Source: Natrialbaceae archaeon
Lineage (GTDB): Archaea > Halobacteriota > Halobacteria > Halobacteriales > Natrialbaceae
DNA length: 64,000 nt
Assembly: GCA_003559215.1 (NCBI GenBank)
Contig: PWMF01000034.1
Span: forward strand, 1-64,000
Reading direction: 5' to 3'
Part shown: piece after piece, positions 1 through 64,000 of the stretch
Numbering within the stretch: the first letter of the stretch is position 1
Layout of the letters: each line of letters starts with the position of its first letter
Notes under the pieces: model-generated
The model's database searches: none
What the model saw: the letters and a program-made list of their open reading frames with translations, nothing else
Told to the model about the DNA's origin: nothing
Translations under genes and position numbers: made by a program

Positions 1-2
1 AG

Positions 3-605
3 CGCTTCCGCACCCGCGACTCCAAGGAGCGCAACCTCAAGCAGGCGCTGGGCGAGATCGACCGCATGGCCAGCGCTCTGGGGCTGCCCGAGAACGTCCG
101 CGAGACCGCTAGCGTGATCTACCGCCGGGCCCTCGAGGAGGACCTGCTTCCCGGCCGGTCGATCGAGGGCGTCGCGACCGCCGCGCTGTACGCTGCGGCT
201 CGCCAGGCGGGTACCCCCCGCAGTCTCGACGAGATCTCCGCCGTCAGCCGCGTCGACAAGATGGAGCTGACCCGCACGTACCGATACGTGATCCGGGAAC
301 TCGGCCTCGAGGTCCAGCCCGCCGACCCCGAACACTACGTGCCGCGGTTCGTCAGCGACCTCGACCTCTCCGACGAGACCGAGCGCATGGCTCGCGAACT
401 GCTCGACTCGGCCCGACAGGAGGGCGTCCACAGCGGGAAGTCGCCGGTCGGCCTCGCGGCCGCCGCCGTCTACGCCGCGGCCCTGCTCACCAACGAGAAG
501 GTCACCCAGAACGACGTTAGCGAGGTCGCTAGCATCTCCGAGGTCACCATCCGCAACCGATACAAGGAGCTGCTCGAGGCCTCCGACTCGGCGGCCCCCG
601 CCTGA
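3..605 (+). CDS. tfb: Transcription initiation factor IIB (TFB), 3' portion; gene begins upstream of the window
   Basis: Frame is open from base 3 (RFRTRDSKERNLKQALGEIDRMASALGLPENVRE...); two cyclin-type repeats typical of archaeal TFB. Confidence 0.93.
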   Translation, partial: RFRTRDSKERNLKQALGEIDRMASALGLPENVRETASVIYRRALEEDLLPGRSIEGVATAALYAAARQAGTPRSLDEISAVSRVDKMELTRTYRYVIRELGLEVQPADPEHYVPRFVSDLDLSDETERMARELLDSARQEGVHSGKSPVGLAAAAVYAAALLTNEKVTQNDVSEVASISEVTIRNRYKELLEASDSAAPA

Positions 606-701
606 GGACGTCGTCGTTGGGAGCGGGTTCTCGGCTGCGGATTTCGCACCTGGAGTGCGACTGCGACAAAGCTTTTCATCTCCGGTGTGAAACGGTGTGT
701 C

Positions 702-881
702 ATGGACGAAACGACCGTTCAGTTGTTGTGTCCCGAGTGCGCCAAAGACTGGCAGGTCTCCCCTGGTGAGCTTCCGGCTCCGGCAGAGATGTTCCACTGT
801 CCGAACTGTCACGCGTCCCGTCGGACCGCGGAGTTCACCCGAACTGACCGCGACCTGCAGACGCTGAAACAGCTCGGTTGA
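702..881 (+). CDS. Small zinc-ribbon-like protein (CPEC...CPNC)
   Basis: ORF 687..881, start chosen at 702 (MDETTVQLLCPECAKDW) with an AT-rich element about 28 nt upstream; two CxxC pairs. Confidence 0.75.
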   Translation: MDETTVQLLCPECAKDWQVSPGELPAPAEMFHCPNCHASRRTAEFTRTDRDLQTLKQLG

Positions 882-1156
882 CCGACGCCGGCCGGTTTGA
901 TTCTCCCGCCCGCCCTCGCGACAACGTTCACGAATAGGTGAAAGTTTAGCAATCAAAACAATACCTCTACGAGAGTGAACAGAAACACTCGATTACGAGA
1001 GTAATCGAGCTGTTGTAGTCGCTCCCTTCCGTGAGTTTTCTGGAGGTAATGCGATGCTTGAATCCGTTCTCGAACGTGATACGCACCGAATTCGTCACCA
1101 GGGTCGTGCTAACGAGACTCAAGATAATAATATAACCCTGCAGCGGATAGGAATGC

Positions 1157-1399
1157 ATGGTTATGAAGAAACAGGAGCTCATTCACCTTCACGGACTTCT
1201 TGCGGAGGTATCGAACCAGTGTGCGGAGTGGGAGAACTGTCAGATCGACCTCGAGGAGTACGAGTCGCGCGGCATTCGACCGACGTCAATTCATAAATCG
1301 AAAACAGACCACAAAGCCGCTGTATTTGCACTTGCGGGCGGAATCACGACGAACATGCGCGAGGACGAGCAGGAAGCAGTCGCCGCCACTGCAGACTAG
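1157..1399 (+). CDS. UPF0058-like small conserved protein
   Basis: MKKQELIHLHGLLAEVSNQCAEWEN... pattern; TATA-like aataatataa about 27-30 nt upstream; start may be 1163. Confidence 0.8.
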   Translation: MVMKKQELIHLHGLLAEVSNQCAEWENCQIDLEEYESRGIRPTSIHKSKTDHKAAVFALAGGITTNMREDEQEAVAATAD

Positions 1400-1506
1400 T
1401 TGTCACGACGTCTCCTTCGATCGTTACCGGGTACTGGCGAGACCGTTTCTCACCGTTTCGTTTCCGTTCGGGCTCCTGAATCGAACTGAACTGATCGAAA
1501 ACCGAC

Positions 1507-1998
1507 TTACTCGACGAGGTCCTCGAACTCCGGCAGGATCTCCTCGTCGTCCTCGCCCGTTTCCCCGTCGGCGTCGGCGTCGCTCTCGTTTGTCTCCTCG
1601 CTCGAGTCCGCCGACTCCGCTTCCGACTCCTCGTCGGCGTCGTCCTCGTCGGCGTCGTCCTCGTCCTCGATCGTCTCGACCTCGAGTACCTCGAGCGGGA
1701 TGTTCTCGAGGCGCTGGCCGATCTCCTTGCGGGCGATGCGCGAGGCGTGTTCCTCGCGCTCGACGTTGAACACGGTCATCTCGAGTTCGAGTGCGACCAG
1801 CGCCTCGTCGGCTGCAATAAACGCCGGTGGAAGCTCCTCTCCCTCTGGCGAGGTCCGCTTGCCCATATTGATCTCCACGTAGTTCAGGTCAGGGTTCAAC
1901 ATCTCGCCGGTCTTCGAGATGGCGATACGGATCGCCTCGTCTTCCGTTTCGACGTCGAACACCGGAACGGCAGCCTCGACGACAACCCTGCAGTGCAT
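1507..1998 (-). CDS. DUF555/UPF0212-like protein with long acidic C-terminal tail
   Basis: MHCRVVVEAAVPVFDVETEDEAIRIAISKTGEMLNPDLNYVEI family-like N-terminus. Confidence 0.8.
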   Translation of the reverse strand: MHCRVVVEAAVPVFDVETEDEAIRIAISKTGEMLNPDLNYVEINMGKRTSPEGEELPPAFIAADEALVALELEMTVFNVEREEHASRIARKEIGQRLENIPLEVLEVETIEDEDDADEDDADEESEAESADSSEETNESDADADGETGEDDEEILPEFEDLVE

Positions 1999-2123
1999 AC
2001 GAAAACGTACTGTCGCCTACAGTATCAAGGTTCGCCCCGGCCACCGATCCGTTGTGCAGGTCTCGCTTCGAAAACGGTTTCGCTCCGAAAGGTCCAAGCC
2101 GCCGCTCGCGAAGATTCCGACGG

Positions 2124-3005
2124 ATGGAGACCGGCGAAATCGAACTCGAGGAGCTGTCCGGCGGACTCGATCTCTACCGCACGCTCGAGAGCGGACAGAC
2201 CTACCTCTGGCGGCGCACCGACGGCGAGATGTACCGCGGCGAACCGGCACCCGACGAGTGGTACTACACCGTCGTCGACGGCGATGTCGTTCGCGTCCGC
2301 AGCCGAAACGGTGTCCTCGAGTGGGAGTCGTCGATCGACGCCGACCCGCTCGTGCGGCGGTTGCTCCGCCTCGAGGACGATCTCGAGGCGATCGTGGCGG
2401 CCGCGCCCGACGACCCGCTGTTAGACGAGGCCTACGAGGCCCACCGGGGGCTCCGGCTCGTCGACGACCCCTCGTTTGGCACCCTGATCTCGTTTATTTG
2501 CTCGGCCCAGATGCGGGTGAGCCGCATTCACGGGATGGTGTCGACACTAGCCCGCGAGTACGGCGAGCCGATCGCGTTCGACGGCGAGACCTATCACGCC
2601 TTTCCGACCCCGGACCGGCTCGCGACGGCGACCGAGGACGAACTGCGCGAGTTAGGATTGGGGTATCGCGCGCCCTACGTCGTCCGTACCGCGGAGATGG
2701 TCGCCGACGGCGAGGCCCACCCCGAGGAGGCCCGCGACCGCTCCTACGAGGCCGCCCGCGAGTCGCTGAAGCGGTTCGTCGGTGTCGGGGACAAGGTCGC
2801 GGACTGCATCCTGTTGTTCTCGCTCGGCTTCGACGAGGCGGTTCCGCTCGACACCTGGCTTCGGACCGCGATCGAGGAGTACTACCCCGACTGCGATCGG
2901 GGCTCCTACGACGCGACCTCGAGAGCGCTTCGCGAACGGTTCGGCGGCGAGTACGCCGGCTACACGCAGACGTACGTCTTTCACCACCTGCGAACTCGGG
3001 AATAG
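2124..3005 (+). CDS. HhH-GPD DNA glycosylase (8-oxoguanine/3-methyladenine glycosylase type)
   Basis: ...LKRFVGVGDKVADCILLFSLGFDEAVPLDTWLRTAIEEYY: HhH motif followed by catalytic Asp region. Confidence 0.88.
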   Translation: METGEIELEELSGGLDLYRTLESGQTYLWRRTDGEMYRGEPAPDEWYYTVVDGDVVRVRSRNGVLEWESSIDADPLVRRLLRLEDDLEAIVAAAPDDPLLDEAYEAHRGLRLVDDPSFGTLISFICSAQMRVSRIHGMVSTLAREYGEPIAFDGETYHAFPTPDRLATATEDELRELGLGYRAPYVVRTAEMVADGEAHPEEARDRSYEAARESLKRFVGVGDKVADCILLFSLGFDEAVPLDTWLRTAIEEYYPDCDRGSYDATSRALRERFGGEYAGYTQTYVFHHLRTRE

Positions 3006-3007
3006 TG

Positions 3008-3256
3008 TCACTCGTGGTAATCGTTTCGGCCGGTAATCGCCCAGTACGTCTGCGAAACGATCGTGATCGCGAACACGATCGCGAGCCCCGCGGTGACGTA
3101 CAGCGCGATCGTCGCTCCCACCAGGTACCACGTCAGCGCGCCGGCGACGAGGACGAACAGTACGGCGCCGACGAACAGCTCGAGCAGCTCCCGAACCGTC
3201 GCGCGGCTGCTCGAGACGTCGAGATACTCCTCCTCGAAGCGTTCGATCGGGCCCAT
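3008..3256 (-). CDS. Small membrane protein
   Basis: MGPIERFEEEYLDVSSSRATVRELLELFVGAVLFVLVAGALTWYLVG... two hydrophobic segments; start at internal Met of ORF 3008..3361. Confidence 0.7.
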   Translation of the reverse strand: MGPIERFEEEYLDVSSSRATVRELLELFVGAVLFVLVAGALTWYLVGATIALYVTAGLAIVFAITIVSQTYWAITGRNDYHE

Positions 3257-3359
3257 TTGCGGTCTGTTGTCCCTCAAGGGTTCTTTCGGTATCGATTCGA
3301 GGCGACGACCGGCGGGCCGGACGGCTGGATTTTTGCCGGTCGCCGACGACGCCACGCAC

Positions 3360-3638
3360 ATGACAGACCGGACCCGCGCACACGTCTTGGTCTCCGGGAA
3401 CGTACAGGGCGTCTACTACCGCGCGACCACCCGCGACACGGCCCGCGAGGAGGGCGTCGACGGCTGGGTCAAAAACCTCGAGGACGGCCGCGTCGAGGCG
3501 GCGTTCGAGGGCCCCGAGAGCGCGGTCGAGTCGATGCTCGAGTTCTGCCACGAGGGCAGCCCGGCGGCCGACGTCGACGACGTCGAGGTCGAGTACGAGC
3601 AGCCCCAGGGTGAGGACGGGTTCGAGATCCGCTACTGA
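3360..3638 (+). CDS. Acylphosphatase
   Basis: MTDRTRAHVLVSGNVQGVYYRATTRDTAREEGVDGWVKNLEDGRVEAAFEG: acylphosphatase signature. Confidence 0.93.
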   Translation: MTDRTRAHVLVSGNVQGVYYRATTRDTAREEGVDGWVKNLEDGRVEAAFEGPESAVESMLEFCHEGSPAADVDDVEVEYEQPQGEDGFEIRY

Positions 3639-4153
3639 GTCTCTCCCTCGAGCCGCACGTCGGTCTCGTCGAGGTGCTCGGCGAGCCACGGCGGTTCGGC
3701 GGTGTGGGCCCAGGTGGCCCACTCGGCCTTCTCGCCGGCGTAGTACGCGCGGTAGGCGCCGACGGGATCGCCGGGTCGTTTGTACTCGTCGGGCATCGCT
3801 TGCGGACGGGGGGTCGGCTCCGCCGTCGGGAACGCGATCGTGTCGGGGTCGATCCGCTCGATCACCTCCCAGCTGGCGTGGTCGTCGTCCTTGTCGTAGC
3901 GCTCGACGAACTCTTCGTTGAGCGCCTCGGCGTGGTCGCGCAGGCGCAACCAGTTTGCCCGCGATTCGGTCGCCCACTCCGTGACGGGGTGGCCGGTGTG
4001 GGTCGCCGCGTACAGAAAGTCGTCGTCCCGGCCGTTCTCGCGGGCCGCGGTACACAGAACCTGTGCGGCTTCGAGCAACAGCTTGTTGACGTGCTCGTCA
4101 CAGTGGTACCGGGCCGCGAGCCGGGGGTCCTCGTCGAGCCAGAAGACGTTCAC
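3632..4153 (-). CDS. Conserved hypothetical protein (possible phage/pyrimidine-dimer-glycosylase-like family)
   Basis: GTG start: (V)NVFWLDEDPRLAARYHCDEHVNKLLLEAAQVLCTA...; family assignment uncertain. Confidence 0.65.
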   Translation of the reverse strand: MNVFWLDEDPRLAARYHCDEHVNKLLLEAAQVLCTAARENGRDDDFLYAATHTGHPVTEWATESRANWLRLRDHAEALNEEFVERYDKDDDHASWEVIERIDPDTIAFPTAEPTPRPQAMPDEYKRPGDPVGAYRAYYAGEKAEWATWAHTAEPPWLAEHLDETDVRLEGETQ

Positions 4154-4228
4154 GACCGACGTTGGGAGGCAACCCGATTGAGGGTTTCGTCCGCAATCTT
4201 CAACGGCGCCCCTCTCGAATCCAGGACC

Positions 4229-5656
4229 ATGATCACGGGCGAACGGATGGCCGCAGTCGACGAGAACGCCGCGGCGCTCGGCGTCTCGCAGAAGCAGCTG
4301 ATGGAGTCGAGCGGGAACGCGGTCGCGCGAGCGGTCCGCGAGGTCGCCGAGCCGGGCTCGAGCGTTGCCGTCGTCGCCGGACGCGGGAACAACGGCGGGG
4401 ACGCGTTCGTCGCGGCCCGTTTTCTGGATGACTACGACGTCACCACGCTCCTGCTCGGACGCGCCGACCGGATCGGCACCGGGATCGCCCGCGAGAACTG
4501 GGACGCCCTGCAGAACGCGGGCTACGACACGCAAGAAATCACGGACTCGAGCGGGTTCGAACTCCCCGACTGCGACGTCGTCATCGACGCGATGCTCGGT
4601 ACTGGAATCAGCGGCGACCTCCGCGAGCCCGCCGCGACCGGGGCCGAGGCGATCAACGCGGCCGACGCGACCGTCGTCGCCGTCGACGTCCCCTCCGGGT
4701 TCGACGCCGAGAGGGGCGCGGTCGCCGACAACGCCGTCGAGGCGGACCGCGTCGTCACCTTCCACGACACGAAACCCGGTCTCGCCGAGCTCGAGTGCGA
4801 ACTCGCGGTCGCCGACATCGGCATCCCCGCCGCGGCCGAGCAGGATGTCGGCCCCGGCGATATCTCCCTGGCTCGACCCGACGGTCGCGAGGGTCGACCC
4901 TACGTCATCGGCGGCGGTCCCTACACTGGCGCACCGGCGCTTGCCGCCCAGGCCGCGCTGCGGGCGGGCGCCGAACTCTCCTTCGTCGCCGCGCCGGAGT
5001 CGGTCGCCGGGGAGATACAGAGCTACGCCGAGGACCTCATCGTCCAGCCCTACGAGAACGAGATCCTCACGCCCGACGTAGCCGAGGATCTGCTCGAGAC
5101 GGCCGAGGAGTACGACAACGTCGTCGTCATCGGGCCGGGCCTCGGCACCGACGACGAGACCCTCGAGGCCACGCGGGGGTTCCTCTCGTCGTACTCGGGT
5201 CGGGTGGTCGTCGACGCGGACGCCCTCGAGGTCGTCCCCGAGATCGAGACCGACGCGACGCTGGTCTGTACGCCAAACCGGGGCGAGCTCGCGCGGATGG
5301 GCGGGCCCGACACCGACGACCTGGCCGCGGTCGCCGACGAGATCGAGGACTTCGCCGCGGAACTGGGCCACCTCGTCCTTGCGAAGGGCGAGAACGACGT
5401 GATCACCGACGGCGAGCGAACGCGGATCAGTCGCTCGGGGACGGTCGGCATGAAGGTTGGGGGAACCGGGGATACGCTCGCCGGGATCGTCGCCGCGCTG
5501 CTCGAGCACGCCGAGCCGATGGACGCCGCCGCGGCGGGGGCCCACGTCAACGGACTCGCCGGCGAACGCCTCGCCGACCGTCACGAGCACGGCTATCTGG
5601 CGTCGGAGCTGCTCGAGGAGCTTCCCGCGGTGCTGTGGGGTGAGACCGATGAGTGA
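4229..5656 (+). CDS. nnr: Bifunctional NAD(P)H-hydrate epimerase / ADP-dependent dehydratase
   Basis: YjeF_N motif (VAGRGNNGGDAFVAARFL) plus carbohydrate-kinase-like C-terminus (GTGDTLAG). Confidence 0.93.
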   Translation: MITGERMAAVDENAAALGVSQKQLMESSGNAVARAVREVAEPGSSVAVVAGRGNNGGDAFVAARFLDDYDVTTLLLGRADRIGTGIARENWDALQNAGYDTQEITDSSGFELPDCDVVIDAMLGTGISGDLREPAATGAEAINAADATVVAVDVPSGFDAERGAVADNAVEADRVVTFHDTKPGLAELECELAVADIGIPAAAEQDVGPGDISLARPDGREGRPYVIGGGPYTGAPALAAQAALRAGAELSFVAAPESVAGEIQSYAEDLIVQPYENEILTPDVAEDLLETAEEYDNVVVIGPGLGTDDETLEATRGFLSSYSGRVVVDADALEVVPEIETDATLVCTPNRGELARMGGPDTDDLAAVADEIEDFAAELGHLVLAKGENDVITDGERTRISRSGTVGMKVGGTGDTLAGIVAALLEHAEPMDAAAAGAHVNGLAGERLADRHEHGYLASELLEELPAVLWGETDE

Positions 5657-6176
5657 CGATCCCGCCGAGCCGTCCGCGGGCGGGGACGAGGACGGCCCCG
5701 CGGCCGACGAGCTGACCCACACCACCGACGAGGGCGAGGTGCAGATGGTCGACGTCGGCGACAAACCCGACAGCGAGCGACGCGCGGTCGCGGCGGGCGA
5801 GATCCGCCTGCAGCCCTCGACGATCGAGGCGATCCGCGACGACCAGATCGGGAAAGGCGACGTGCTCGCGACGGCCCGGATCGGCGCCGTTCAGGCGGTC
5901 AAACACACCTGGGAGACGATCCCGATGTGCCACCAGATCCCGATCACGAACGTCGACACCGCGTTCGAACTCGCCGAGGATCGAGTCGAGTGCGAGGTGG
6001 CCGTCGAGACCACCGGGAAGACGGGCTGCGAGATGGAGGCCCTCGAGGGGGTTACGACGGGCCTGAACGTCGTCTGGGACATGGTCAAGGCCGTCGAGAA
6101 GGACGACGGGGGGCAGTACCCCGACACCGGGATCGAGAACGTCCGGGTCCTCGAGAAGGAAAAGCAAACGCGCTGA
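5649..6176 (+). CDS. moaC: Cyclic pyranopterin monophosphate synthase MoaC
   Basis: MVDVGDKPDSERRAVAAGEI...CHQIPITNVD...KTGCEMEALEGVTTGLNVVWDMVKAVEK. Confidence 0.96.
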   Translation: MSDDPAEPSAGGDEDGPAADELTHTTDEGEVQMVDVGDKPDSERRAVAAGEIRLQPSTIEAIRDDQIGKGDVLATARIGAVQAVKHTWETIPMCHQIPITNVDTAFELAEDRVECEVAVETTGKTGCEMEALEGVTTGLNVVWDMVKAVEKDDGGQYPDTGIENVRVLEKEKQTR

Positions 6177-6338
6177 GACCGTTCGTTCGAGTTCTCGGGT
6201 TCGTGCTGGCCATGAGTAGCCGGTCTCCCCTCGAGAGCAGTCGGATGCGAAAACGCAAACGTAAACGTAACCGCAAACGCCAGTCGGACGCGAGGGTGGC
6301 AATGCGCCGAACTGTATCAAAAACGAGCGCCCCGGTAA

Positions 6339-7076
6339 CTACAGGTCCATCCCGCCGTTGACGTCGATCACTTCGCCCGTGATGTACGACGAGTCCCTGC
6401 TCGCGAGGAAGCGAACGACCGCGGCGATGTCCTCGACCTCCGCCAGCCGCTCGAGGGGGATCCCCGAGATGATCCGCTCGAGGACGTGGTCGGGGACGCT
6501 CTCGACCATGTCGGTCCGGGTGAAGCCGGGAGCAACGCAGTTGGCCGTCGAGCCGCCCTGGGCGAACTCGAGCGCGATCGTCCGGGTGAACCCGAACATC
6601 CCACTTTTCGCGGTCGCGTAGTTGGCTTGTCCGAAGTTCCCCTGCTTGCCGACGACGCTCGAGATGTTGATGAGCCGTCCCTCGTCGGCGTTCCAGATGT
6701 CGTCGTAGAACGTCTGGGTGCAGTTGAACATCCCGCCGAGGTTGACGTCCATCACCCGGTCCCACTCCGCGCGGGACATCTCGGTGAACTGCTTGTCGGC
6801 GGTGATGCCGGCGTTGTTCACCAGTACGTCGGCCGGCCCGAACGCTTCGTGGCAGACGTCGCGCATGTGCTCGACATCCTCGAGGACCGAGACGTCGGCC
6901 TGGGCGGTCACCGCCTGCCCGCCCGCGTCCTCGATGGCCTCGACGGCCTCGTGTGCGGCTCCCTCCGACGATCGGTAGTTGATGACGACGTTCGCCCCCC
7001 TCTCGCCGAGGTGTTCCGCGATTCCACGCCCGATCCCACGTGCCGAGCCTGTGATGACACAGGTGCGTCCCTCCAT
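6339..7076 (-). CDS. phaB: SDR oxidoreductase, PhaB/FabG-type (acetoacetyl-CoA reductase candidate)
   Basis: GSARGIGRGIA, NNAGI, YATAKSG motifs; adjacent to phaC/phaE. Confidence 0.85.
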   Translation of the reverse strand: MEGRTCVITGSARGIGRGIAEHLGERGANVVINYRSSEGAAHEAVEAIEDAGGQAVTAQADVSVLEDVEHMRDVCHEAFGPADVLVNNAGITADKQFTEMSRAEWDRVMDVNLGGMFNCTQTFYDDIWNADEGRLINISSVVGKQGNFGQANYATAKSGMFGFTRTIALEFAQGGSTANCVAPGFTRTDMVESVPDHVLERIISGIPLERLAEVEDIAAVVRFLASRDSSYITGEVIDVNGGMDL

Positions 7077-7222
7077 AGGCATCGTTAGTGTACACTGTGC
7101 CACCGATGGTTATATAACGACCTGTTGGGTTTCGTATCATGCAACGACGAATAAAAGATCGGCAGGGTCCGAGTCGGCGTCGGGAGGGCTTCGACGCGGT
7201 CGCGTCGAGACGTCAGCGGGCG

Positions 7223-8608
7223 TTATCGCTCGCCGGCCTGGTCGATCCAGTCCTCGAGTCGGGCGAGGGCGATCTCGGTTTCCTCGGCGATCTCTTTGGC
7301 GTCGGCGTCCGCGAGGTCGTCGAAGCTCGCGATGCCGACCGCGGCGAGGTCGTTCGCGTAGGACTGACCGACGCCGTCGATCTCGGTGAGATCGTCGACC
7401 TCGGTCTCCTTGAGGGCCTCCTCGGAGAACTCGTCGAGGCCGGTCTCGTCGCCCTCGACGTCGCCCGCGAGGGCCGCGTCGGGCTCGTCGGGTTCGGGCG
7501 TCTCCGGCTCGGCGTCGGTCTCGACGCTCGAGCGGGCCTCGAACCAGTCACAGACGTCGGGCCAGAGCTCGGCGTGGCTCCGGGAGGAGACCGACATTCC
7601 GATGTGACCGGTCGCGAACTCCATGACCTCGGTGTCGTCGGAGGCGACGGCCTCGTTGAACGGCTTCGACGCTCCTGGCGGGATGAGGTGGTCGTACTCG
7701 GCGACGATCTGCAGGACCGGCATGTCGATGTTCGAGACGTCGACTTCTTCCCCGCCCAGTTCGAGCTCGTTCCCGACGAGCTTGTTCTCCTGGTAGATGT
7801 CGCGGATGAACTCCTCGTAGGCCTTGCCGGCGACGTCGATCCCCTCGTCGAGCCACCGTTCCATCCGGCCGAAGTTCTCGACGAAGTCCTCGTCTTCCAT
7901 GTTGTCGTAGAAGCGGACGTACTTCGTCACGTTGTTCGCGACGGGATCCATCAGCGCGAACCCGACGTCCAGGAACTCCGCGGGAACGTTGTCGAACGTC
8001 TCGGTGACCGTTTCGGGGTCGTAGTAGTCCTCGGCGCCCCACAGCTCGAGGACGCCTCCGTCACCCGCAAAGCAGAGGCCGGCGGCCATCAGGGCGAGGT
8101 TCTCGACCTTCTCGGGGTGCTGGGCGGCGTACATCGCGGACATCGTCCCGCCCATGCAGTAACCGAGGACGTTGATCGCGTCCTGGCCCGAGCGCTCGCA
8201 GACCTCGTCGACGCAGTTGTCGATGTAGCGGTTGACGTAGTCGTCGAGGCCGAGCTGGCGGTCGAGCTTCGAGGGCTCGCCCCAGTCGATCAGGTAGACG
8301 TCGAAGCCGGCCTCGAGCAGCGTCTGGACGACCGACCGATCCGGCTGCAGGTCGAGGATGTACGGCTTGTTGATCAGCGCGTAGACGACGAGGATCGGGA
8401 TGTCGTGTTGCTCCTCGGTCTTGGGCTCGTAGTGGAGCAACCGGAGCTTGTTCTCCTCGTAGACGACCTCGCTCGGGGTCTGACCGACCTCGACGTTCTC
8501 GAGGGTTTCCGTTCGGTCGGGTGCGACCTGGCTCTTCTCGGCAAGGCCGGCGGCACCCTCCCAGGCTTGGCGTTGCATCTCGAGGGCGGTCGCGTACGGG
8601 TTCTTCAT
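7223..8608 (-). CDS. phaC: Class III PHA synthase PhaC with C-terminal HhH-like extension
   Basis: GYCMGG nucleophile box; C-terminus [30 protein letters not shown]; 4-nt overlap with phaE. Confidence 0.94.
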
Positions 8609-9150
8609 TGCTCCTCTACGTGCTCGAGAACGCGGTCGAGTTTCTCCTCGACGGCGTGCTGGCGGCGCTCGAGCTCGACGAGGCGGTCGCCGACCTCGAC
8701 GACGTCGCTCTCGGTCGGGAAGCCAAGCGAGTGCAGCGTCTCCTCGGCGGCCTCGTCGGCCTCCTGCTGGAGTTCGAGGATGTCGCCGACGGACTCGCCG
8801 GTCATCTTCGCGAAGGCGGTCGTCGACATGACCTCTTTGAACGCCTCGTTTGCCGTGTTGAGCCAGACGTCACGGAACTCCTCGAGTTCGACGTCTTCGC
8901 CCTCGAGCTGGTCGTTCGCTCGCTCGACCATCTGCTGGGAGGCGTTCATCCAGGCCTCGTAGGCGCGGGCGTAGCCCTCGACGCCTTCGGAGAGTTCGGC
9001 GTCGTCGCTCATCTCGCCGACGGTCTCGGCCCAGCTCTCGACGAATTGGGCCTGGGCTTCGACGTTGTTCTCGAACGCCTCAAGGAACTGCTCGTTCCAC
9101 TGTTCGGCGAACGCGTTCCAGTTCTGCGCCTGTGGTGGTGTGTCTGTCAT
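8605..9150 (-). CDS. phaE: PHA synthase subunit PhaE
   Basis: Position directly before phaC; helical PhaE-like protein with W-rich N-terminus. Confidence 0.88.
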
Positions 9151-9192
9151 TGTGGGGAAAATTGGGATCGTGTAAACAAAAGGCTATGGTCG

Positions 9193-9678
9193 TTACGCCG
9201 AAACGTCGAACTCCTCGGCGACGGAGTCGACGTTCTCGGTGACGGCCGATACGTTCTCCTCGGCCTGCTCGTGGGCCTCGAGCATGGCGTCGAAGCTCGT
9301 GTCGACGACGTCGGCGTAGCTTGCGGAGAACTCGTCGTAGGCGGCCTCGGACTCGTGGAGGGCCTCGGCGACGGCGGAGATCGACTCCTGCTGGGCGTCG
9401 GTCATCGCGTCGACGTTCTCCTCGAACTGCGCGCGGAACTCCTCGAGGTCGACGCCGTCCTCGGGCATCGACGCCTCGACGGCGTCGAAGTAGGCCACGA
9501 CGGCGCCCTTGGTGAACTCGGCGTTGGTCTCGACGGCCGAGCTCGAGGACTCGACGGCGTCGACGAAGGCGCCGAAGGAGGTCTTCTGGGCCTCGAGGGC
9601 GTCGTGGGTGAGCTGCTGGCTCTGTTCGATGGCGGTGCGCTGTGCGGTAAACATGGCGGTGAATGGGTTCTGTGTCAT
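9193..9678 (-). CDS. phaP: Phasin-like PHA granule protein PhaP
   Basis: Helical acidic 161-aa protein, PHA locus context; overlaps the upstream AbrB gene by 4 nt. Confidence 0.8.
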   Translation of the reverse strand: MTQNPFTAMFTAQRTAIEQSQQLTHDALEAQKTSFGAFVDAVESSSSAVETNAEFTKGAVVAYFDAVEASMPEDGVDLEEFRAQFEENVDAMTDAQQESISAVAEALHESEAAYDEFSASYADVVDTSFDAMLEAHEQAEENVSAVTENVDSVAEEFDVSA

Positions 9679-9995
9679 TGGTCTTGCTCTCGGTTTCGCT
9701 TGACGGGAACGACGATCGTCTGGACGATATCCCCCTCCTCGATGTCGAGGGTTTCCCGTTCGGGTTCGGGAATACTGATCCGACCGCCGCTCTGGACTCG
9801 TGCCTTGAACGTCGCTGTTCCCATGTTCATCGGCCCAAAGCTCGAGGCGTTCTCGAGTGGGTTCGCGGAGCTTGCCTCCATCATCTGTTTCAGCATCTCC
9901 TGCTGGGATTCGGCGACCTGTTCGCCCGCGTTCTGCATCTGTTCGGCGAACATCGTCGGCGGGAACCAGGGCGATCGGTCGGAGTCGTCCGTCAT
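9675..9995 (-). CDS. phaR: AbrB/SpoVT-type PHA regulator
   Basis: C-terminal KARVQSGGRISIPEPERETLDIEEGDIVQTIVVPVKR swapped-hairpin AbrB pattern; PHA locus. Confidence 0.8.
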   Translation of the reverse strand: MTDDSDRSPWFPPTMFAEQMQNAGEQVAESQQEMLKQMMEASSANPLENASSFGPMNMGTATFKARVQSGGRISIPEPERETLDIEEGDIVQTIVVPVKRNREQDQ

Positions 9996-10228
9996 CACTC
10001 CAGTCAATGCGCTCCGCACTAATAAGGGTTTCCGATTCCTACCATTGAGTGCCATTGAGTGGTTTGAAACGAATTCTAGCGGTCACCATCGCCCCGTAGT
10101 GCGGTTTCCGGCTCGAGCCCGCGTCGGGGGCATTCGAAAGCGTCGGTTACCACGCCGTCGCCGGCACGGATAACCGCGCATTGTGCAGCCAAAGAGGTAT
10201 AACGGGCTCGTCCCTATAGCGAGAGTAG

Positions 10229-10858
10229 ATGTCCCACCAGAACGCCGGCGAGAACGGGTTTGGTGCCCTGGCCAACGCCTGGTCCACCGCAACCCGATCC
10301 GTTCTCCGGAGTGCGACCGCGGCCAACCGCGCCGCCGTCGCCGCGATGGATTCGGCCCAGACGGAATCGAACGGAAACCAGACCGACGCCTCGATCCCCT
10401 CCCTCGAGTACGCCAACGCCGACTGGAGCTTCGAGCGAACCGTAGAGGATCCGACCGCGCTGGGTCCTGGCGATCAGGTCACCTTCGAGAAACAACTCTC
10501 AGACGAGGACGTGCGCGCGTTCGCCGAGATCAGCGGCGACACGAACCGCCTCCACCTCGACGACGGGTTCGCCGCCGACACCCGGTTCGGCGAGCGCATC
10601 GTCCACGGCACCCTCGTTTCGGGGCTGATCAGCGCCGCGCTGGCCCGGCTCCCCGGACTGACGATCTACCTCTCCCAGGACCTCGAGTTCGCCGGCCCCG
10701 TCGGGATCGACGACCGGGTCTCCGCCCGCGTCGAGATCGTCGAGGACCTCGGCAACAACCAGTACCGACTCGAGACGGTCGTCCGCGACGAGGACGACGA
10801 CGCGACGGTCGTCGACGGCGAGGCGGTCGTCCTCATCGACGATATGCCTGAGGCCTGA
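10229..10858 (+). CDS. phaJ: MaoC-like (R)-enoyl-CoA hydratase PhaJ
   Basis: AEISGDTNRLHLDDGFAADTRFGERIVHGTLVSGLIS: MaoC hot-dog signature; divergent from the pha operon. Confidence 0.88.
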   Translation: MSHQNAGENGFGALANAWSTATRSVLRSATAANRAAVAAMDSAQTESNGNQTDASIPSLEYANADWSFERTVEDPTALGPGDQVTFEKQLSDEDVRAFAEISGDTNRLHLDDGFAADTRFGERIVHGTLVSGLISAALARLPGLTIYLSQDLEFAGPVGIDDRVSARVEIVEDLGNNQYRLETVVRDEDDDATVVDGEAVVLIDDMPEA

Positions 10859-11045
10859 GACGGTCTACCGCACCCGTTTTCGGCGGCTCCGTGATCCCCA
10901 TTCGGGTACGCCGGGACCGCCCTCTCGAAGCGGCCCGTTTGCGTCTTCCCTCGCTCGAGGGCGGGCGACTCGAGCTACCCGCTGCCGCAGTCGCGGGTTT
11001 TCGCCTTGCGCGTTCTATAAGTAGTTCCTCGCGGAACGGGCCACC

Positions 11046-12413
11046 ATGACACTGTTCGGGACCGCAGGGATCCGCGGGCCAGTCGAGACCGTCTCACCAT
11101 CGCTCGCGCTCTCAGTCGGCCAGGCCGCGGGCGAACCCGGAACGACGTTCGTCGTGGGTCGTGACGGACGGGAGACGGGGCCGGCGCTGGCCGCGGCGAT
11201 GGAAGCGGGCCTCGAGAGCGCCGGCGCCGACGTCCACCGCGTCGGTCGCGTGCCGACGCCGGCACTGGCGTTCGCTTCTCGAGGTCGGCGCGGCGTGATG
11301 CTCACGGCGAGTCACAACCCCCCGAGCGACAACGGAATCAAGCTGTTCGTCGACGGCGTCGAGTACGACAGCGACGCCGAGGCCCTGATCGACGAGCAGG
11401 TCAGTGCCGGCGGCTCCGGGCTGGCTTCCTGGGAGGAGTGGGGCCGGTCGGAACGGGCCGACGTCCTCGGACGCTACTGCGACGCCGTCACCGACTACGT
11501 CCGCAGCCAGTTCGGCGGCGAGTCGCCGCTCGCGGGACTGTCGATCGCCGTCGACTGCGGGAACGGCGTCGGCGCGCTGGCGACGCCGCAGGTGCTCGAC
11601 GACCTCGGCGCCGACGTCGTCGGCGTCAACGCGAACGTCGACGGCCACTTCTCCGGCCGGGACAGCAAGCCGACCCCCGAGACCCTGACGGAGTTCAGCG
11701 ACTTCCTCGCCGAGGGATCGTTCGACCTCGGCCTGGCTCACGACGGCGACGCCGACCGGCTCGTCGTCCTCGAGCCCGACGGGGAGGTCGTCCACGAGGA
11801 TACCGTCCTCGCACTCGCCGCGGCCCACTACACCGGCGCGAGCGAGACTGCCGACCCGGTCGTCGTCACGACGCCGAACGCCTCGGCCCGGATCGACGAG
11901 CGCGTTCGGGCGGCCGGCGGCCGCGTCGAGCGAGTCCGCCTGGGTGCGCTCCACGAGGGGATCGCGCGGGAACGCGACCGTGCCGGGGACGACGCCGAGG
12001 TCGTCTTCGCGGCAGAACCCTGGAAGCACATCCACACGAGCTTCGGCGGCTGGATCGACGGCGTCGCGAGCGCCGGCGTCGTCGCCGCCCTCGTCGCCGA
12101 GGCCGGCGACGTCGCCACGCTTCGAGAGCCGGTTACCGAACGCCCCTACCGGAAGGTCAGCGTGGACTGCCCCGACCGGCTCAAGGCCGACGCGATGGCC
12201 CGCCTCGAGTCCGATCTGCCCGAGGCGTTTCCCGAGTCGAGCGTCGACACGAGCTACGGCGTGCGCCTCGAGTTCGCGGACGCCTCGTGGCTGCTCGTCC
12301 GTCCCAGTGGAACCGAACCCTACGTTCGGCTGTACGCCGAGAGCGACGAGGTCGACGAACTGGTCGCGAAGGGACGGACTGTTATCGAGTCGGCGATCGA
12401 AACGGTTCGGTAG
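11046..12413 (+). CDS. glmM: Phosphoglucosamine mutase / phosphohexomutase
   Basis: FGTAGIRG, TASHNPPSDNGIK, DGDADR, RPSGTEPYVRLYAE. Confidence 0.9.
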   Translation: MTLFGTAGIRGPVETVSPSLALSVGQAAGEPGTTFVVGRDGRETGPALAAAMEAGLESAGADVHRVGRVPTPALAFASRGRRGVMLTASHNPPSDNGIKLFVDGVEYDSDAEALIDEQVSAGGSGLASWEEWGRSERADVLGRYCDAVTDYVRSQFGGESPLAGLSIAVDCGNGVGALATPQVLDDLGADVVGVNANVDGHFSGRDSKPTPETLTEFSDFLAEGSFDLGLAHDGDADRLVVLEPDGEVVHEDTVLALAAAHYTGASETADPVVVTTPNASARIDERVRAAGGRVERVRLGALHEGIARERDRAGDDAEVVFAAEPWKHIHTSFGGWIDGVASAGVVAALVAEAGDVATLREPVTERPYRKVSVDCPDRLKADAMARLESDLPEAFPESSVDTSYGVRLEFADASWLLVRPSGTEPYVRLYAESDEVDELVAKGRTVIESAIETVR

Positions 12414-12585
12414 GGTCACCGAACCCGCTCGCAGTCCGACCGTCCGGCACGATCGGTGGGTCCGCGCTGCGGTGACTCCTCGAAAAATAACTTAACTGCC
12501 ATTTGTCAACTGATACAATGCATATTTGTCCAGTTAGCCGGTCGAATCCGGATCATTTAACCCAGTCTCGTGCAGTACCGAGAGC

Positions 12586-13638
12586 ATGGCACGTAACAGG
12601 CGGCAGTTCTTGTGCGGTGCGGGCGCGGCCGGACTCGTGGCGGCGGCCGGCTGCGTCGGCGGGTTCGGCGACGAAGGGGACGGGGACGACGTCGAGGTCG
12701 GGATGGTCTATGCCACCGGCGGGCTCGGCGACGACTCGTTTAACGACATGGCACAGCAGGGAGCTGTCCAGGCCGAGGAGGAGTACGGGATCTCCTTCGA
12801 CGAGGCCGAACCCGAGTCGGTCGGGGAGTTCGACGATGCACAGCGGAGTTTCGCCGAATCGGGCGACTACGACCTGGTCAACTGCATCGGCTTCGCCCAG
12901 GAAGAAGCCCTCGAGGGCAACGCCGAGGAGTACCCTGACCAGGACTTCATCATCGTCGACACGGTCGTCGAGGCCGACAACGTTCGTAGCTACCTGTTCG
13001 ACGAGCCCGCGGGTTCGTTCCTGGTCGGAAACCTGGCCGGACTGCTGACCGACGAGGAGTTCGCGGCCGGCGACGGCGAGACCAACCCCGACGAGTCCGC
13101 CGTCGGCTTCGTCGGCGGTGAGGAGTCGCCGCTGATCGAGTCGTTCCACGCCGGCTTCGAGGCCGGCGTCGAACACGCCAATCCGGACGCGGAGGTGTTC
13201 TCGAGCTACGTCGGCGACTTCAACGACACGGCCAGCGGGCAGGAGGCGGCCCGGACGATGTACGAGTCGGGTGCGGACATCGTCTTCCACGCGGCCGGCC
13301 GCACGGGGATCGGCGTCTTCCAGGCGGCCGAGGGCCAGGGCCGGTTCGCGATCGGCGTCGACGACGACCAGTCGGTGAGCCAGGAGGATTACGCCGACGT
13401 CATCCTCGCGAGCATGGTCAAACGCGTCGACGAGGCAGTGTTCGACGCGATCGGCTCCGTCGTCGACGACGCGTTCGAGGGCGGCGAGATCGAGGAGATC
13501 GGCCTCGAGGACGACGGCGTCGAGGCGGTCTACGGGCAGTCGATCGGCGACGAGATCCCCGACGAGATCCGAGAGGAGGTCGACGAGACGCGCCAGCAGC
13601 TCATCGACGGCGAAATCGACGTCCCCGACGAGTTGTAA
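12586..13638 (+). CDS. BMP-family substrate-binding lipoprotein (nucleoside-type)
   Basis: Tat/lipobox N-terminus NRRQFLCGAGAAGLVAAAGC; VGMVYATGGLGDDSFND. Confidence 0.9.
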   Translation: MARNRRQFLCGAGAAGLVAAAGCVGGFGDEGDGDDVEVGMVYATGGLGDDSFNDMAQQGAVQAEEEYGISFDEAEPESVGEFDDAQRSFAESGDYDLVNCIGFAQEEALEGNAEEYPDQDFIIVDTVVEADNVRSYLFDEPAGSFLVGNLAGLLTDEEFAAGDGETNPDESAVGFVGGEESPLIESFHAGFEAGVEHANPDAEVFSSYVGDFNDTASGQEAARTMYESGADIVFHAAGRTGIGVFQAAEGQGRFAIGVDDDQSVSQEDYADVILASMVKRVDEAVFDAIGSVVDDAFEGGEIEEIGLEDDGVEAVYGQSIGDEIPDEIREEVDETRQQLIDGEIDVPDEL

Positions 13639-13639
13639 C

Positions 13640-15253
13640 GTGATGAGCGAGCCTGGTACGGCCACCGGTGTGGGTGCGGGACCGAGCGAGGACCTCGCCG
13701 TCCACCTCGACGGAATCACGAAACGGTTCCCCGGGGTCGTCGCGAACGACGACGTCGACCTCCGCGTCGAGCGGGGCAGCGTTCACGCGTTACTGGGTGA
13801 GAACGGGGCGGGAAAGACGACCCTGATGAACGTTCTCTACGGGCTCTACGAACCCACCGAGGGACGGGTCGTCGTCGACGAGAAACCCCGGCAGTTCGAC
13901 AGGCCCCGCGACGCGATCGACACAGGCGTCGGGATGATCCACCAGCACTTCATGCTGGTCGACACGATGACCGTCGCCGAGAACATCGCGCTGGGCAACG
14001 AGCCCAAGAAGTGGGGCGGCCTGGCGGTCGATCGCGACCGCATCGAGCGCGAAATCGCCGACCTCTGCGACCGATACGGCTTTTCGGTCGATCCGTCCGC
14101 CACGGTCGGCGAGCTGAGCGTCGGTGCCCAGCAGCGCGTCGAGATCCTGAAGGCGCTGTACCGCGGCGCGGACGTCCTCATTCTGGACGAGCCGACGGCC
14201 GTGCTCACGCCCCAGGAGGTCGAGGACCTCTACGGCGTCCTCGAGGAACTCACGGAGCAGGGGAAGACGATCATCTTCATCACCCACAAGCTTGGCGAGG
14301 CCATGCATTCGGCCGACGCGATCACCGTCCTTCGGGACGGGAAGTCGGTCGGGACCGTCGAGCCGGCGACGACCACCCGCGAGGACCTCGCCGAGCTCAT
14401 GGTCGGCCGGGAGGTCCTGCTCGAGGCCGACAGCGATCCGGTCGAGACCGGTGGAGCGATCCTCTCGGCGTCGAACGTGACCGTCGAAAACGACCGCGGC
14501 GTCGAGGTCGTTTCGGGGATCGACCTCGAGGTCCGGGCCGGCGAGATCGTCGGCATCGCGGGCGTCGACGGCAACGGGCAAAGCGAGCTGATCGAGGCGA
14601 TCACGGGGCTGCAAACGCCCGACGAGGGGACGGTTCGGTTCGACGGCGACGACGTCACGAACTGGTCCCGCCGCCGACGGATCGACGCCGGGATGGCACA
14701 CGTCCCCGAGGACCGCCACGAACAGGGACTGGTCATGCCGTTCGACCTCGTCGAAAACGCCGTCCTCGGCAGCCAGCGCTCACCGCGGTTCGCCCGCGGC
14801 GGCCGCATCGACTGGGCCGGCGTCCGGGACCACGCCGAGGACGTCATCGAGACTTACGACGTCAGACCGCCCAACGCCGACGCCGACGCGGAGTCCTTCT
14901 CCGGCGGTAACCAGCAGAAGTTCGTCGTCGGCCGCGAACTCGAGCGCGACCCGGAGCTCGTCGTCGCGACCCACCCCACGCGGGGCGTCGACATCGGATC
15001 GACCGAGTTCATCCACGAGCGACTGCTCGATCTCCGACGCGAGGGGAAGGCCGTGCTGCTCGTCTCCTCGGCGCTCGACGAGGTCCAGTCGCTGTCGGAT
15101 CGCCTCGCGGTCATCTACGAGGGCGAGTTCGTCGACGTCACCGATCCCGACACCGTCACCGAGGAGGAACTCGGCCTGTTGATGGCCGGCGAACGACCCG
15201 ACGAGACCCCGCAGTCGGAAGCGAGCGACCTCATCGAAGGGGGTGATCGCTGA
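13640..15253 (+). CDS. ABC transporter ATPase (two ATPase domains, nucleoside/sugar type)
   Basis: GENGAGKTTLMN and second domain GVDGNGQSELIEAITG, SGGNQQKFVVGREL. Confidence 0.93.
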   Translation: MMSEPGTATGVGAGPSEDLAVHLDGITKRFPGVVANDDVDLRVERGSVHALLGENGAGKTTLMNVLYGLYEPTEGRVVVDEKPRQFDRPRDAIDTGVGMIHQHFMLVDTMTVAENIALGNEPKKWGGLAVDRDRIEREIADLCDRYGFSVDPSATVGELSVGAQQRVEILKALYRGADVLILDEPTAVLTPQEVEDLYGVLEELTEQGKTIIFITHKLGEAMHSADAITVLRDGKSVGTVEPATTTREDLAELMVGREVLLEADSDPVETGGAILSASNVTVENDRGVEVVSGIDLEVRAGEIVGIAGVDGNGQSELIEAITGLQTPDEGTVRFDGDDVTNWSRRRRIDAGMAHVPEDRHEQGLVMPFDLVENAVLGSQRSPRFARGGRIDWAGVRDHAEDVIETYDVRPPNADADAESFSGGNQQKFVVGRELERDPELVVATHPTRGVDIGSTEFIHERLLDLRREGKAVLLVSSALDEVQSLSDRLAVIYEGEFVDVTDPDTVTEEELGLLMAGERPDETPQSEASDLIEGGDR

Positions 15254-16479
15254 TGCGCGAGGACCTCGAGCAGTTGCTCGAGCGACTGATCCACGCCTCG
15301 GTGGCCGAACGGGTCGCCATCAGCGTCGCGGCACTCGTCGCAGCGATCCTCGTCGGGGGGGTGCTCGTCTTCGTCTCTGGCGGGTTCGCCTCCTGTCGGG
15401 CCGGCCTCGATCTCGCCGGCGTCACCTTCTGTTACAACCCGATTCAGGTCTACTACGAGCTGTTCCTCGGCTCGCTGGGTCATCCCCTCGAGGGCGACTG
15501 GAGCCCGATGAACTACAGCCTCGCGACGACGCTGCGACAGACGACGCTGCTGATCTTCGCCGGCCTCTCGGTGGCCGTCGCGTTCCGCGCGGGGCTCTTT
15601 AACATCGGGACGCAGGGCCAGCTGGTCATCGGCGGGCTGCTGACCGCGGTGACGGTCCTGTTCGCCGCGTCGTACGTCCCCGGCGGCTTCGTCGGCACCG
15701 TTCTGTTGATCCCAATCGGCGTGCTCGCGGGTGCCGTCGGCGGGGGCCTCTACGGGGCGATCCCCGGCGCACTCAAGGCCTACGCGGGCGCGAACGAGGT
15801 CATCACGACGATCATGCTCAACTTCATCGCGGCCGGCGTCGCCTCGACGCTGCTCTCCTGGCGGTTCCAGGATCCCGACAGCGCGAACCCCCAGACCCGG
15901 GCGATCCCGGAGTACGCGGAGATCCCGAATATTCCGGTCGTTGGCTTCAGCGGCCGGATGGACTTCTCCTTGCTCGCGCTCGGCTTCGCGGTCGCGCTCA
16001 TGATCGGTATCGCCTGGCTGCTCGCCCGGACCTCGTTCGGCTACGAGCTCCGAACGAGCGGCATTCAGCCGAAAGCCGCGGCCTACGGTGGCGTCGACGA
16101 GAAGCGGATGACCGTCGCGAGCATGACCCTCTCGGGGGCGCTCGGCGGGGTCGCCGGCGCCTTCTGGGTGCTGATGGAACACGGCCGCTGGCTCGAGAAC
16201 GTCCCCGCGCTCGGCTTCGACGGGATCGCCGTCTCGATCCTCGCGGGGAACAATCCGTTAGGAGTCGGCGCCGCGGCCTTTCTGTTCGGCGTGCTCTCGA
16301 GCGGGTCGAACGCGATCAACACCGCGACCGACGTCCCGCCCGAACTCGTGGGCGTCCTCTCGGGACTGATCATCCTCTTCGTCGCGATGCCGGAGTTCTT
16401 CCGAATGATTGGGCGTCGGTACGCCGACGTCGGCAGCCCCGAACGGACGCGGTCGACCGGGGGTGAGGCCGATGATTGA
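15253..16479 (+). CDS. ABC transporter permease (BMP/nucleoside type)
   Basis: RAGLFNIGTQGQLVIGGL, polytopic; operon context. Confidence 0.91.
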   Translation: MREDLEQLLERLIHASVAERVAISVAALVAAILVGGVLVFVSGGFASCRAGLDLAGVTFCYNPIQVYYELFLGSLGHPLEGDWSPMNYSLATTLRQTTLLIFAGLSVAVAFRAGLFNIGTQGQLVIGGLLTAVTVLFAASYVPGGFVGTVLLIPIGVLAGAVGGGLYGAIPGALKAYAGANEVITTIMLNFIAAGVASTLLSWRFQDPDSANPQTRAIPEYAEIPNIPVVGFSGRMDFSLLALGFAVALMIGIAWLLARTSFGYELRTSGIQPKAAAYGGVDEKRMTVASMTLSGALGGVAGAFWVLMEHGRWLENVPALGFDGIAVSILAGNNPLGVGAAAFLFGVLSSGSNAINTATDVPPELVGVLSGLIILFVAMPEFFRMIGRRYADVGSPERTRSTGGEADD

Positions 16480-17548
16480 GCTCCCCTCCCGACCCGATCG
16501 TCGGACCCTGCTCGTCGGTCTCGGCGCGATCACGGCGGTGTGGGTCGTCCTCGGGCTCGTCTTCCCCGACTCGTGGGCCGGCGTGTTGCTCTCGATCGCG
16601 GCCAACCCGAGCACGCACACGACGATGCTGCGTCTGGCAGTGCCGATCGCGCTGGCCGCGATTGGCGGCATCTTCGCCGAGAAGAGCGGCGTGATCAACA
16701 TCGGGATCGAGGGGCTGCTGATCGTCTCGGCGTTCTCGGCGATCATCGTCACGTTCTGGCTCGGCTCGGGCGAGTCCACGCTCGCCCTCTCCCATCACTG
16801 GTGGGGCTTCGCGGTTGGCGTCCTCGTCAGCACGCTGTTCGCCCTGCTGTTCGCGATCGTCTGTATCGACTTCAAGGCCGATCAGATCATCGCGGGGCTT
16901 GCCGTCTGGCTGATCGCGCTCGGACTCGCGCCGTTCGTCTCCCGGATCGTCTTCGACAGCCCCAATACCGCGGGCGTCGGCTACTTCCAGAACGTCACGA
17001 TCCCGGTGCTGTCGGAGATCCCGCTGCTGGGCTACCTGCTGTTCGACACACCCCCACAGGTGTACATCATGCTCGCGGCCGCGGTCGCGGGCTGGTACCT
17101 GCTCAACCGAACCGCGTTCGGCCGCTGGGTCGTCGCCAGCGGCGAGAACCCGAAGGCGCTCGATACGGCGGGCGTCGACGTCCGACGGGTTCGCTACACC
17201 GCGGTTCTGCTCTCGGGGATCTTCGCAGGTCTGGGCGGCGCCGGCTTCGCGCTCGGCCAGCTGGGAACGTTCGCCGGCGGCGGCGAGACCGCCATCGGCG
17301 GTCGGGGGTTCATCGCCATCGCAACCTACCTGTTCGCGAACTACCACCCGATCGGCGCGCTGCTGGGTTCGTTCCTCTTTGCGGGGCTCGAGGCGATGCA
17401 GTTCCAGCTCCAGAACCTCGGCTACGCCGTCCCGACGGAGCTCATCCGGACGATCCCCTACGTGACGGTGATCGTCGTGCTCGTCTTCGTCGGCAAGACC
17501 CGGCTGCCGGAGGCCGCAGGCGAGGCCTACGACGGCGACGAGGACTGA
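16472..17548 (+). CDS. ABC transporter permease (BMP/nucleoside type)
   Basis: FAEKSGVINIGIEGLLIVSAF; overlaps the previous permease by 8 nt. Confidence 0.91.
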   Translation: MIELPSRPDRRTLLVGLGAITAVWVVLGLVFPDSWAGVLLSIAANPSTHTTMLRLAVPIALAAIGGIFAEKSGVINIGIEGLLIVSAFSAIIVTFWLGSGESTLALSHHWWGFAVGVLVSTLFALLFAIVCIDFKADQIIAGLAVWLIALGLAPFVSRIVFDSPNTAGVGYFQNVTIPVLSEIPLLGYLLFDTPPQVYIMLAAAVAGWYLLNRTAFGRWVVASGENPKALDTAGVDVRRVRYTAVLLSGIFAGLGGAGFALGQLGTFAGGGETAIGGRGFIAIATYLFANYHPIGALLGSFLFAGLEAMQFQLQNLGYAVPTELIRTIPYVTVIVVLVFVGKTRLPEAAGEAYDGDED

Positions 17549-17610
17549 TCGCGGCCTCGTCCCGACGTGCGGGTCGGTGCCTTCTTGGACTCCCTCGCAG
17601 TAGCGCCCGT

Positions 17611-18000
17611 ATGGACGACCTGATCGACGCCGCCCGGGAGATCCAGGCGGACGCACACGTTCCCTACTCCGAGTACCGCGTCGGCGCCGCCCTCGAGACC
17701 GAAGACGGCGAGGTGTTCGTCGGGTGTAACCTCGAGAACGCGAACTTCAGCAACAGCCTCCACGCCGAGGAGGTCGCGATCGCCGAGGCCGTCAAGAACG
17801 GTCACCGGGAGTTCTCCCGGCTGGCGGTCAGCTCCGACCGCCGGGACGGGGTAACCCCCTGCGGGATGTGTCGCCAAACCCTCTCGGAGTTCTGCGACGG
17901 CGACCTGATCGTGCTCTGTGACGAGGGCGACGGCTCCGTCGCCGAGTACACCCTCGAGGAGCTGCTGCCGAACACGATCAGCCAGGAGACGCTCGAGTAA
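17611..18000 (+). CDS. cdd: Cytidine deaminase
   Basis: YSEYRVGAALETEDGEVFVGCNLENANF...HAEEVAIAEAV...CGMCRQTLSEF. Confidence 0.96.
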   Translation: MDDLIDAAREIQADAHVPYSEYRVGAALETEDGEVFVGCNLENANFSNSLHAEEVAIAEAVKNGHREFSRLAVSSDRRDGVTPCGMCRQTLSEFCDGDLIVLCDEGDGSVAEYTLEELLPNTISQETLE

Positions 18001-18071
18001 CGCCGGGTCAACTCGGGTCGGGCCCCCATACCAGTCAGAAAGCTTATCAGAAGCGGTTCGGGAGAGGGCAC

Positions 18072-18491
18072 ATGGAGACGACGAAACGCGGGTACGCGGG
18101 GACCGAGGGGGACGTCGTTCTGGCTCGAGTCGCCGGATTTCTCATCGATCACGTCCTCACGGTGATCCTCGGCCTGATACTGCTGCTCGCGATGGGGCCG
18201 GAGTCGACCGCCGGCGTCTACTTTTTCGCCGCGGTTGCCTACCTCGGCTACTTCGTCGCCCTCGAGGCCGCGTTCGGACAAACCGCCGGAAAGTACGTCG
18301 CGGGCGTCGCCGTCGTCAACCCCGACGGAACGCCGATCTCGGTCGGCCAGGCGTTCGTGCGAAACGCGCTCCGGATTGTCGACGGCATCCTGAACTACGC
18401 GGTCGGGCTGGTCGTGATGCTCGTCACCGACGACCGCCAGCGGATCGGCGACCTCGCCGCCGGAACCCGGGTCGTCCGATCGCGTCGCTAA
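18072..18491 (+). CDS. RDD family membrane protein
   Basis: AGFLIDHVLTVILG... GKYVAGVAVVNPDG; RDD-like topology. Confidence 0.82.
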   Translation: METTKRGYAGTEGDVVLARVAGFLIDHVLTVILGLILLLAMGPESTAGVYFFAAVAYLGYFVALEAAFGQTAGKYVAGVAVVNPDGTPISVGQAFVRNALRIVDGILNYAVGLVVMLVTDDRQRIGDLAAGTRVVRSRR

Positions 18492-18925
18492 TCGCTCATC
18501 GCGCTCTCGAGTCGATCCCGTAGGATGGTCCGGTGACACCGCTTCTTCTCGGTGTTCTCGTAACAGACCAGAGCCAGCGATTCCCCGTCCGCCAGGCGAC
18601 CCTCGAGCGCCTCGAGGGCGGCTTGCGCGTCGGCCGACTCCTCGAGGTGTTCGCGGTAGCGCTCGCCGAAATCGACCCGGTCCCAGGCGGCGTTGTGGGC
18701 TCCCTCGTCGCACAGTCCCTGCATATTGAGATCGTCCTCGGCGGTTCGGACCTCCTCGAGCAGGTCCGCGGGCGGGCCGAGTTCGGGGACGTTCTCGTCG
18801 ACGGCGGCGTGGAACCACGGCGCCGGCTTCCGGACGACGCCGACCCGCGTCGCCTCGGACGGCAGGTCGGCCAGGTCGTGCTGGATCGCGGCGACGTAGG
18901 TATCCGCGAGCGTGCCGTCTGCCAT
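18488..18925 (-). CDS. DUF488-like protein
   Basis: C-terminal LALVCYENTEKKRCHRTILRDRLE, typical of the DUF488 family. Confidence 0.75.
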   Translation of the reverse strand: MADGTLADTYVAAIQHDLADLPSEATRVGVVRKPAPWFHAAVDENVPELGPPADLLEEVRTAEDDLNMQGLCDEGAHNAAWDRVDFGERYREHLEESADAQAALEALEGRLADGESLALVCYENTEKKRCHRTILRDRLESAMSD

Positions 18926-18983
18926 ACCGGCGCTACGCGAGCCCGGCATTTATATACACCGCGGGTGCGAATCGACGCGCCTG

Positions 18984-19808
18984 ATGCCGGGAGACAGCGA
19001 AGATCCGAACACCGACGTACAGTACCACCTCGAGGTCGCCGCGGAGGACGTCGCCGACACCGTCCTCCTACCGGGGAATCCGGAACGGCTCGAGGTCATC
19101 GTCGACTACTGGGACGACCACGAGATGCGGGCTCACCACCGCGAGTACCGCACTGCGACGGGGAGCTACGAGGGGACGCCGATCTCGGTGACCTCGACGG
19201 GGATCGGGAGCCCCTCTGCGGCCATCGCGGTCGAGGAACTTGCCCGCGTCGGCTGCGACACCTTCATCCGGGTGGGTTCATGCGGTGCGGTCCAGCCCGA
19301 GATGGACGTCGGCGATCTCGTGATCACGACCGGGGGACTCCGCCAGGAGGGGACGAGCGACGAGTACGTCCGCGAGGACTACCCCGCCGTCGCCGACTAC
19401 GAGGTCGTCAGCGCACTCGTCGCGGCCGCCGAGCGGCTCGGCTACGACTACCACACCGGCGTCACGATGAGCGCCGACTCCTTCTACGCCGGCCAGGGCC
19501 GACCCGGATTCGACGGGTTCGAGGCGGCCGGCTCCGCCGATCTGGTCGATCAGCTCGCCGAGGCGAACGTCAAGAACATCGAGATGGAGGCAAGCGCCAT
19601 CATGACGCTCGCGAGCGTCTACGGGCTGCGTGCGGGCGCGGTCTGTACCGTGTACGCCGACCGCCAGGGCGGCGAGTTCAGCACCGAGGGCGAGTCCCGA
19701 GCCGCCGAGACCGCCACGCTCGCAACTCACTTGCTCGCGAAGATGGACGAGACAAAGCGGGAGGCGGGCGTCGACCGCTGGCACGCCGGGCTCTCGCTCG
19801 AGGACTAA
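18984..19808 (+). CDS. udp: Uridine phosphorylase
   Basis: VLLPGNPERLEVI...STGIGSPSAAIAVEEL...RVGSCGAVQ...NIEMEASAI. Confidence 0.93.
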   Translation: MPGDSEDPNTDVQYHLEVAAEDVADTVLLPGNPERLEVIVDYWDDHEMRAHHREYRTATGSYEGTPISVTSTGIGSPSAAIAVEELARVGCDTFIRVGSCGAVQPEMDVGDLVITTGGLRQEGTSDEYVREDYPAVADYEVVSALVAAAERLGYDYHTGVTMSADSFYAGQGRPGFDGFEAAGSADLVDQLAEANVKNIEMEASAIMTLASVYGLRAGAVCTVYADRQGGEFSTEGESRAAETATLATHLLAKMDETKREAGVDRWHAGLSLED

Positions 19809-19956
19809 CTACCTCTCCGGATCGAGCCGCTCGTTCTCGTGGAGCCGTTGCATCCGCGTCTCGAGGCGCGGACGGCGCTCCGGAACGTACTCGCCGTCGC
19901 TCGAGAGATCTGGGCGACTCGCGGGAACCGCTCCGGGAGGCTCCACAGCGTCCTGA

Positions 19957-20721
19957 TTACTCCCGAACCCGGACGATCCCGTCCTCGAAGACCTTCCGGT
20001 TGGGGACGATGTACTCCTCGGAGTCGTCCTCGATCTTCGTGACGAACAGGTCGACCTCCTGGACGATCCCCGTCTGCTCGCCGACGCGAACCCGGTCGCC
20101 GATCCCGTAGGGCTGGTTGAGAAGCAGGTAGATCCCGGCCGCACTCGAGACGAGAAAGTCCTGGAAGGCGTAGGTGCCGACGACAACGATCCCCGTAGCG
20201 TACACGGCGAGCAGAATCAACAGCGCGAGGATATGGACTCCAATCTGTCCCAGCGCGATAATCAGGGCGACGTACAGGACGGTGTACTTGACGACCTTCG
20301 GGATGACCGCTACCTCGGGGAGTTTGACACTGCGGAGATACTCGCTGACGACCAGTTCCGATTTGTCCGCGATGATGAAACCGACGATCATCACGAGGAC
20401 GGCGACGAACACCTGGGGGATGAACTCCGTCACCCGAAGCCAGAACGCGTCGGTGTCCAGCAGTTGTGCGATGTGGATCGCGGTCAGGACGGCGATGCCG
20501 TAGATGAACCACGCGCTCAGCCGGGCGACGATCTCGACGGTCGAGGTGCCCAGCGACTGGGCGGTTCGCTCGAAGGGGGTCCCCTCGACGGCTTCGGGCA
20601 CGCCCGAGGCCGTCAGCAGCTCCTCGTTGAGCCGCCCGACCAAGTAGCCGATGACGACCCCGAGGATCAACACCGCGGTCGCTATCACCGCCGGCTCGTC
20701 GATGAGCGTCTGCCAGTCCAT
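19957..20721 (-). CDS. MscS-family mechanosensitive channel
   Basis: MDWQTLIDEP... YAFQDFLVSSAAGIYLLLNQPYGIGDRVRVGEQTGIVQEVDLFVTKIE: MscS beta domain. Confidence 0.9.
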   Translation of the reverse strand: MDWQTLIDEPAVIATAVLILGVVIGYLVGRLNEELLTASGVPEAVEGTPFERTAQSLGTSTVEIVARLSAWFIYGIAVLTAIHIAQLLDTDAFWLRVTEFIPQVFVAVLVMIVGFIIADKSELVVSEYLRSVKLPEVAVIPKVVKYTVLYVALIIALGQIGVHILALLILLAVYATGIVVVGTYAFQDFLVSSAAGIYLLLNQPYGIGDRVRVGEQTGIVQEVDLFVTKIEDDSEEYIVPNRKVFEDGIVRVRE

Positions 20722-20722
20722 A

Positions 20723-21544
20723 TTAGTACGCCTCCGGATCGACCTCCAGGATGATCTCGCCGGCCTTGAACGCCCGGACGAGACCGTCGCTTTCCGAGAG
20801 CACGATCGAGATCGCGTTCGTGTCCCGGGTGATCGCCCCGCCGGCCATGTGCCGAGCGCCCAGTCCTTTCGGGATGTCGACGCCCTCCGCCGAGGGCTCG
20901 AGGTAGCGATACGCGGAGACGATCTTGCCCGCATCGGAGATGACGAAGGCGCCGTCGAGCCGCGAGAACTCCTTTAACATCACGTTCACGATCGGATCCC
21001 CGACGTGGACGTGGGATTTCTCGAACGGGTTGTACGACAGTGGCCGGGACTTGTTCATCACCTTGCCCGCGTCGCCGACGACGAACAGCGCCCCGACTGG
21101 CTTCCCCTTCTGGCCCTTCTGTCCTAACTCGATCGCCAGCTCCAGCACCGCCTTGACGACCTCCGGGTCGGCCCGCGAGCGGGCGAACAGGTCGTAGATC
21201 CCCGTCCGGGAGTCAGCGTCGGCTCGAACGCGGGAGACGGTGTCGATGTCGTCGCTGAAGACGCTCGTCGCACAAGCCAACGTGTCGCCGTCGTCGATGA
21301 TGTCCTGGTCGAACGCGCCCTCGAGCCCGAACCGGATCCGATCCGAGACGTCGTCGAACTCGAGGGGAAGCTCGACGAACGTCTCCGCACCGACGTCGTT
21401 CTCGGTCCCGACGACGATCAGATCGAGGTCGCCTTCGTCGTCGAGGTCGGTGAACCGTTCGTAGTACGATCCGCTCGGCGAAAAGAGTGCAACGGCGTCG
21501 ACGCTCGAGAAGAGATCACCGAACACATCGTCTAACCCGGCCAT
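20723..21544 (-). CDS. dacZ: DisA_N-type diadenylate cyclase (DacZ-like)
   Basis: KSRPLSYNPFEKSHVHVGD..., LDGAFVISDAGKIVSAYRYL, GLGARHMAGGAITRDTNAISIVLSESDG. Confidence 0.9.
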   Translation of the reverse strand: MAGLDDVFGDLFSSVDAVALFSPSGSYYERFTDLDDEGDLDLIVVGTENDVGAETFVELPLEFDDVSDRIRFGLEGAFDQDIIDDGDTLACATSVFSDDIDTVSRVRADADSRTGIYDLFARSRADPEVVKAVLELAIELGQKGQKGKPVGALFVVGDAGKVMNKSRPLSYNPFEKSHVHVGDPIVNVMLKEFSRLDGAFVISDAGKIVSAYRYLEPSAEGVDIPKGLGARHMAGGAITRDTNAISIVLSESDGLVRAFKAGEIILEVDPEAY

Positions 21545-21709
21545 TGCTCATATAAGTCGCTTCCGCGCGAATAAGCGTTGTGGAGTGTCTGACGCGTGGC
21601 TTCCGCGGGAACGGAAAGCGACGAAAGCGATACGGGGTATTGCTGGCTGTAGACGGCGTGTTTCCGTATTCCGCCACGCTATTAGTATTAGGATTGGTAT
21701 GTCCGACAC

Positions 21710-22945
21710 ATGGACGGGGACGGCGTCGGCGACTACGTGACGCGGTGTCGACAGCTCATCGAGGCCTCACCGCAGATGGACGAGGAAAATACGAAGGTAC
21801 GGCTCGTCCAGCCGTTTCTCGAACTTCTCGGGTGGGACTTCCTCTCGACGGAGGTCGAACTCGAGTACACGGTCCCGATGGCATCGGGCAGTACTCGAGT
21901 CGACTACGCGCTTCTCGTCGGCGGCTCACCCGCCGTATTCGTCGAGGCCAAACCCGTCCACTCGACGCTCTCCGAAAATGAGGTTCGGCAGCTGAAAAGC
22001 TACATGCGACAGGAACTCGATGTCGACTGGGGGATCCTCACGAACGGGAAGGAGTTCGAGGTGCTGACCAAAAACCGCGAGCGAAGCGGCGGCGAGGAAG
22101 TTTCGGTCATCCAGTTCGATCTGGACGATCTCGCCGAGAACCCTACGGTTCTGGAACTCCTCTCCAAAGAGTCGATTCGGTCGGGACAGGCGGACGAGAT
22201 CGCCGAACAGGTGGCTCGGACCAATCGGGCGATTCGACGGCTCGAAGCGAACGAGGACGCCGTCACCGAGGCCGTTGCTGACTCCGTCGAGGGTGAAATC
22301 GGTGACCTACCGATCGCCCTCGAGGAACAGGCACGCGAGTTCGTTCAGGGCCTCGTTTCAGTGCTGCGCGAACAGCGCCAGTTCGCCAGCGACGGGCCGC
22401 CGCTCGAACAAGAGACCTCGACTGAGGAGACGGCAGATACAGATAGTGCGAGCGAAACCGAACCGCCAGCAACAGCGTCGGTAGAAACGAACGGGGCCGG
22501 AGAACTCACACCGCTCGAGAATCGTGTCTCCGGGACCGTGTCGCGAGCGGAACTCGAGGGAGACGATGCGGCGACGGTTGCGGTGTTTCCGACTCGGGAG
22601 TCGGGGCTCCCCTTCCTGAAGGAAAACGAGGCCTGGGGATTCGTTCGGGTGGGTAGCGAGTTCGAGTACGTCGCGATGTACGTGACGGGAGCCGTTCGAG
22701 AAGTGAAGTATTCCGCGAGAGCCGATGAGATCCTCGAGCCGGCCGGGGCCGATCTCTTGCGTGACCCGTTGGATTACCGAGATGGGGCGAAGATTGCTGA
22801 GGGAAAGAAAGTGATCACGTTCGAACCGGGATCGCTGTCTGAGCTCGAGGAACCGATACCCTACGAGTCGAAGTACCCGCAGGGGCTTCGATACACGACA
22901 CTCGGCGCGATCAGAGACGCGGAGACGACGGACGACGTTTTCTAA
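21710..22945 (+). CDS. HsdR_N-like (type I restriction R N-terminal nuclease fold) standalone protein with an unassigned C-terminal domain
   Basis: EENTKVRLVQPFLELLGWDF...RVDYALLVGGSPAVFVEAKPVHSTLSE...QLKSYMRQELDVDWGILTNGKEF; no helicase domain or hsdM/S neighbours. Confidence 0.78.
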   Translation: MDGDGVGDYVTRCRQLIEASPQMDEENTKVRLVQPFLELLGWDFLSTEVELEYTVPMASGSTRVDYALLVGGSPAVFVEAKPVHSTLSENEVRQLKSYMRQELDVDWGILTNGKEFEVLTKNRERSGGEEVSVIQFDLDDLAENPTVLELLSKESIRSGQADEIAEQVARTNRAIRRLEANEDAVTEAVADSVEGEIGDLPIALEEQAREFVQGLVSVLREQRQFASDGPPLEQETSTEETADTDSASETEPPATASVETNGAGELTPLENRVSGTVSRAELEGDDAATVAVFPTRESGLPFLKENEAWGFVRVGSEFEYVAMYVTGAVREVKYSARADEILEPAGADLLRDPLDYRDGAKIAEGKKVITFEPGSLSELEEPIPYESKYPQGLRYTTLGAIRDAETTDDVF

Positions 22946-22972
22946 CCACCTTCTCGAGCGGGCGGTCCACTG

Positions 22973-23092
22973 TGCAGGACCGGATTCGAACTACGCCGAG
23001 ACGATCACTCTCGCTTCGCTCGAGTGCTGCGACTCGTCTGGTTCGAATCCTCGTCGCGATGCTTCTCCTCGCGGAACTGCTCGGAGAAGCAT
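22973..23092 (-). repeat. tRNA-Leu 3'-end-derived repeat unit (one copy)
   Basis: ggaccggattcgaac at 22977-22991 repeats tRNA 23098-23112 (15/15, period 121); inverted T-arm 22982-22991 / 23041-23050; core ctcgcttcgctcg 23010-23022; hairpin 23059-23068 / 23083-23092 (10/10). Confidence 0.85.
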
Positions 23093-23176
23093 GCGCGGGA
23101 CCGGATTCGAACCGGCGGACCCCTACGGGACAGCGTCCTAAGCGCTGCGCCGTTGGCCTAGCTTGGCTACCCGCGC
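23093..23176 (-). tRNA. tRNA-Leu (anticodon UAG)
   Basis: Reverse complement gcgcgggtagccaagctaggccaacggcgcagcgcttaggacgctgtcccgtaggggtccgccggttcgaatccggtcccgcgc; 7-bp acceptor stem, class II variable arm, anticodon TAG. Confidence 0.95.
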
Positions 23177-23222
23177 TCGTTCCCTGGTTTTCGCGAATCG
23201 AGTAAGAACCTGTCGATCCGGC

Positions 23223-23396
23223 TCACTCGTGTTTGACCGGCTCCTCGGGCGACCAGTCCGGCGGAACGATGAAGGTGACGTGTTCTGCGTCGCGAAGCTG
23301 GTGGAGTTCGGCCGCCTGCTCGGCCAGGGAACGATCCCGGTACGGCATCTCGAGGCCGCAACCGGTACACACCAGCTTGCATGTTGGTTCTTTCAT
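23223..23396 (-). CDS. Small (57 aa) cysteine-containing protein absent from the ORF track
   Basis: Reverse-strand translation MKEPTCKLVCTGCGLEMPYRDRSLAEQAAELHQLRDAEHVTFIVPPDWSPEEPVKHE*. Confidence 0.75.
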   Translation of the reverse strand: MKEPTCKLVCTGCGLEMPYRDRSLAEQAAELHQLRDAEHVTFIVPPDWSPEEPVKHE

Positions 23397-23651
23397 GGGG
23401 AGTGCGGACGGCCGGCCCGGTCGGAGCGACGGACGCCGATCCAGGATTCAGCGGAACAGGGCTTTAGTAGTCGCGTCCTAGTGAAATCCGCGGAGAACGG
23501 CCGTTTCGTTGAGTCGTTCGTAGCTGAAAGTTGCCGCGCCTAGCCGGCTATTGGGACCGCGAACCGATCCGGTGTGGCGGGATTACCGCTCGAGCGACGA
23601 GCCCGCCACGGGGGCCGTAGGTTTATTCCGAACGAACGGGTACAACGGCGT

Positions 23652-23960
23652 ATGCACAGCGCCCGGGATCGCATCGAATACCAACCCTGGCTCGAGGAGC
23701 TCGAGCAGGCCGCGGACCGGCTGGAACTCTCGACGGAGGCGCGGTCGTGCGCGTCGGAGCTGTTCCTGCTCGAGGTTCCGGATGCCGATCGCTCGAAGCG
23801 AGCGACGCTGGCGGCGAGTCTCTACGCGGGAGCGCTGGTCGCCGGCGAGGGCCGGAGCCAGGGCGACGTCGCCGAAGCCGCGGACGTCTCCCGGCTCTCG
23901 ATCCAGTCCCGTTGGAAGGACCTCCTCGAGGACGCCGGACTCGAGCCGCCCCGGTGGTAA
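23652..23960 (+). CDS. Single cyclin-fold TFB-like mini-protein
   Basis: ...SKRATLAASLYAGALVAGEGRSQGDVAEAADVSRLSIQSRWKDLLEDAG aligns by eye with the second TFB repeat (EVASISEVTIRNRYKELLEA); TATA-like tttatt about 25-30 nt upstream. Confidence 0.75.
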   Translation: MHSARDRIEYQPWLEELEQAADRLELSTEARSCASELFLLEVPDADRSKRATLAASLYAGALVAGEGRSQGDVAEAADVSRLSIQSRWKDLLEDAGLEPPRW

Positions 23961-24074
23961 GGACCGTTTCACCGAACCTATCGCTCGTAAGTGTACGATA
24001 CGGAGCCGAAACCCGATCGAACGGTCGGCTTTCTGGACGGAAGCTGACGGCGTGACTGAACGAATCGGGGGCGA

Positions 24075-24560
24075 TCAGTGCTGCTCCGGTTCGGCGCCGT
24101 CCTCGAGAACGGTGCCGTGCTCGTCGATCTCGCCCTCGACGATGCGGGTGCTCGAGATGATGTCGCCGTCGTCGGCCAGCGCGTGAGGAACGACGACGAT
24201 CTCGAGGGGGTCGTGGCCGCGCTCGTGTCGAAGCTCGTTGATTCGTTTTCCGCCCTCGATCGTCTCGGGTGAGACGACCAGGTAGTCGAACTGCGGTTCG
24301 GTCGCGATTCCCGTCGACTCCTCGAGGGGCCGGACCTCGAACGCCCGATCGTGTTCCTCGGCGAGGGGTCCGAGCTCGTCCTCGAGGGTTCGCTTTCGCT
24401 CCTCGAAAGAGTTGACGTGTCGCTCGACGTGTCGAGTCTTCGGCGCGAGTTCGTCAGTCGTGAGTCCGACGGTTACGTCCCCGAGTTCGAACGCCCGTTC
24501 GAACAGCCGACGGTGACCGTCGTGAACGGGGTCGAACGTCCCACCAAGCGCGACGTCCAT
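24075..24560 (-). CDS. coaD: Phosphopantetheine adenylyltransferase
   Basis: [37 protein letters not shown]; nucleotidyltransferase HxGH-type motif and ISSTRI. Confidence 0.93.
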
Positions 24561-24698
24561 ACCCAACCCACTGGAGCGGTGCGTATAAAACGGTCGACTC
24601 CGCGAACGCGACGGCCTCGTCGCGCTCGAGCGGTGGTTCGACGATCGTCGATTGTGCCTTTCACATTGTTTTTAGTAGTGCCCCACAGTCCCACCGGT

Positions 24699-26957
24699 AT
24701 GGGACTCGACGAGGACTCACTGGAGTATCATCGGACGGATCCGCCGGGAAAGATCGAAATATCGACGACGAAACCGACGAATACACAACGGGATCTTTCG
24801 CTCGCGTACTCGCCCGGCGTCGCCGCTCCGTGTATGGAAATCGCCGACGACGAGGCGGATTCGTACACCTACACTGCAAAGGGGAACCTCGTCGGGGTCG
24901 TCTCGAACGGGTCGGCGGTGTTAGGCCTCGGTGACATCGGTGCAGCGGCGTCCAAACCGGTCATGGAGGGGAAGGGTGTCCTGTTCAAGCGGTTCGCCGA
25001 CATCGACGTTTTCGACATCGAACTTGACGAGGCCGACCCCGAGGAGCTCATCACGGCTACGAAGATGATGGGGCCGACGTTCGGCGGGATCAACCTCGAG
25101 GACATCAAGGCGCCCGAGTGTTTCACCATCGAGGAACGGCTCGGGGAGGAGATGGATATCCCCGTCTTCCACGACGACCAGCACGGCACCGCGATCATCT
25201 CCGGGGCCGCGCTCGTCAACGCCGCCGACATCGCGGGCAAAGAGCTCGAGGACCTCGAGGTCGTCTTCTCGGGGGCGGGCGCGAGCGCGATCGCCTCCGC
25301 CCGGTTCTACGTCTCGCTGGGCGTTCGACGGGAGAACATCACGATGTGTGACTCCACGGGCATCATCACCGAGGAGCGCGCCGCGGCCGGCGACGTCAAC
25401 GAGTACAAGCGGGAGTTCGCCCGCGACCTGCCGGAGGGCGGCCTCGCGGACGCGATGGAGGGCGCCGACGTCCTCGTCGGCCTCTCAGCTGGCGGGATCG
25501 TCTCCCAGGAGATGGTCCGCTCGATGAACGAGGATCCGATCATCTTCGCGATGGCCAACCCCGATCCCGAGATCGGCTACGAGGAGGCGAAGGCCGCCCG
25601 GGACGACACGGTCATCATGGCGACGGGCCGTTCTGACTACCCGAACCAGGTCAACAACGTGCTCGGCTTCCCCTTCATCTTCCGCGGCGCCCTCGACGTC
25701 CGGGCGACCGAGATCAACGAGGAAATGAAAGTCGCCTGCGCCCGGGCGCTCGCCCAGCTCGCCCGCGAGGACGTCCCCGACGCCGTCGTCAAGGCCTACG
25801 GCGACGAGCCGCTGCAGTACGGCCCCGACTACATCATTCCGAAGCCGGTCGACCCTCGCGTACTGTTCCGGGTCGCACCCGCTGTCGCCGAGGCGGCGAT
25901 GGACAGCGGCGCGGCCCGCACCGAGATCGACCTCGAGGAGTACGAAGAACAGCTCGAGGCCCGGCTGGGCAAGTCCCGCGAGATGATGCGGGTCGTGCTG
26001 AACAAGGCCAAGAGCGACCCCAAGCGGGTCGCGCTCGCGGAGGGCGAGAACGAGAAGATGATCCGGGCGGCCTACCAGATCCAGGAGCAGGGGATCGCGA
26101 TGCCGATCCTCATCGGCGACGAGAGCGAGATCCGCCAGACGGCCGCGAACCTCGGACTCGACTTCGAGCCCCAGGTCGCCGACCCCGCGGTCGGCGACTA
26201 CGAGGAGTACGCCGACCGACTGCACGAGCTGCGCCAGCGAAAGGGGATCACTCGAACCGAAGCCGGCGAGCTGATCGCCACCGACTCGAACTACTTCGGT
26301 AGCGTGATGGTCGAGCAGGGGGACGCGGACGCCCTGCTGACCGGCCTCTCCTATCACTACCCCTCCGCGCTGCGACCGCCGCTGCAGGTGATCGGCACCG
26401 CCGACGACGTCGACTACGCGGCCGGCGTCTACATGCTGACGTTCAAGAACCGCGTGATCTTCATCGCCGACGCGACGGTCAACCAGAACCCCGACGCGGA
26501 CGTCCTCGAGGAGGTGACCAAACAGACCGGCAAGCTCGCCCGCCGGTTCAACGTCGAGCCCCGCGCGGCCCTGCTGTCGTACTCGAACTTCGGCAGCGTC
26601 AACAACGAGGGCACCCGCAAACCCCGTCGGGCCGCAGCCCGGCTCCAGGACGACCCCGAGGTCGACTTCCCCGTCGACGGCGAGATGCAGGCCGACACCG
26701 CCGTCGTCGAGGAGATCCTCGAGGGCACCTACGGCTTCTCCGAACTCGAGGAGCCCGCGAACGTGCTCGTCTTCCCGAACCTCGAGGCGGGTAACATCGG
26801 CTACAAGCTGCTCCAGCGCCTCGGCGGCGCGGAGGCGATCGGCCCGATGCTCGTCGGCATGGACGAACCCGTCCACGTCCTCCAGCGGGGCGACGAGGTC
26901 AAGGACATCGTCAACCTGGCGGGCGTGGCGGTCGTCGACGCCCAACAGGACGAGTAG
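24699..26957 (+). CDS. maeB: NADP-dependent malic enzyme with C-terminal phosphotransacetylase-like domain (MaeB type)
   Basis: [36 protein letters not shown]-terminal PTA-like region ([11 protein letters not shown]-like, [15 protein letters not shown]). Confidence 0.94.
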
Positions 26958-27075
26958 TCGAACGGCGAGAAACCCCGCTCGCGGTCCGGTCCGCGCTCGA
27001 GTTCGCGACCGCGAGGCCGAACACCGAGATTCTTTTGTGGCCCCGATCCATCGAATTTTCACAGAGCGTCCCGCC

Positions 27076-28503
27076 ATGCCACACCGATCCCAGTCTCCGC
27101 TCGCCAACTCCGACTCCGCTGCATCGACCGACGCGCGTCCTCGCAGACGGTTCCTCCAGACCGCGGGCGTCGCCGCGACCGCAGGGCTCGCGGGCTGTGC
27201 CCTGTGGGAGCCGACGGACGACGACGAGTCCGCCACGAACGGCGGCGACCCGGACGTCGCAGACGACGTCTCGTCGTACGCAACTCACCCCGACGACGAC
27301 GTGACGATGTTCCGGCGCGGGTTGCGTCGACTCGGCTACTTTCCCGACGAGACCGTCCCCGACTCGGTCAGCGTCAACTGGTCGTTCCCGATCAACAACG
27401 TCGGCCACACCGCGGCGAAGTCGAGCCCGCTGCCGACCCCCGACGGCGAGACGATCGTGATCGCCGGTGATACGGGCTTCGTCCACGGCGTCCAGCCCTC
27501 GGGCGAACCCCGCTGGCTGACCGAAACGGGGGCGACGGATCTGGGCTTTCACGGCTCGCCGGCGATCGTCGACGACACCGCCTACATCGGCGGCTACGAC
27601 GGCGATCTGTACGCGATCGACGTCGAGACCGGCGAGATCGTCTGGCGAACCCGCGCCCACGAACTCGAGGGGACGCTGGCGATCGGCTCGAGCCCGGCCT
27701 ACTACGACGGGACGCTGTACGTGATCGCCGAGTACGGCAGCCCCTCCTCGGGTGCGCTGTGGACGTTCGACGCGGCGACGGGTGAACCCACCTGGCACGA
27801 CGACCGCATCTGGGGACAGCCCCACCCCTCGCCGACCGTCGACCTCGAGACGGGTCGGATCTGTGCGGGCTCGAACGACGGCGTCGTCTACTGCTGGGAG
27901 TTCCCCTCGCTCGAGTTCGCCTGGGAGTACCAGACCGGCGGCGAGGACGGCCCCGACGGCGAGGCAAAGGCCGACGGCGAGTTCAACCTCGGCGCGGAGA
28001 TCAAGGGGACGATCGCGGCCCACGACGGCTACGGCTACGTCGGCTCCTGGGACGAGCGCTTTCACTGCCTCGACCTCGAGGACGGCACCGAGGAGTGGAC
28101 CTTCGAGTTCGAGAACCGCTCGATGGCCAACCCCGCGCTCGATCCCGAGGAGGACGTCGTCTACACCGGGAGCAACGACGACCACGTCTACGCGATCGAC
28201 TGCGAGACCGGCGAGGAGCTGTGGTCGACCGACGTCAACGGCTCGATCATCGGCGCGGTGACCGCCACCGCCGGAACCATCCTCGTCGGCTCCTACGACT
28301 CGCATCTGTACGCACTGGACAAGGAGACCGGGGAACGGCGCTGGCGGGTACAGAACCGCGGCCACGTCACGAGCGCGCCGGTTCCCCACGACGGTCGGAT
28401 CTACTACGCCGAACGGGGCGTGTTTACGAACTACTGGGACGACGACGAGGAGACGATCCTCGAGGAGCCGGGCCACGCCTACTGTCTGGTCCCCGAGGAG
28501 TGA
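27076..28503 (+). CDS. PQQ-like beta-propeller repeat lipoprotein (Tat)
   Basis: RRRFLQTAGVAATAGLAGC lipobox; repeated DGxLYAIDVETGEIVWR blades. Confidence 0.9.
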   Translation: MPHRSQSPLANSDSAASTDARPRRRFLQTAGVAATAGLAGCALWEPTDDDESATNGGDPDVADDVSSYATHPDDDVTMFRRGLRRLGYFPDETVPDSVSVNWSFPINNVGHTAAKSSPLPTPDGETIVIAGDTGFVHGVQPSGEPRWLTETGATDLGFHGSPAIVDDTAYIGGYDGDLYAIDVETGEIVWRTRAHELEGTLAIGSSPAYYDGTLYVIAEYGSPSSGALWTFDAATGEPTWHDDRIWGQPHPSPTVDLETGRICAGSNDGVVYCWEFPSLEFAWEYQTGGEDGPDGEAKADGEFNLGAEIKGTIAAHDGYGYVGSWDERFHCLDLEDGTEEWTFEFENRSMANPALDPEEDVVYTGSNDDHVYAIDCETGEELWSTDVNGSIIGAVTATAGTILVGSYDSHLYALDKETGERRWRVQNRGHVTSAPVPHDGRIYYAERGVFTNYWDDDEETILEEPGHAYCLVPEE

Positions 28504-28575
28504 GCGTCAGCCGGGCGAAATCGGCGCTCGATCCGAAAGCGTGGATTCAAGTATCCGCCGGGCCGTTGTCCGGGT

Positions 28576-28947
28576 ATGCAAAACCAGGGACGCTCCACGC
28601 GCAAGCGAACCGGTGGCCGACTGAAGAACGTCCGGAAGCGCCGCAAGAACGAACTCGGTCGACTGCCGACCGAGACCCAGGTCGGCGAGCCCCGATTCCG
28701 CGTCGTCGACGTCCGCGGTAGCAACACGAAGACCCGCGCCCTCGCGACGAACGTCGCAAGCGTCAACAAGGGCGGCGAGACCGTCACCGCGGAGATCGAG
28801 GACGTCGTCGAGAACGACGCCAACCCGAACTACGTCCGACGGAATATCATCACGAAGGGCGCCGTCGTCGAGACCTCCGAGGGTCAGGCCCGCGTGACGT
28901 CCCGACCCGGCCAGACCGGTCAGGTCAACGCCGTTCTCCTCGAGTAG
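28576..28947 (+). CDS. rps8e: 30S ribosomal protein S8e
   Basis: MQNQGRSTRKRTGGRLKNVRKRRKNELGRLPTETQVGEPR...NPNYVRRNIITKGAVVET. Confidence 0.97.
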   Translation: MQNQGRSTRKRTGGRLKNVRKRRKNELGRLPTETQVGEPRFRVVDVRGSNTKTRALATNVASVNKGGETVTAEIEDVVENDANPNYVRRNIITKGAVVETSEGQARVTSRPGQTGQVNAVLLE

Positions 28948-29010
28948 TCTGCACAACCGTTCTCTCGGATACTCGCTTCGCGTAGCGACGGCGCCGAGAG
29001 ACGGAACGGA

Positions 29011-29235
29011 TCACCGCCACTCCTCGAGGTCGACGAAGTCGCTTGCGTTCGCCGTCAGCCACGCCGTCCGCGTCACCGCGTTCGAACGATTGGCCGGGTA
29101 GACGGTCCGCCGATCCGGTTGGTTCTCCTCGCTGACGACGACGGCCGCGAGCCGCTCCGTCGTCGGTCTCGAGGAGCCAGCGCCGGTCGATCGCCCGCGG
29201 CCCGTTCCGTTGTCAGGAGTTGTGGATTCGTGCAT
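29011..29235 (-). CDS. DUF7511-like small protein
   Basis: MHESTTPDNGTG...TTERLAAVVVSEENQPDRRTVYPANRSNAVTRTAWLTANASDFVDLEEWR; start at internal Met. Confidence 0.7.
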   Translation of the reverse strand: MHESTTPDNGTGRGRSTGAGSSRPTTERLAAVVVSEENQPDRRTVYPANRSNAVTRTAWLTANASDFVDLEEWR

Positions 29236-29473
29236 GGTCGCTCTGGCACCGAGTGCCACGTCCGTTCGGAGGCGAGGTCGGAAGAAAGCGATTGCTAGTT
29301 GTAATACCGATCCCTCCGTACCCGTCACGTTCAGGCAGTACGGGTCCGTACCGAGGACGATGGTGTGGGGCCGCGGATCGAGCAGAGACTGGACCCATAC
29401 GGACTGCTGTAACTCAGTTCCGTGCAACCGCGACCGTCCTGCGATCACCGGTAAATCGTTACAGCAGACCGTA

Positions 29474-30469
29474 TCAGGGACGCGGTGCCGCCTTCTGTAA
29501 CGCCGTCTCGGCGATGTTGCCGCCGTAGTCGGCGCTTCTGGATAGCGAGTCGACGATCAGCCCCAGCGACTGGGCCTGTACCGGCTCGAGGTCCCGGAGG
29601 ATGTCGTCGATGTAACGGGTGTGTTCGTCGATGTCGAGGACCGCCTCGTGGGCCGCGTGGCCGAGCCGGTTGGCTTCGTCGGTCTCGTCGGCGAACAGCG
29701 CGTCCATCGCCTTCTCGAGGACGTCGGCGGCGTCGGTCCGCAAGGCGATCAGTGCCTCGGCGACGTCCTCGGGGATCGCATCGAGTTTGAGCGCGAGGTT
29801 GGAGATCTTGGCGGCGTGGTCGGCGACCCGCTCGAGCTGGCGGGCGCTCGAGTGGAAGTCGAAACAGTCCTCCCGGGGGACGCCGAGCTCCTCGGCGGCC
29901 CTGGGCGAACGAAGCGTGGCGCGGAAGATCCGCGAGACGACCAGCCAGAGCCGGTCGACGTCGTCGTCGCGCTCGATGACGTCCTGGGCGATGTCGTCGT
30001 CGTTCTCGACGAGGGCGGTGACGGCGTCGGAAAGCATCGAGGTGGCGATCAGGCGCATCCGGGAGACGGCGTTGACGATCGACAGCTCCGAGGAGTCGAG
30101 CAGGTCCTGAATGACGACGCTGTCGGTCGTCTCCTCCAGGACCTCGACGCCGACGAGGCTCTGGGTCGCGTCCCGGATCGCCCGGCGCTGGTCGGTCGTG
30201 ATCCGAGTCGCCTCGAGGCGGATGATGTCGAACCCGCTGACGTACATCGTCATTACCGCCCGGGTGAGGCGCTCGCCCTCGAGATCCGAGACGTCGAGGG
30301 TCCCTTCCTGGCGGTCGGTCTCGCTTGCCGGCGTCAGGAGGAGGGAATCATCCTCCGGATAGCACTCTACCGTCGTTCCCGCGCCGATCCCGTTGTCGGT
30401 CGCCCAGCTCTTCGGGAGCGAAACGGTGTACGTAGACCCCCCCGTCACCTGGACCTTTCGCGTCTCCAT
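29474..30469 (-). CDS. PhoU-domain phosphate regulator with N-terminal AbrB-like domain
   Basis: METRKVQVTGGSTYTVSLPKSWATDNGI plus PhoU helices; divergent from pstS. Confidence 0.88.
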   Translation of the reverse strand: METRKVQVTGGSTYTVSLPKSWATDNGIGAGTTVECYPEDDSLLLTPASETDRQEGTLDVSDLEGERLTRAVMTMYVSGFDIIRLEATRITTDQRRAIRDATQSLVGVEVLEETTDSVVIQDLLDSSELSIVNAVSRMRLIATSMLSDAVTALVENDDDIAQDVIERDDDVDRLWLVVSRIFRATLRSPRAAEELGVPREDCFDFHSSARQLERVADHAAKISNLALKLDAIPEDVAEALIALRTDAADVLEKAMDALFADETDEANRLGHAAHEAVLDIDEHTRYIDDILRDLEPVQAQSLGLIVDSLSRSADYGGNIAETALQKAAPRP

Positions 30470-30509
30470 ACCCACCGGTTTTCGCCGAGGGAAGATAAAC
30501 GCAACTTAC

Positions 30510-30568
30510 CTCTATAGAGAGCTCGAGCGAGTCGTAGAAGCATATATGTTAGCCTATAAGGCTTCTAC
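30510..30568. promoter_or_regulatory. Candidate phosphate-responsive regulatory region in the divergent pst promoter
   Basis: Perfect palindrome ctctatagag 30510-30519; 9-bp inverted repeat cgtagaagc 30533-30541 / gcttctacg 30561-30569. Confidence 0.45.
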
Positions 30569-30671
30569 GCGCGTATTCGGTTTCTTACAACACTGTGAAA
30601 CCGTGCCGAACATAGCAGTATATAGTAAACATAGTAGGGTACTTAGACGCTATCTCCGATAGGAGACAGTG

Positions 30672-31709
30672 ATGGGACACGAGCCGACAGCCAGTTTCGG
30701 CGAGGCGGTTTCTCGCCGCCGGTTCTTACTCGGTGCCTCGAGCGCGGGCCTGTCCGGGCTGGCTGGATGTATCGTACACGGGGAGGAGAGCGATCTATCC
30801 GGCGAGATCAGGGTCGACGGAAGCAATACGGTACTTCCCCACTCCGCGTCCGTCGCGGAGGAGTTCATGTGGAAGCACAACGACGTAATCGTCCCCGTCC
30901 GCGGGTCGGGAACCGGGGCCGGCTTCCAGCAGTTCTGCAACGGGTCGACCGAGGTGCAGAACGCAAGTCGGACCATCTCCGAGGACGACGAAGAACCGAT
31001 ATGCGAGGAAAACGGCGTCGAGTGGGTCCGGCTCGAGGTCGCCCTCGACGGGCTGGCGATCTACGCGCATCCGGACAACGACTGGTGTGACTGCCTGACA
31101 GTCGAGGAACTCGAGGCGATCTGGGAGCCCAACACCGAGGTCGAGACCTGGAGCGACATCCGCGAGGAGTGGCCCGACGAGGAGCTCTCGCGGTACGGCC
31201 GCGACACCGCCTCGGGAACGTTCGATTACTTCACGGAGGCGATCACGGGCAACGTCGGCGCGATCACGAACGACTACAGCCCGAGCGCGGATACGAACGT
31301 CATCATCCGAGGCGTTTCGGGCGACATCGGCGCGATCGGCTTTGGCGGCGCGGGCTACTACTACGAGAACGAGGACGACCTGAAGCTGATCGCCGTCGAC
31401 GACGGCGACGGCTGCGTGCTGCCCGAGCGCGAAACTGTCGAGCAGGAGGAGTACACGCCCCTGACTCGACCGCTGTTCGCGTACTTCCGGAGGGACGCGC
31501 TCGAACAGGAGGAAGTCCGGGAGTACGGTCGCTTTTATTTCGACGAGATCGACGACGAGGCCGAAGAGGCCGACATCGTCGAGGACGGCGAGACGCTCAC
31601 CTGGACCCAGTGGGCGGCTCGTCGGGTCGGCTTCTACGGAATCCCCGACGAGACCGTCGAGGAGAGTCGGGAGACGCTCGAGGAAGCCATCCAGGAGGTC
31701 GCCCGATGA
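30672..31709 (+). CDS. pstS: Phosphate ABC transporter substrate-binding protein PstS
   Basis: Tat lipobox SRRRFLLGASSAGLSGLAGC; VDGSNTVLP, RGSGTGAGFQQF. Confidence 0.93.
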   Translation: MGHEPTASFGEAVSRRRFLLGASSAGLSGLAGCIVHGEESDLSGEIRVDGSNTVLPHSASVAEEFMWKHNDVIVPVRGSGTGAGFQQFCNGSTEVQNASRTISEDDEEPICEENGVEWVRLEVALDGLAIYAHPDNDWCDCLTVEELEAIWEPNTEVETWSDIREEWPDEELSRYGRDTASGTFDYFTEAITGNVGAITNDYSPSADTNVIIRGVSGDIGAIGFGGAGYYYENEDDLKLIAVDDGDGCVLPERETVEQEEYTPLTRPLFAYFRRDALEQEEVREYGRFYFDEIDDEAEEADIVEDGETLTWTQWAARRVGFYGIPDETVEESRETLEEAIQEVAR

Positions 31710-32632
31710 GCACGAAATCGGACGCCCCCGATCTCTCCGACGCCGGTGGGGACCTCGAAAGTCGAATGAACGATATCACGCGGTGGATCTTCCTCTCGTG
31801 TGCCCTCGTCACGGTCCTCACGACGATCGGCATCTTCGCCGTCCTGCTGTTTGGCTCCTACGGCTTCTTCAGCGACGTCTCGCTGATCGAGTACTTCACC
31901 GGAACCGAATGGTATCCGGTCGCCCACGAGCCGAGCTTCGGTGTCCTCCCGCTGGTCTGGGGGACGATGGTCGTCACGATCGGCTCCGCGCTGGTCGCGA
32001 TCCCGCTCGGAACGGCGACCGCGATCTATCTGAGCGAGTACGCCGACCGCCGCGTCCGGAAGATTTTGAAGCCGACGCTCGAGATCCTGGCCGGGGTCCC
32101 GACGATCGTCTACGGCTTCTTCGCCCTCTCGTTCGTGACGCCGGTGATCCAGCGCGTCTTTCCCGAAACGGGGACGTTCAACGCGCTGTCGGCGTCGCTC
32201 GTCGTCGGGATCATGATCATCCCGATGGTCTCGAGCCTGAGCGAGGACGCGATGAGTTCGGTGCCGGACGAGCTCCGAAACGCCGCCTACGGGCTCGGCG
32301 CGACGAAGTTCGAGGTGTCGACGAGCGTCGTCGTCCCGGCGGCGCTGTCGGGAATCATCGCCTCGTACATCCTCGCGCTCTCGCGGGCGATCGGCGAGAC
32401 GATGATCGTCGCGCTCGCGATGGGGAACAGTCCGCAGATCACGACGAACGTTTTAGACGAGATGCAGACGATGACCGCGTTCATGGTCGATATCGCCATC
32501 AGTGACGCTTCGGCGGGGTCGGTCGGCTATCAGAGCCTCTTCGCCGTCGGGCTGACGCTGTTCGCCATGACGCTGTCGCTGAACCTGTTCAGTATGTGGG
32601 TCAAATCGCGCTACCGGGAGGAGTACCAATGA
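31706..32632 (+). CDS. pstC: Phosphate ABC transporter permease PstC
   Basis: [28 protein letters not shown]; overlaps pstS by 4 nt. Confidence 0.94.
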
Positions 32633-33537
32633 GCACCGAATCCGAGAACCCGTTTACCGAGGGTATGGACGACATCGAGCGAAAGCGGACGATCGGTCGC
32701 GTGTTCGTCGGCGTCTGCCTCGGCTCGGCGCTGGTCGGCGTCGCCGCGCTGGTCCTCCTGCTCGCCGACGTCATAATCGAGGCCTGGGGCTGGCTGACCT
32801 GGGACTTCCTGGTGTATCCGCCGACACAGTCGCCGGACAACTTCCTGGGCGGTATCCGCGGCGCGGGAATCTATCCCGCCATCGTCGGTTCGATCTTCCT
32901 CATCGCGCTCACTGCCGTCTTCACGCTCTTTCTGGGTGTCGGCGCGGCGATCTATTTGGAGGAGTACGCACCCGAGAACCACCTTACGTCGTTTATCGAG
33001 GCGAACATCGCCAACCTGGCGGGCGTCCCCTCGATCGTCTACGGCCTGCTCGGGCTGGCCGTCTTCGTTCGCGGCGCACAGCTGGGTGCCGTGTTGCTCG
33101 CCGGCGCGCTCACCCTGACGCTGCTCATCCTCCCGATCGTCATCGTTTCGACCCAGGAGGCGCTCCGGGCGGTCCCCGACTCGCAGCGAAACGCGGCTTA
33201 CGGCATCGGCGCAACACAGTGGCAGGTCCCCCGCGACGTCGTCCTGCCACGGGCGCTGCCCGGAATTATGACCGGAACGATCCTCTCGCTGTCGCGGGCG
33301 ATTGGTGAGACGGCCCCCCTTATTATGGTCGGCGCGGCGACCACGATGCTCACCGCACCCGACGGCCTCCTGAGCCCGTTCAGCGCGATGCCGATGCAGA
33401 TCTTCGACTGGGCGGCGCGTCCTCAGACCGAGTTCCACCACGCCGCCGCGGCCGGGATCGTCGTCCTGCTGACGATCCTCCTGCTCATGAACCTGAGCGC
33501 GATCCTGATCCGTAACAAGTACGATCCGCGATCCTGA
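32629..33537 (+). CDS. pstA: Phosphate ABC transporter permease PstA
   Basis: [33 protein letters not shown]; overlaps pstC by 4 nt. Confidence 0.94.
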
Positions 33538-33626
33538 CCCTGGTCGGGTTCGACACCCGTTGTCGCTATAGCTCTATATAGTTGTCATAGCATGGTATTT
33601 AGGCGACCTCCTCCTCGAACGACCCG

Positions 33627-34601
33627 ATGACGGACGAAACGATCGGTCAGCTCGACAGGCTCAAACATACTATCGGGAGCCGTTTCGAAACACGTAACCC
33701 CCTCAGAGCGAATGCCGAGACAACGGATATGACCGCCGAGGCCGGACAATCGGACGTTGCCGTATCGGAGAGCGAGGAGACCCAACCGACCTCGAGCGGT
33801 AGCGCCGAGATGTCGGCATCCGATAGGCCGCTCGGGACGCCCCGCGTCGACGACGCCGTGATCGAGGCCCGCGACCTCGACGTCTTCTACGGGGATACAC
33901 AGGCCCTCAACGAGATCAATATGGACATCCCCGAGCAGGGTGTTACCGCGCTGATCGGTCCCTCTGGCTGTGGGAAGTCGACCTTCCTCCGCTCGATCAA
34001 CCGGATGAACGACCTGATCGACGTTGCCCGCGTCGAGGGCGACCTCTACTTCCACGGGAAAAACATCTACGATAAGGACGTCGACCCCGTCGCCCTGCGC
34101 CGGAAGATCGGGATGGTGTTCCAGAAACCCAACCCCTTCCCCAAATCGATCTTCGACAACGTCGCCTACGGCCTGCGCGTCCAGGGGAAAGACGACGACG
34201 TCGAGGAGAAAGTCCACCAGGCCCTCGAACGCGCGGCGCTCATCGACGAGGTCGAAGATCAGCTCGACTCGAGCGGGCTCGACCTCTCCGGCGGGCAACA
34301 GCAGCGTCTCTGTATCGCCCGCGCGATCGCGACCGACCCGGAGGTCGTCCTGATGGACGAGCCCGCCTCGGCGCTCGACCCGGTTGCGACCTCGAAGATC
34401 GAGGACTTGGTCGAGGAACTCGCCGAGGAGTACACCGTCGTAATCGTCACCCACAACATGCAGCAGGCGGCCCGCATCTCCGACAAGACCGCCGTTTTCC
34501 TCACCGGGGGCCACCTCGTCGAGTTCGACGACACGAACAAGATCTTCGAAAACCCCCAGAGCGACCGCGTCGAGGACTACATCACCGGCAAGTTCGGCTG
34601 A
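33627..34601 (+). CDS. pstB: Phosphate ABC transporter ATPase PstB (true start may be downstream)
   Basis: [58 protein letters not shown]. Confidence 0.94.
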
Positions 34602-34637
34602 CCATCCCTGCCGAATTCGGTCGGCGGTCTCGCCTTT

Positions 34638-35525
34638 TTACTCGGTCGGTCGGTCCGTCAGTACCGGAACCGGTGCCGTTCTGACGACCGCATCGGTGAC
34701 GCTTCCGACGACGAACCGCTCGAACCCGCCGCGTCCGGCCGTCCCCATCGCAATCAGGCCGACCCCTTCGCGGTCGGCGTAGTCGACGATCTCTTCGGCC
34801 GGGTCGCCGTTCGTCGTCGCCGTCACGACCTCGAGGCCGCGGTCTCGGCCCGCGGAAACGAGTTCGGTGTGGCGTTCGCCGGCGCGTGCGACGAGCTCGT
34901 CCGGGTCGTCGTCCTCGCCGAGAAGTGAGCGCGTTTCCAGGTGGTCGTCGTCGACGACCGTCAGAAGGTGGACGGTCGCCCCGAACTGTGCTGCGAGGTC
35001 GAGCCCCTGCCGGACGACCGCCTCGGCGGTGTCGCTTCCGTCCGTCGGGAGGAGGAGGTCGTCGACCGTCCGCTCTCGCTCGTCGACACTCGCCGCGTCC
35101 GGAGTCACCGTCACGACCGGAACTGGCGCGGTTCGCACGACCTTGTCGGCGACGCTACCGACGACGGCACGCACGACGACACCGCGGCCGGCCGTCCCCA
35201 TAACGACGGCGTCGGCGTGTTCGTCGGCGTCGTCGGCGATCTCGCTGGCCGGAATGCCCTCTCGAACCGCGGCCGTCGCCTCGAGACCGCGCTCCTCAGC
35301 ATCCGCTCGAAGGCTCTCAGCTCGTTCAGCTGCCGTTTCGCGGAGCCGCTCGCGGATCGATGCGGAGTCACCCGAGTAGCCGGCTCCGGTCGCGATGCTG
35401 CTGTCCGCAACCGAGAGGACGCGAACCGTTGCCTCGAGCTGCGCCGCGAGATCGAACCCGCGTCGTGCAGCGGCCGTTGCTCGGTCGCTACCGTCGGTCG
35501 GAATCAGGAGTGTCTGGATCGTCAT
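34638..35525 (-). CDS. Tandem-domain universal stress protein
   Basis: Two UspA domains, each LLxPTDGS...GTAGRGG/VVVRAVVGSVADKVVRTAPVPVVTV. Confidence 0.92.
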   Translation of the reverse strand: MTIQTLLIPTDGSDRATAAARRGFDLAAQLEATVRVLSVADSSIATGAGYSGDSASIRERLRETAAERAESLRADAEERGLEATAAVREGIPASEIADDADEHADAVVMGTAGRGVVVRAVVGSVADKVVRTAPVPVVTVTPDAASVDERERTVDDLLLPTDGSDTAEAVVRQGLDLAAQFGATVHLLTVVDDDHLETRSLLGEDDDPDELVARAGERHTELVSAGRDRGLEVVTATTNGDPAEEIVDYADREGVGLIAMGTAGRGGFERFVVGSVTDAVVRTAPVPVLTDRPTE

Positions 35526-35529
35526 GGGT

Positions 35530-36708
35530 TCAGTCGTCGTCGGTGGCCGTCTCCGGTGTCGAGTCGTCGATCGTCGCCATCGGTTCGGTCAACTGCCCGG
35601 TCTCGTAGCCGGCCCAGTCGAACTTCTGCTGGAAGTAGACCGCGACGTTGACCAGCGCAAGCAACACCGGGACTTCGATCAGCGGCCCGATGACGGTCGC
35701 GAACGCCACGCCGGAGCCGACGCCGAAGACCGCAACGGCAACGGCGATGGCGAGTTCGAAGTTGTTCGAGGCGGCGGTAAAGCCGATGGCCGTCGTCGTG
35801 GAGTAGTCGGCGCCGATCCCCCGTCCCATCGCGAAGCTCACGAGGAACATGACGACGAAGTAAATCGTCAACGGAACGGCGATCCAGACGACGTCTCCGG
35901 GTTGAGCGAGGATATTCTCGCCCTGGGTTGCGAACATGACGACGACGGTGAACAGCAACGCGAGTAGGGTGACGGGGCTAATTTTCGGGACGAACTTCTC
36001 CTCGTACCACTCCTCACCTTTCGATCGAACGCCGCCGAATCGGGTCAGGATCCCGCCAGCGAACGGGATTCCGAGGAAGATCGCGATTGCCCAGAACACC
36101 TGGGTGACGGTGATGTCGAAGGTGCCGATGCCGGCCACGAGCGCGTCCATGCCCAATAGCGGGGGCAAAAACAGCGCGAAGAACCAGATGTACACTCCGT
36201 AGGTAACGATCTGAAAGACGCTGTTGAACGCGACGAGTCCGGCGGCGTACTCGCTCGAGCCGTCCGCAAGGTCGTTCCAGACCAGCACCATCGCGATACA
36301 GCGGGCCATTCCGATGAAGATCAGGCCGAGGAAGTACTCGGGGTGGGCCGGGAACGGCGGGACGAGCCCGCTGAAGAAGATCACGGCCAGCAGGAACATC
36401 AGCGTCGGCCCGATCAGCCAGTTCTGGATAAGGCTGAGACTGAGCACTCGCCACGCGCTGAACACCCGCGGCAGCCGTCCGTAGTTGACCTTCGCCAGTG
36501 GCGGATACATCATCGCAATCAGCCCGATCTCGACGAGGTGGTACTCCTGGATCGGATCGACGATGCCGGGCGCGACGTAGCCGAGGCCGACGCCGATTCC
36601 CATCGCGAGGAAAATCCAAACTGTCAGGTACTTATCGAGAAAATCCATCGACCGCGGATCACCACAGTTCGGACAGCCACAGTCGGGACCGTGTTCGTGA
36701 TCGCTCAT
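35530..36708 (-). CDS. ACR3-family arsenite efflux transporter
   Basis: MDFLDKYLTVWIFLAMGIGVGLGYVAPG..., MARCIAMVLVWNDLA, TAIGFTAASNNFELAIAVAVAVFG. Confidence 0.93.
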   Translation of the reverse strand: MSDHEHGPDCGCPNCGDPRSMDFLDKYLTVWIFLAMGIGVGLGYVAPGIVDPIQEYHLVEIGLIAMMYPPLAKVNYGRLPRVFSAWRVLSLSLIQNWLIGPTLMFLLAVIFFSGLVPPFPAHPEYFLGLIFIGMARCIAMVLVWNDLADGSSEYAAGLVAFNSVFQIVTYGVYIWFFALFLPPLLGMDALVAGIGTFDITVTQVFWAIAIFLGIPFAGGILTRFGGVRSKGEEWYEEKFVPKISPVTLLALLFTVVVMFATQGENILAQPGDVVWIAVPLTIYFVVMFLVSFAMGRGIGADYSTTTAIGFTAASNNFELAIAVAVAVFGVGSGVAFATVIGPLIEVPVLLALVNVAVYFQQKFDWAGYETGQLTEPMATIDDSTPETATDDD

Positions 36709-36806
36709 TCGTCGACGCCTCCGGCTGTGCTGTGATGTTCTGCTCTCAATCCGCCCCTCGTTCCGTCGGATACGATATACATCGATTGAAAACTCTCGAA
36801 TACGAC

Positions 36807-37256
36807 TTACTCGTCGGCTGCGACGACCTCGAGTTGGACCCCCGCGCCACCCGGGAGTTCGCAGACGCCGGTCGTCGTCCGCGGCGGGTACTCCCCGTCG
36901 AACCGGGCTTCGTACACCTGATCGACGACGTCCCGCGACTCGAGGTCGGTTAGCTGCACCCGAACGCGCATCACGTCCTCGAGGCCGAGCCCGTAACCGG
37001 CTAGCACCGCCTCGAGCCGGTCGAGACACCGTTCGGTCTGGGCGTCGATCGGATCGTCGCTTCGGGCGCGATTCCCTTCGGTCGGCAGGATTCCCTCGAG
37101 AAACACCAGATCCGAGCGGCCCGTCCGCTGGCCGAACGCTCCGGTGTGCGTTCCAGTCGCGCGCTGACGTCGGCCGCTCGAGCTCGGCTGGGTGACGATG
37201 GGTGGTTCCGCGGGACTCGATTCGTCTCTGCTTCGCGTCGGTTGGTCGCTATTCAT
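36807..37256 (-). CDS. RidA-like (YjgF/YER057c/UK114) family protein
   Basis: LVFLEGILPTEG...DPIDAQTERCLDRLEAVLAGYGLGLEDVMRVRVQLTDL...PPRTTTGV. Confidence 0.82.
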   Translation of the reverse strand: MNSDQPTRSRDESSPAEPPIVTQPSSSGRRQRATGTHTGAFGQRTGRSDLVFLEGILPTEGNRARSDDPIDAQTERCLDRLEAVLAGYGLGLEDVMRVRVQLTDLESRDVVDQVYEARFDGEYPPRTTTGVCELPGGAGVQLEVVAADE

Positions 37257-37561
37257 TTTAGACACAGCTCATATGAGTGAAGCCTCATTCATAAATCTGT
37301 CCGTCCGTCTTGTGCCGTAGTAGCCCGGCGTAGCTGTGTCTACCTCCAACAGGAAGTGAGCCTCTCGAGCGGGTATCGAATGAAGAACTTCTCTACTGGT
37401 CCTCCGGCGCTTCTCGAGGGATCAGGCGAAGACCACGGACCGAGAATTAGGTCGATCGGTTCGACACCGAGGCGAGACGTTTTCGCCGCCTTATCGATGG
37501 TCGGCGACTCCGCGAAGCGCGACGGGGTCGAGCCCGCGCTGCCACGAAAGGGCAAGTTGAA

Positions 37562-37860
37562 CTACCGCGTCCGGTCGAGCGCGTGACCTCGTACTTTCGC
37601 CACTTTCCGTCCTTCCGTCTGGTAACGAGACCGGCGTCTTGGAGCCGCGAAAGCGCGTGACTGATCGCGCTCTGACTGATGTCTATCAACGGCGCGATCT
37701 CGCAGACACAGAGCTCGTCGCCGGGCACGAGGAGCAGGCGGACGATCCGGTATCACGTCTCGTCGGCGTTCTCTGCCAGCGCCTCGAGCTCGGCGTCGCG
37801 GCAGGTTCCGAGATCGTCTTCCAGGTACCGCTGTAGTCTCTCGTCGGTTTCGATTGCCAC
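37562..37860 (-). pseudogene. Interrupted ArsR-family regulator
   Basis: GTG start at 37860; VAIETDERLQRYLEDDLGTCRDAELEALAENADET*YRIVRLLLVPGDELCVCEIAPLIDISQSAISHALSRLQDAGLVTRRKDGKWRKYE, TGA at 37755-37753; a frame change near the end would yield ...ALDRTR*. Confidence 0.78.
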
Positions 37861-38084
37861 TGTTTACATGAGCGTTCGCTCAATTAAGCACTACTTCATG
37901 CGTTCCGAACGATTTCGTTTCACGCCGTCGTACCGGCCTACGAGTCCTCTCCGGGCTGATATCGGAAACGACCTGTTTCACGGGATCGAGACCGCGCGAC
38001 TCGGTCCCGTACGCTTCGGTTCACGGCCGAGACGGCGGTATCCCAGGCGCAAGCTACATCAAGACGGGACGAACTGTGTCTGGT

Positions 38085-38756
38085 ATGGCCAGAAAGTCGT
38101 ATCAGGAGAAACTCCGGGAACTCCGCGAGGACGTCCTCTACATGAGCGAGGTCGTCATGGAGCGGCTCCGGATGGGGCTGTCCGCCCTCGAGCAGAAGGA
38201 CACGCAACTCGCCGACGAAGTGATGGAGGGCGACCGCGAGGTCAACGAGCTGTACCTCAAGCTCGAGCAGGAGTGTATCGAGCTGCTCGCACTCCAGCAA
38301 CCCGTCGCCAGCGACCTGCGGTTTATCGCCTCGACGTTCAAGATCATCACCGACTTAGAGCGGATCGGCGATCTCGCGGTCAATCTCGGCGAGTACACCC
38401 ACGAGGCCGAACACGACCGGTTCCCCGACGTCGACGTCCAGGCGATGGGCGAGCTCACCCTCGAGATGATCGAGGACGCGATGCTCGCGTACGACGAAGA
38501 AGATACCGACGCCTGCCGGGAGCTCGCGGAGCGCGACGACGACGTCGACCACTTCGCCGAGCGCGCCAGCGGGATCGTCGTCCGGGACCTGATCGAGCGC
38601 GAGCTCGACACCCCGGACGAGGTCGAACGAATCCTCCAGGATGTCTCGCGCCTGCTGTTGACGATTCGGGATCTCGAGCGGGTCGGCGATCACGCGGTCA
38701 ACATCGCCGCCCGTACGCTGTACATGGTCGAGAACGACGACGAACTCATCTACTAA
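38085..38756 (+). CDS. phoU: PhoU phosphate signalling protein
   Basis: MARKSYQEKLRELREDVLYMSEVVMERL... two PhoU repeats (DLRFIASTFKIITDLERIGDLA; LLTIRDLERVGDHAVNIA). Confidence 0.93.
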   Translation: MARKSYQEKLRELREDVLYMSEVVMERLRMGLSALEQKDTQLADEVMEGDREVNELYLKLEQECIELLALQQPVASDLRFIASTFKIITDLERIGDLAVNLGEYTHEAEHDRFPDVDVQAMGELTLEMIEDAMLAYDEEDTDACRELAERDDDVDHFAERASGIVVRDLIERELDTPDEVERILQDVSRLLLTIRDLERVGDHAVNIAARTLYMVENDDELIY

Positions 38757-38853
38757 CTCGCTCCCACGCTCCGCTTCCTGGAAACGACACGCAGGCGGAA
38801 TTTCATATTGAGAGCGGAGGCATTCCCGTTGTTAGACGGTCGAGCTCCGATCC

Positions 38854-39270
38854 GTTAGTCGACGTCGCATACTCGGCGGTAGCACAACCGTTGCTGCCGC
38901 TGTAACCGGAGGCTGTCTCGGACGAGCGTCGAGTGAGTCGAGCACGGAGTGTTCGTTCCCGAACGAGACGCCGTTCGAGACCGAGGCGATCAGTCAACTG
39001 ACGGTTCGATCCGAACGCCTCACGGCGGATTCGGGGACCGGCTTCGGGATCAGCGTCCTCCTCGAGACCGACCCTGATACGGTCGACCTCATCGAGGTCA
39101 GGGCGGCGGGTGGAACCATCCGGGCTGCGACCGCGGTCACCGAGGACGAGACGACGATCACCTGGCGGCACGGTTCGGAGCCACGGTCGAAGGTTCGATA
39201 CGAGCTGTACGCCCGGTGGAACGGCGAGACCGGCGACCGGTCGACGATCGGGGCGACCGGTTCCGACTGA
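38854..39270 (+). pseudogene. Tat-lipoprotein-like reading frame lacking a canonical start codon
   Basis: Open frame 38836-39270: (GTT)SRRRILGGSTTVAAAVTGGCLGRASSESSTECSFPNETPFETEAISQLTVRSERL...GATGSD*; no ATG/GTG/TTG upstream of the signal sequence in frame. Confidence 0.55.
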
Positions 39271-39340
39271 CGGACGTTCGGTCCGCTCGAGCCGATACTC
39301 GAAGTGCCGTCGACGGGCCGTGGCCTCGACGCGCCAGCGA

Positions 39341-39730
39341 CTACCGACTCGCGCTCGTCGATCGGTTTCGCCGCTCCGGCACGCCCGTCAGCAGCTGCGC
39401 CGTGTCGACGACGTTTCGCGTCTCGAGTAACACCTCGGCGGCCTGTCGAACCGTAAACTCGGCCTCGAGCTCGACGCCGTAACACCGCGCGTAACACTCG
39501 AGCCAGTCGTTCATCGCCCGCTCGAGGGCCGCGAACTCGGCTTCCGAGAACGCGACGAGTCGTCCGCCGGTCCGAGCCTCGACGTAACACCAGATCGCCT
39601 GGCCCGCTCCCTCGCGGAGGTAGTCGCGGGTGTCCTCGGGGTCGGCCGCCGAATCCTCCTTCTCGAGAGCCGCCCGGTCGCGCTCGGCTCGGCGGGCGAG
39701 CGCGGCGATCCTGGGACCGTACCGGCTCAT
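39341..39730 (-). CDS. Conserved hypothetical protein downstream of fixCX
   Basis: MSRYGPRIAALARRAERDRAALEKEDSAADPEDTRDYLREGAGQAIWCYVEARTGGR...; start abuts fixCX stop. Confidence 0.75.
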   Translation of the reverse strand: MSRYGPRIAALARRAERDRAALEKEDSAADPEDTRDYLREGAGQAIWCYVEARTGGRLVAFSEAEFAALERAMNDWLECYARCYGVELEAEFTVRQAAEVLLETRNVVDTAQLLTGVPERRNRSTSASR

Positions 39731-41421
39731 CAGCCCTCGCGGTACTCGACGCCCTTTCCGCCGCGGGGGTGTTCCCAGGCGGTGTCGGCGACGATGGCGC
39801 AGGTCCCACACTCGACGCAGGGCTGGGTGTCGAGGCTGACGAGGGTCTCCTCGTCGCCGTTCGTCTTCACCCGTTCCGTGCGGTAACAGCCCCCGCCGAA
39901 CTCCTCGGCGCTGACGGGGCAGGCGTAGACGGCGGCCCCGCTGGCCTCGGTCGACTCGTCGAGCAGTTCGATGTGGGGGTTGCCGACGTCGGTGTCGTAG
40001 GTGAGCTCGCCGATCCGTTCCTCGAGGCTCGGCGGTTCGGCGTCGTTCTTCCAGCGGATGCTCTTTCCGCGTTTCTCGCCGATCACCGTCGGCAGCGTCG
40101 TGTACCCGGTTCGGGTGTCGGGAAGCATCGACACCAGGAACGGCGAGTTGTACGCCCGCTCGAGGACCCGGTCTGCGACTGGGTTTCCGAGCGCGAGACT
40201 GCCGATCGGCGACTCGAGAACCCGATCCACGACGTTCGTGACTGTCTCGCGCTCGCCGACGGTCCGGGCGAGTTCGTACTGCTTGGGTCGGAGCTTGGCC
40301 ATCGTTCCCGAGTCCTCGAGGAGCTTCGCGTAGCGCCGACCCGCGGCCTCGGGATCGGCGTTGCCTCGCGTGATCGCGAAGGCGTCGGCGGCGAGCGCCC
40401 CGGCGGTGACGGCGTGGTTCATCCCCTTGATGATCGGCCCCTGGGCCTGCATCTGACCGGCGGCGTCCCCGACCAGCACCAAGCGATCCCGGTAGGGCTC
40501 GCGGTGAGCGACCTTCTTCGAGTCCGGGACGAGCTTCGCGGCGTACTCGCGTTCGTCGTACCCGTCGCCGATCCAGTGGGCCATCACGGGGTGGGTCAAC
40601 AGGGCGTCGAGCAGCTCGTGGGGTTCGGCCCGTTCGGCGACGAGGCTGTCGAGGTGGAAGACGGTCCCGATCGACAGCGACTCGGCGTTCGTGTAGAGAA
40701 AGCCCCCACCGCGGACGCCCTTGAAGAGGTCGCCCGAGAACAGGTGGGCGATACCCTCGTCGTCGTCGACGCCGAACCGGTGGTTGACCGCTTCGGGATC
40801 CATATCGACGACGGCCTTGACGCTCTGGAACCACTCGTCGGGTTCCTCCCAGTCCATGAGGCCGGCCTCGCGGGCCAGCTCGGAGTTGACCCCGTCGGCC
40901 GCGACGATCAGGTCGGCCTCGATCGGGTCCAGTTCGTCGCAGGTGACGCCGACGATCTCTCCCCCTTCCCGAAGGAGGCCGTTTACCCGTACGTTCGTGA
41001 GGACGCCACCGCCCGTCTCGCTGGTCTTCTCGTGGACCCGGCGCTGGAGCCACGAGTCCATCTCCCGGCGGAGCACGGCGTCACACCAGTCGGTGTCGTG
41101 CTCGTGGAGGTCGGTCAGGTCGTAGGTCTTGACCTTGTCGCCGGCGATGTTGTGGATCCGGTAGTCGGTGATGGGGCGTTCGGCGGCCGCCTCGCGAAAG
41201 CCCTCGAAGAGGTCGTCGATCGTGTACGGTGCGGAGTCCTCGGCGTAGATCAGCCCGCCGGAGACGTTCTTCGAGCCGGCTTCGACGCCCCGTTCGAGGA
41301 CGAGCGTCTCGACGCCGTGTTCCGCGAGCCTGGCGGCCGCGGCGGCGCCGCCGGGGCCGCAGCCGACGACAACCGCCTCGTAGTGTTCACGGTCGGTCGA
41401 CCCGCCGTCGGTCGCGCTCAT
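39730..41421 (-). CDS. fixC: Electron-transfer flavoprotein:quinone oxidoreductase FixC with FixX-like ferredoxin C-terminus
   Basis: VVGCGPGGAAAAARLAEHGVETLVLERG; C-terminal CPVSAEEF...TQPCVECGTCAIV. Confidence 0.92.
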   Translation of the reverse strand: MSATDGGSTDREHYEAVVVGCGPGGAAAAARLAEHGVETLVLERGVEAGSKNVSGGLIYAEDSAPYTIDDLFEGFREAAAERPITDYRIHNIAGDKVKTYDLTDLHEHDTDWCDAVLRREMDSWLQRRVHEKTSETGGGVLTNVRVNGLLREGGEIVGVTCDELDPIEADLIVAADGVNSELAREAGLMDWEEPDEWFQSVKAVVDMDPEAVNHRFGVDDDEGIAHLFSGDLFKGVRGGGFLYTNAESLSIGTVFHLDSLVAERAEPHELLDALLTHPVMAHWIGDGYDEREYAAKLVPDSKKVAHREPYRDRLVLVGDAAGQMQAQGPIIKGMNHAVTAGALAADAFAITRGNADPEAAGRRYAKLLEDSGTMAKLRPKQYELARTVGERETVTNVVDRVLESPIGSLALGNPVADRVLERAYNSPFLVSMLPDTRTGYTTLPTVIGEKRGKSIRWKNDAEPPSLEERIGELTYDTDVGNPHIELLDESTEASGAAVYACPVSAEEFGGGCYRTERVKTNGDEETLVSLDTQPCVECGTCAIVADTAWEHPRGGKGVEYREG

Positions 41422-42980
41422 CGCTCCTCACCTCCGCTTCCGTCGGCGACGGCCTCGAGTCTCGTCTCGCCCGACTCGATGGCTGCGGTGAGCCTGGGCA
41501 GAACTTCGAACAGGTCGCCCTCGATGTAGTAGTCGCTGAAGTCCCGGATCCGCGCATCCGGCTCGGTGTTGATCGCGACGATCGTGTCCGACTCGTCCAT
41601 CCCGACCTTGTGCTGGACCGCTCCGGAGACACCCGCGGCGATGTAGAGGTCGGGCGCAACGACCTGACCGGTCTCGCCGATCTGGCGCTCCTCCTTCGAG
41701 TACTCCTCGACGTGGCCCTCGAACTGGTAGGCCGAGGTGACGATCCCCCGCGTAATACCCAGTTCGGCGTCCTCGAAGGCGTCGACGAGGTCGAGCCCCA
41801 GTTCCATTCCTCCGGTGGGGTCGTCGGCGATCCCCCGACCTAGACAGACGATCACCTCGTGTCCGGCGAGGTCGATCCCGGCCTCGAGCCGGTCGTGCTC
41901 GCTGATCTCGACGCGGAACCAGTCGTCCTCGAGCTCCATGTCGTGCTCGATCACGAGCCCCTCTCGGTCGTAGTCGGGTTCGATCGGGTCGAAGCTACCC
42001 GGGATGATCGAGGCGCCCTGCGGATGGAAGTCCCGACCGGGGTTGTCGAGACAGAGGATCGTCGAGTACTCGAACCCCGAGAAGTCCGGGCGCTTCATAT
42101 GCAGGACCTTCTCGAAGGTCTTCTTGACGCCCGGTTCGCCGGTCTTCACCGGATTGGAAACCTCGTTCTCCTCGATGTAGAGGTCCGAACAGTCGGAGGC
42201 GAGCCCGGAGTCGAGTTCGGCCTGCACCTTCGCCGAGAGGTCCCGACCGTTGTTCGTCGCCGGGAACAGGACGTACCGGGGCTCGTCGTACTCGCGCCAG
42301 TCGGTGCTCTCGACGGTCCCCTGTCCGCGGGCCATATGGGCCGCGATCTCGGTGTAGGGCTTGTGCAGGAACCGCTCGAGACGAGTATCGTCGTGGTAGA
42401 CCGCGACGTCGGCGCCGTAGGCGATCGTCTCCTCGGCCAGGTCCTCGCAGTCATCGCCCATCAGGAAGGCGACGACGCGCTCCTCGGTTCCGTAGTCGTC
42501 CTCGAACTGATCCATCAACCCCCGGGCCTTGCCGAGCATCTCCCGCGAGACCTCGAGCAGCTCTCCCTGCTGAGTCTCGCAGAACACCCACATGTCGGCG
42601 TACTCGCCGCCGTCGAGCGCCCTGACGTGTTTTTTGTCCCGCGTCGGATGGGAAAGATCGTCGTCTTCCTGCTCTTCGTCGCTCTCGCCGTCGTCCGCGT
42701 CCTCGTCGACCTCGTCCGCTTCCTCGCCCTCCGCGTCTTCGCCGACGTCTTCCGCCGTCTCCTCGTACTCGCCTTCCGTCTCGGTGTCCCCCTCGAGTCC
42801 CTCGCCGTCGCCCGCGTCGCCGACCGCCTCGAGCCGACGGTGGATCGCCTCGCGGGCGGTCTTCCGGTCCTTCCCCGCCTGTTCGGCTTCCAGCACCGCC
42901 TGCAGTTCGTCGAGGTCGTCGAGCGTCTCGAGTTCCTCGCCCAGTTCGTCGGCCGCGTACTCGTTTGGATCGAGCGTCAT
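41418..42980 (-). CDS. fixB: Electron-transfer flavoprotein alpha subunit FixB with long acidic N-terminal extension
   Basis: LYIAAGVSGAVQHKVGMDESDTIVAINTEPDARI FAD-binding signature; about 130-aa N-terminal extension. Confidence 0.92.
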   Translation of the reverse strand: MTLDPNEYAADELGEELETLDDLDELQAVLEAEQAGKDRKTAREAIHRRLEAVGDAGDGEGLEGDTETEGEYEETAEDVGEDAEGEEADEVDEDADDGESDEEQEDDDLSHPTRDKKHVRALDGGEYADMWVFCETQQGELLEVSREMLGKARGLMDQFEDDYGTEERVVAFLMGDDCEDLAEETIAYGADVAVYHDDTRLERFLHKPYTEIAAHMARGQGTVESTDWREYDEPRYVLFPATNNGRDLSAKVQAELDSGLASDCSDLYIEENEVSNPVKTGEPGVKKTFEKVLHMKRPDFSGFEYSTILCLDNPGRDFHPQGASIIPGSFDPIEPDYDREGLVIEHDMELEDDWFRVEISEHDRLEAGIDLAGHEVIVCLGRGIADDPTGGMELGLDLVDAFEDAELGITRGIVTSAYQFEGHVEEYSKEERQIGETGQVVAPDLYIAAGVSGAVQHKVGMDESDTIVAINTEPDARIRDFSDYYIEGDLFEVLPRLTAAIESGETRLEAVADGSGGEER

Positions 42981-42982
42981 AA

Positions 42983-43846
42983 TCAGTCACCTCCCGCGAA
43001 CGGCTGTAGTTCCTCGAGGACGGGCTCCATCGCCGCGCCGTCGTCGGGGTCGATCATCGTCGCCTCCCGTTCGGAGGGCGCCTTCGGGATCGGGTCGACC
43101 GAGGAGACGATCGTCGGCGAGCCGTCGAGTCCGATGTAGTCGGGGTCGAGGTTCAGATCGACGTGGTCCCACGTCGTCAGGTGGTCGTCGTGGTCGGCGG
43201 CCCGCTCTTCGGTCTCCTTCCGAAGCTCCTTGTGGCTCAGTCGGTGGGACGCCTTCCGGTAGGTCGGCTCGAACTCCGGATCGGTGATGACCATACAGGG
43301 CAGGGGCGCCTCGACGGTCTCGATCTCGTCGACGTCGCCCTCGACGAGTCGCTTCGCCCGCAGTCGGCGCTCGTCGGGATCGATGTCGAGCGCGATGACG
43401 TGGGTGACGATCGGCCACTCGAGCGCCCAGCACGTCTGGGGCCCGGTCTGGCCGGTCTCCCCGTCGGCGGTCTTGAACCCCGCGAAGACGAGGTCGACGT
43501 CGGCGATCTCCTCCCGATACTTCTCGATTCCCGAGCTGACGGTGATCGCCGTCGCCCAGGTGTCGGAGGCGGCGAGCTCCCGGTCGGAGAGCAGGTAGGT
43601 GTCGTCGGCGTACACAGACTCCATCGCCTCCCGCAGGACGTCGCCGTAGCCCGGCGGCCCCATACTCATCGCGCTGACGTGGCCCCCATGGCGGACTCGG
43701 GTCTGGAGCGCGGCCTCGAGTGCGAACGCGTCGTTCGGGTTCATCACCGTCGGTGTCTTCCCTCGCTCGAGGTGGCCGTCCTCGTCGAAGGAGACCGCGC
43801 CCTCGGAGAAATCCGGCACGCCCTTCGTCAACACGATCGATCGCAC
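42983..43846 (-). CDS. fixA: Electron-transfer flavoprotein beta subunit FixA
   Basis: (V)RSIVLTKGVPDFSEG...VMNPNDAFALEAAL...FAGFKTADGETGQTGPQ; GTG start. Confidence 0.92.
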   Translation of the reverse strand: MRSIVLTKGVPDFSEGAVSFDEDGHLERGKTPTVMNPNDAFALEAALQTRVRHGGHVSAMSMGPPGYGDVLREAMESVYADDTYLLSDRELAASDTWATAITVSSGIEKYREEIADVDLVFAGFKTADGETGQTGPQTCWALEWPIVTHVIALDIDPDERRLRAKRLVEGDVDEIETVEAPLPCMVITDPEFEPTYRKASHRLSHKELRKETEERAADHDDHLTTWDHVDLNLDPDYIGLDGSPTIVSSVDPIPKAPSEREATMIDPDDGAAMEPVLEELQPFAGGD

Positions 43847-43966
43847 GATCTCACCCCTCTTTGGTAGTTGATCTCTCGCACCATACTCGCCTCGTTCTAA
43901 CGCAACTGACACTATTAAGAATGCGGGGTGAAAATCGCCGGGAGAGAGAACGGACCGAACGGGCGG

Positions 43967-44848
43967 TTACTCGAGGTCGCGTTCGGTCGTCCCCATCGTG
44001 ATCTCGCCGTCGGCGCGGATCGAGCCGTCGACCTCGGCGCCGGGCCCGAGCTCGAGGTCGCTACAGGAAACGTCACCCAAGATTCGCGCTCCGGGCTCGA
44101 CGACAACGTCGCCGCTGCGGGTCGTGAGGTCGCCGTGGATGCGGGTTCCCTCTCCGACGGAGACGTCCTCGCGGGCCCGCAGACTGCCGAAGATATTGCA
44201 GTCCTCGCCGACGTCGATCGACTCGGCGCGGATGTTGCCGTGGAGCCGACAGTCGTCGCCGATCGTCGCGGGCGTCGAGACGCGCCAGGCGTCGTCGCTC
44301 ACCGTCGCGTTGCGGGGGACGATCAGCGGATCAGGGGCCGGCTCCGCGTCCTCGTTCTCGTCCTCGTCGTCGACGAGCTGGGAGACGAGCCGCTGGGCGG
44401 CGTCCTCCTCGCCGATCAGTAGGAGTTGTTTGAGGTAGACGAACAGGAAGACGATCGTCGGCATCGGGTTCCGGATGACGATCCAGCCGTTGGCCTCGAA
44501 CCCCTCGTCGATCTCGACGTCGTCGCCGATATCCAGGTCGCCGGCGACTTTCATCTCGCCGCCGATGTGGACGCGCTCGCCGATGTAGGCGTCCTGGCCG
44601 ACCAGGACGTTGTCGGCGACGTCACACCACATGTCGAGTCGACAGTCGGCCTCGGCCTCGATGTCGCCGCCGAACTCGACGCTCTCGCCCGCGAGGATGT
44701 TCCGGCCGCGGACGCCGAACTCGACCGTCGAGCGGGCGCCGACGAGGACGTCACCGTCGGTCTCGAGGGCGACTTCCTTGGCCTCGGTCCCATCGGGGAC
44801 GACGAGTTCGTCGAGCGGATCCCTGCGAAACGCCACGTTCGCAACCAA
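43967..44848 (-). CDS. Bactofilin/halofilin-like polymer-forming beta-helix protein with central hydrophobic segment
   Basis: Two runs of beta-helix-type repeats (GDVLVGARSTVEFGVRGRNILAG; GDDCRLHGNIRAESIDVGEDCNIFGSLRA) flanking PTIVFLFVYLKQLLLI. Confidence 0.75.
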   Translation of the reverse strand: MVANVAFRRDPLDELVVPDGTEAKEVALETDGDVLVGARSTVEFGVRGRNILAGESVEFGGDIEAEADCRLDMWCDVADNVLVGQDAYIGERVHIGGEMKVAGDLDIGDDVEIDEGFEANGWIVIRNPMPTIVFLFVYLKQLLLIGEEDAAQRLVSQLVDDEDENEDAEPAPDPLIVPRNATVSDDAWRVSTPATIGDDCRLHGNIRAESIDVGEDCNIFGSLRAREDVSVGEGTRIHGDLTTRSGDVVVEPGARILGDVSCSDLELGPGAEVDGSIRADGEITMGTTERDLE

Positions 44849-44962
44849 TGTGAACGCCGGGTAATAAAGCTCGCGCGATTCGGCCGCGGGCGTGGCGGCG
44901 GAAGGTGGGTCCGCGCGACCACAGGCGTCCGCTTTTTATCGGGGGATCGCCTACAGCCAGCT

Positions 44963-45172
44963 ATGACGACGCTCGCGTTCGACGACGAGGGAGTCGATGT
45001 CGTGTACGAAGGTACCGAGTTCCGCCTCGAGCGGGAACTCATCGAGGAAGCCACCGAGAAATCCTACTACGACGTGACCGACCACGAGGTGCTCAAGATC
45101 GTCGCCGAGCAGCCGAACCTGCAGGGCGAACCACGACGCGTCGGCGACATCCTGCCGCGTGGCAACAACTGA
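44963..45172 (+). CDS. DUF5800-like small protein
   Basis: MTTLAFDDEGVDVVYEGTEFRLERELIEEATEKSYYDVTDHEVLKIVAEQPNLQGEPRRVGDILPRGNN. Confidence 0.75.
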   Translation: MTTLAFDDEGVDVVYEGTEFRLERELIEEATEKSYYDVTDHEVLKIVAEQPNLQGEPRRVGDILPRGNN

Positions 45173-45244
45173 GACTCGTTCTCGCGTCGACCGCACGGGA
45201 ACGTGCGATCGCGTGACTGCGTTTACCGAATCGGCGCGGAACGC

Positions 45245-45808
45245 TCACTCGTCCTCGTAGCGGGTCGCCGCCGACTCGAAGCCCAGTTCGTCTAGCTCTC
45301 GCCCGCGTCGCCCCTCGAGCTCGGCGACCGCTTCCGGCTCTGGTGCGACGTCGTCGGTGATACGGGCCCACGAGTTGTGGACCTTCGCGTGACACCACCG
45401 ACAGAGGTAGATCGTGATCTCGTGGGAGAGCTCGTCGGCCTCCGCCCCGGCGTCAGCGCCTTCTCTCGTCGAACCGCTCTCGTCGGCGTAGGAGAGGTGA
45501 TGCTCCTCGAGCAGCGGACGTTCGTCGTCGTGAGCGAGCCGTTTCTCCTCGAGCCCGCAGCGCACGCACTCCCGGTCGCGGTTGCGCGACCGGAACTGCG
45601 GGCAGTCGGCCGGCGTCTCCTCGCGGTCGGGGTCGTGGACGGGACAGGCGTACTCCTCGGCCGCTCGCTCGCGGGCGAACTCCGGATCCTCGTCGGGCCG
45701 TTCGAAGGCGTACCGACACCGTCCGTCGTCGGTACACCGATCACAGACGCCGGCGAACGCGTAGGGGTCTTCGACGCCGACGGACGTTCCTCGCGGCGTT
45801 TTCTCCAT
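45245..45808 (-). CDS. Cys/His-rich HNH-like conserved protein (DUF7097-like)
   Basis: CDRC, CVRCG, LEEHHLSY, YLCRWCHAKVHN: HNH/zinc-finger layout. Confidence 0.75.
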   Translation of the reverse strand: MEKTPRGTSVGVEDPYAFAGVCDRCTDDGRCRYAFERPDEDPEFARERAAEEYACPVHDPDREETPADCPQFRSRNRDRECVRCGLEEKRLAHDDERPLLEEHHLSYADESGSTREGADAGAEADELSHEITIYLCRWCHAKVHNSWARITDDVAPEPEAVAELEGRRGRELDELGFESAATRYEDE

Positions 45809-45911
45809 CGCCGTCCCGTTGGTGAGCGCGACGTTTCAACCCCTCGCCGATCCGAACTCACCGCTCGAGTTCTCCGGGAAGCTTTTAGCGGCCCGGCGGG
45901 CACTCGAGGGC

Positions 45912-46265
45912 GTGCGACTGCGCCACCATCCACGGACCGGGGCCGCCCGCCGGCTGGCGTCGACCGTCGAGACGGCCGACTCCGCGATCGCTCAGCTCCG
46001 CGGGCTCATGTTCCGCCGTTCGCTGCCCGAGGGGTACGCGCTGGCGTTCCGGTTCGATTCGGCGCGGCCCCGCGACGTGCACATGCTGTTCGTCTTCGTC
46101 CCGCTGGACGTTATCTGGGTCGAAGCGGGCGTCGTACAGCGCGTTGAGCGACTGCGGCCCTGGCGCGGGTTCGCCCGCAGCGAGGCCGACCTGCTGCTCG
46201 AGTTGCCCGCAGGGGCGGCCGACGGCGTCGAGCCCGGCGACGAGCTGGTCCTCGAACCGGCCTGA
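45912..46265 (+). CDS. DUF192 family protein
   Basis: LRGLMFRRSLPEGYALAFRFDSARPRDVHMLFVFVPLDVIWVE; GTG 45912 preferred because aagcttttagc lies about 27 nt upstream. Confidence 0.8.
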   Translation: MRLRHHPRTGAARRLASTVETADSAIAQLRGLMFRRSLPEGYALAFRFDSARPRDVHMLFVFVPLDVIWVEAGVVQRVERLRPWRGFARSEADLLLELPAGAADGVEPGDELVLEPA

Positions 46266-46826
46266 CTACTCGACGACCTCGAGCGCGCCGTCCTCGACAC
46301 GGACGTCGAACAGAGCCGTCACCGATCTGTCGAACCCTTCGCGGTCGCGATCGACGCGACGGAGGACGACCACGACGTCGACGAGCTCCGCGCCGACGCC
46401 CTCGAGGGCCTCGCAGACGGCCTCGATCGTGTGTCCCGTCGAGAGGACGTCGTCGACGAGGACGACCCGGTCGCCGTCCTCGATCCCGTTCAGGAAGAGC
46501 TCGCTCTCGCCGTAGCCGGTCTCCTGATGGATCGCGACCTCCGAGGGAAAGCCGTAGGAGCGTTTGCGGACGACGACGAAGGGGGTCCCGGTCGCCGTCG
46601 AGAGCGCCGTCGCGTGGTGGATCCCCATCGCCTCGGGTGCGACGAGGACGTCGACGTCCGCGAAGTCGACCCGCTTGCGAAAGCCGGCGACGACCGCCTC
46701 GAGGACCTCGGGTTCGACGATCGGAACGCCGTCGGTGACGCCGTGAACGAAGTAGTCGTAGCCGTCGCGGTCGACGACGGGTGCGGAACGGAGCGAGCGC
46801 GCGAGCGGCTCCAGCGTGGGGTCCAT
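46266..46826 (-). CDS. hpt: Hypoxanthine/guanine phosphoribosyltransferase-like
   Basis: VVLVDDVLSTGHTIEAVCEAL PRPP loop; APEAMGIHHATALSTATGTPFVVVRKR. Confidence 0.9.
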   Translation of the reverse strand: MDPTLEPLARSLRSAPVVDRDGYDYFVHGVTDGVPIVEPEVLEAVVAGFRKRVDFADVDVLVAPEAMGIHHATALSTATGTPFVVVRKRSYGFPSEVAIHQETGYGESELFLNGIEDGDRVVLVDDVLSTGHTIEAVCEALEGVGAELVDVVVVLRRVDRDREGFDRSVTALFDVRVEDGALEVVE

Positions 46827-46965
46827 GTTCTCGTCTACGTCGGGGTGCCCGATGGTCGTTCGGGTCCTCGTTTCGAACGCCGACGGTCGACGCTGACAGC
46901 GACGGATGCAGATGGTGCCGTGACCGGCGAGGTTAAGTCACCCCGACCGAATATGTCGTGGTACG

Positions 46966-47055
46966 ATGGCACGAGATTCGTTCTCAACGCCGGAGTCCGA
47001 GGATAGAGGAAGTCGGGGCAACCCGGCTGGGCGCGAAATTCCAGGGCGGAAATAA
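46966..47055 (+). CDS. Candidate 29-aa leader ORF upstream of the LeuA-like gene
   Basis: ATG...TAA: MARDSFSTPESEDRGSRGNPAGREIPGRK*, 10 nt between stop and GTG of the downstream gene. Confidence 0.45.
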   Translation: MARDSFSTPESEDRGSRGNPAGREIPGRK

Positions 47056-47065
47056 CCCTTCCTTC

Positions 47066-48592
47066 GTGACTACGACTCCGGAGCAGACGATCGCAGCCGA
47101 CCGTACAGTGCGCCTTCTCGATACGACGCTTCGCGACGGCGAACAAGCCCCGGGTGTCTCGCTCTCCCCCGACGAAAAGGTGGAGATCGCCCGCGGGCTC
47201 GAGCGAGCCGGCGTCTCGGTCGTCGAGGCCGGCAGTGCCTGTACCGGCGCGGGCGAGCGACAGGCGATCTCGCGAGTGACCGACCTCGACCTCGAGGCGA
47301 CGGTCACGAGCTTCTGTCGCGGGATGACCGGCGACGTCGACCTCGCGCTCGAGTGCGACGTCGACGGCGTCCACGTCGTCGTCCCCGCAAGCGACCGCCA
47401 CGTCGAGGGGAAGGTCGGCACCTCTCGTGAGGACAACCTCGCGAAGACGGCCGACCTCGTCGAGTACGCCACCGACCACGGCCTCTGGGTCGAGGTCATC
47501 GGCGAGGACGGCTCCCGGGCCGATCTGGACTACCTCGAGGAACTGGCCGCGACCTCCCTCGACGCGGGGGCAGACCGATTCTGCTTTGCCGACACCGTCG
47601 GTCATACGGGGCCCGAACGCACTACCGACGCCGTCTCCCGGCTCGCCGAACTGGGGCCGGTCAGCGCCCACACCCACGACGATCTTGGTCTGGGCGTCGC
47701 GAACGCGCTGGCGGCCGTCTCCGCCGGTGCGGACCTCGTCCACTGCACCGTCAACGGGCTCGGCGAGCGGGCCGGGAACGTCGCCTTGGAAGAGGTCGCG
47801 ATCGCGCTGGAACACGTCTACGGCGTCGAGACGGTCGAACTCGAGGAGCTGTACGACCTCGCACAGCGCGTCTCGCGGGCGACGGGCGTCCCGCTACCGC
47901 CGAACAAGGCCGTCGTGGGCGAGAACGCCTTCACCCACGAGAGCGGGATCCACACCGACGGCACGTTGAAGGACGACAAGATGTACGAGCCCTACGCGCC
48001 CGAGACCGTCGGACGCGAGCGACGGCTCGCACTAGGTAAACACACCGGCCGGGCCGGCGTCGCGGCGACCCTCGAGGAACACGGCGTTGAGGCGAGCGGC
48101 GACGAGGTCGCCGAGATCGCCACTCGCGTCACCGAACTCGGGGATCGCGGTCGTCGCGTCACCGACGCCGACCTGCTCGCGATCGCCGAGGACGTCACCG
48201 GTGACGACCGCGAACGCGTCGTCGAACTGCTCGACCTCACCGCGACTAGCGGCGGAGCCGTCCCCACCGCGAGCATCCGGCTCGAGGTCGACGGCGAGGA
48301 GCGAGTCGCAAGCGGCACCGGATCGGGTCCGGTCGACGCCGCCGTCTCCGCGGTACGCGAGGCGCTCGGCTCGATGGCAGACGCCGAACTCGAGTCCTAC
48401 CACGTCGACGCCGTTACCGGCGGGACGGACGCCGTCGTCACCGTCGAGGTGACGATGGTTCGCAACGATCGCTCCGTGACTGTCGCCCGCAGTGAGGCCG
48501 ACATCACGCGGGCCAGCGTCGAGGCGATGGTCGACGCGCTCGATCGGCTGCTCGGTCACGACACGCAGCCGCTCGCGCCGGCCGACGACTGA
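47066..48592 (+). CDS. leuA: 2-isopropylmalate/citramalate synthase family (LeuA/CimA-like)
   Basis: [36 protein letters not shown]...[38 protein letters not shown]-terminal regulatory domain. Confidence 0.9.
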
Positions 48593-48628
48593 CGGCCGTT
48601 GCCGTTCTCGTCGTTTGAAAGACCGCCT

Positions 48629-48826
48629 TCAGTGGAACGGCTGTCGGCTGAGTATGCCCCAGGGATCGAAGAGGTAGACGCTCGCGAGAAACAGCGCAAG
48701 GGCGACGACGAACAGCCGGAGCGCCACGTCGGTCCCGAACGACGAGACCGGGTACAGCGTGTACGCGATCAGCGCCGCGACGCCGATCCAGAGGGTCCCG
48801 ACGGCGACGCGCTGACGGAGTTCCAT
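48629..48826 (-). CDS. Small two-helix membrane protein
   Basis: MELRQRVAVGTLWIGVAALIAYTLYPVSSFGTDVALRLFVVALALFLASVYLFDPWGILSRQPFH. Confidence 0.7.
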   Translation of the reverse strand: MELRQRVAVGTLWIGVAALIAYTLYPVSSFGTDVALRLFVVALALFLASVYLFDPWGILSRQPFH

Positions 48827-48872
48827 ACCGGGCGGTCACGCTCGAGCGGTATGAAGCTCCCGAAGGCCGCCC

Positions 48873-50294
48873 TCACAGCGAGAGATCCGTGTCGCCGACG
48901 GTTCCCTCGTCGAGGACGTCCTTGCTGTTGTCGACCTGCCCGACGTCGTCGTAGGCGACGGGACCGGGAACTTGCTCGGCGTCCGGCCCCGGCTCGTTGC
49001 CGAGGTAGAGGACGTTCGGTTCGGTGTTGTACTCCTGAAGGAGCCGGAACGTCGAGTCGGGCTCGCCGTACTCGCCCCGCAGGAGCCGCTCGGCCTCCTC
49101 CTCGGTCAGCCCGTCCTCGTCGTCCTCGTCGGCGGGCTCCTCCTCGCCCTCGAGGACGGCGATGGCGTCCTGTAGCTCCTCGTCGTCCGGATCGTGTTCG
49201 ATGGCGCGAGCGAGCGGAACGTTGTCGACGTACTGCTGGGGGTCGCTCTCGGGATCGTTCATATCGCCGAACTGGATCGCCCCCGGCGGGCAGGCGTCCT
49301 CGCAGGCCGTCGTGCCGACCATCTCGTCGCCCATGTTGCCGTCCTGACGGGCCGGGTCGAAGATGCACTTCTCCATGACACCGCGGGGACCCCGACCGCT
49401 GACCCAGCGGTCGCGCTGATCGTACATCATGTCCTCCCCGAGCTCCTCGGAGGGGGCGTCGACCTCTGGCTCGCCCCACTGGAAGTAGTTGACGCCGTAG
49501 GGACAGGCGACCTGACAGTACCGACAGCCGATACAGACGTCGTAGTCGGTCAGCACGAGCCCACCCTCGTCGCGGGTGTGACGAGCCGTCGTCGGGCACA
49601 CCTTCTCGCAGGGGGCATCCGTGCAGTGCTGACAGGGACGGATCAGGTAGTTGAAATCTCTCGTTCCCTCGAAGTCGTCGGCGTCGGGCGACTCGACGGT
49701 GCCGTCGCCGTAGGCGATGATGTACATCCAGTTCGCGCCCTCGTCCCAGTTGTGCTCCTGGTTGCACGCGACGACACACGAGAGACAGCCGTCGCAGGTT
49801 TCGAGGTCGAGGGCCATCCCCCACTGGACGCCGTCACCGTCGCCCTCGTCCTCGCCTTCCTCCTGGGCCGTGACGATATCGGGTTCCGACCCGTCCCCGT
49901 TCTCGGCCGTCCCCCAGGCGCCCAGGCCGACCGCGGCCGCCCCGGCGCCCATCTTTTTCATCGTGTCGCGACGGGACTCCTCACCGTCGCCACTGAAGCG
50001 CTCGAGCATCCCCGAGAGCGTCCCTTTCGCCTCCTCTTTGGCGTTCTCGTAGGCCTCCTTCGTCGGCCGCTCGTCCTCGCCGAACTCCTCGAGGACGTCC
50101 TCGTGGTAGCGCTCGTGGAACTTCGCCTCCGAGAGTTCGCCCTTCGTGACCCGCATCGCGTCCTCGGCCATCGCCATCCCGAGGTCCGCGTCGTACTCGG
50201 TCTCCTCGAGCATGGCCCGGAAATCCTCTTCGGCGGCGTCGCCGAGGGGATGGAACGGGTCGTCCCCGAGGCCCCCCTCCTCGTCGGAACTCAT
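48873..50294 (-). CDS. 4Fe-4S ferredoxin-type electron transfer subunit (DmsB/NrfC/PsrB-like)
   Basis: CDGCLSCVVAC, CQHCTDAPCEKVCP, CIGCRYCQVACPYGV, CEDACPPGAIQFG; internal RRDTMKKMGAGAAAVGLGA. Confidence 0.88.
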   Translation of the reverse strand: MSSDEEGGLGDDPFHPLGDAAEEDFRAMLEETEYDADLGMAMAEDAMRVTKGELSEAKFHERYHEDVLEEFGEDERPTKEAYENAKEEAKGTLSGMLERFSGDGEESRRDTMKKMGAGAAAVGLGAWGTAENGDGSEPDIVTAQEEGEDEGDGDGVQWGMALDLETCDGCLSCVVACNQEHNWDEGANWMYIIAYGDGTVESPDADDFEGTRDFNYLIRPCQHCTDAPCEKVCPTTARHTRDEGGLVLTDYDVCIGCRYCQVACPYGVNYFQWGEPEVDAPSEELGEDMMYDQRDRWVSGRGPRGVMEKCIFDPARQDGNMGDEMVGTTACEDACPPGAIQFGDMNDPESDPQQYVDNVPLARAIEHDPDDEELQDAIAVLEGEEEPADEDDEDGLTEEEAERLLRGEYGEPDSTFRLLQEYNTEPNVLYLGNEPGPDAEQVPGPVAYDDVGQVDNSKDVLDEGTVGDTDLSL

Positions 50295-50706
50295 CGCGTC
50301 CGCTCACCTCGTCTCGCCGTCGGGAAGTCATTGATATCTGACATTGGGTCCGTTCGGGACTCCCTCCCATAGCTGCGCAGATAAAGCGGTTCCCTGCGAG
50401 GGATGGGAACTCATAACGAGGCCGGAGAGCAGCACGGATGCCGAACGGTCGGTGGGAGGCTCGAGTAGGACGTTCAACGGACTTCGGCATGAGCGAAATA
50501 GCACTGGGGATGATTGGAGTACGACGCACTACACGGAGATGCGAGAGCGGCACAGTCCATCTATTCAGAATCAGCCGTGACACTCGCGGTACGTATAGGG
50601 CAAAGACATACTGGGTCGGTGCCGAACACGAAACTCGAATCTGATCGTGACTCGGTTGTATACCCCCGAAGTGGATATTTACGCTCGGGGCACCACAGAT
50701 TGGATG

Positions 50707-51375
50707 ATGGCTACAGAGGCTTCCTTTACGGTACCATCCGACGAGTTCCCGTTGGGAACGGTGTTCGAGCAACTGCCGGATGTGTCGGTCGAACTGGAGC
50801 GGATTGTCCCTGCCCGAGACGTGGTAATCCCCTACTTCTGGGTGCGGGGAACCGAGATTGACGATATCGAAGGGGCGTTCTCAGAGCATCCGGGCGTGAC
50901 GGAAATCCAGTTCATCGACTCCGTCGAGGACGAGCATCTGTTGCGCGTCGAGTGGGCAGTCGATTACGACGACGTGTTAACCACGCTGACGGAGACAGAG
51001 GTCGCGCTCATTGAAGCCGTCGGGACGAACACGCAGTGGACGTTCGATATTCGTGGTAACACTCGCAGCAATATTGCTGAGTTTCAATCCCGGTGTCGGG
51101 AGGTGGGAATCCCGATCACGCTCACGGAGCTGCAATCGCTCACGCCGATTGAGACGGCTACCGAGGCGGCACTGACCGACACCCAAGAGGAAGCGCTGGT
51201 GCTCGCCTACAGGCGCGGCTACTTCGAATCCCCGCGTGAGGCAACGATGGAAGAAATCGGCGACGAACTCGGTATCACACAACAGGCCGTCGCCTCCAGA
51301 CTCCGGCGCGGAATCAAACACATCCTCGGAAGTACGCTATCCGACGTATCGGCCCCCTCTCGACAGGAAGCCTAA
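50707..51375 (+). CDS. HTH-10 (Bat-like) transcriptional regulator
   Basis: C-terminal LTDTQEEALVLAYRRGYFESPREATMEEIGDELGITQQAVASRLRRGIKHIL. Confidence 0.92.
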   Translation: MATEASFTVPSDEFPLGTVFEQLPDVSVELERIVPARDVVIPYFWVRGTEIDDIEGAFSEHPGVTEIQFIDSVEDEHLLRVEWAVDYDDVLTTLTETEVALIEAVGTNTQWTFDIRGNTRSNIAEFQSRCREVGIPITLTELQSLTPIETATEAALTDTQEEALVLAYRRGYFESPREATMEEIGDELGITQQAVASRLRRGIKHILGSTLSDVSAPSRQEA

Positions 51376-51432
51376 AAACATATTGGATAGCCAAAAACAG
51401 AGGTAAACAGTATCGGCTATCTATGCCGATGT

Positions 51433-51789
51433 ATGGTTGGGCCGTTCACATTCGATACCGTACTAGATCTCTGTCGAGACCAGCACCGTCGAATTATTCT
51501 TGCGGTACTCACAGAAGAACCTCGTTCGTTAACGGTGAACGATCTTTTGGAGGCAATACTGAAGTATAATCATCAAAGCTCAGTTACAGAAGTTTCTGAA
51601 GAGGTGCTAACGGACATTCGAGTCTCACTACACCACACGCACATTCCGAAGCTAGAATCGGCAGGCGTCATCGACTACGATTCGGAACGGCAACTCGTGG
51701 AGCCAACGGAACAGCTCGACCAGCTACAGCCCCATCTATCTGCAATCCTTGGTACCGATCCGAATCTCGACGAACCAATTGAGTTGTGA
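51433..51789 (+). CDS. DUF7344-like winged-helix protein
   Basis: FDTVLDLCRDQHRRIILAVLTEEPRSLTVNDLLEAI...SLHHTHIPKLESAGVIDYDSERQLVEPT. Confidence 0.8.
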   Translation: MVGPFTFDTVLDLCRDQHRRIILAVLTEEPRSLTVNDLLEAILKYNHQSSVTEVSEEVLTDIRVSLHHTHIPKLESAGVIDYDSERQLVEPTEQLDQLQPHLSAILGTDPNLDEPIEL

Positions 51790-51929
51790 GTTCGGGCAGG
51801 ACACCCTCTATTTGCGATATGGGGCTTGGAATGCGTCCGTACTGTCTTGGTGGAGATACGGTCAACAAGCCTACCTGCGTACCGAATCGATCCGTTCAGG
51901 CCCACCCTCAAGAACTGGTGAGCAGACGC

Positions 51930-52080
51930 ACCGTGAGGGAGATTTGAACCACGCGAAAACGGTCATCCTCGCTTCGCTCGGATGCTGCGTCCTCTCTCGT
52001 TCAAACGTCCCTGTATCGTTTTGCAGCAACAAGTAGTTCGCGCCGCTACGCGTCGCTCACTGGGTTGTTGCTCCAAAAGC
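51930..52080 (-). repeat. tRNA-Ser 3'-end-derived repeat unit 1 (distal)
   Basis: ccgtgagggagatttgaacc 51931-51950 (19/20 to unit 2); core catcctcgcttcgctcggatg; hairpin ttttgcagcaacaa 52019-52032 / ttgttgctccaaaa 52065-52078 (13/14). Confidence 0.88.
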
Positions 52081-52212
52081 GCCGAGAGGGAGATTTGAAC
52101 CACGGTCGTTCCGCTCGCTGCGCTCGCTTCTCTCCCTGGTTCAAACTCCCCGATATCGTTTTCAGCAGCACGGACGGCTCGCTACGCTCGTCGTTTTGTG
52201 CTGCTGAAAAGC
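52081..52212 (-). repeat. tRNA-Ser 3'-end-derived repeat unit 2 (proximal)
   Basis: aaaagcgccgagagggagatttgaac 52075-52100 equals 52207-52232 (26/26, period 132); inverted T-arm 52088-52102 / 52137-52150; hairpin 52159-52171 / 52198-52210 (13/13). Confidence 0.9.
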
Positions 52213-52296
52213 GCCGAGAGGGAGATTTGAACTCCCGAGTCCGTGAGGACAGCAGATTTCGAATCTGCCGCCTTGGCCGGGCTAGGCTATCTCGGC
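52213..52296 (-). tRNA. tRNA-Ser (anticodon CGA)
   Basis: Reverse complement gccgagatagcctagcccggccaaggcggcagattcgaaatctgctgtcctcacggactcgggagttcaaatctccctctcggc; acceptor gccgaga/tctcggc, class II variable arm. Confidence 0.95.
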
Positions 52297-52421
52297 TCAC
52301 CCCTATCTACTGCGGTAACGTTTTTATCCGTTTCGAATCGTCGCGCCGTCTGGGAACCGCTGGCGTACGAACGTGACAGTCGGGCGAAAGACGTTTTACG
52401 CGAGCCTTCGAGGTCGACGCC

Positions 52422-53372
52422 ATGGACGTCACCCAGGCCAGCCGCGAGTGTTCGACAGTCCTCGAGGAGATCGGCGACGCCGTCGTCTGCGACCGCGCCT
52501 TCCTCGAGGAGATCCTCGTCGGCGTCGTCGGACGGGGCCACGTCCTCCTCGAGGACGTCCCTGGAACGGGGAAAACGCTGACGGCTCGCAGCGTCGCCAC
52601 CGCGCTCGGGCTCTCTTTCTCCCGGATCCAGTTCACGCCCGATCTGTTGCCGACCGACGTCACGGGCACGCACGTCTTCGACGAGCGCGATCGGAGCTTC
52701 GAATTCAACGAGGGGCCGCTGTTTGCCAACATCGTGCTCGCCGACGAGATCAACCGCGCGCCGCCGAAAACACAGGCGGCGCTGCTCGAGGCAATGGAGG
52801 AGGGCCAGGTCACCGTCGACGGCGAGACCCGCGCGCTCCCCGATCCGTTCTTCGTCATCGCAACGCAGAATCCCGTCGAGCAGGAGGGAACGTTCCCGCT
52901 TCCCGAGGCGCAGGTCGATCGCTTTCTCGTCAAGACGTCGATGGGGTACCCCGACGCCGAGGGCGAAGTCGAGCTGCTGCGACGGCGCGCGAGCCGCGAG
53001 GAGGGAAGTCCGACCGTCTCGACGGTGCTCGAGCCCGAAGAGATCGACGCGCTCCGACGAGTTCCGGAGACGGTTCGGGTCGAGGAAGATCTGCTCGAGT
53101 ACGTCGCCGCGCTCACCCGCGAGACGCGGACCGACGGCCGCGTCGAGGTCGGCGTCTCACCGCGGGGCACTCAGCGACTGTTCGAGGCCGCCCGCGCGTA
53201 CGCGGCGCTGGTCGGTCGGGAGTACGTCACTCCCGACGACATCAAGCGGGTCGCGAAGCCCGTCCTCGCCCACCGGCTCGTGTTGACACCCGACGCGACG
53301 GTCAACCGGGTCGAGAAGGCAGCGGTCGTCGAGAACGTCCTCGAGAGTGTTCCGGTACCGACCGTCGAGTAA
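52422..53372 (+). CDS. MoxR-family AAA+ ATPase
   Basis: GRGHVLLEDVPGTGKTLTARSVATALGLSFSRIQFTPDLLPTDVTG; NPVEQEGTFPLPEAQVDRFL. Confidence 0.95.
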   Translation: MDVTQASRECSTVLEEIGDAVVCDRAFLEEILVGVVGRGHVLLEDVPGTGKTLTARSVATALGLSFSRIQFTPDLLPTDVTGTHVFDERDRSFEFNEGPLFANIVLADEINRAPPKTQAALLEAMEEGQVTVDGETRALPDPFFVIATQNPVEQEGTFPLPEAQVDRFLVKTSMGYPDAEGEVELLRRRASREEGSPTVSTVLEPEEIDALRRVPETVRVEEDLLEYVAALTRETRTDGRVEVGVSPRGTQRLFEAARAYAALVGREYVTPDDIKRVAKPVLAHRLVLTPDATVNRVEKAAVVENVLESVPVPTVE

Positions 53373-53404
53373 CGATAATCGAGGCCGCCCTCCAGCGGTT
53401 CGCG

Positions 53405-53542
53405 ATGGTCCTCGCGCTCGTCGGCGGTCTCGGTGCCGTTCTCCTGCTCTTGGCGCTGCCGGTCGGCGTCGCCGGAGTCTCCCTCGAGCTGTACCAGTTC
53501 CATCGCCTCGACCGAAACGAGCCGCCGGTTCGAGCGGAGTAG
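53405..53542 (+). CDS. Small membrane protein following MoxR
   Basis: MVLALVGGLGAVLLLLALPVGVAGVSLELYQFHRLDRNEPPVRAE; 45 aa. Confidence 0.5.
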   Translation: MVLALVGGLGAVLLLLALPVGVAGVSLELYQFHRLDRNEPPVRAE

Positions 53543-53549
53543 CCGAGCG

Positions 53550-56240
53550 TTACCCGGTGTTCTTCATTCCGGCCGCGATCCCCTTCACGGTCAGCCGGAG
53601 GGTTCGCTCCTCGATGTCAGTACGATGGGTGCGATCGAGCAGGTAGACCTGCAGCAGGTTCAATGGGTCAACGTAGGGGTTGCGTCGCTCGAGGTTCTCG
53701 CCGAGCCAGTCGCGGGTGTGGAGTTCCTCGCGCTGGCCGATCGTCGTCACCAGCTCGGCCGCACGCTCGTACTCCTCGCTCAGTCGTGGGAAGAACCGCC
53801 CGCGGAGGTCGGCGTCGGCCATCCCGGCGTAGGTCTCGGCGATCTCGAGCTCGGTTCGGGACAGCGAGAGCGCGGCGTTGTCCAGCGTCGATCGGAAGAA
53901 GGCCCACTCGTCGTACATCTCCTGGAGGGTCTCCTCGGAGCCGCCGTCCTCGAGGTAGGCGTCGATCCCGCTCGCGAGGGCGTACCAGCCCGGCAGGATG
54001 CACCGCGACTGGGTCCACGAGAACACCCACGGGATCGCCCGCAGGTCCTCGACCGTGCGCTCGCCCGACCGCGAAGCTGGCCGGGAGCCGAGGTCGAGAT
54101 CCTCGATGACGGTGATCGGCGTCGCCTGCTCGAAGTACCGGACGAACCCCTCGCTCTCGAGGAGGTCGCGGTACTCCTGACGGGCGGCGTCGGCCATCGT
54201 CTCCATCGCCTCGATCCACTCCTCGTCGACCTTCTCCTCGGGCTGTTGCTCGGCGTAGAGGCGGGCTCGGAGCTGGGCGTTCAGCATCTGCTCGATGTTG
54301 CGCTCGGCGATCCTGGGATTGCCGTACTTCTCGGCGATCGCCTCGCCGTGTTCGGTGAACTTCACCTGGCCCGTCACCGTCGAGTTCGGCAGCGCGAGCA
54401 ACGCCTCGTTCATCGGCCCGCCGCCTCGCGAGATCGAGCCGCCGCGGCCGTGGAACAGCCGCATCGTCACGTCGTGGTCGTCACAGATCTCGCCCAGGCG
54501 GCGCTGGTTCTTGTACAGCGACCAGTTCGCGGCGAGGAAGCCGTTCTCCTTGTTCGAGTCGGAGTACCCCAGCATGATCTCCTGGGTCCGCCCGCGGGCA
54601 TCGAGAGCCTGGACGTAGGCCTCGTTCTCGAACAGCGTGCCCATGATCCGGCGGGCGCCCGAGAGGGCGTACTCGGTCTCGAGCAGCGGGACGATGTCGA
54701 GCCCGCAGTGTTCGGGCAGGGAGACGACGCCGGCCTGGTCGGCGAGGAAGAGTACCTCGAGGACGTGGCTCGGCTCCTCGGTCATCGAGATCGCGTAGGT
54801 GTCGATCGCGTGGACGCCGTACTCGGTCTGCCAGTCGCCGAGCTCGTCGAACAGCGTCAGCACCCGCTCGGAGTCCTCGGAGAGCCCCTCGGTATCGGTG
54901 AGGTCGATCACGGGATCGTCCTGGAGGACGGCGTCGGTCAGCAACTCGACGCGCTCGTCCTCGTCGAGCCCGTGGTAATCGATCCCCTCGCGCTCCAGCG
55001 CCGCGGCGATGGCGTCGGTATGTTTCTGCTGGTGGTCACGCAGGTCCATGCTGGCGAGCGAGAAGCCGAACGTGGCGACCCGCCGCCGGATCGGATCGAC
55101 GTGGGCGTCGACGACACTCTCGGCGCCGTTGTTCCGCAGGCTCTTGGCGACGACCTCGAGGTCCTCGAGGAGTTCGTCGACCTCCTCGTAGCCGCCCGGA
55201 CGAACGTCGCCGACCCGCGCCAGCCGCTCGCGCATGAGCTTGAGCTTCTGGCGGTAGGGTTCGCCGGGGTACCGGTCCTGAGCGGTGCGGGCGCTGCCGG
55301 GCAGCAGCTCCCGGTCGTCCTCGAGGCTGGCCTCGAACTCCGAGCCGACGTCGATTCGGCTGCCGTCCTGGCTCAGCACGCCCGAGAGCCGCTTAAGCTG
55401 GGTACGGTACTGCTCGAGGACGACCTCCCGCTGGCGATCGAGCGTGTTGGCGGTCACCTCCGGAGTCACGTAGGGGTTACCGTCGCGGTCGCTGCCGGCC
55501 CACGAGCGGAACTCGAACAGCTTGGGAATGTCGAGACTGTGGCCGACCGCCTCGTCGATGGCGTCGTCGAGTTCGTCGTACACCTCGCCGACGACGTCGA
55601 ACAGCGTGTTCTCTAAGTACCACTGGACGTTGCGGGCCTCGTCGGCGACTTCGGGCTGGCGCTTTCGCACCTGTGGAGTCTGCCAAAGGCTCGTTACCTC
55701 CGCGTCGATGTCCCGCCAGACCTGGTCGCGCTCCTTGTCGGTCAGCAGCCGCTCGTCGAGCGTCTCGAGGTGGGTCGCGATCGCCCGCAGCTTCGATTTG
55801 ACCGTCTTGCGCCGGGCCTCGGTCGGGTGGGCGGTGAACGTCGGCTCGATCAGTACGTCGTCGAGGACCTGCTGGACCGTCTCGACGTCGGTTTCGGCGA
55901 GCTCGGCCGCAGCCGTCTCGAGGCTGTCCTCGAGGGTCTCTTCCTGGGAACCTGTTCGGATCGAGCGCACGCGCTCGCGCTCTTCGGCGAGGTTGATCAG
56001 CTCGAAGTACGTGGTGAACGCCCTGGCGACGACCCGCTGCTGGTGGGGCGAGAGGTTGTTAAGCTCGGTCGCGAGCGAGTCCCGCGACTCGAGGTCGCCT
56101 GCCCGGTAGTCGATCGCGGTCGTCCGACAGGACTCGACCGTCTCGAACGCCCGTCGCGAGGTCTGGTCCTCGAGCACGTCTCCTAGAAGCGTCCCGAGTT
56201 CGCGAACGTCCTGGCGCACAGTCCTGTTATGCAGTGTCAT
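53550..56240 (-). CDS. ppc: Phosphoenolpyruvate carboxylase
   Basis: FTAHPTEARR, LGYSDSNKENGFLAANW, FHGRGGSISRGGGP. Confidence 0.96.
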   Translation of the reverse strand: MTLHNRTVRQDVRELGTLLGDVLEDQTSRRAFETVESCRTTAIDYRAGDLESRDSLATELNNLSPHQQRVVARAFTTYFELINLAEERERVRSIRTGSQEETLEDSLETAAAELAETDVETVQQVLDDVLIEPTFTAHPTEARRKTVKSKLRAIATHLETLDERLLTDKERDQVWRDIDAEVTSLWQTPQVRKRQPEVADEARNVQWYLENTLFDVVGEVYDELDDAIDEAVGHSLDIPKLFEFRSWAGSDRDGNPYVTPEVTANTLDRQREVVLEQYRTQLKRLSGVLSQDGSRIDVGSEFEASLEDDRELLPGSARTAQDRYPGEPYRQKLKLMRERLARVGDVRPGGYEEVDELLEDLEVVAKSLRNNGAESVVDAHVDPIRRRVATFGFSLASMDLRDHQQKHTDAIAAALEREGIDYHGLDEDERVELLTDAVLQDDPVIDLTDTEGLSEDSERVLTLFDELGDWQTEYGVHAIDTYAISMTEEPSHVLEVLFLADQAGVVSLPEHCGLDIVPLLETEYALSGARRIMGTLFENEAYVQALDARGRTQEIMLGYSDSNKENGFLAANWSLYKNQRRLGEICDDHDVTMRLFHGRGGSISRGGGPMNEALLALPNSTVTGQVKFTEHGEAIAEKYGNPRIAERNIEQMLNAQLRARLYAEQQPEEKVDEEWIEAMETMADAARQEYRDLLESEGFVRYFEQATPITVIEDLDLGSRPASRSGERTVEDLRAIPWVFSWTQSRCILPGWYALASGIDAYLEDGGSEETLQEMYDEWAFFRSTLDNAALSLSRTELEIAETYAGMADADLRGRFFPRLSEEYERAAELVTTIGQREELHTRDWLGENLERRNPYVDPLNLLQVYLLDRTHRTDIEERTLRLTVKGIAAGMKNTG

Positions 56241-56832
56241 TACAGGGTCGTACGGACTACGGGTTAAAAATCCCCATCCAGTCCCGAAACCTTGCCTCAC
56301 GCATCTTTTTCCCTGATAGTTATGCCGATCAGAACGGGTCGGACGGATCCTCGAGCGACGGATCGATCCGCCTCGAGCGCCGTCGCTTTGACGTCCACCG
56401 AAGGAGATCATCCCGATCGCGTCACTGGTATATATCCTGATCAGATACCGTAAGCATAGAATATCATAAGAGTAGACCGAAGATCCAGATACAGCAGTTC
56501 CGACCGATCTACACGTTTAGCTCCCTCTACTACCTCTCTTCTTTGTTCAGCGTAGTTTATGAGATGTGTTAATTCGTTACCGATCCCATAGGGAGAGGCG
56601 TTTATACTAGATAAAATGATCGTATCTTAGTGCGGTAGTTATACCACACAGCCGATTCGATCGCACGAGTTAATTACGAACGTACCTGCGTAATAACAGA
56701 ATTTTCATAGTAAAATAATTAGGCGGTAGACAGATTGTGGATCGGGTCGGACGACGCCAGGAACGACTCCTGTGAGCGGCGCGTGAGAGAGCCGCGTTCC
56801 GGTCGAGTCCTGTCGACCGGCGAGCCGTCCCT

Positions 56833-57807
56833 TCACTTCGCGTCGCGAACGGCTTCGTTCAGTTCCGGAACGACCTCGTGGAGGTCACCGATCACGGCCC
56901 AGTCGGCCTTCTGGACGATCGCCGCCTCGGGATCCGTGTTGATCGCGAGCAGCGTATCCGCGCCCTTGCAGCCGACCATATGCTGAACCGCGCCGCTGAT
57001 GCCGCAGGCGATGTAGACGTCCGGGCTGATCTTCGCGCCGGTCTGTCCGACCTGGTCGTCGTGGGGGCGCCACCCCTCGTTAACCGCGGCTCGAGAGGCC
57101 CCAACCGTTCCGCCCAGCAGCGCCGCCAGCTCCTCGAGCTGGTCGTAGTCCTCGGCGCTGCCCACGCCCCGGCCGCCGCTGACGACGACCCGGGCCTCGC
57201 CCAGCGGGATCCCCTCCTCGTCGCCCATCTCGACGCGATCTACCTGCACCGAGAACCGATCGTCCTCGAGTTCGGGCTCGAACGTCGAAACCGACGGTTC
57301 CGTCGGCGACGCGGCGGGTTCGATCGGGAACTCGTGTTCAGCAGCCGTCAGTAGTTTGTGCTCGCCCTCGAGGCGGGCGTGCTCGATCAGGCTGCCGCCC
57401 CAGCGGTTGCGCTGCAGTTCGTAAGCGCCGTCGTCGGCGACCTCGGCCGCGAGACAGTTCGTCGCCAGCGGCGCGTCGAGGGAGGCGCCGACGCGGGCCA
57501 GCACCTCGCGGCCGCGGTCGGTGCCCGGCGCCGTGATCGTCTCCGCCTCGCGCTCGGACGCGAGCTGGACGACGCTCTCGGCCCAGGCGTCGGGCGCGTA
57601 GCGCTCGAGGCGGTCGTGAGCGATGCGGTGGACCGCTTCGACGCCGTGATCGCCGAGGTCGTCGCCTAGCGCGTCGGCCCCGTCGCCGAAGGCGACGGCC
57701 TCGAGCGGCTGACCCTCTGCGGTCGCCAGCTCGCGGGCCATCGCGAGCGACTCGAGTGAGGTCTCCTCGGGCGCGCCGCCGTCGTGTTCGACGAGCGCGA
57801 GGATCAT
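56833..57807 (-). CDS. etfA: Electron transfer flavoprotein alpha subunit
   Basis: VYIACGISGAVQHMVGCKGADTLLAINTDPEAAI; VVSGGRGVGS. Confidence 0.94.
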   Translation of the reverse strand: MILALVEHDGGAPEETSLESLAMARELATAEGQPLEAVAFGDGADALGDDLGDHGVEAVHRIAHDRLERYAPDAWAESVVQLASEREAETITAPGTDRGREVLARVGASLDAPLATNCLAAEVADDGAYELQRNRWGGSLIEHARLEGEHKLLTAAEHEFPIEPAASPTEPSVSTFEPELEDDRFSVQVDRVEMGDEEGIPLGEARVVVSGGRGVGSAEDYDQLEELAALLGGTVGASRAAVNEGWRPHDDQVGQTGAKISPDVYIACGISGAVQHMVGCKGADTLLAINTDPEAAIVQKADWAVIGDLHEVVPELNEAVRDAK

Positions 57808-58571
57808 ACGACCTCCACCTCCTCGGCGAGAATCTCGACGATTTCGGGCACCGCATCCGGTCCCTCGCCCAGGATCTCCGCGGGCGAGTCGTCGGTCTCG
57901 GGCGCCTCCAGGCGGACCTTCTCGAGGCCGCCCGGCCTCGTCTCGGCCCGGGGCTCCATGCTCTCGATCTCCTGGCGCCGGGCCTGCATCTTGGCCCGCA
58001 TCGAGGCGTAGCGGGGCTCATTGAGCCCTTCCTTGACGGTGACGACGGCTGGCAGGTCGACCTCGTACACCTCTTCGCCGCCAGAGATCTCGCGTTTCGC
58101 GATCGCGGTACCGTCCTCGATTTCGAGGTCCTTGACCCCGGTGACACAGGGGTACCCCAGTTCGTTCGCGACGCGGACGCCAACCTGGTAGTTGGCCGCG
58201 TCGGCCGACTCGTTGCCGAACAGCAGCAGGTCGAACCCATCGTCGTCGAGCCGACCGATTCCGTCGGCGATCGCGTCCGCGGTCGCCCGCGGCGACCACT
58301 CCTCCTCGTCGGTCTCGAGCAGCGTCGCCTCGTCGGCCTGCATGGCCAGTCCCGTTCGGAGCTGCTCGTCCGCCTCGGGTGGGCCGAGGGTGAGGACGTG
58401 GGTCGAGCCGCCGTGGGTCTCGACCTGCGCGACCGCTTCCTCGATCGCACACTCCTCGTGGGGGCTCATCGTAAAGCCCAGCCCACTCGCGTCGATTCGC
58501 TGCTCGTCCTCGGTGAGGACGATCTTGGCGCCCGTGTTCGGGACGCGTTTGATACAGGCGAGTACGTTCAT
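57804..58571 (-). CDS. etfB: Electron transfer flavoprotein beta subunit
   Basis: MNVLACIKRVPNTGAKIVLTEDEQRID; ETF-beta signature; overlaps etfA by 4 nt. Confidence 0.94.
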   Translation of the reverse strand: MNVLACIKRVPNTGAKIVLTEDEQRIDASGLGFTMSPHEECAIEEAVAQVETHGGSTHVLTLGPPEADEQLRTGLAMQADEATLLETDEEEWSPRATADAIADGIGRLDDDGFDLLLFGNESADAANYQVGVRVANELGYPCVTGVKDLEIEDGTAIAKREISGGEEVYEVDLPAVVTVKEGLNEPRYASMRAKMQARRQEIESMEPRAETRPGGLEKVRLEAPETDDSPAEILGEGPDAVPEIVEILAEEVEVV

Positions 58572-58573
58572 CG

Positions 58574-61105
58574 TTAGCTCCGGATGCGGTCGTTCTCGGG
58601 GTCGAACAGCGGCTCGCTGCCGGCGACCTCGACGGTAACGGGATACTGCTGGCCCATGTACTCGACCGCGAGCTCTCGGCCCTCCTCGGCGTACTCCGGC
58701 GGGAGGTACGCCATCAGGAGGTGTTTCCCGACGGTCGGGCCGGTTCCCGCGCTGGTGACGTAGGACTCGCGGCCCTCCTCGTCGACGATCACCTCGCCGT
58801 CGTCGTCCAGGACGGGCTCGCCGCCGAGCATGAATCGGGGCTCGCCGCCGTCGGGCGCGTGGTCGGCCACGGAGAGGGTACACAGCGTCGCCGCGTTCTC
58901 GGTCTCGACGGCCTCCGCGTAGGCGTCCTTCCCGACGAAGTCGGCGTCCTTGATGCCGTGGAACGAAAGCCCGGCCTCCGAGGGGTCGTACTCGAGTTCG
59001 AGCTCGTGGCCGTGGAGGCGGTACCCCTTCTCCATGCGGCCGGTGGTGCCGTAGACGCCCATCCCGACGGGACGGATGTCGTGGTCCTCGCCGGCCTCCT
59101 CGATCAGGTCCCAGAGCCGTCGGCCCTGGCCCATCGGTGCGTAGAGCTCCCAGCCGCGCTCGCCGACGTACGACAGCCGCATCGCCCAGGCGTCGACCTC
59201 GCCGACGGTGACCTCCTGGGCGGTGTAGGGCGGAAACGCCTCGTGGGAGACGTCCTCCTCGGCGGCCGACTGGAGTACCTCGCGCGCGTTCGGTCCCCAG
59301 ACGCCCAGCGTACACAGCGACTCGGAGTTGTCGATCATCGTGACGTCGGCGTCCGCAGGAACGTGGCTTCCGAACCAGGCCCGGTCGGAGCCCGCGGCGG
59401 CCCCGCCCGTGATCAGCCGGAAGTGATCGGGTCCGAGTCGGGCGATCGTCAGGTCCGAGACGAAGCCGCCGTTTTCCGCCAGGATCGGCGTGTACACCGT
59501 CTTCCCGACGTCGACGTCGATCCGGCCGACCGCCATTCCCTCGAGGAATCCGCAGGCGTCCTCGCCCCGGAAGTCGAAGATGCCGAAACCCATGTCCCCG
59601 ACCATCGCGACCTCGTCGCGCATGTGGAGGTGTTCGGCCAGGATAATCGGCGACCACCACCGCGAGTCCCACTCGTTGGGCCGTCGCAGGTCCTCGAGCT
59701 CCTCGTCGTAGCGCTCGAGGAGGTCCTCGTTGGACTCGTACCACTGGGGACGCTCCCAGCCGGCGGCCTCGAAGAACCGGGCACCGAGATCGTCCTGGCG
59801 GTCGTAGAACGGGCTGGTCCGTAGCGGACGGGAGCTCTGCCACTGCTCGTGGGGGTGGACGATGCCGTAGATCTTCTGGAACCCCTCGTGGGCGCGGTTC
59901 TTGACGAACCGCCTCGAGGTGCCGTACTCGTAGAAGCGGTTGACGTCCGAGCCGTGGAGGTCGATATCGGACCAGCCACGGGTCATCCACTGGGCGACAG
60001 CCTCGCCGACCGCGGGGGCCTCCTTGATCCAGACCGCGGCGCAGGACCACAGCCCCTCGACGTCCTGGAGCGGGCCCAGCAGCGGGGCGCCGTCGGGGGT
60101 GACCGACAGCAGCCCGTCGATCTCGTGTCGGACGCCAGCCTCGGGGTCGTCGAGCAGTTCGGGAACCATCTCGAGGGCGTCGTGCATCGACTGTTCGAAC
60201 GCGTCGTCGGTCAGCGGCGGCTGCGTCGGCGACAGCGGCGCCTCGTCGATCGAGGGGATCTCGTCGACGTCCCAGAGAATCGGGCGGTGCTGGTAGGAGC
60301 CGACCTCGAGGTCGTTGCCGTGCTGGCGCTCGTACATCTGGGTGTCCATGTCGCGGAGGACCGGGAAGGAGATCTCGCCCTCGTAGTCCTCGAAAAACGA
60401 GATCGGGCCGACGCTGACCATCTGGTGGACCGCCGGCGTCAGCGGGATCTCGACGCCGGCCATCGCGGCGATCTTCGGGCTCCAGAGCCCGCAGGCGATG
60501 GCGACCTCGTCGGCCTCGACGGTGCCCCGATCGGTCTCGACCGCGCTGATCGCGCCGTCCTCGACGTGGAGGTCGAGTACCGCCGTGTTCGGCGACACCG
60601 TCAGTCCGCCGTCGGTGTACTCGTCGGCGCGCGCCCGCATCACCTCGCCGGCCCGCAGCGGGTCACAGGTCCCCGCACCCGGGCTGTAGAACCCGCCCTC
60701 GATCAGGTCGGTGTTAGCGTACGGCACCATCTCCTCGACCTCCTCGACCGAGAGCAGCCGCCCGGGCTCGCCCCAGGCCTTCGCGGACTGGACGCGGCGT
60801 TCGAGCTCCGCCATGCGCTCTTCGGTCCGGGCGACCTCGATTCCCCCGCTGTTGGTGAAGGTGTCCATGTCCTCGTACTGCTCGATGCTCCGACGGGTGA
60901 GGTGGGTTATCTCCTTGGAGTGTTCGACCGGCATCAGGAAGTTCGACGCGTGACCGGTCGAGCCGCCGGGATCCGGCAGCGGACCCTTGTCCAGCAACAG
61001 GATGTCCTCCCGACCCTGCTTCGCGAGGTGGTACGCGAGACTGTTGCCGACGACTCCCGCACCGATGACGACGGTGCCCGCACTCGAGGGGAACGCGTCG
61101 CTCAT
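58574..61105 (-). CDS. Dimethylglycine/sarcosine dehydrogenase-like FAD oxidoreductase with C-terminal GcvT-type THF-binding domain
   Basis: N-terminal TVVIGAGVVGNSLAYHLAKQGREDILLLDKG DAO fold; C-terminal aminomethyltransferase region (MRLSYVGERGWELYAP, GTTGRMEKGYRLHGHEL). Confidence 0.92.
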   Translation of the reverse strand: MSDAFPSSAGTVVIGAGVVGNSLAYHLAKQGREDILLLDKGPLPDPGGSTGHASNFLMPVEHSKEITHLTRRSIEQYEDMDTFTNSGGIEVARTEERMAELERRVQSAKAWGEPGRLLSVEEVEEMVPYANTDLIEGGFYSPGAGTCDPLRAGEVMRARADEYTDGGLTVSPNTAVLDLHVEDGAISAVETDRGTVEADEVAIACGLWSPKIAAMAGVEIPLTPAVHQMVSVGPISFFEDYEGEISFPVLRDMDTQMYERQHGNDLEVGSYQHRPILWDVDEIPSIDEAPLSPTQPPLTDDAFEQSMHDALEMVPELLDDPEAGVRHEIDGLLSVTPDGAPLLGPLQDVEGLWSCAAVWIKEAPAVGEAVAQWMTRGWSDIDLHGSDVNRFYEYGTSRRFVKNRAHEGFQKIYGIVHPHEQWQSSRPLRTSPFYDRQDDLGARFFEAAGWERPQWYESNEDLLERYDEELEDLRRPNEWDSRWWSPIILAEHLHMRDEVAMVGDMGFGIFDFRGEDACGFLEGMAVGRIDVDVGKTVYTPILAENGGFVSDLTIARLGPDHFRLITGGAAAGSDRAWFGSHVPADADVTMIDNSESLCTLGVWGPNAREVLQSAAEEDVSHEAFPPYTAQEVTVGEVDAWAMRLSYVGERGWELYAPMGQGRRLWDLIEEAGEDHDIRPVGMGVYGTTGRMEKGYRLHGHELELEYDPSEAGLSFHGIKDADFVGKDAYAEAVETENAATLCTLSVADHAPDGGEPRFMLGGEPVLDDDGEVIVDEEGRESYVTSAGTGPTVGKHLLMAYLPPEYAEEGRELAVEYMGQQYPVTVEVAGSEPLFDPENDRIRS

Positions 61106-61413
61106 CTCCGATCGCCTCCCTCGAGACCGTCCCTCGGACTCCCGTTCGGATGCTGCCCATTCGGCACATGCATGTTGTTATCTATCATACTACGACCTAG
61201 TATCCTGTCAACGATACCCAGGATATTAAATTCCCGTAATAGGCGCGAGTACGCCGAGTTACGGGCGAACCAGTTCGGTCGGAACCCCCATGGTTGAGTA
61301 CCGAGCCGCAGGTCGACGCGTCGGCCGAGCCCGGTTTGGGTCGGGATCTCGTCGTATCCGGAACGCTATACGTGAGCTAACACTTATCACGGCTTCGAGA
61401 AAAGGTATGCTAG

Positions 61414-63129
61414 ATGACGGATTTGAACCAGGACGGGGCGATCCCGACCGACTACGAGATCGCACAGAACACCGAGAAGCATCCGATCGCCGACGTCGTC
61501 GAGCCGTACGGGCTCGCGGAGGCGGACCTCGAGCCGATCGGCGACTACAAGGCGAAGGTCTCCTTCGAGGCGATCGAGCGGCTCCGAAACGAACGATCGG
61601 ACGACGGGAAGCTGATCCTCGTCACGGGGATGACGCCGACGCCGCTGGGCGAGGGAAAGACGGTGACGACGGTCGGGCTCGGGCAGGCGTTCAACCGGAT
61701 CGACCGCGACGCGCTGGTCGCGATCCGGGAGCCGTCGCTGGGGCCGGTCTTCGGCGTGAAAGGCGGCGCCGCGGGTGGGGGGTACTCCCAGGTGCTCCCG
61801 ATGGAGGACATCAACCTCCACTTCACGGGCGATCTCCACGCGCTCACCTCGGCACACAATCTGATCTCGACGATGCTCGACAACCACATCAAGCAGGGCA
61901 ACGAGCTCGATATCGCGGTCAACTGGGTCAACTGGCCCCGCGCGATCGACATGAACGATCGGGTCCTCCGGGAGACCGTGATCGGCCTGGGCGGCGAGGT
62001 CACCGGAGTCCCCCGTGAGGACGGTTTCATCCTGACGGCGGCCTCCGAGATGATGGCCGTGCTCTGTCTCGCGGACGGCCTCGAGGACCTCAAGGCCCGC
62101 ATCGGTCGGATCATCGTCGCCTACGACGAGGCGGGCGAGCCGATCACGGTCGACGACATCGGCGCGACCGACGCCGCAGCCATCCTGCTGAAGGACGCGC
62201 TCAAACCCAACGTCGTCCAGACGATCGAAGGGACGCCCGCGTTCGTCCACGGCGGTCCCTTCGCGAACATCGCCCACGGGACCAACTCGCTGATCGCCGA
62301 CGAGGTCGCGGCCCACCTCTCGGAGTACCTCGTCACCGAGGCCGGCTTCGGCTCCGATCTGGGCGCCGAGAAGTTCATGAACATCGTCTGCCGGTTCGGC
62401 GAGATGGAGCCCGACGCGGTCACCCTCGTCGCGTCGGTCCGGGCGCTGAAGTATCACGGCCAGGATATGTGGCCGCCGAACCTCGAGGAGTTAGAAGACG
62501 AGAACGTCGAGGCCGTCGAGCGCGGGCTCGAGAACCTCGATAAACACGTCGCGAACCTCCGGAAGTTCGGCGTCCCCGTCGTCGTCGCACTCAACCGCTT
62601 CCCGGACGACGCCGACGCGGAGGTCGAGGCCGTCCTCGAGCACTGCGAGACGGAACTCGAGGTTCGGGCCGCAGAGTCGACGGTGTTCAGCGACGGCGGC
62701 GAGGGCGGCGTCGACCTCGCCGAGAGCCTCGTCGACGCGGCCGAAACCGAGTCGTCGTTCGAGCCGCTGTACGACCTCGACGTGTCGATCGAGGAGAAGA
62801 CCGAGACCGTCGCAACCGAGATCTACGGCGCCGACGGCGTCGAGTACCACAGCGACGCCGAGAGCGACATCGAACGGCTCACCGAGCACGGGTTCGACGA
62901 CGTGCCGATCTGTATCTCGAAGACGTTTCACTCGCTGAGCGACGACGCCAGCCGCAAGGGCGTCCCTGAGGACTGGACCCTCGAGGTCAACGAGGTCTAC
63001 CCCTCCGCGGGCGCGGGCTTTCTCGTCGTGTTGACCGCGGACGTGCTCACCCTGCCCGGCCTCCCCGAGGAGCCGGCAGCCGCGAACATGGAACTGCACC
63101 CGGACGGAAGCATCGACGGGCTGTTCTGA
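61414..63129 (+). CDS. fhs: Formate--tetrahydrofolate ligase
   Basis: TPLGEGKTVTTVGLGQAFNRI, REPSLGPVFGVKGGAAGGGYSQVLPMEDINLHFTGD. Confidence 0.97.
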   Translation: MTDLNQDGAIPTDYEIAQNTEKHPIADVVEPYGLAEADLEPIGDYKAKVSFEAIERLRNERSDDGKLILVTGMTPTPLGEGKTVTTVGLGQAFNRIDRDALVAIREPSLGPVFGVKGGAAGGGYSQVLPMEDINLHFTGDLHALTSAHNLISTMLDNHIKQGNELDIAVNWVNWPRAIDMNDRVLRETVIGLGGEVTGVPREDGFILTAASEMMAVLCLADGLEDLKARIGRIIVAYDEAGEPITVDDIGATDAAAILLKDALKPNVVQTIEGTPAFVHGGPFANIAHGTNSLIADEVAAHLSEYLVTEAGFGSDLGAEKFMNIVCRFGEMEPDAVTLVASVRALKYHGQDMWPPNLEELEDENVEAVERGLENLDKHVANLRKFGVPVVVALNRFPDDADAEVEAVLEHCETELEVRAAESTVFSDGGEGGVDLAESLVDAAETESSFEPLYDLDVSIEEKTETVATEIYGADGVEYHSDAESDIERLTEHGFDDVPICISKTFHSLSDDASRKGVPEDWTLEVNEVYPSAGAGFLVVLTADVLTLPGLPEEPAAANMELHPDGSIDGLF

Positions 63130-63135
63130 ACCGGC

Positions 63136-63708
63136 TTACGTCCCCGCTTCCGACCGGCGACCGAGCAGCCACAGCGCGCGATAGCAGTCCCACAGTTCGC
63201 AGTCACAGCGGTCGGCCACCGCTCGACAGCGATCGAGGTAGCGCTCGTAGTCCTCGGCGCCGGGCGCCTCGGGGTACGGTTCCTCGAGTTCCCCGTGTTC
63301 GCGTAACACCGTCCACTCGCGGGCGCTCATCACCAGGTACCGGTCGGGCTCGAGGAACTGCAGGAACGCCGTCCCGACCGACAGGTCGACGCCCTCGAGC
63401 GCCGTCAGCGCCTCGAGTTTCGCGGCCGTCGTCTCGGCCTCGAGCGCGCCCTCGATCGCCGCCTCGAGGGCCTCGAACTCGTTGTCGCCGAACCGTTCCT
63501 CGGCGGCGCGCCGTTTCGCGTCGGGGTACCGACCGAGGAAGCGCCGGAAGTGCCACTGGACGATCCACTCGACGTCGCGCCAGCCGTACGATCCCTCCGC
63601 GAGCGTCGCGGGCAACAGCTCGCGGTGTTCGTCCTCGACGGCCGCGAGCGGCTGTTCGTCCGGGTACTCGCCGGCGAGTTCTGCCACCGTATCCGAGGAG
63701 AGAGCCAT
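63136..63708 (-). CDS. Conserved hypothetical protein
   Basis: MALSSDTVAELAGEYPDEQPLAAVEDEHRELLPATLAEGSYGWRDVEWIVQWHFRRFLG...; coding-like composition. Confidence 0.75.
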   Translation of the reverse strand: MALSSDTVAELAGEYPDEQPLAAVEDEHRELLPATLAEGSYGWRDVEWIVQWHFRRFLGRYPDAKRRAAEERFGDNEFEALEAAIEGALEAETTAAKLEALTALEGVDLSVGTAFLQFLEPDRYLVMSAREWTVLREHGELEEPYPEAPGAEDYERYLDRCRAVADRCDCELWDCYRALWLLGRRSEAGT

Positions 63709-63830
63709 CGTCGGTCGGTTATCCGCCCGGCAGTGTGAACGTTTCCCTCACGGGAGCGGGAGAAACTTTCATACCTCGTCGAGGGAAACGGTACAGTAGA
63801 TCATGAGTAGCACCCGCACAGGTGATTCCG

Positions 63831-64000
63831 ATGGCGACTGAGGAATCCGAGCCCGTCAAGACGATCTGTCCGTACTGCGGCGTCGGCTGCGGTATCCAGG
63901 TCAACCAGGGCGAGGAACCCGGCGACGTACAGTTCATGCCCTGGGGCGACGCCCCGGTCAACGAGGGACGGATCTGTATCAAGGGCGGCGCGGCGACGGA
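63831..64000 (+). CDS. fdhF: Molybdopterin formate dehydrogenase alpha subunit, 5' part (runs off window)
   Basis: MATEESEPVKTICPYCGVGCGIQVNQGEEPGDVQFMPWGDAPVNEGRICIKGGAAT: N-terminal [4Fe-4S] motif. Confidence 0.85.
   Translation, partial: MATEESEPVKTICPYCGVGCGIQVNQGEEPGDVQFMPWGDAPVNEGRICIKGGAAT

Follow-up and report, generated by a model that had tools for sequence, protein, structure and literature searches.

Our analyses indicate that short hairpin units without genes, lying directly 3' of haloarchaeal tRNA genes, are very probably mobile elements that insert at tRNA 3' ends, although no strain-level or experimental data on their movement are available. The window, which is the whole 64,000-nucleotide stretch analyzed (positions 1 to 64,000 of contig PWMF01000034.1 from a Natrialbaceae archaeon), contains such a unit at tRNA-Leu(UAG), with the following features:

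23092..23176, minus strand: tRNA-Leu(UAG), the host gene (ARAGORN and genome-wide Rfam tRNA search)
23092-23111, minus strand: last 20 nt of tRNA-Leu(UAG), the tail TTCGAATCCGGTCCCGCGCA
22971..23091, minus strand: whole Leu(UAG) unit, 121 bp, made of hairpin B, inverted T-arm, hairpin C and tail copy (repeats; coordinates checked)
23060..23091, minus strand: hairpin B TGCTTCTCCGAGCAGTTCCGCGAGGAGAAGCA, beginning immediately 3' of the tRNA (inverted repeat and fold)
23041..23059, minus strand: inverted T-arm copy, comprising the T-loop and the 3' T-stem strand, then a stretch that matches poorly (inverted repeats and genome-wide analysis)
22991..23040, minus strand: core hairpin C, CAGACGAGTCGCAGC..GATCGTCTCGGCGTAG, family F1 (core searches and F1 stem covariation)
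22971..22990, minus strand: distal tRNA-Leu tail copy, 18/20 identical (direct repeat)

The direct repeat extends over 21 bp at 90% identity (22971-22991 and 23092-23112), and at a threshold of ≥18/20 the Leu tail occurs at two places in the whole window, the tRNA itself and the distal copy. The two arms of the inverted T-arm pair (22982-22991 and 23041-23050) match at 10/10 positions, with 11/11 against the T-arm of the tRNA itself, and the inverted repeat of hairpin B (23059-23068 and 23083-23092) is also perfect (10/10). The sequence-only reading had described a direct repeat, an inverted T-arm, a core and hairpin B, and all of these parts are present. Its 15-bp direct copy held but proved longer, its period of 121 was confirmed, and the position of the unit is here corrected to the 3' side of tRNA-Leu on the minus strand. 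A congener has a unit 94% similar at its own tRNA-Leu(UAG), and in relatives the gene is followed by zero to about five units with differing cores.

Several further observations concern this locus and the window around it. A 411-aa ORF (21710-22945, plus strand), which appears to resemble a type I restriction HsdR N-terminal (nuclease-fold) protein, stops just short of the Leu unit. In another genome (locus L017, G006:C151:80575-80759), the tRNA-Leu(UAG) sequence is present twice with N between the two copies, which is likely an assembly join rather than a true duplication. At the gathering threshold, Rfam reported in the window only one tRNA and the leuA-Halobacteria RNA motif (RF03001; 46992-47044, plus strand; 68.6 bits), with no match at the units.

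The architecture is general. The first base of each unit directly follows the tRNA, and a copy of that tRNA's last ~20 nt, from the T-loop to the discriminator, closes the unit, so that the tRNA stays whole; with the copy included, most units measure 90-160 bp. The limits of the duplicated segment are sharp: identity climbs from 0.29 to 0.84-0.98 where the T-loop begins and drops past nucleotide 73, the 3' terminus of the mature tRNA. The B and C hairpins fall into recurring families that unrelated tRNAs have in common and that extend across many genera, at tens of tRNAs; the arms, by contrast, vary with the host. The F1 stems covary (paired versus shuffled, 0.81 versus 0.46 for the inner stem and 0.79 versus 0.55 for the outer), and thus it is the hairpin that is conserved rather than its letters. 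The inverted arm matches its host over about 10-12 nt only, of which the T-loop and the 3' T-stem strand are reliable. Its acceptor part matches weakly (3.12 versus 2.69, p=3e-8), and an inverted arm complementary to the whole tail was therefore rejected.

The sharing of cores between different hosts is first seen in the window, where tRNA-Ser(CGA) is followed by two units:

52212..52296, minus strand: tRNA-Ser(CGA), the host gene (ARAGORN and Rfam)
52080..52211, minus strand: Ser unit 1, 132 bp, tRNA-proximal, core CAGGGAGAG..ACGACCGTGG
52080-52099, minus strand: tail copy of Ser unit 1, 20/20
51929..52079, minus strand: Ser unit 2, 151 bp, distal, F1-type core as in the Leu unit
51929-51948, minus strand: tail copy of Ser unit 2, 18/20

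The Leu core CTCGCTTCGCTCGAGTGCTGCG (23010-23031) has its tRNA-Ser counterpart, CTCGCTTCGCTCGGATGCTGCG, at 51968-51989, and exact core matches occur in the genome at these two places only, with none for the reversed control. Compared with each other, the Leu core and the distal Ser core score 23, against a maximum of 17 among 2000 dinucleotide shuffles, and a chance likeness is ruled out (0/2000 shuffles; reversed-pattern controls 0). The likeness between the Leu core and that of "Ser unit 1" claimed by the sequence-only reading thus holds for the core, but the unit compared is the tRNA-distal one of the two, and the possibility it had left, that the likeness might lie within chance in a shuffle test, is not borne out.

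The search was then made with cores alone, without any arm sequence, in 14 genomes. The patterns ACCGAGGTTCTG..CAGGTTCTCGG and AGTCGCAGC..GACCGTCT gave 22 and 28 matches, a total of 50, and the reversed controls gave none. All but one have a tRNA upstream in the same orientation (49/50), covering about 20 isoacceptors; nearly all hosts are called by ARAGORN at 52-302 nt, and for two (L317 and L332) the assignment rests on a tRNA-like tail. The sole exception, L322, is a stray match without arms. Some tRNAs whose T-loop is atypical (His, Pro-GGG, Asn) are among the hosts, and throughout this set the units fit the host with both arms. Saliphagus infecundisoli (at Ser-GGA) and a second genome of the family (at Gly-GCC) share an identical core, in units with different B hairpins and with arms matching their own host. 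These results support the proposal of a single element class with termini matching the host tRNA: the suggested check, that arms should co-vary with the host while the core stays constant, was passed, and the outcome that would have refuted it, a core equally common away from tRNAs, was not obtained (1/50).

The tracking of the host by the arms was also quantified. For the units from the core-only search, the inverted arm matches its own host at a mean of 9.49/13, compared with 8.32 under shuffled pairing (sd 0.16; maximum of 300, 8.80). Among 87 unselected units, 80 have a direct copy that fits the tail of its own host better than any other. For 49, against about 5 expected, the own host gives the inverted arm its best match or a tie for best. 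A coarse test of the inverted arm (≥8/11) showed no separation (own host 249, other isotypes 230, of 295), because the T-loop is common to the isotypes; the stricter tests did separate them.

The units are frequent and, as far as surveyed, concentrated in one order. The window's genome (G000) and a near-complete congener (G007), neither of which was chosen by the arm pattern, provide a fair sample. In the flanks of all Rfam-detected tRNA loci of these two genomes, a copy of the gene's own tail lies within 450 bp 3' for 22/46 tRNAs in G000 and 21/48 in G007. Over all haloarchaeal loci collected, a set partly picked by arm pattern, 194/267 tRNAs have their own tail in the 3' flank at ≥15/18. The controls gave 13/267 for the tail of another isotype and 19/267 for the 5' flank; the latter are mostly exact (18/18) and likely represent tandem tRNA genes, as expected. 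The strict arm pattern is present in 41/55 Halobacteriales genomes and in 0/243 other Halobacteriota, and a scan of one genome per GTDB species found at least 119 stretches, nearly all in Halobacteria and from many genera. When all 131 GTDB pattern matches were checked, 108 proved to lie ≤400 bp 3' of an ARAGORN-called tRNA. About 7 of the other 23 are haloarchaeal, at contig edges or beside tRNAs missed by ARAGORN (judged by eye), and the remainder are mostly non-haloarchaeal chance matches. Similarly, 30/30 loci from 12 genomes adjoin a tRNA, the few without an ARAGORN call being judged by eye.

In the thaumarchaeal Candidatus Nitrosocosmicus, the arm pattern is matched twice (L155 and L210) beside a tRNA-like 3' end; these matches could be intron-containing tRNA genes or a distant analogue. 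The tRNA-Ala (UGC) loci of G007 (L257-L259) are without a unit in the G000/G007 comparison; these are probably the tRNAs of rRNA operons, where an insert would sit inside the operon. Neither the patterns tried nor blastn with one core revealed a unit in viral contigs, plasmids or phages (three pattern matches in IMG/VR have no tRNA nearby), and carriage by such replicons is to that extent not supported.

The evidence for movement comes from orthologous sites and from the order of units within stacks. At tRNA-Asn, the G000 flank from +153 aligns to the G007 flank from +0 (473/543), a clean empty site where G000 has 153 bp, and Leu-CAA is likewise empty in G007. Lys-UUU is followed in both genomes by a common unit; in G000 a further 115-bp unit separates this one from the tRNA. 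At Glu-UUC the extra tRNA-proximal unit is in G007. Stacks contain up to 5 unlike units. In 67 arrays of ≥2 units, the mean match is 19.25/20 for the first copy and 16.58/20 for the last, with 47 arrays decaying outward and 4 inward (p=2e-8). Since the distal copies are worn and the proximal ones near-exact, units are apparently added beside the tRNA and age outward. Adjacent units are mostly unrelated (median identity 0.60, random 0.56), and simple tandem duplication was rejected, only 8/72 adjacent pairs being ≥85% identical. The presence/absence comparisons concern loci of different species, and empty sites alone are ambiguous: deletion between the direct repeats would also leave clean sites. 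Gain is favored over loss because of the polarity and the spread of the cores over isoacceptors. The mobility of the units, which is very likely, together with their stacking, polarity and spread across Halobacteriales, goes beyond what the sequence-only reading had proposed.

Some units depart from the common form. In a second kind, only the last 13 nt are copied (the 3' strand of the T-stem and the acceptor), the T-loop is missing and the hairpin is different, and here too the arms fit the host. Examples are those at tRNA-Arg(GCG) in G000 (L069) and G007 (L290), which carry an inverted copy of the acceptor part, and those at L138, L180, L130, L176 and L245. At seven unrelated loci (L066, L208, L225, L274, L032, L015 and L145), the tail copy is unlike its host only at the T-loop purine 57, with G for A or the reverse, and at L237 and L262 a recurrent TTCACAAT replaces TTCAAAT. 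The purine-57 copies and the TTCACAAT variants may mark the joining site.

As for the mechanism, we propose that the T-arm and tail are the target of a recombinase supplied in trans. The tail copy would pair with the inverted arm, so that the free unit would be a small folded DNA dumbbell capped by B and C, and this dumbbell would recombine with the tail, by analogy with folded integron cassettes or tRNA-targeting integrative elements. Through an exchange inside the near-universal T-loop, C hairpins could move from one isoacceptor to another. Archaeal tyrosine recombinases act preferentially at the 3' ends of tRNAs, and the T stem-loop can serve them as a site (PMC8371274); the tail copies that are unlike the host only at purine 57 suggest a joint in the T-loop. 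However, when the target is a different tRNA, exchange in the T-loop by an ordinary integrase would give it a foreign acceptor strand, and therefore does not on its own explain the spread between isoacceptors. Two further points weigh against this proposal: the second kind of unit, whose 13-nt copy lacks the T-loop, argues against a single simple scheme, and the fit of the inverted arm to the host, over 10-12 nt and weak in the acceptor part, argues against the recombinase scheme. The route by which the match of the inverted arm to its host arises has not been shown, and no recombinase or autonomous partner was found. The dumbbell and recombinase step, inferred by analogy with the enzyme unidentified, is therefore tentative; we regard it as the likeliest of the routes considered, yet as more apt to be wrong than right. 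The account as a whole, mobile non-coding mini-elements inserted exactly at tRNA 3' ends by way of a recombinase and a dumbbell, is one towards which we lean by a modest margin.

A bolder reading, for which the evidence falls short of persuading us, is that the units represent a hitherto unknown class of mobile element, lacking genes and fixed ends alike, in which the moving part is an interchangeable pair of hairpins. The arms would be written from the tRNA at which it lands, the tail directly and the T-arm inverted. New copies would always arise adjacent to the tRNA, so that at most tRNA species across Halobacteriales the stacks would be ordered in time as CRISPR arrays are. A recombinase that recognizes the T-arm, which all tRNAs share, would move a folded single-stranded dumbbell.

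Among the rival explanations, the one that survives best is that a casposase/Cas1-like or other transposase inserts the segment made of B, inverted arm and C, duplicating ~13-20 bp of target, and that the arm is later corrected by hairpin-templated repair. This is possible. Target duplication accounts for direct copies that follow any host, for tRNA-proximal insertion and for copies of 13 or 20 nt, and it explains the host tracking of the direct copy more simply than a recombinase does, but not the inverted arm, whose tracking requires an extra process. Casposases do insert at tRNA 3' ends and require upstream tRNA sequence (PMC6977970). However, the casposon duplication lies mostly outside the tRNA (the last 4 bp plus 10 downstream), in contrast to that of the units, which lies inside it, and no element-specific terminal inverted repeats were recognized in the units. 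Moreover, Cas1 (PF01867) was absent in 9/16 genomes searched (G000, G007, G004, G009, G012, G024, G027, G028 and G206), these nine all being carriers of the motif, and a Cas1 or casposase as the universal enzyme was rejected.

Another possibility would be that the units are non-mobile functional RNAs, such as 3' trailers acting as terminators or as processing or attenuation hairpins, with arms matched to the host by concerted evolution and an inverted arm whose pairing partner is either the T-arm of the tRNA or the copy downstream. The covarying stems agree with this, as does the folding prediction that the inverted arm pairs with the tRNA's own T-arm in several cases. The presence of units at about half of the tRNAs can be counted in its favor, and their absence from about half against it. 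On the other hand, whole units are cleanly present or absent between congeners, up to 5 unlike units are stacked, distal copies decay, and the acceptor part of the copy is nearly exact though it has no pairing partner. We consider the functional-RNA explanation unlikely, but an RNA role could exist as a by-product of mobile units.

It is very unlikely that the units are scars of ordinary integrated viruses or plasmids, with the displaced tail as the old att site and the rest as a deletion leftover: large haloarchaeal elements do leave partial tRNA copies (PMC7921747, PMC3119063), but the narrow unit size, the B/C families common to tens of tRNAs in many genera, the tandem units, the inverted arms matching the host and the lack of integrase remnants speak against it, random deletions would not yield one common architecture, and no intermediates with integrase genes between the tail and the C hairpin were seen in the loci examined. 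Retroelement priming, with the inverted arm as a primer-binding site, was rejected as it leaves C unexplained.

If the preferred reading, that of mobile hairpin units, is true, roughly half of haloarchaeal tRNA genes are bordered by an overlooked mobile element with ends adapting to the target. The adjacent "partial tRNAs" of haloarchaeal annotations would then be explained, and insertions at orthologous sites could be read in order of time. An unknown recombination activity would also be implied, one whose target, the tRNA T-arm, is near-universal. The processing of tRNA 3' ends, and the question of why integration came to favor tRNA genes, are touched by this as well.

In the open-access literature searched, we found no description of the element; only open-licence papers were covered, so a description elsewhere is not excluded. 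To our knowledge, no named element has ends that adapt to its target. The closest report concerns Haloferax gibbonsii LR2-5, in which 11 partial tRNAs ("tRNA remnants") were noted, several of them directly adjoining a full tRNA (PMC7921747). These were treated alongside large integrated elements, and the relevant text mentions neither hairpins nor an inverted arm; core families, stacking, empty sites and taxonomic breadth are likewise absent from it. The tRNA-targeting integrative elements resemble the units in inserting at tRNA 3' ends while restoring the tRNA, in leaving a partial tail copy, and in using the T stem-loop as att (PMC8371274); the insertion and the partial direct repeat are both present in the units. 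However, these elements are kb-sized with an integrase, whereas the units are gene-less hairpins with an inverted T-arm and cores common to isoacceptors, without integrase or cargo of their own and mostly, at 90-160 bp, too short for an integrase gene. Casposons likewise insert at the 3' ends of archaeal tRNAs, duplicate 14-15 bp of target and depend on upstream tRNA sequence (PMC6977970), but they are large and possess Cas1, polB and terminal inverted repeats. Their duplication reaches only the last tRNA bases, whereas that of the units runs from the T-loop to nucleotide 73.

The MITEs, PATEs and SMRs of Haloquadratum are likewise small, transposase-free mobile repeats, SMRs being about 110 bp and PATEs having palindromes (PMC3119063). 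None has tRNA-matching ends. Fixed, element-specific terminal inverted repeats related to a transposon are what define MITEs; the outer arms of the units vary with the host tRNA and are not specific to the element, though a relation to MITEs may still exist. PATEs and SMRs make no target duplication, and SMR-As insert into other mobile elements (PMC3119063). The combination that marks PATEs and IS605-type elements, near-terminal palindromes without target duplication, is thus not met by units carrying a 13-20 nt target copy. Integron cassettes have folded hairpin recombination sites (attC), are inserted with polarity by a fixed site and form stacked arrays. The conservation of the unit hairpins and the polarity are compatible with cassette recombination, with no integrase identified, but the units lack ORFs, IntI has not been shown, the target is a tRNA tail, and the ends follow the host. 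CRISPR arrays grow by leader-proximal insertion with repeat duplication, a feature that the units share in their polarity and empty sites. Cas1-Cas2 is not a common property, PF01867 being missing from many carriers, and the likeness is an analogy only, the inserts being conserved hairpins and not spacers. No tested family therefore has all its defining features met by the units, which are apparently a widespread and likely undescribed kind of mobile DNA.
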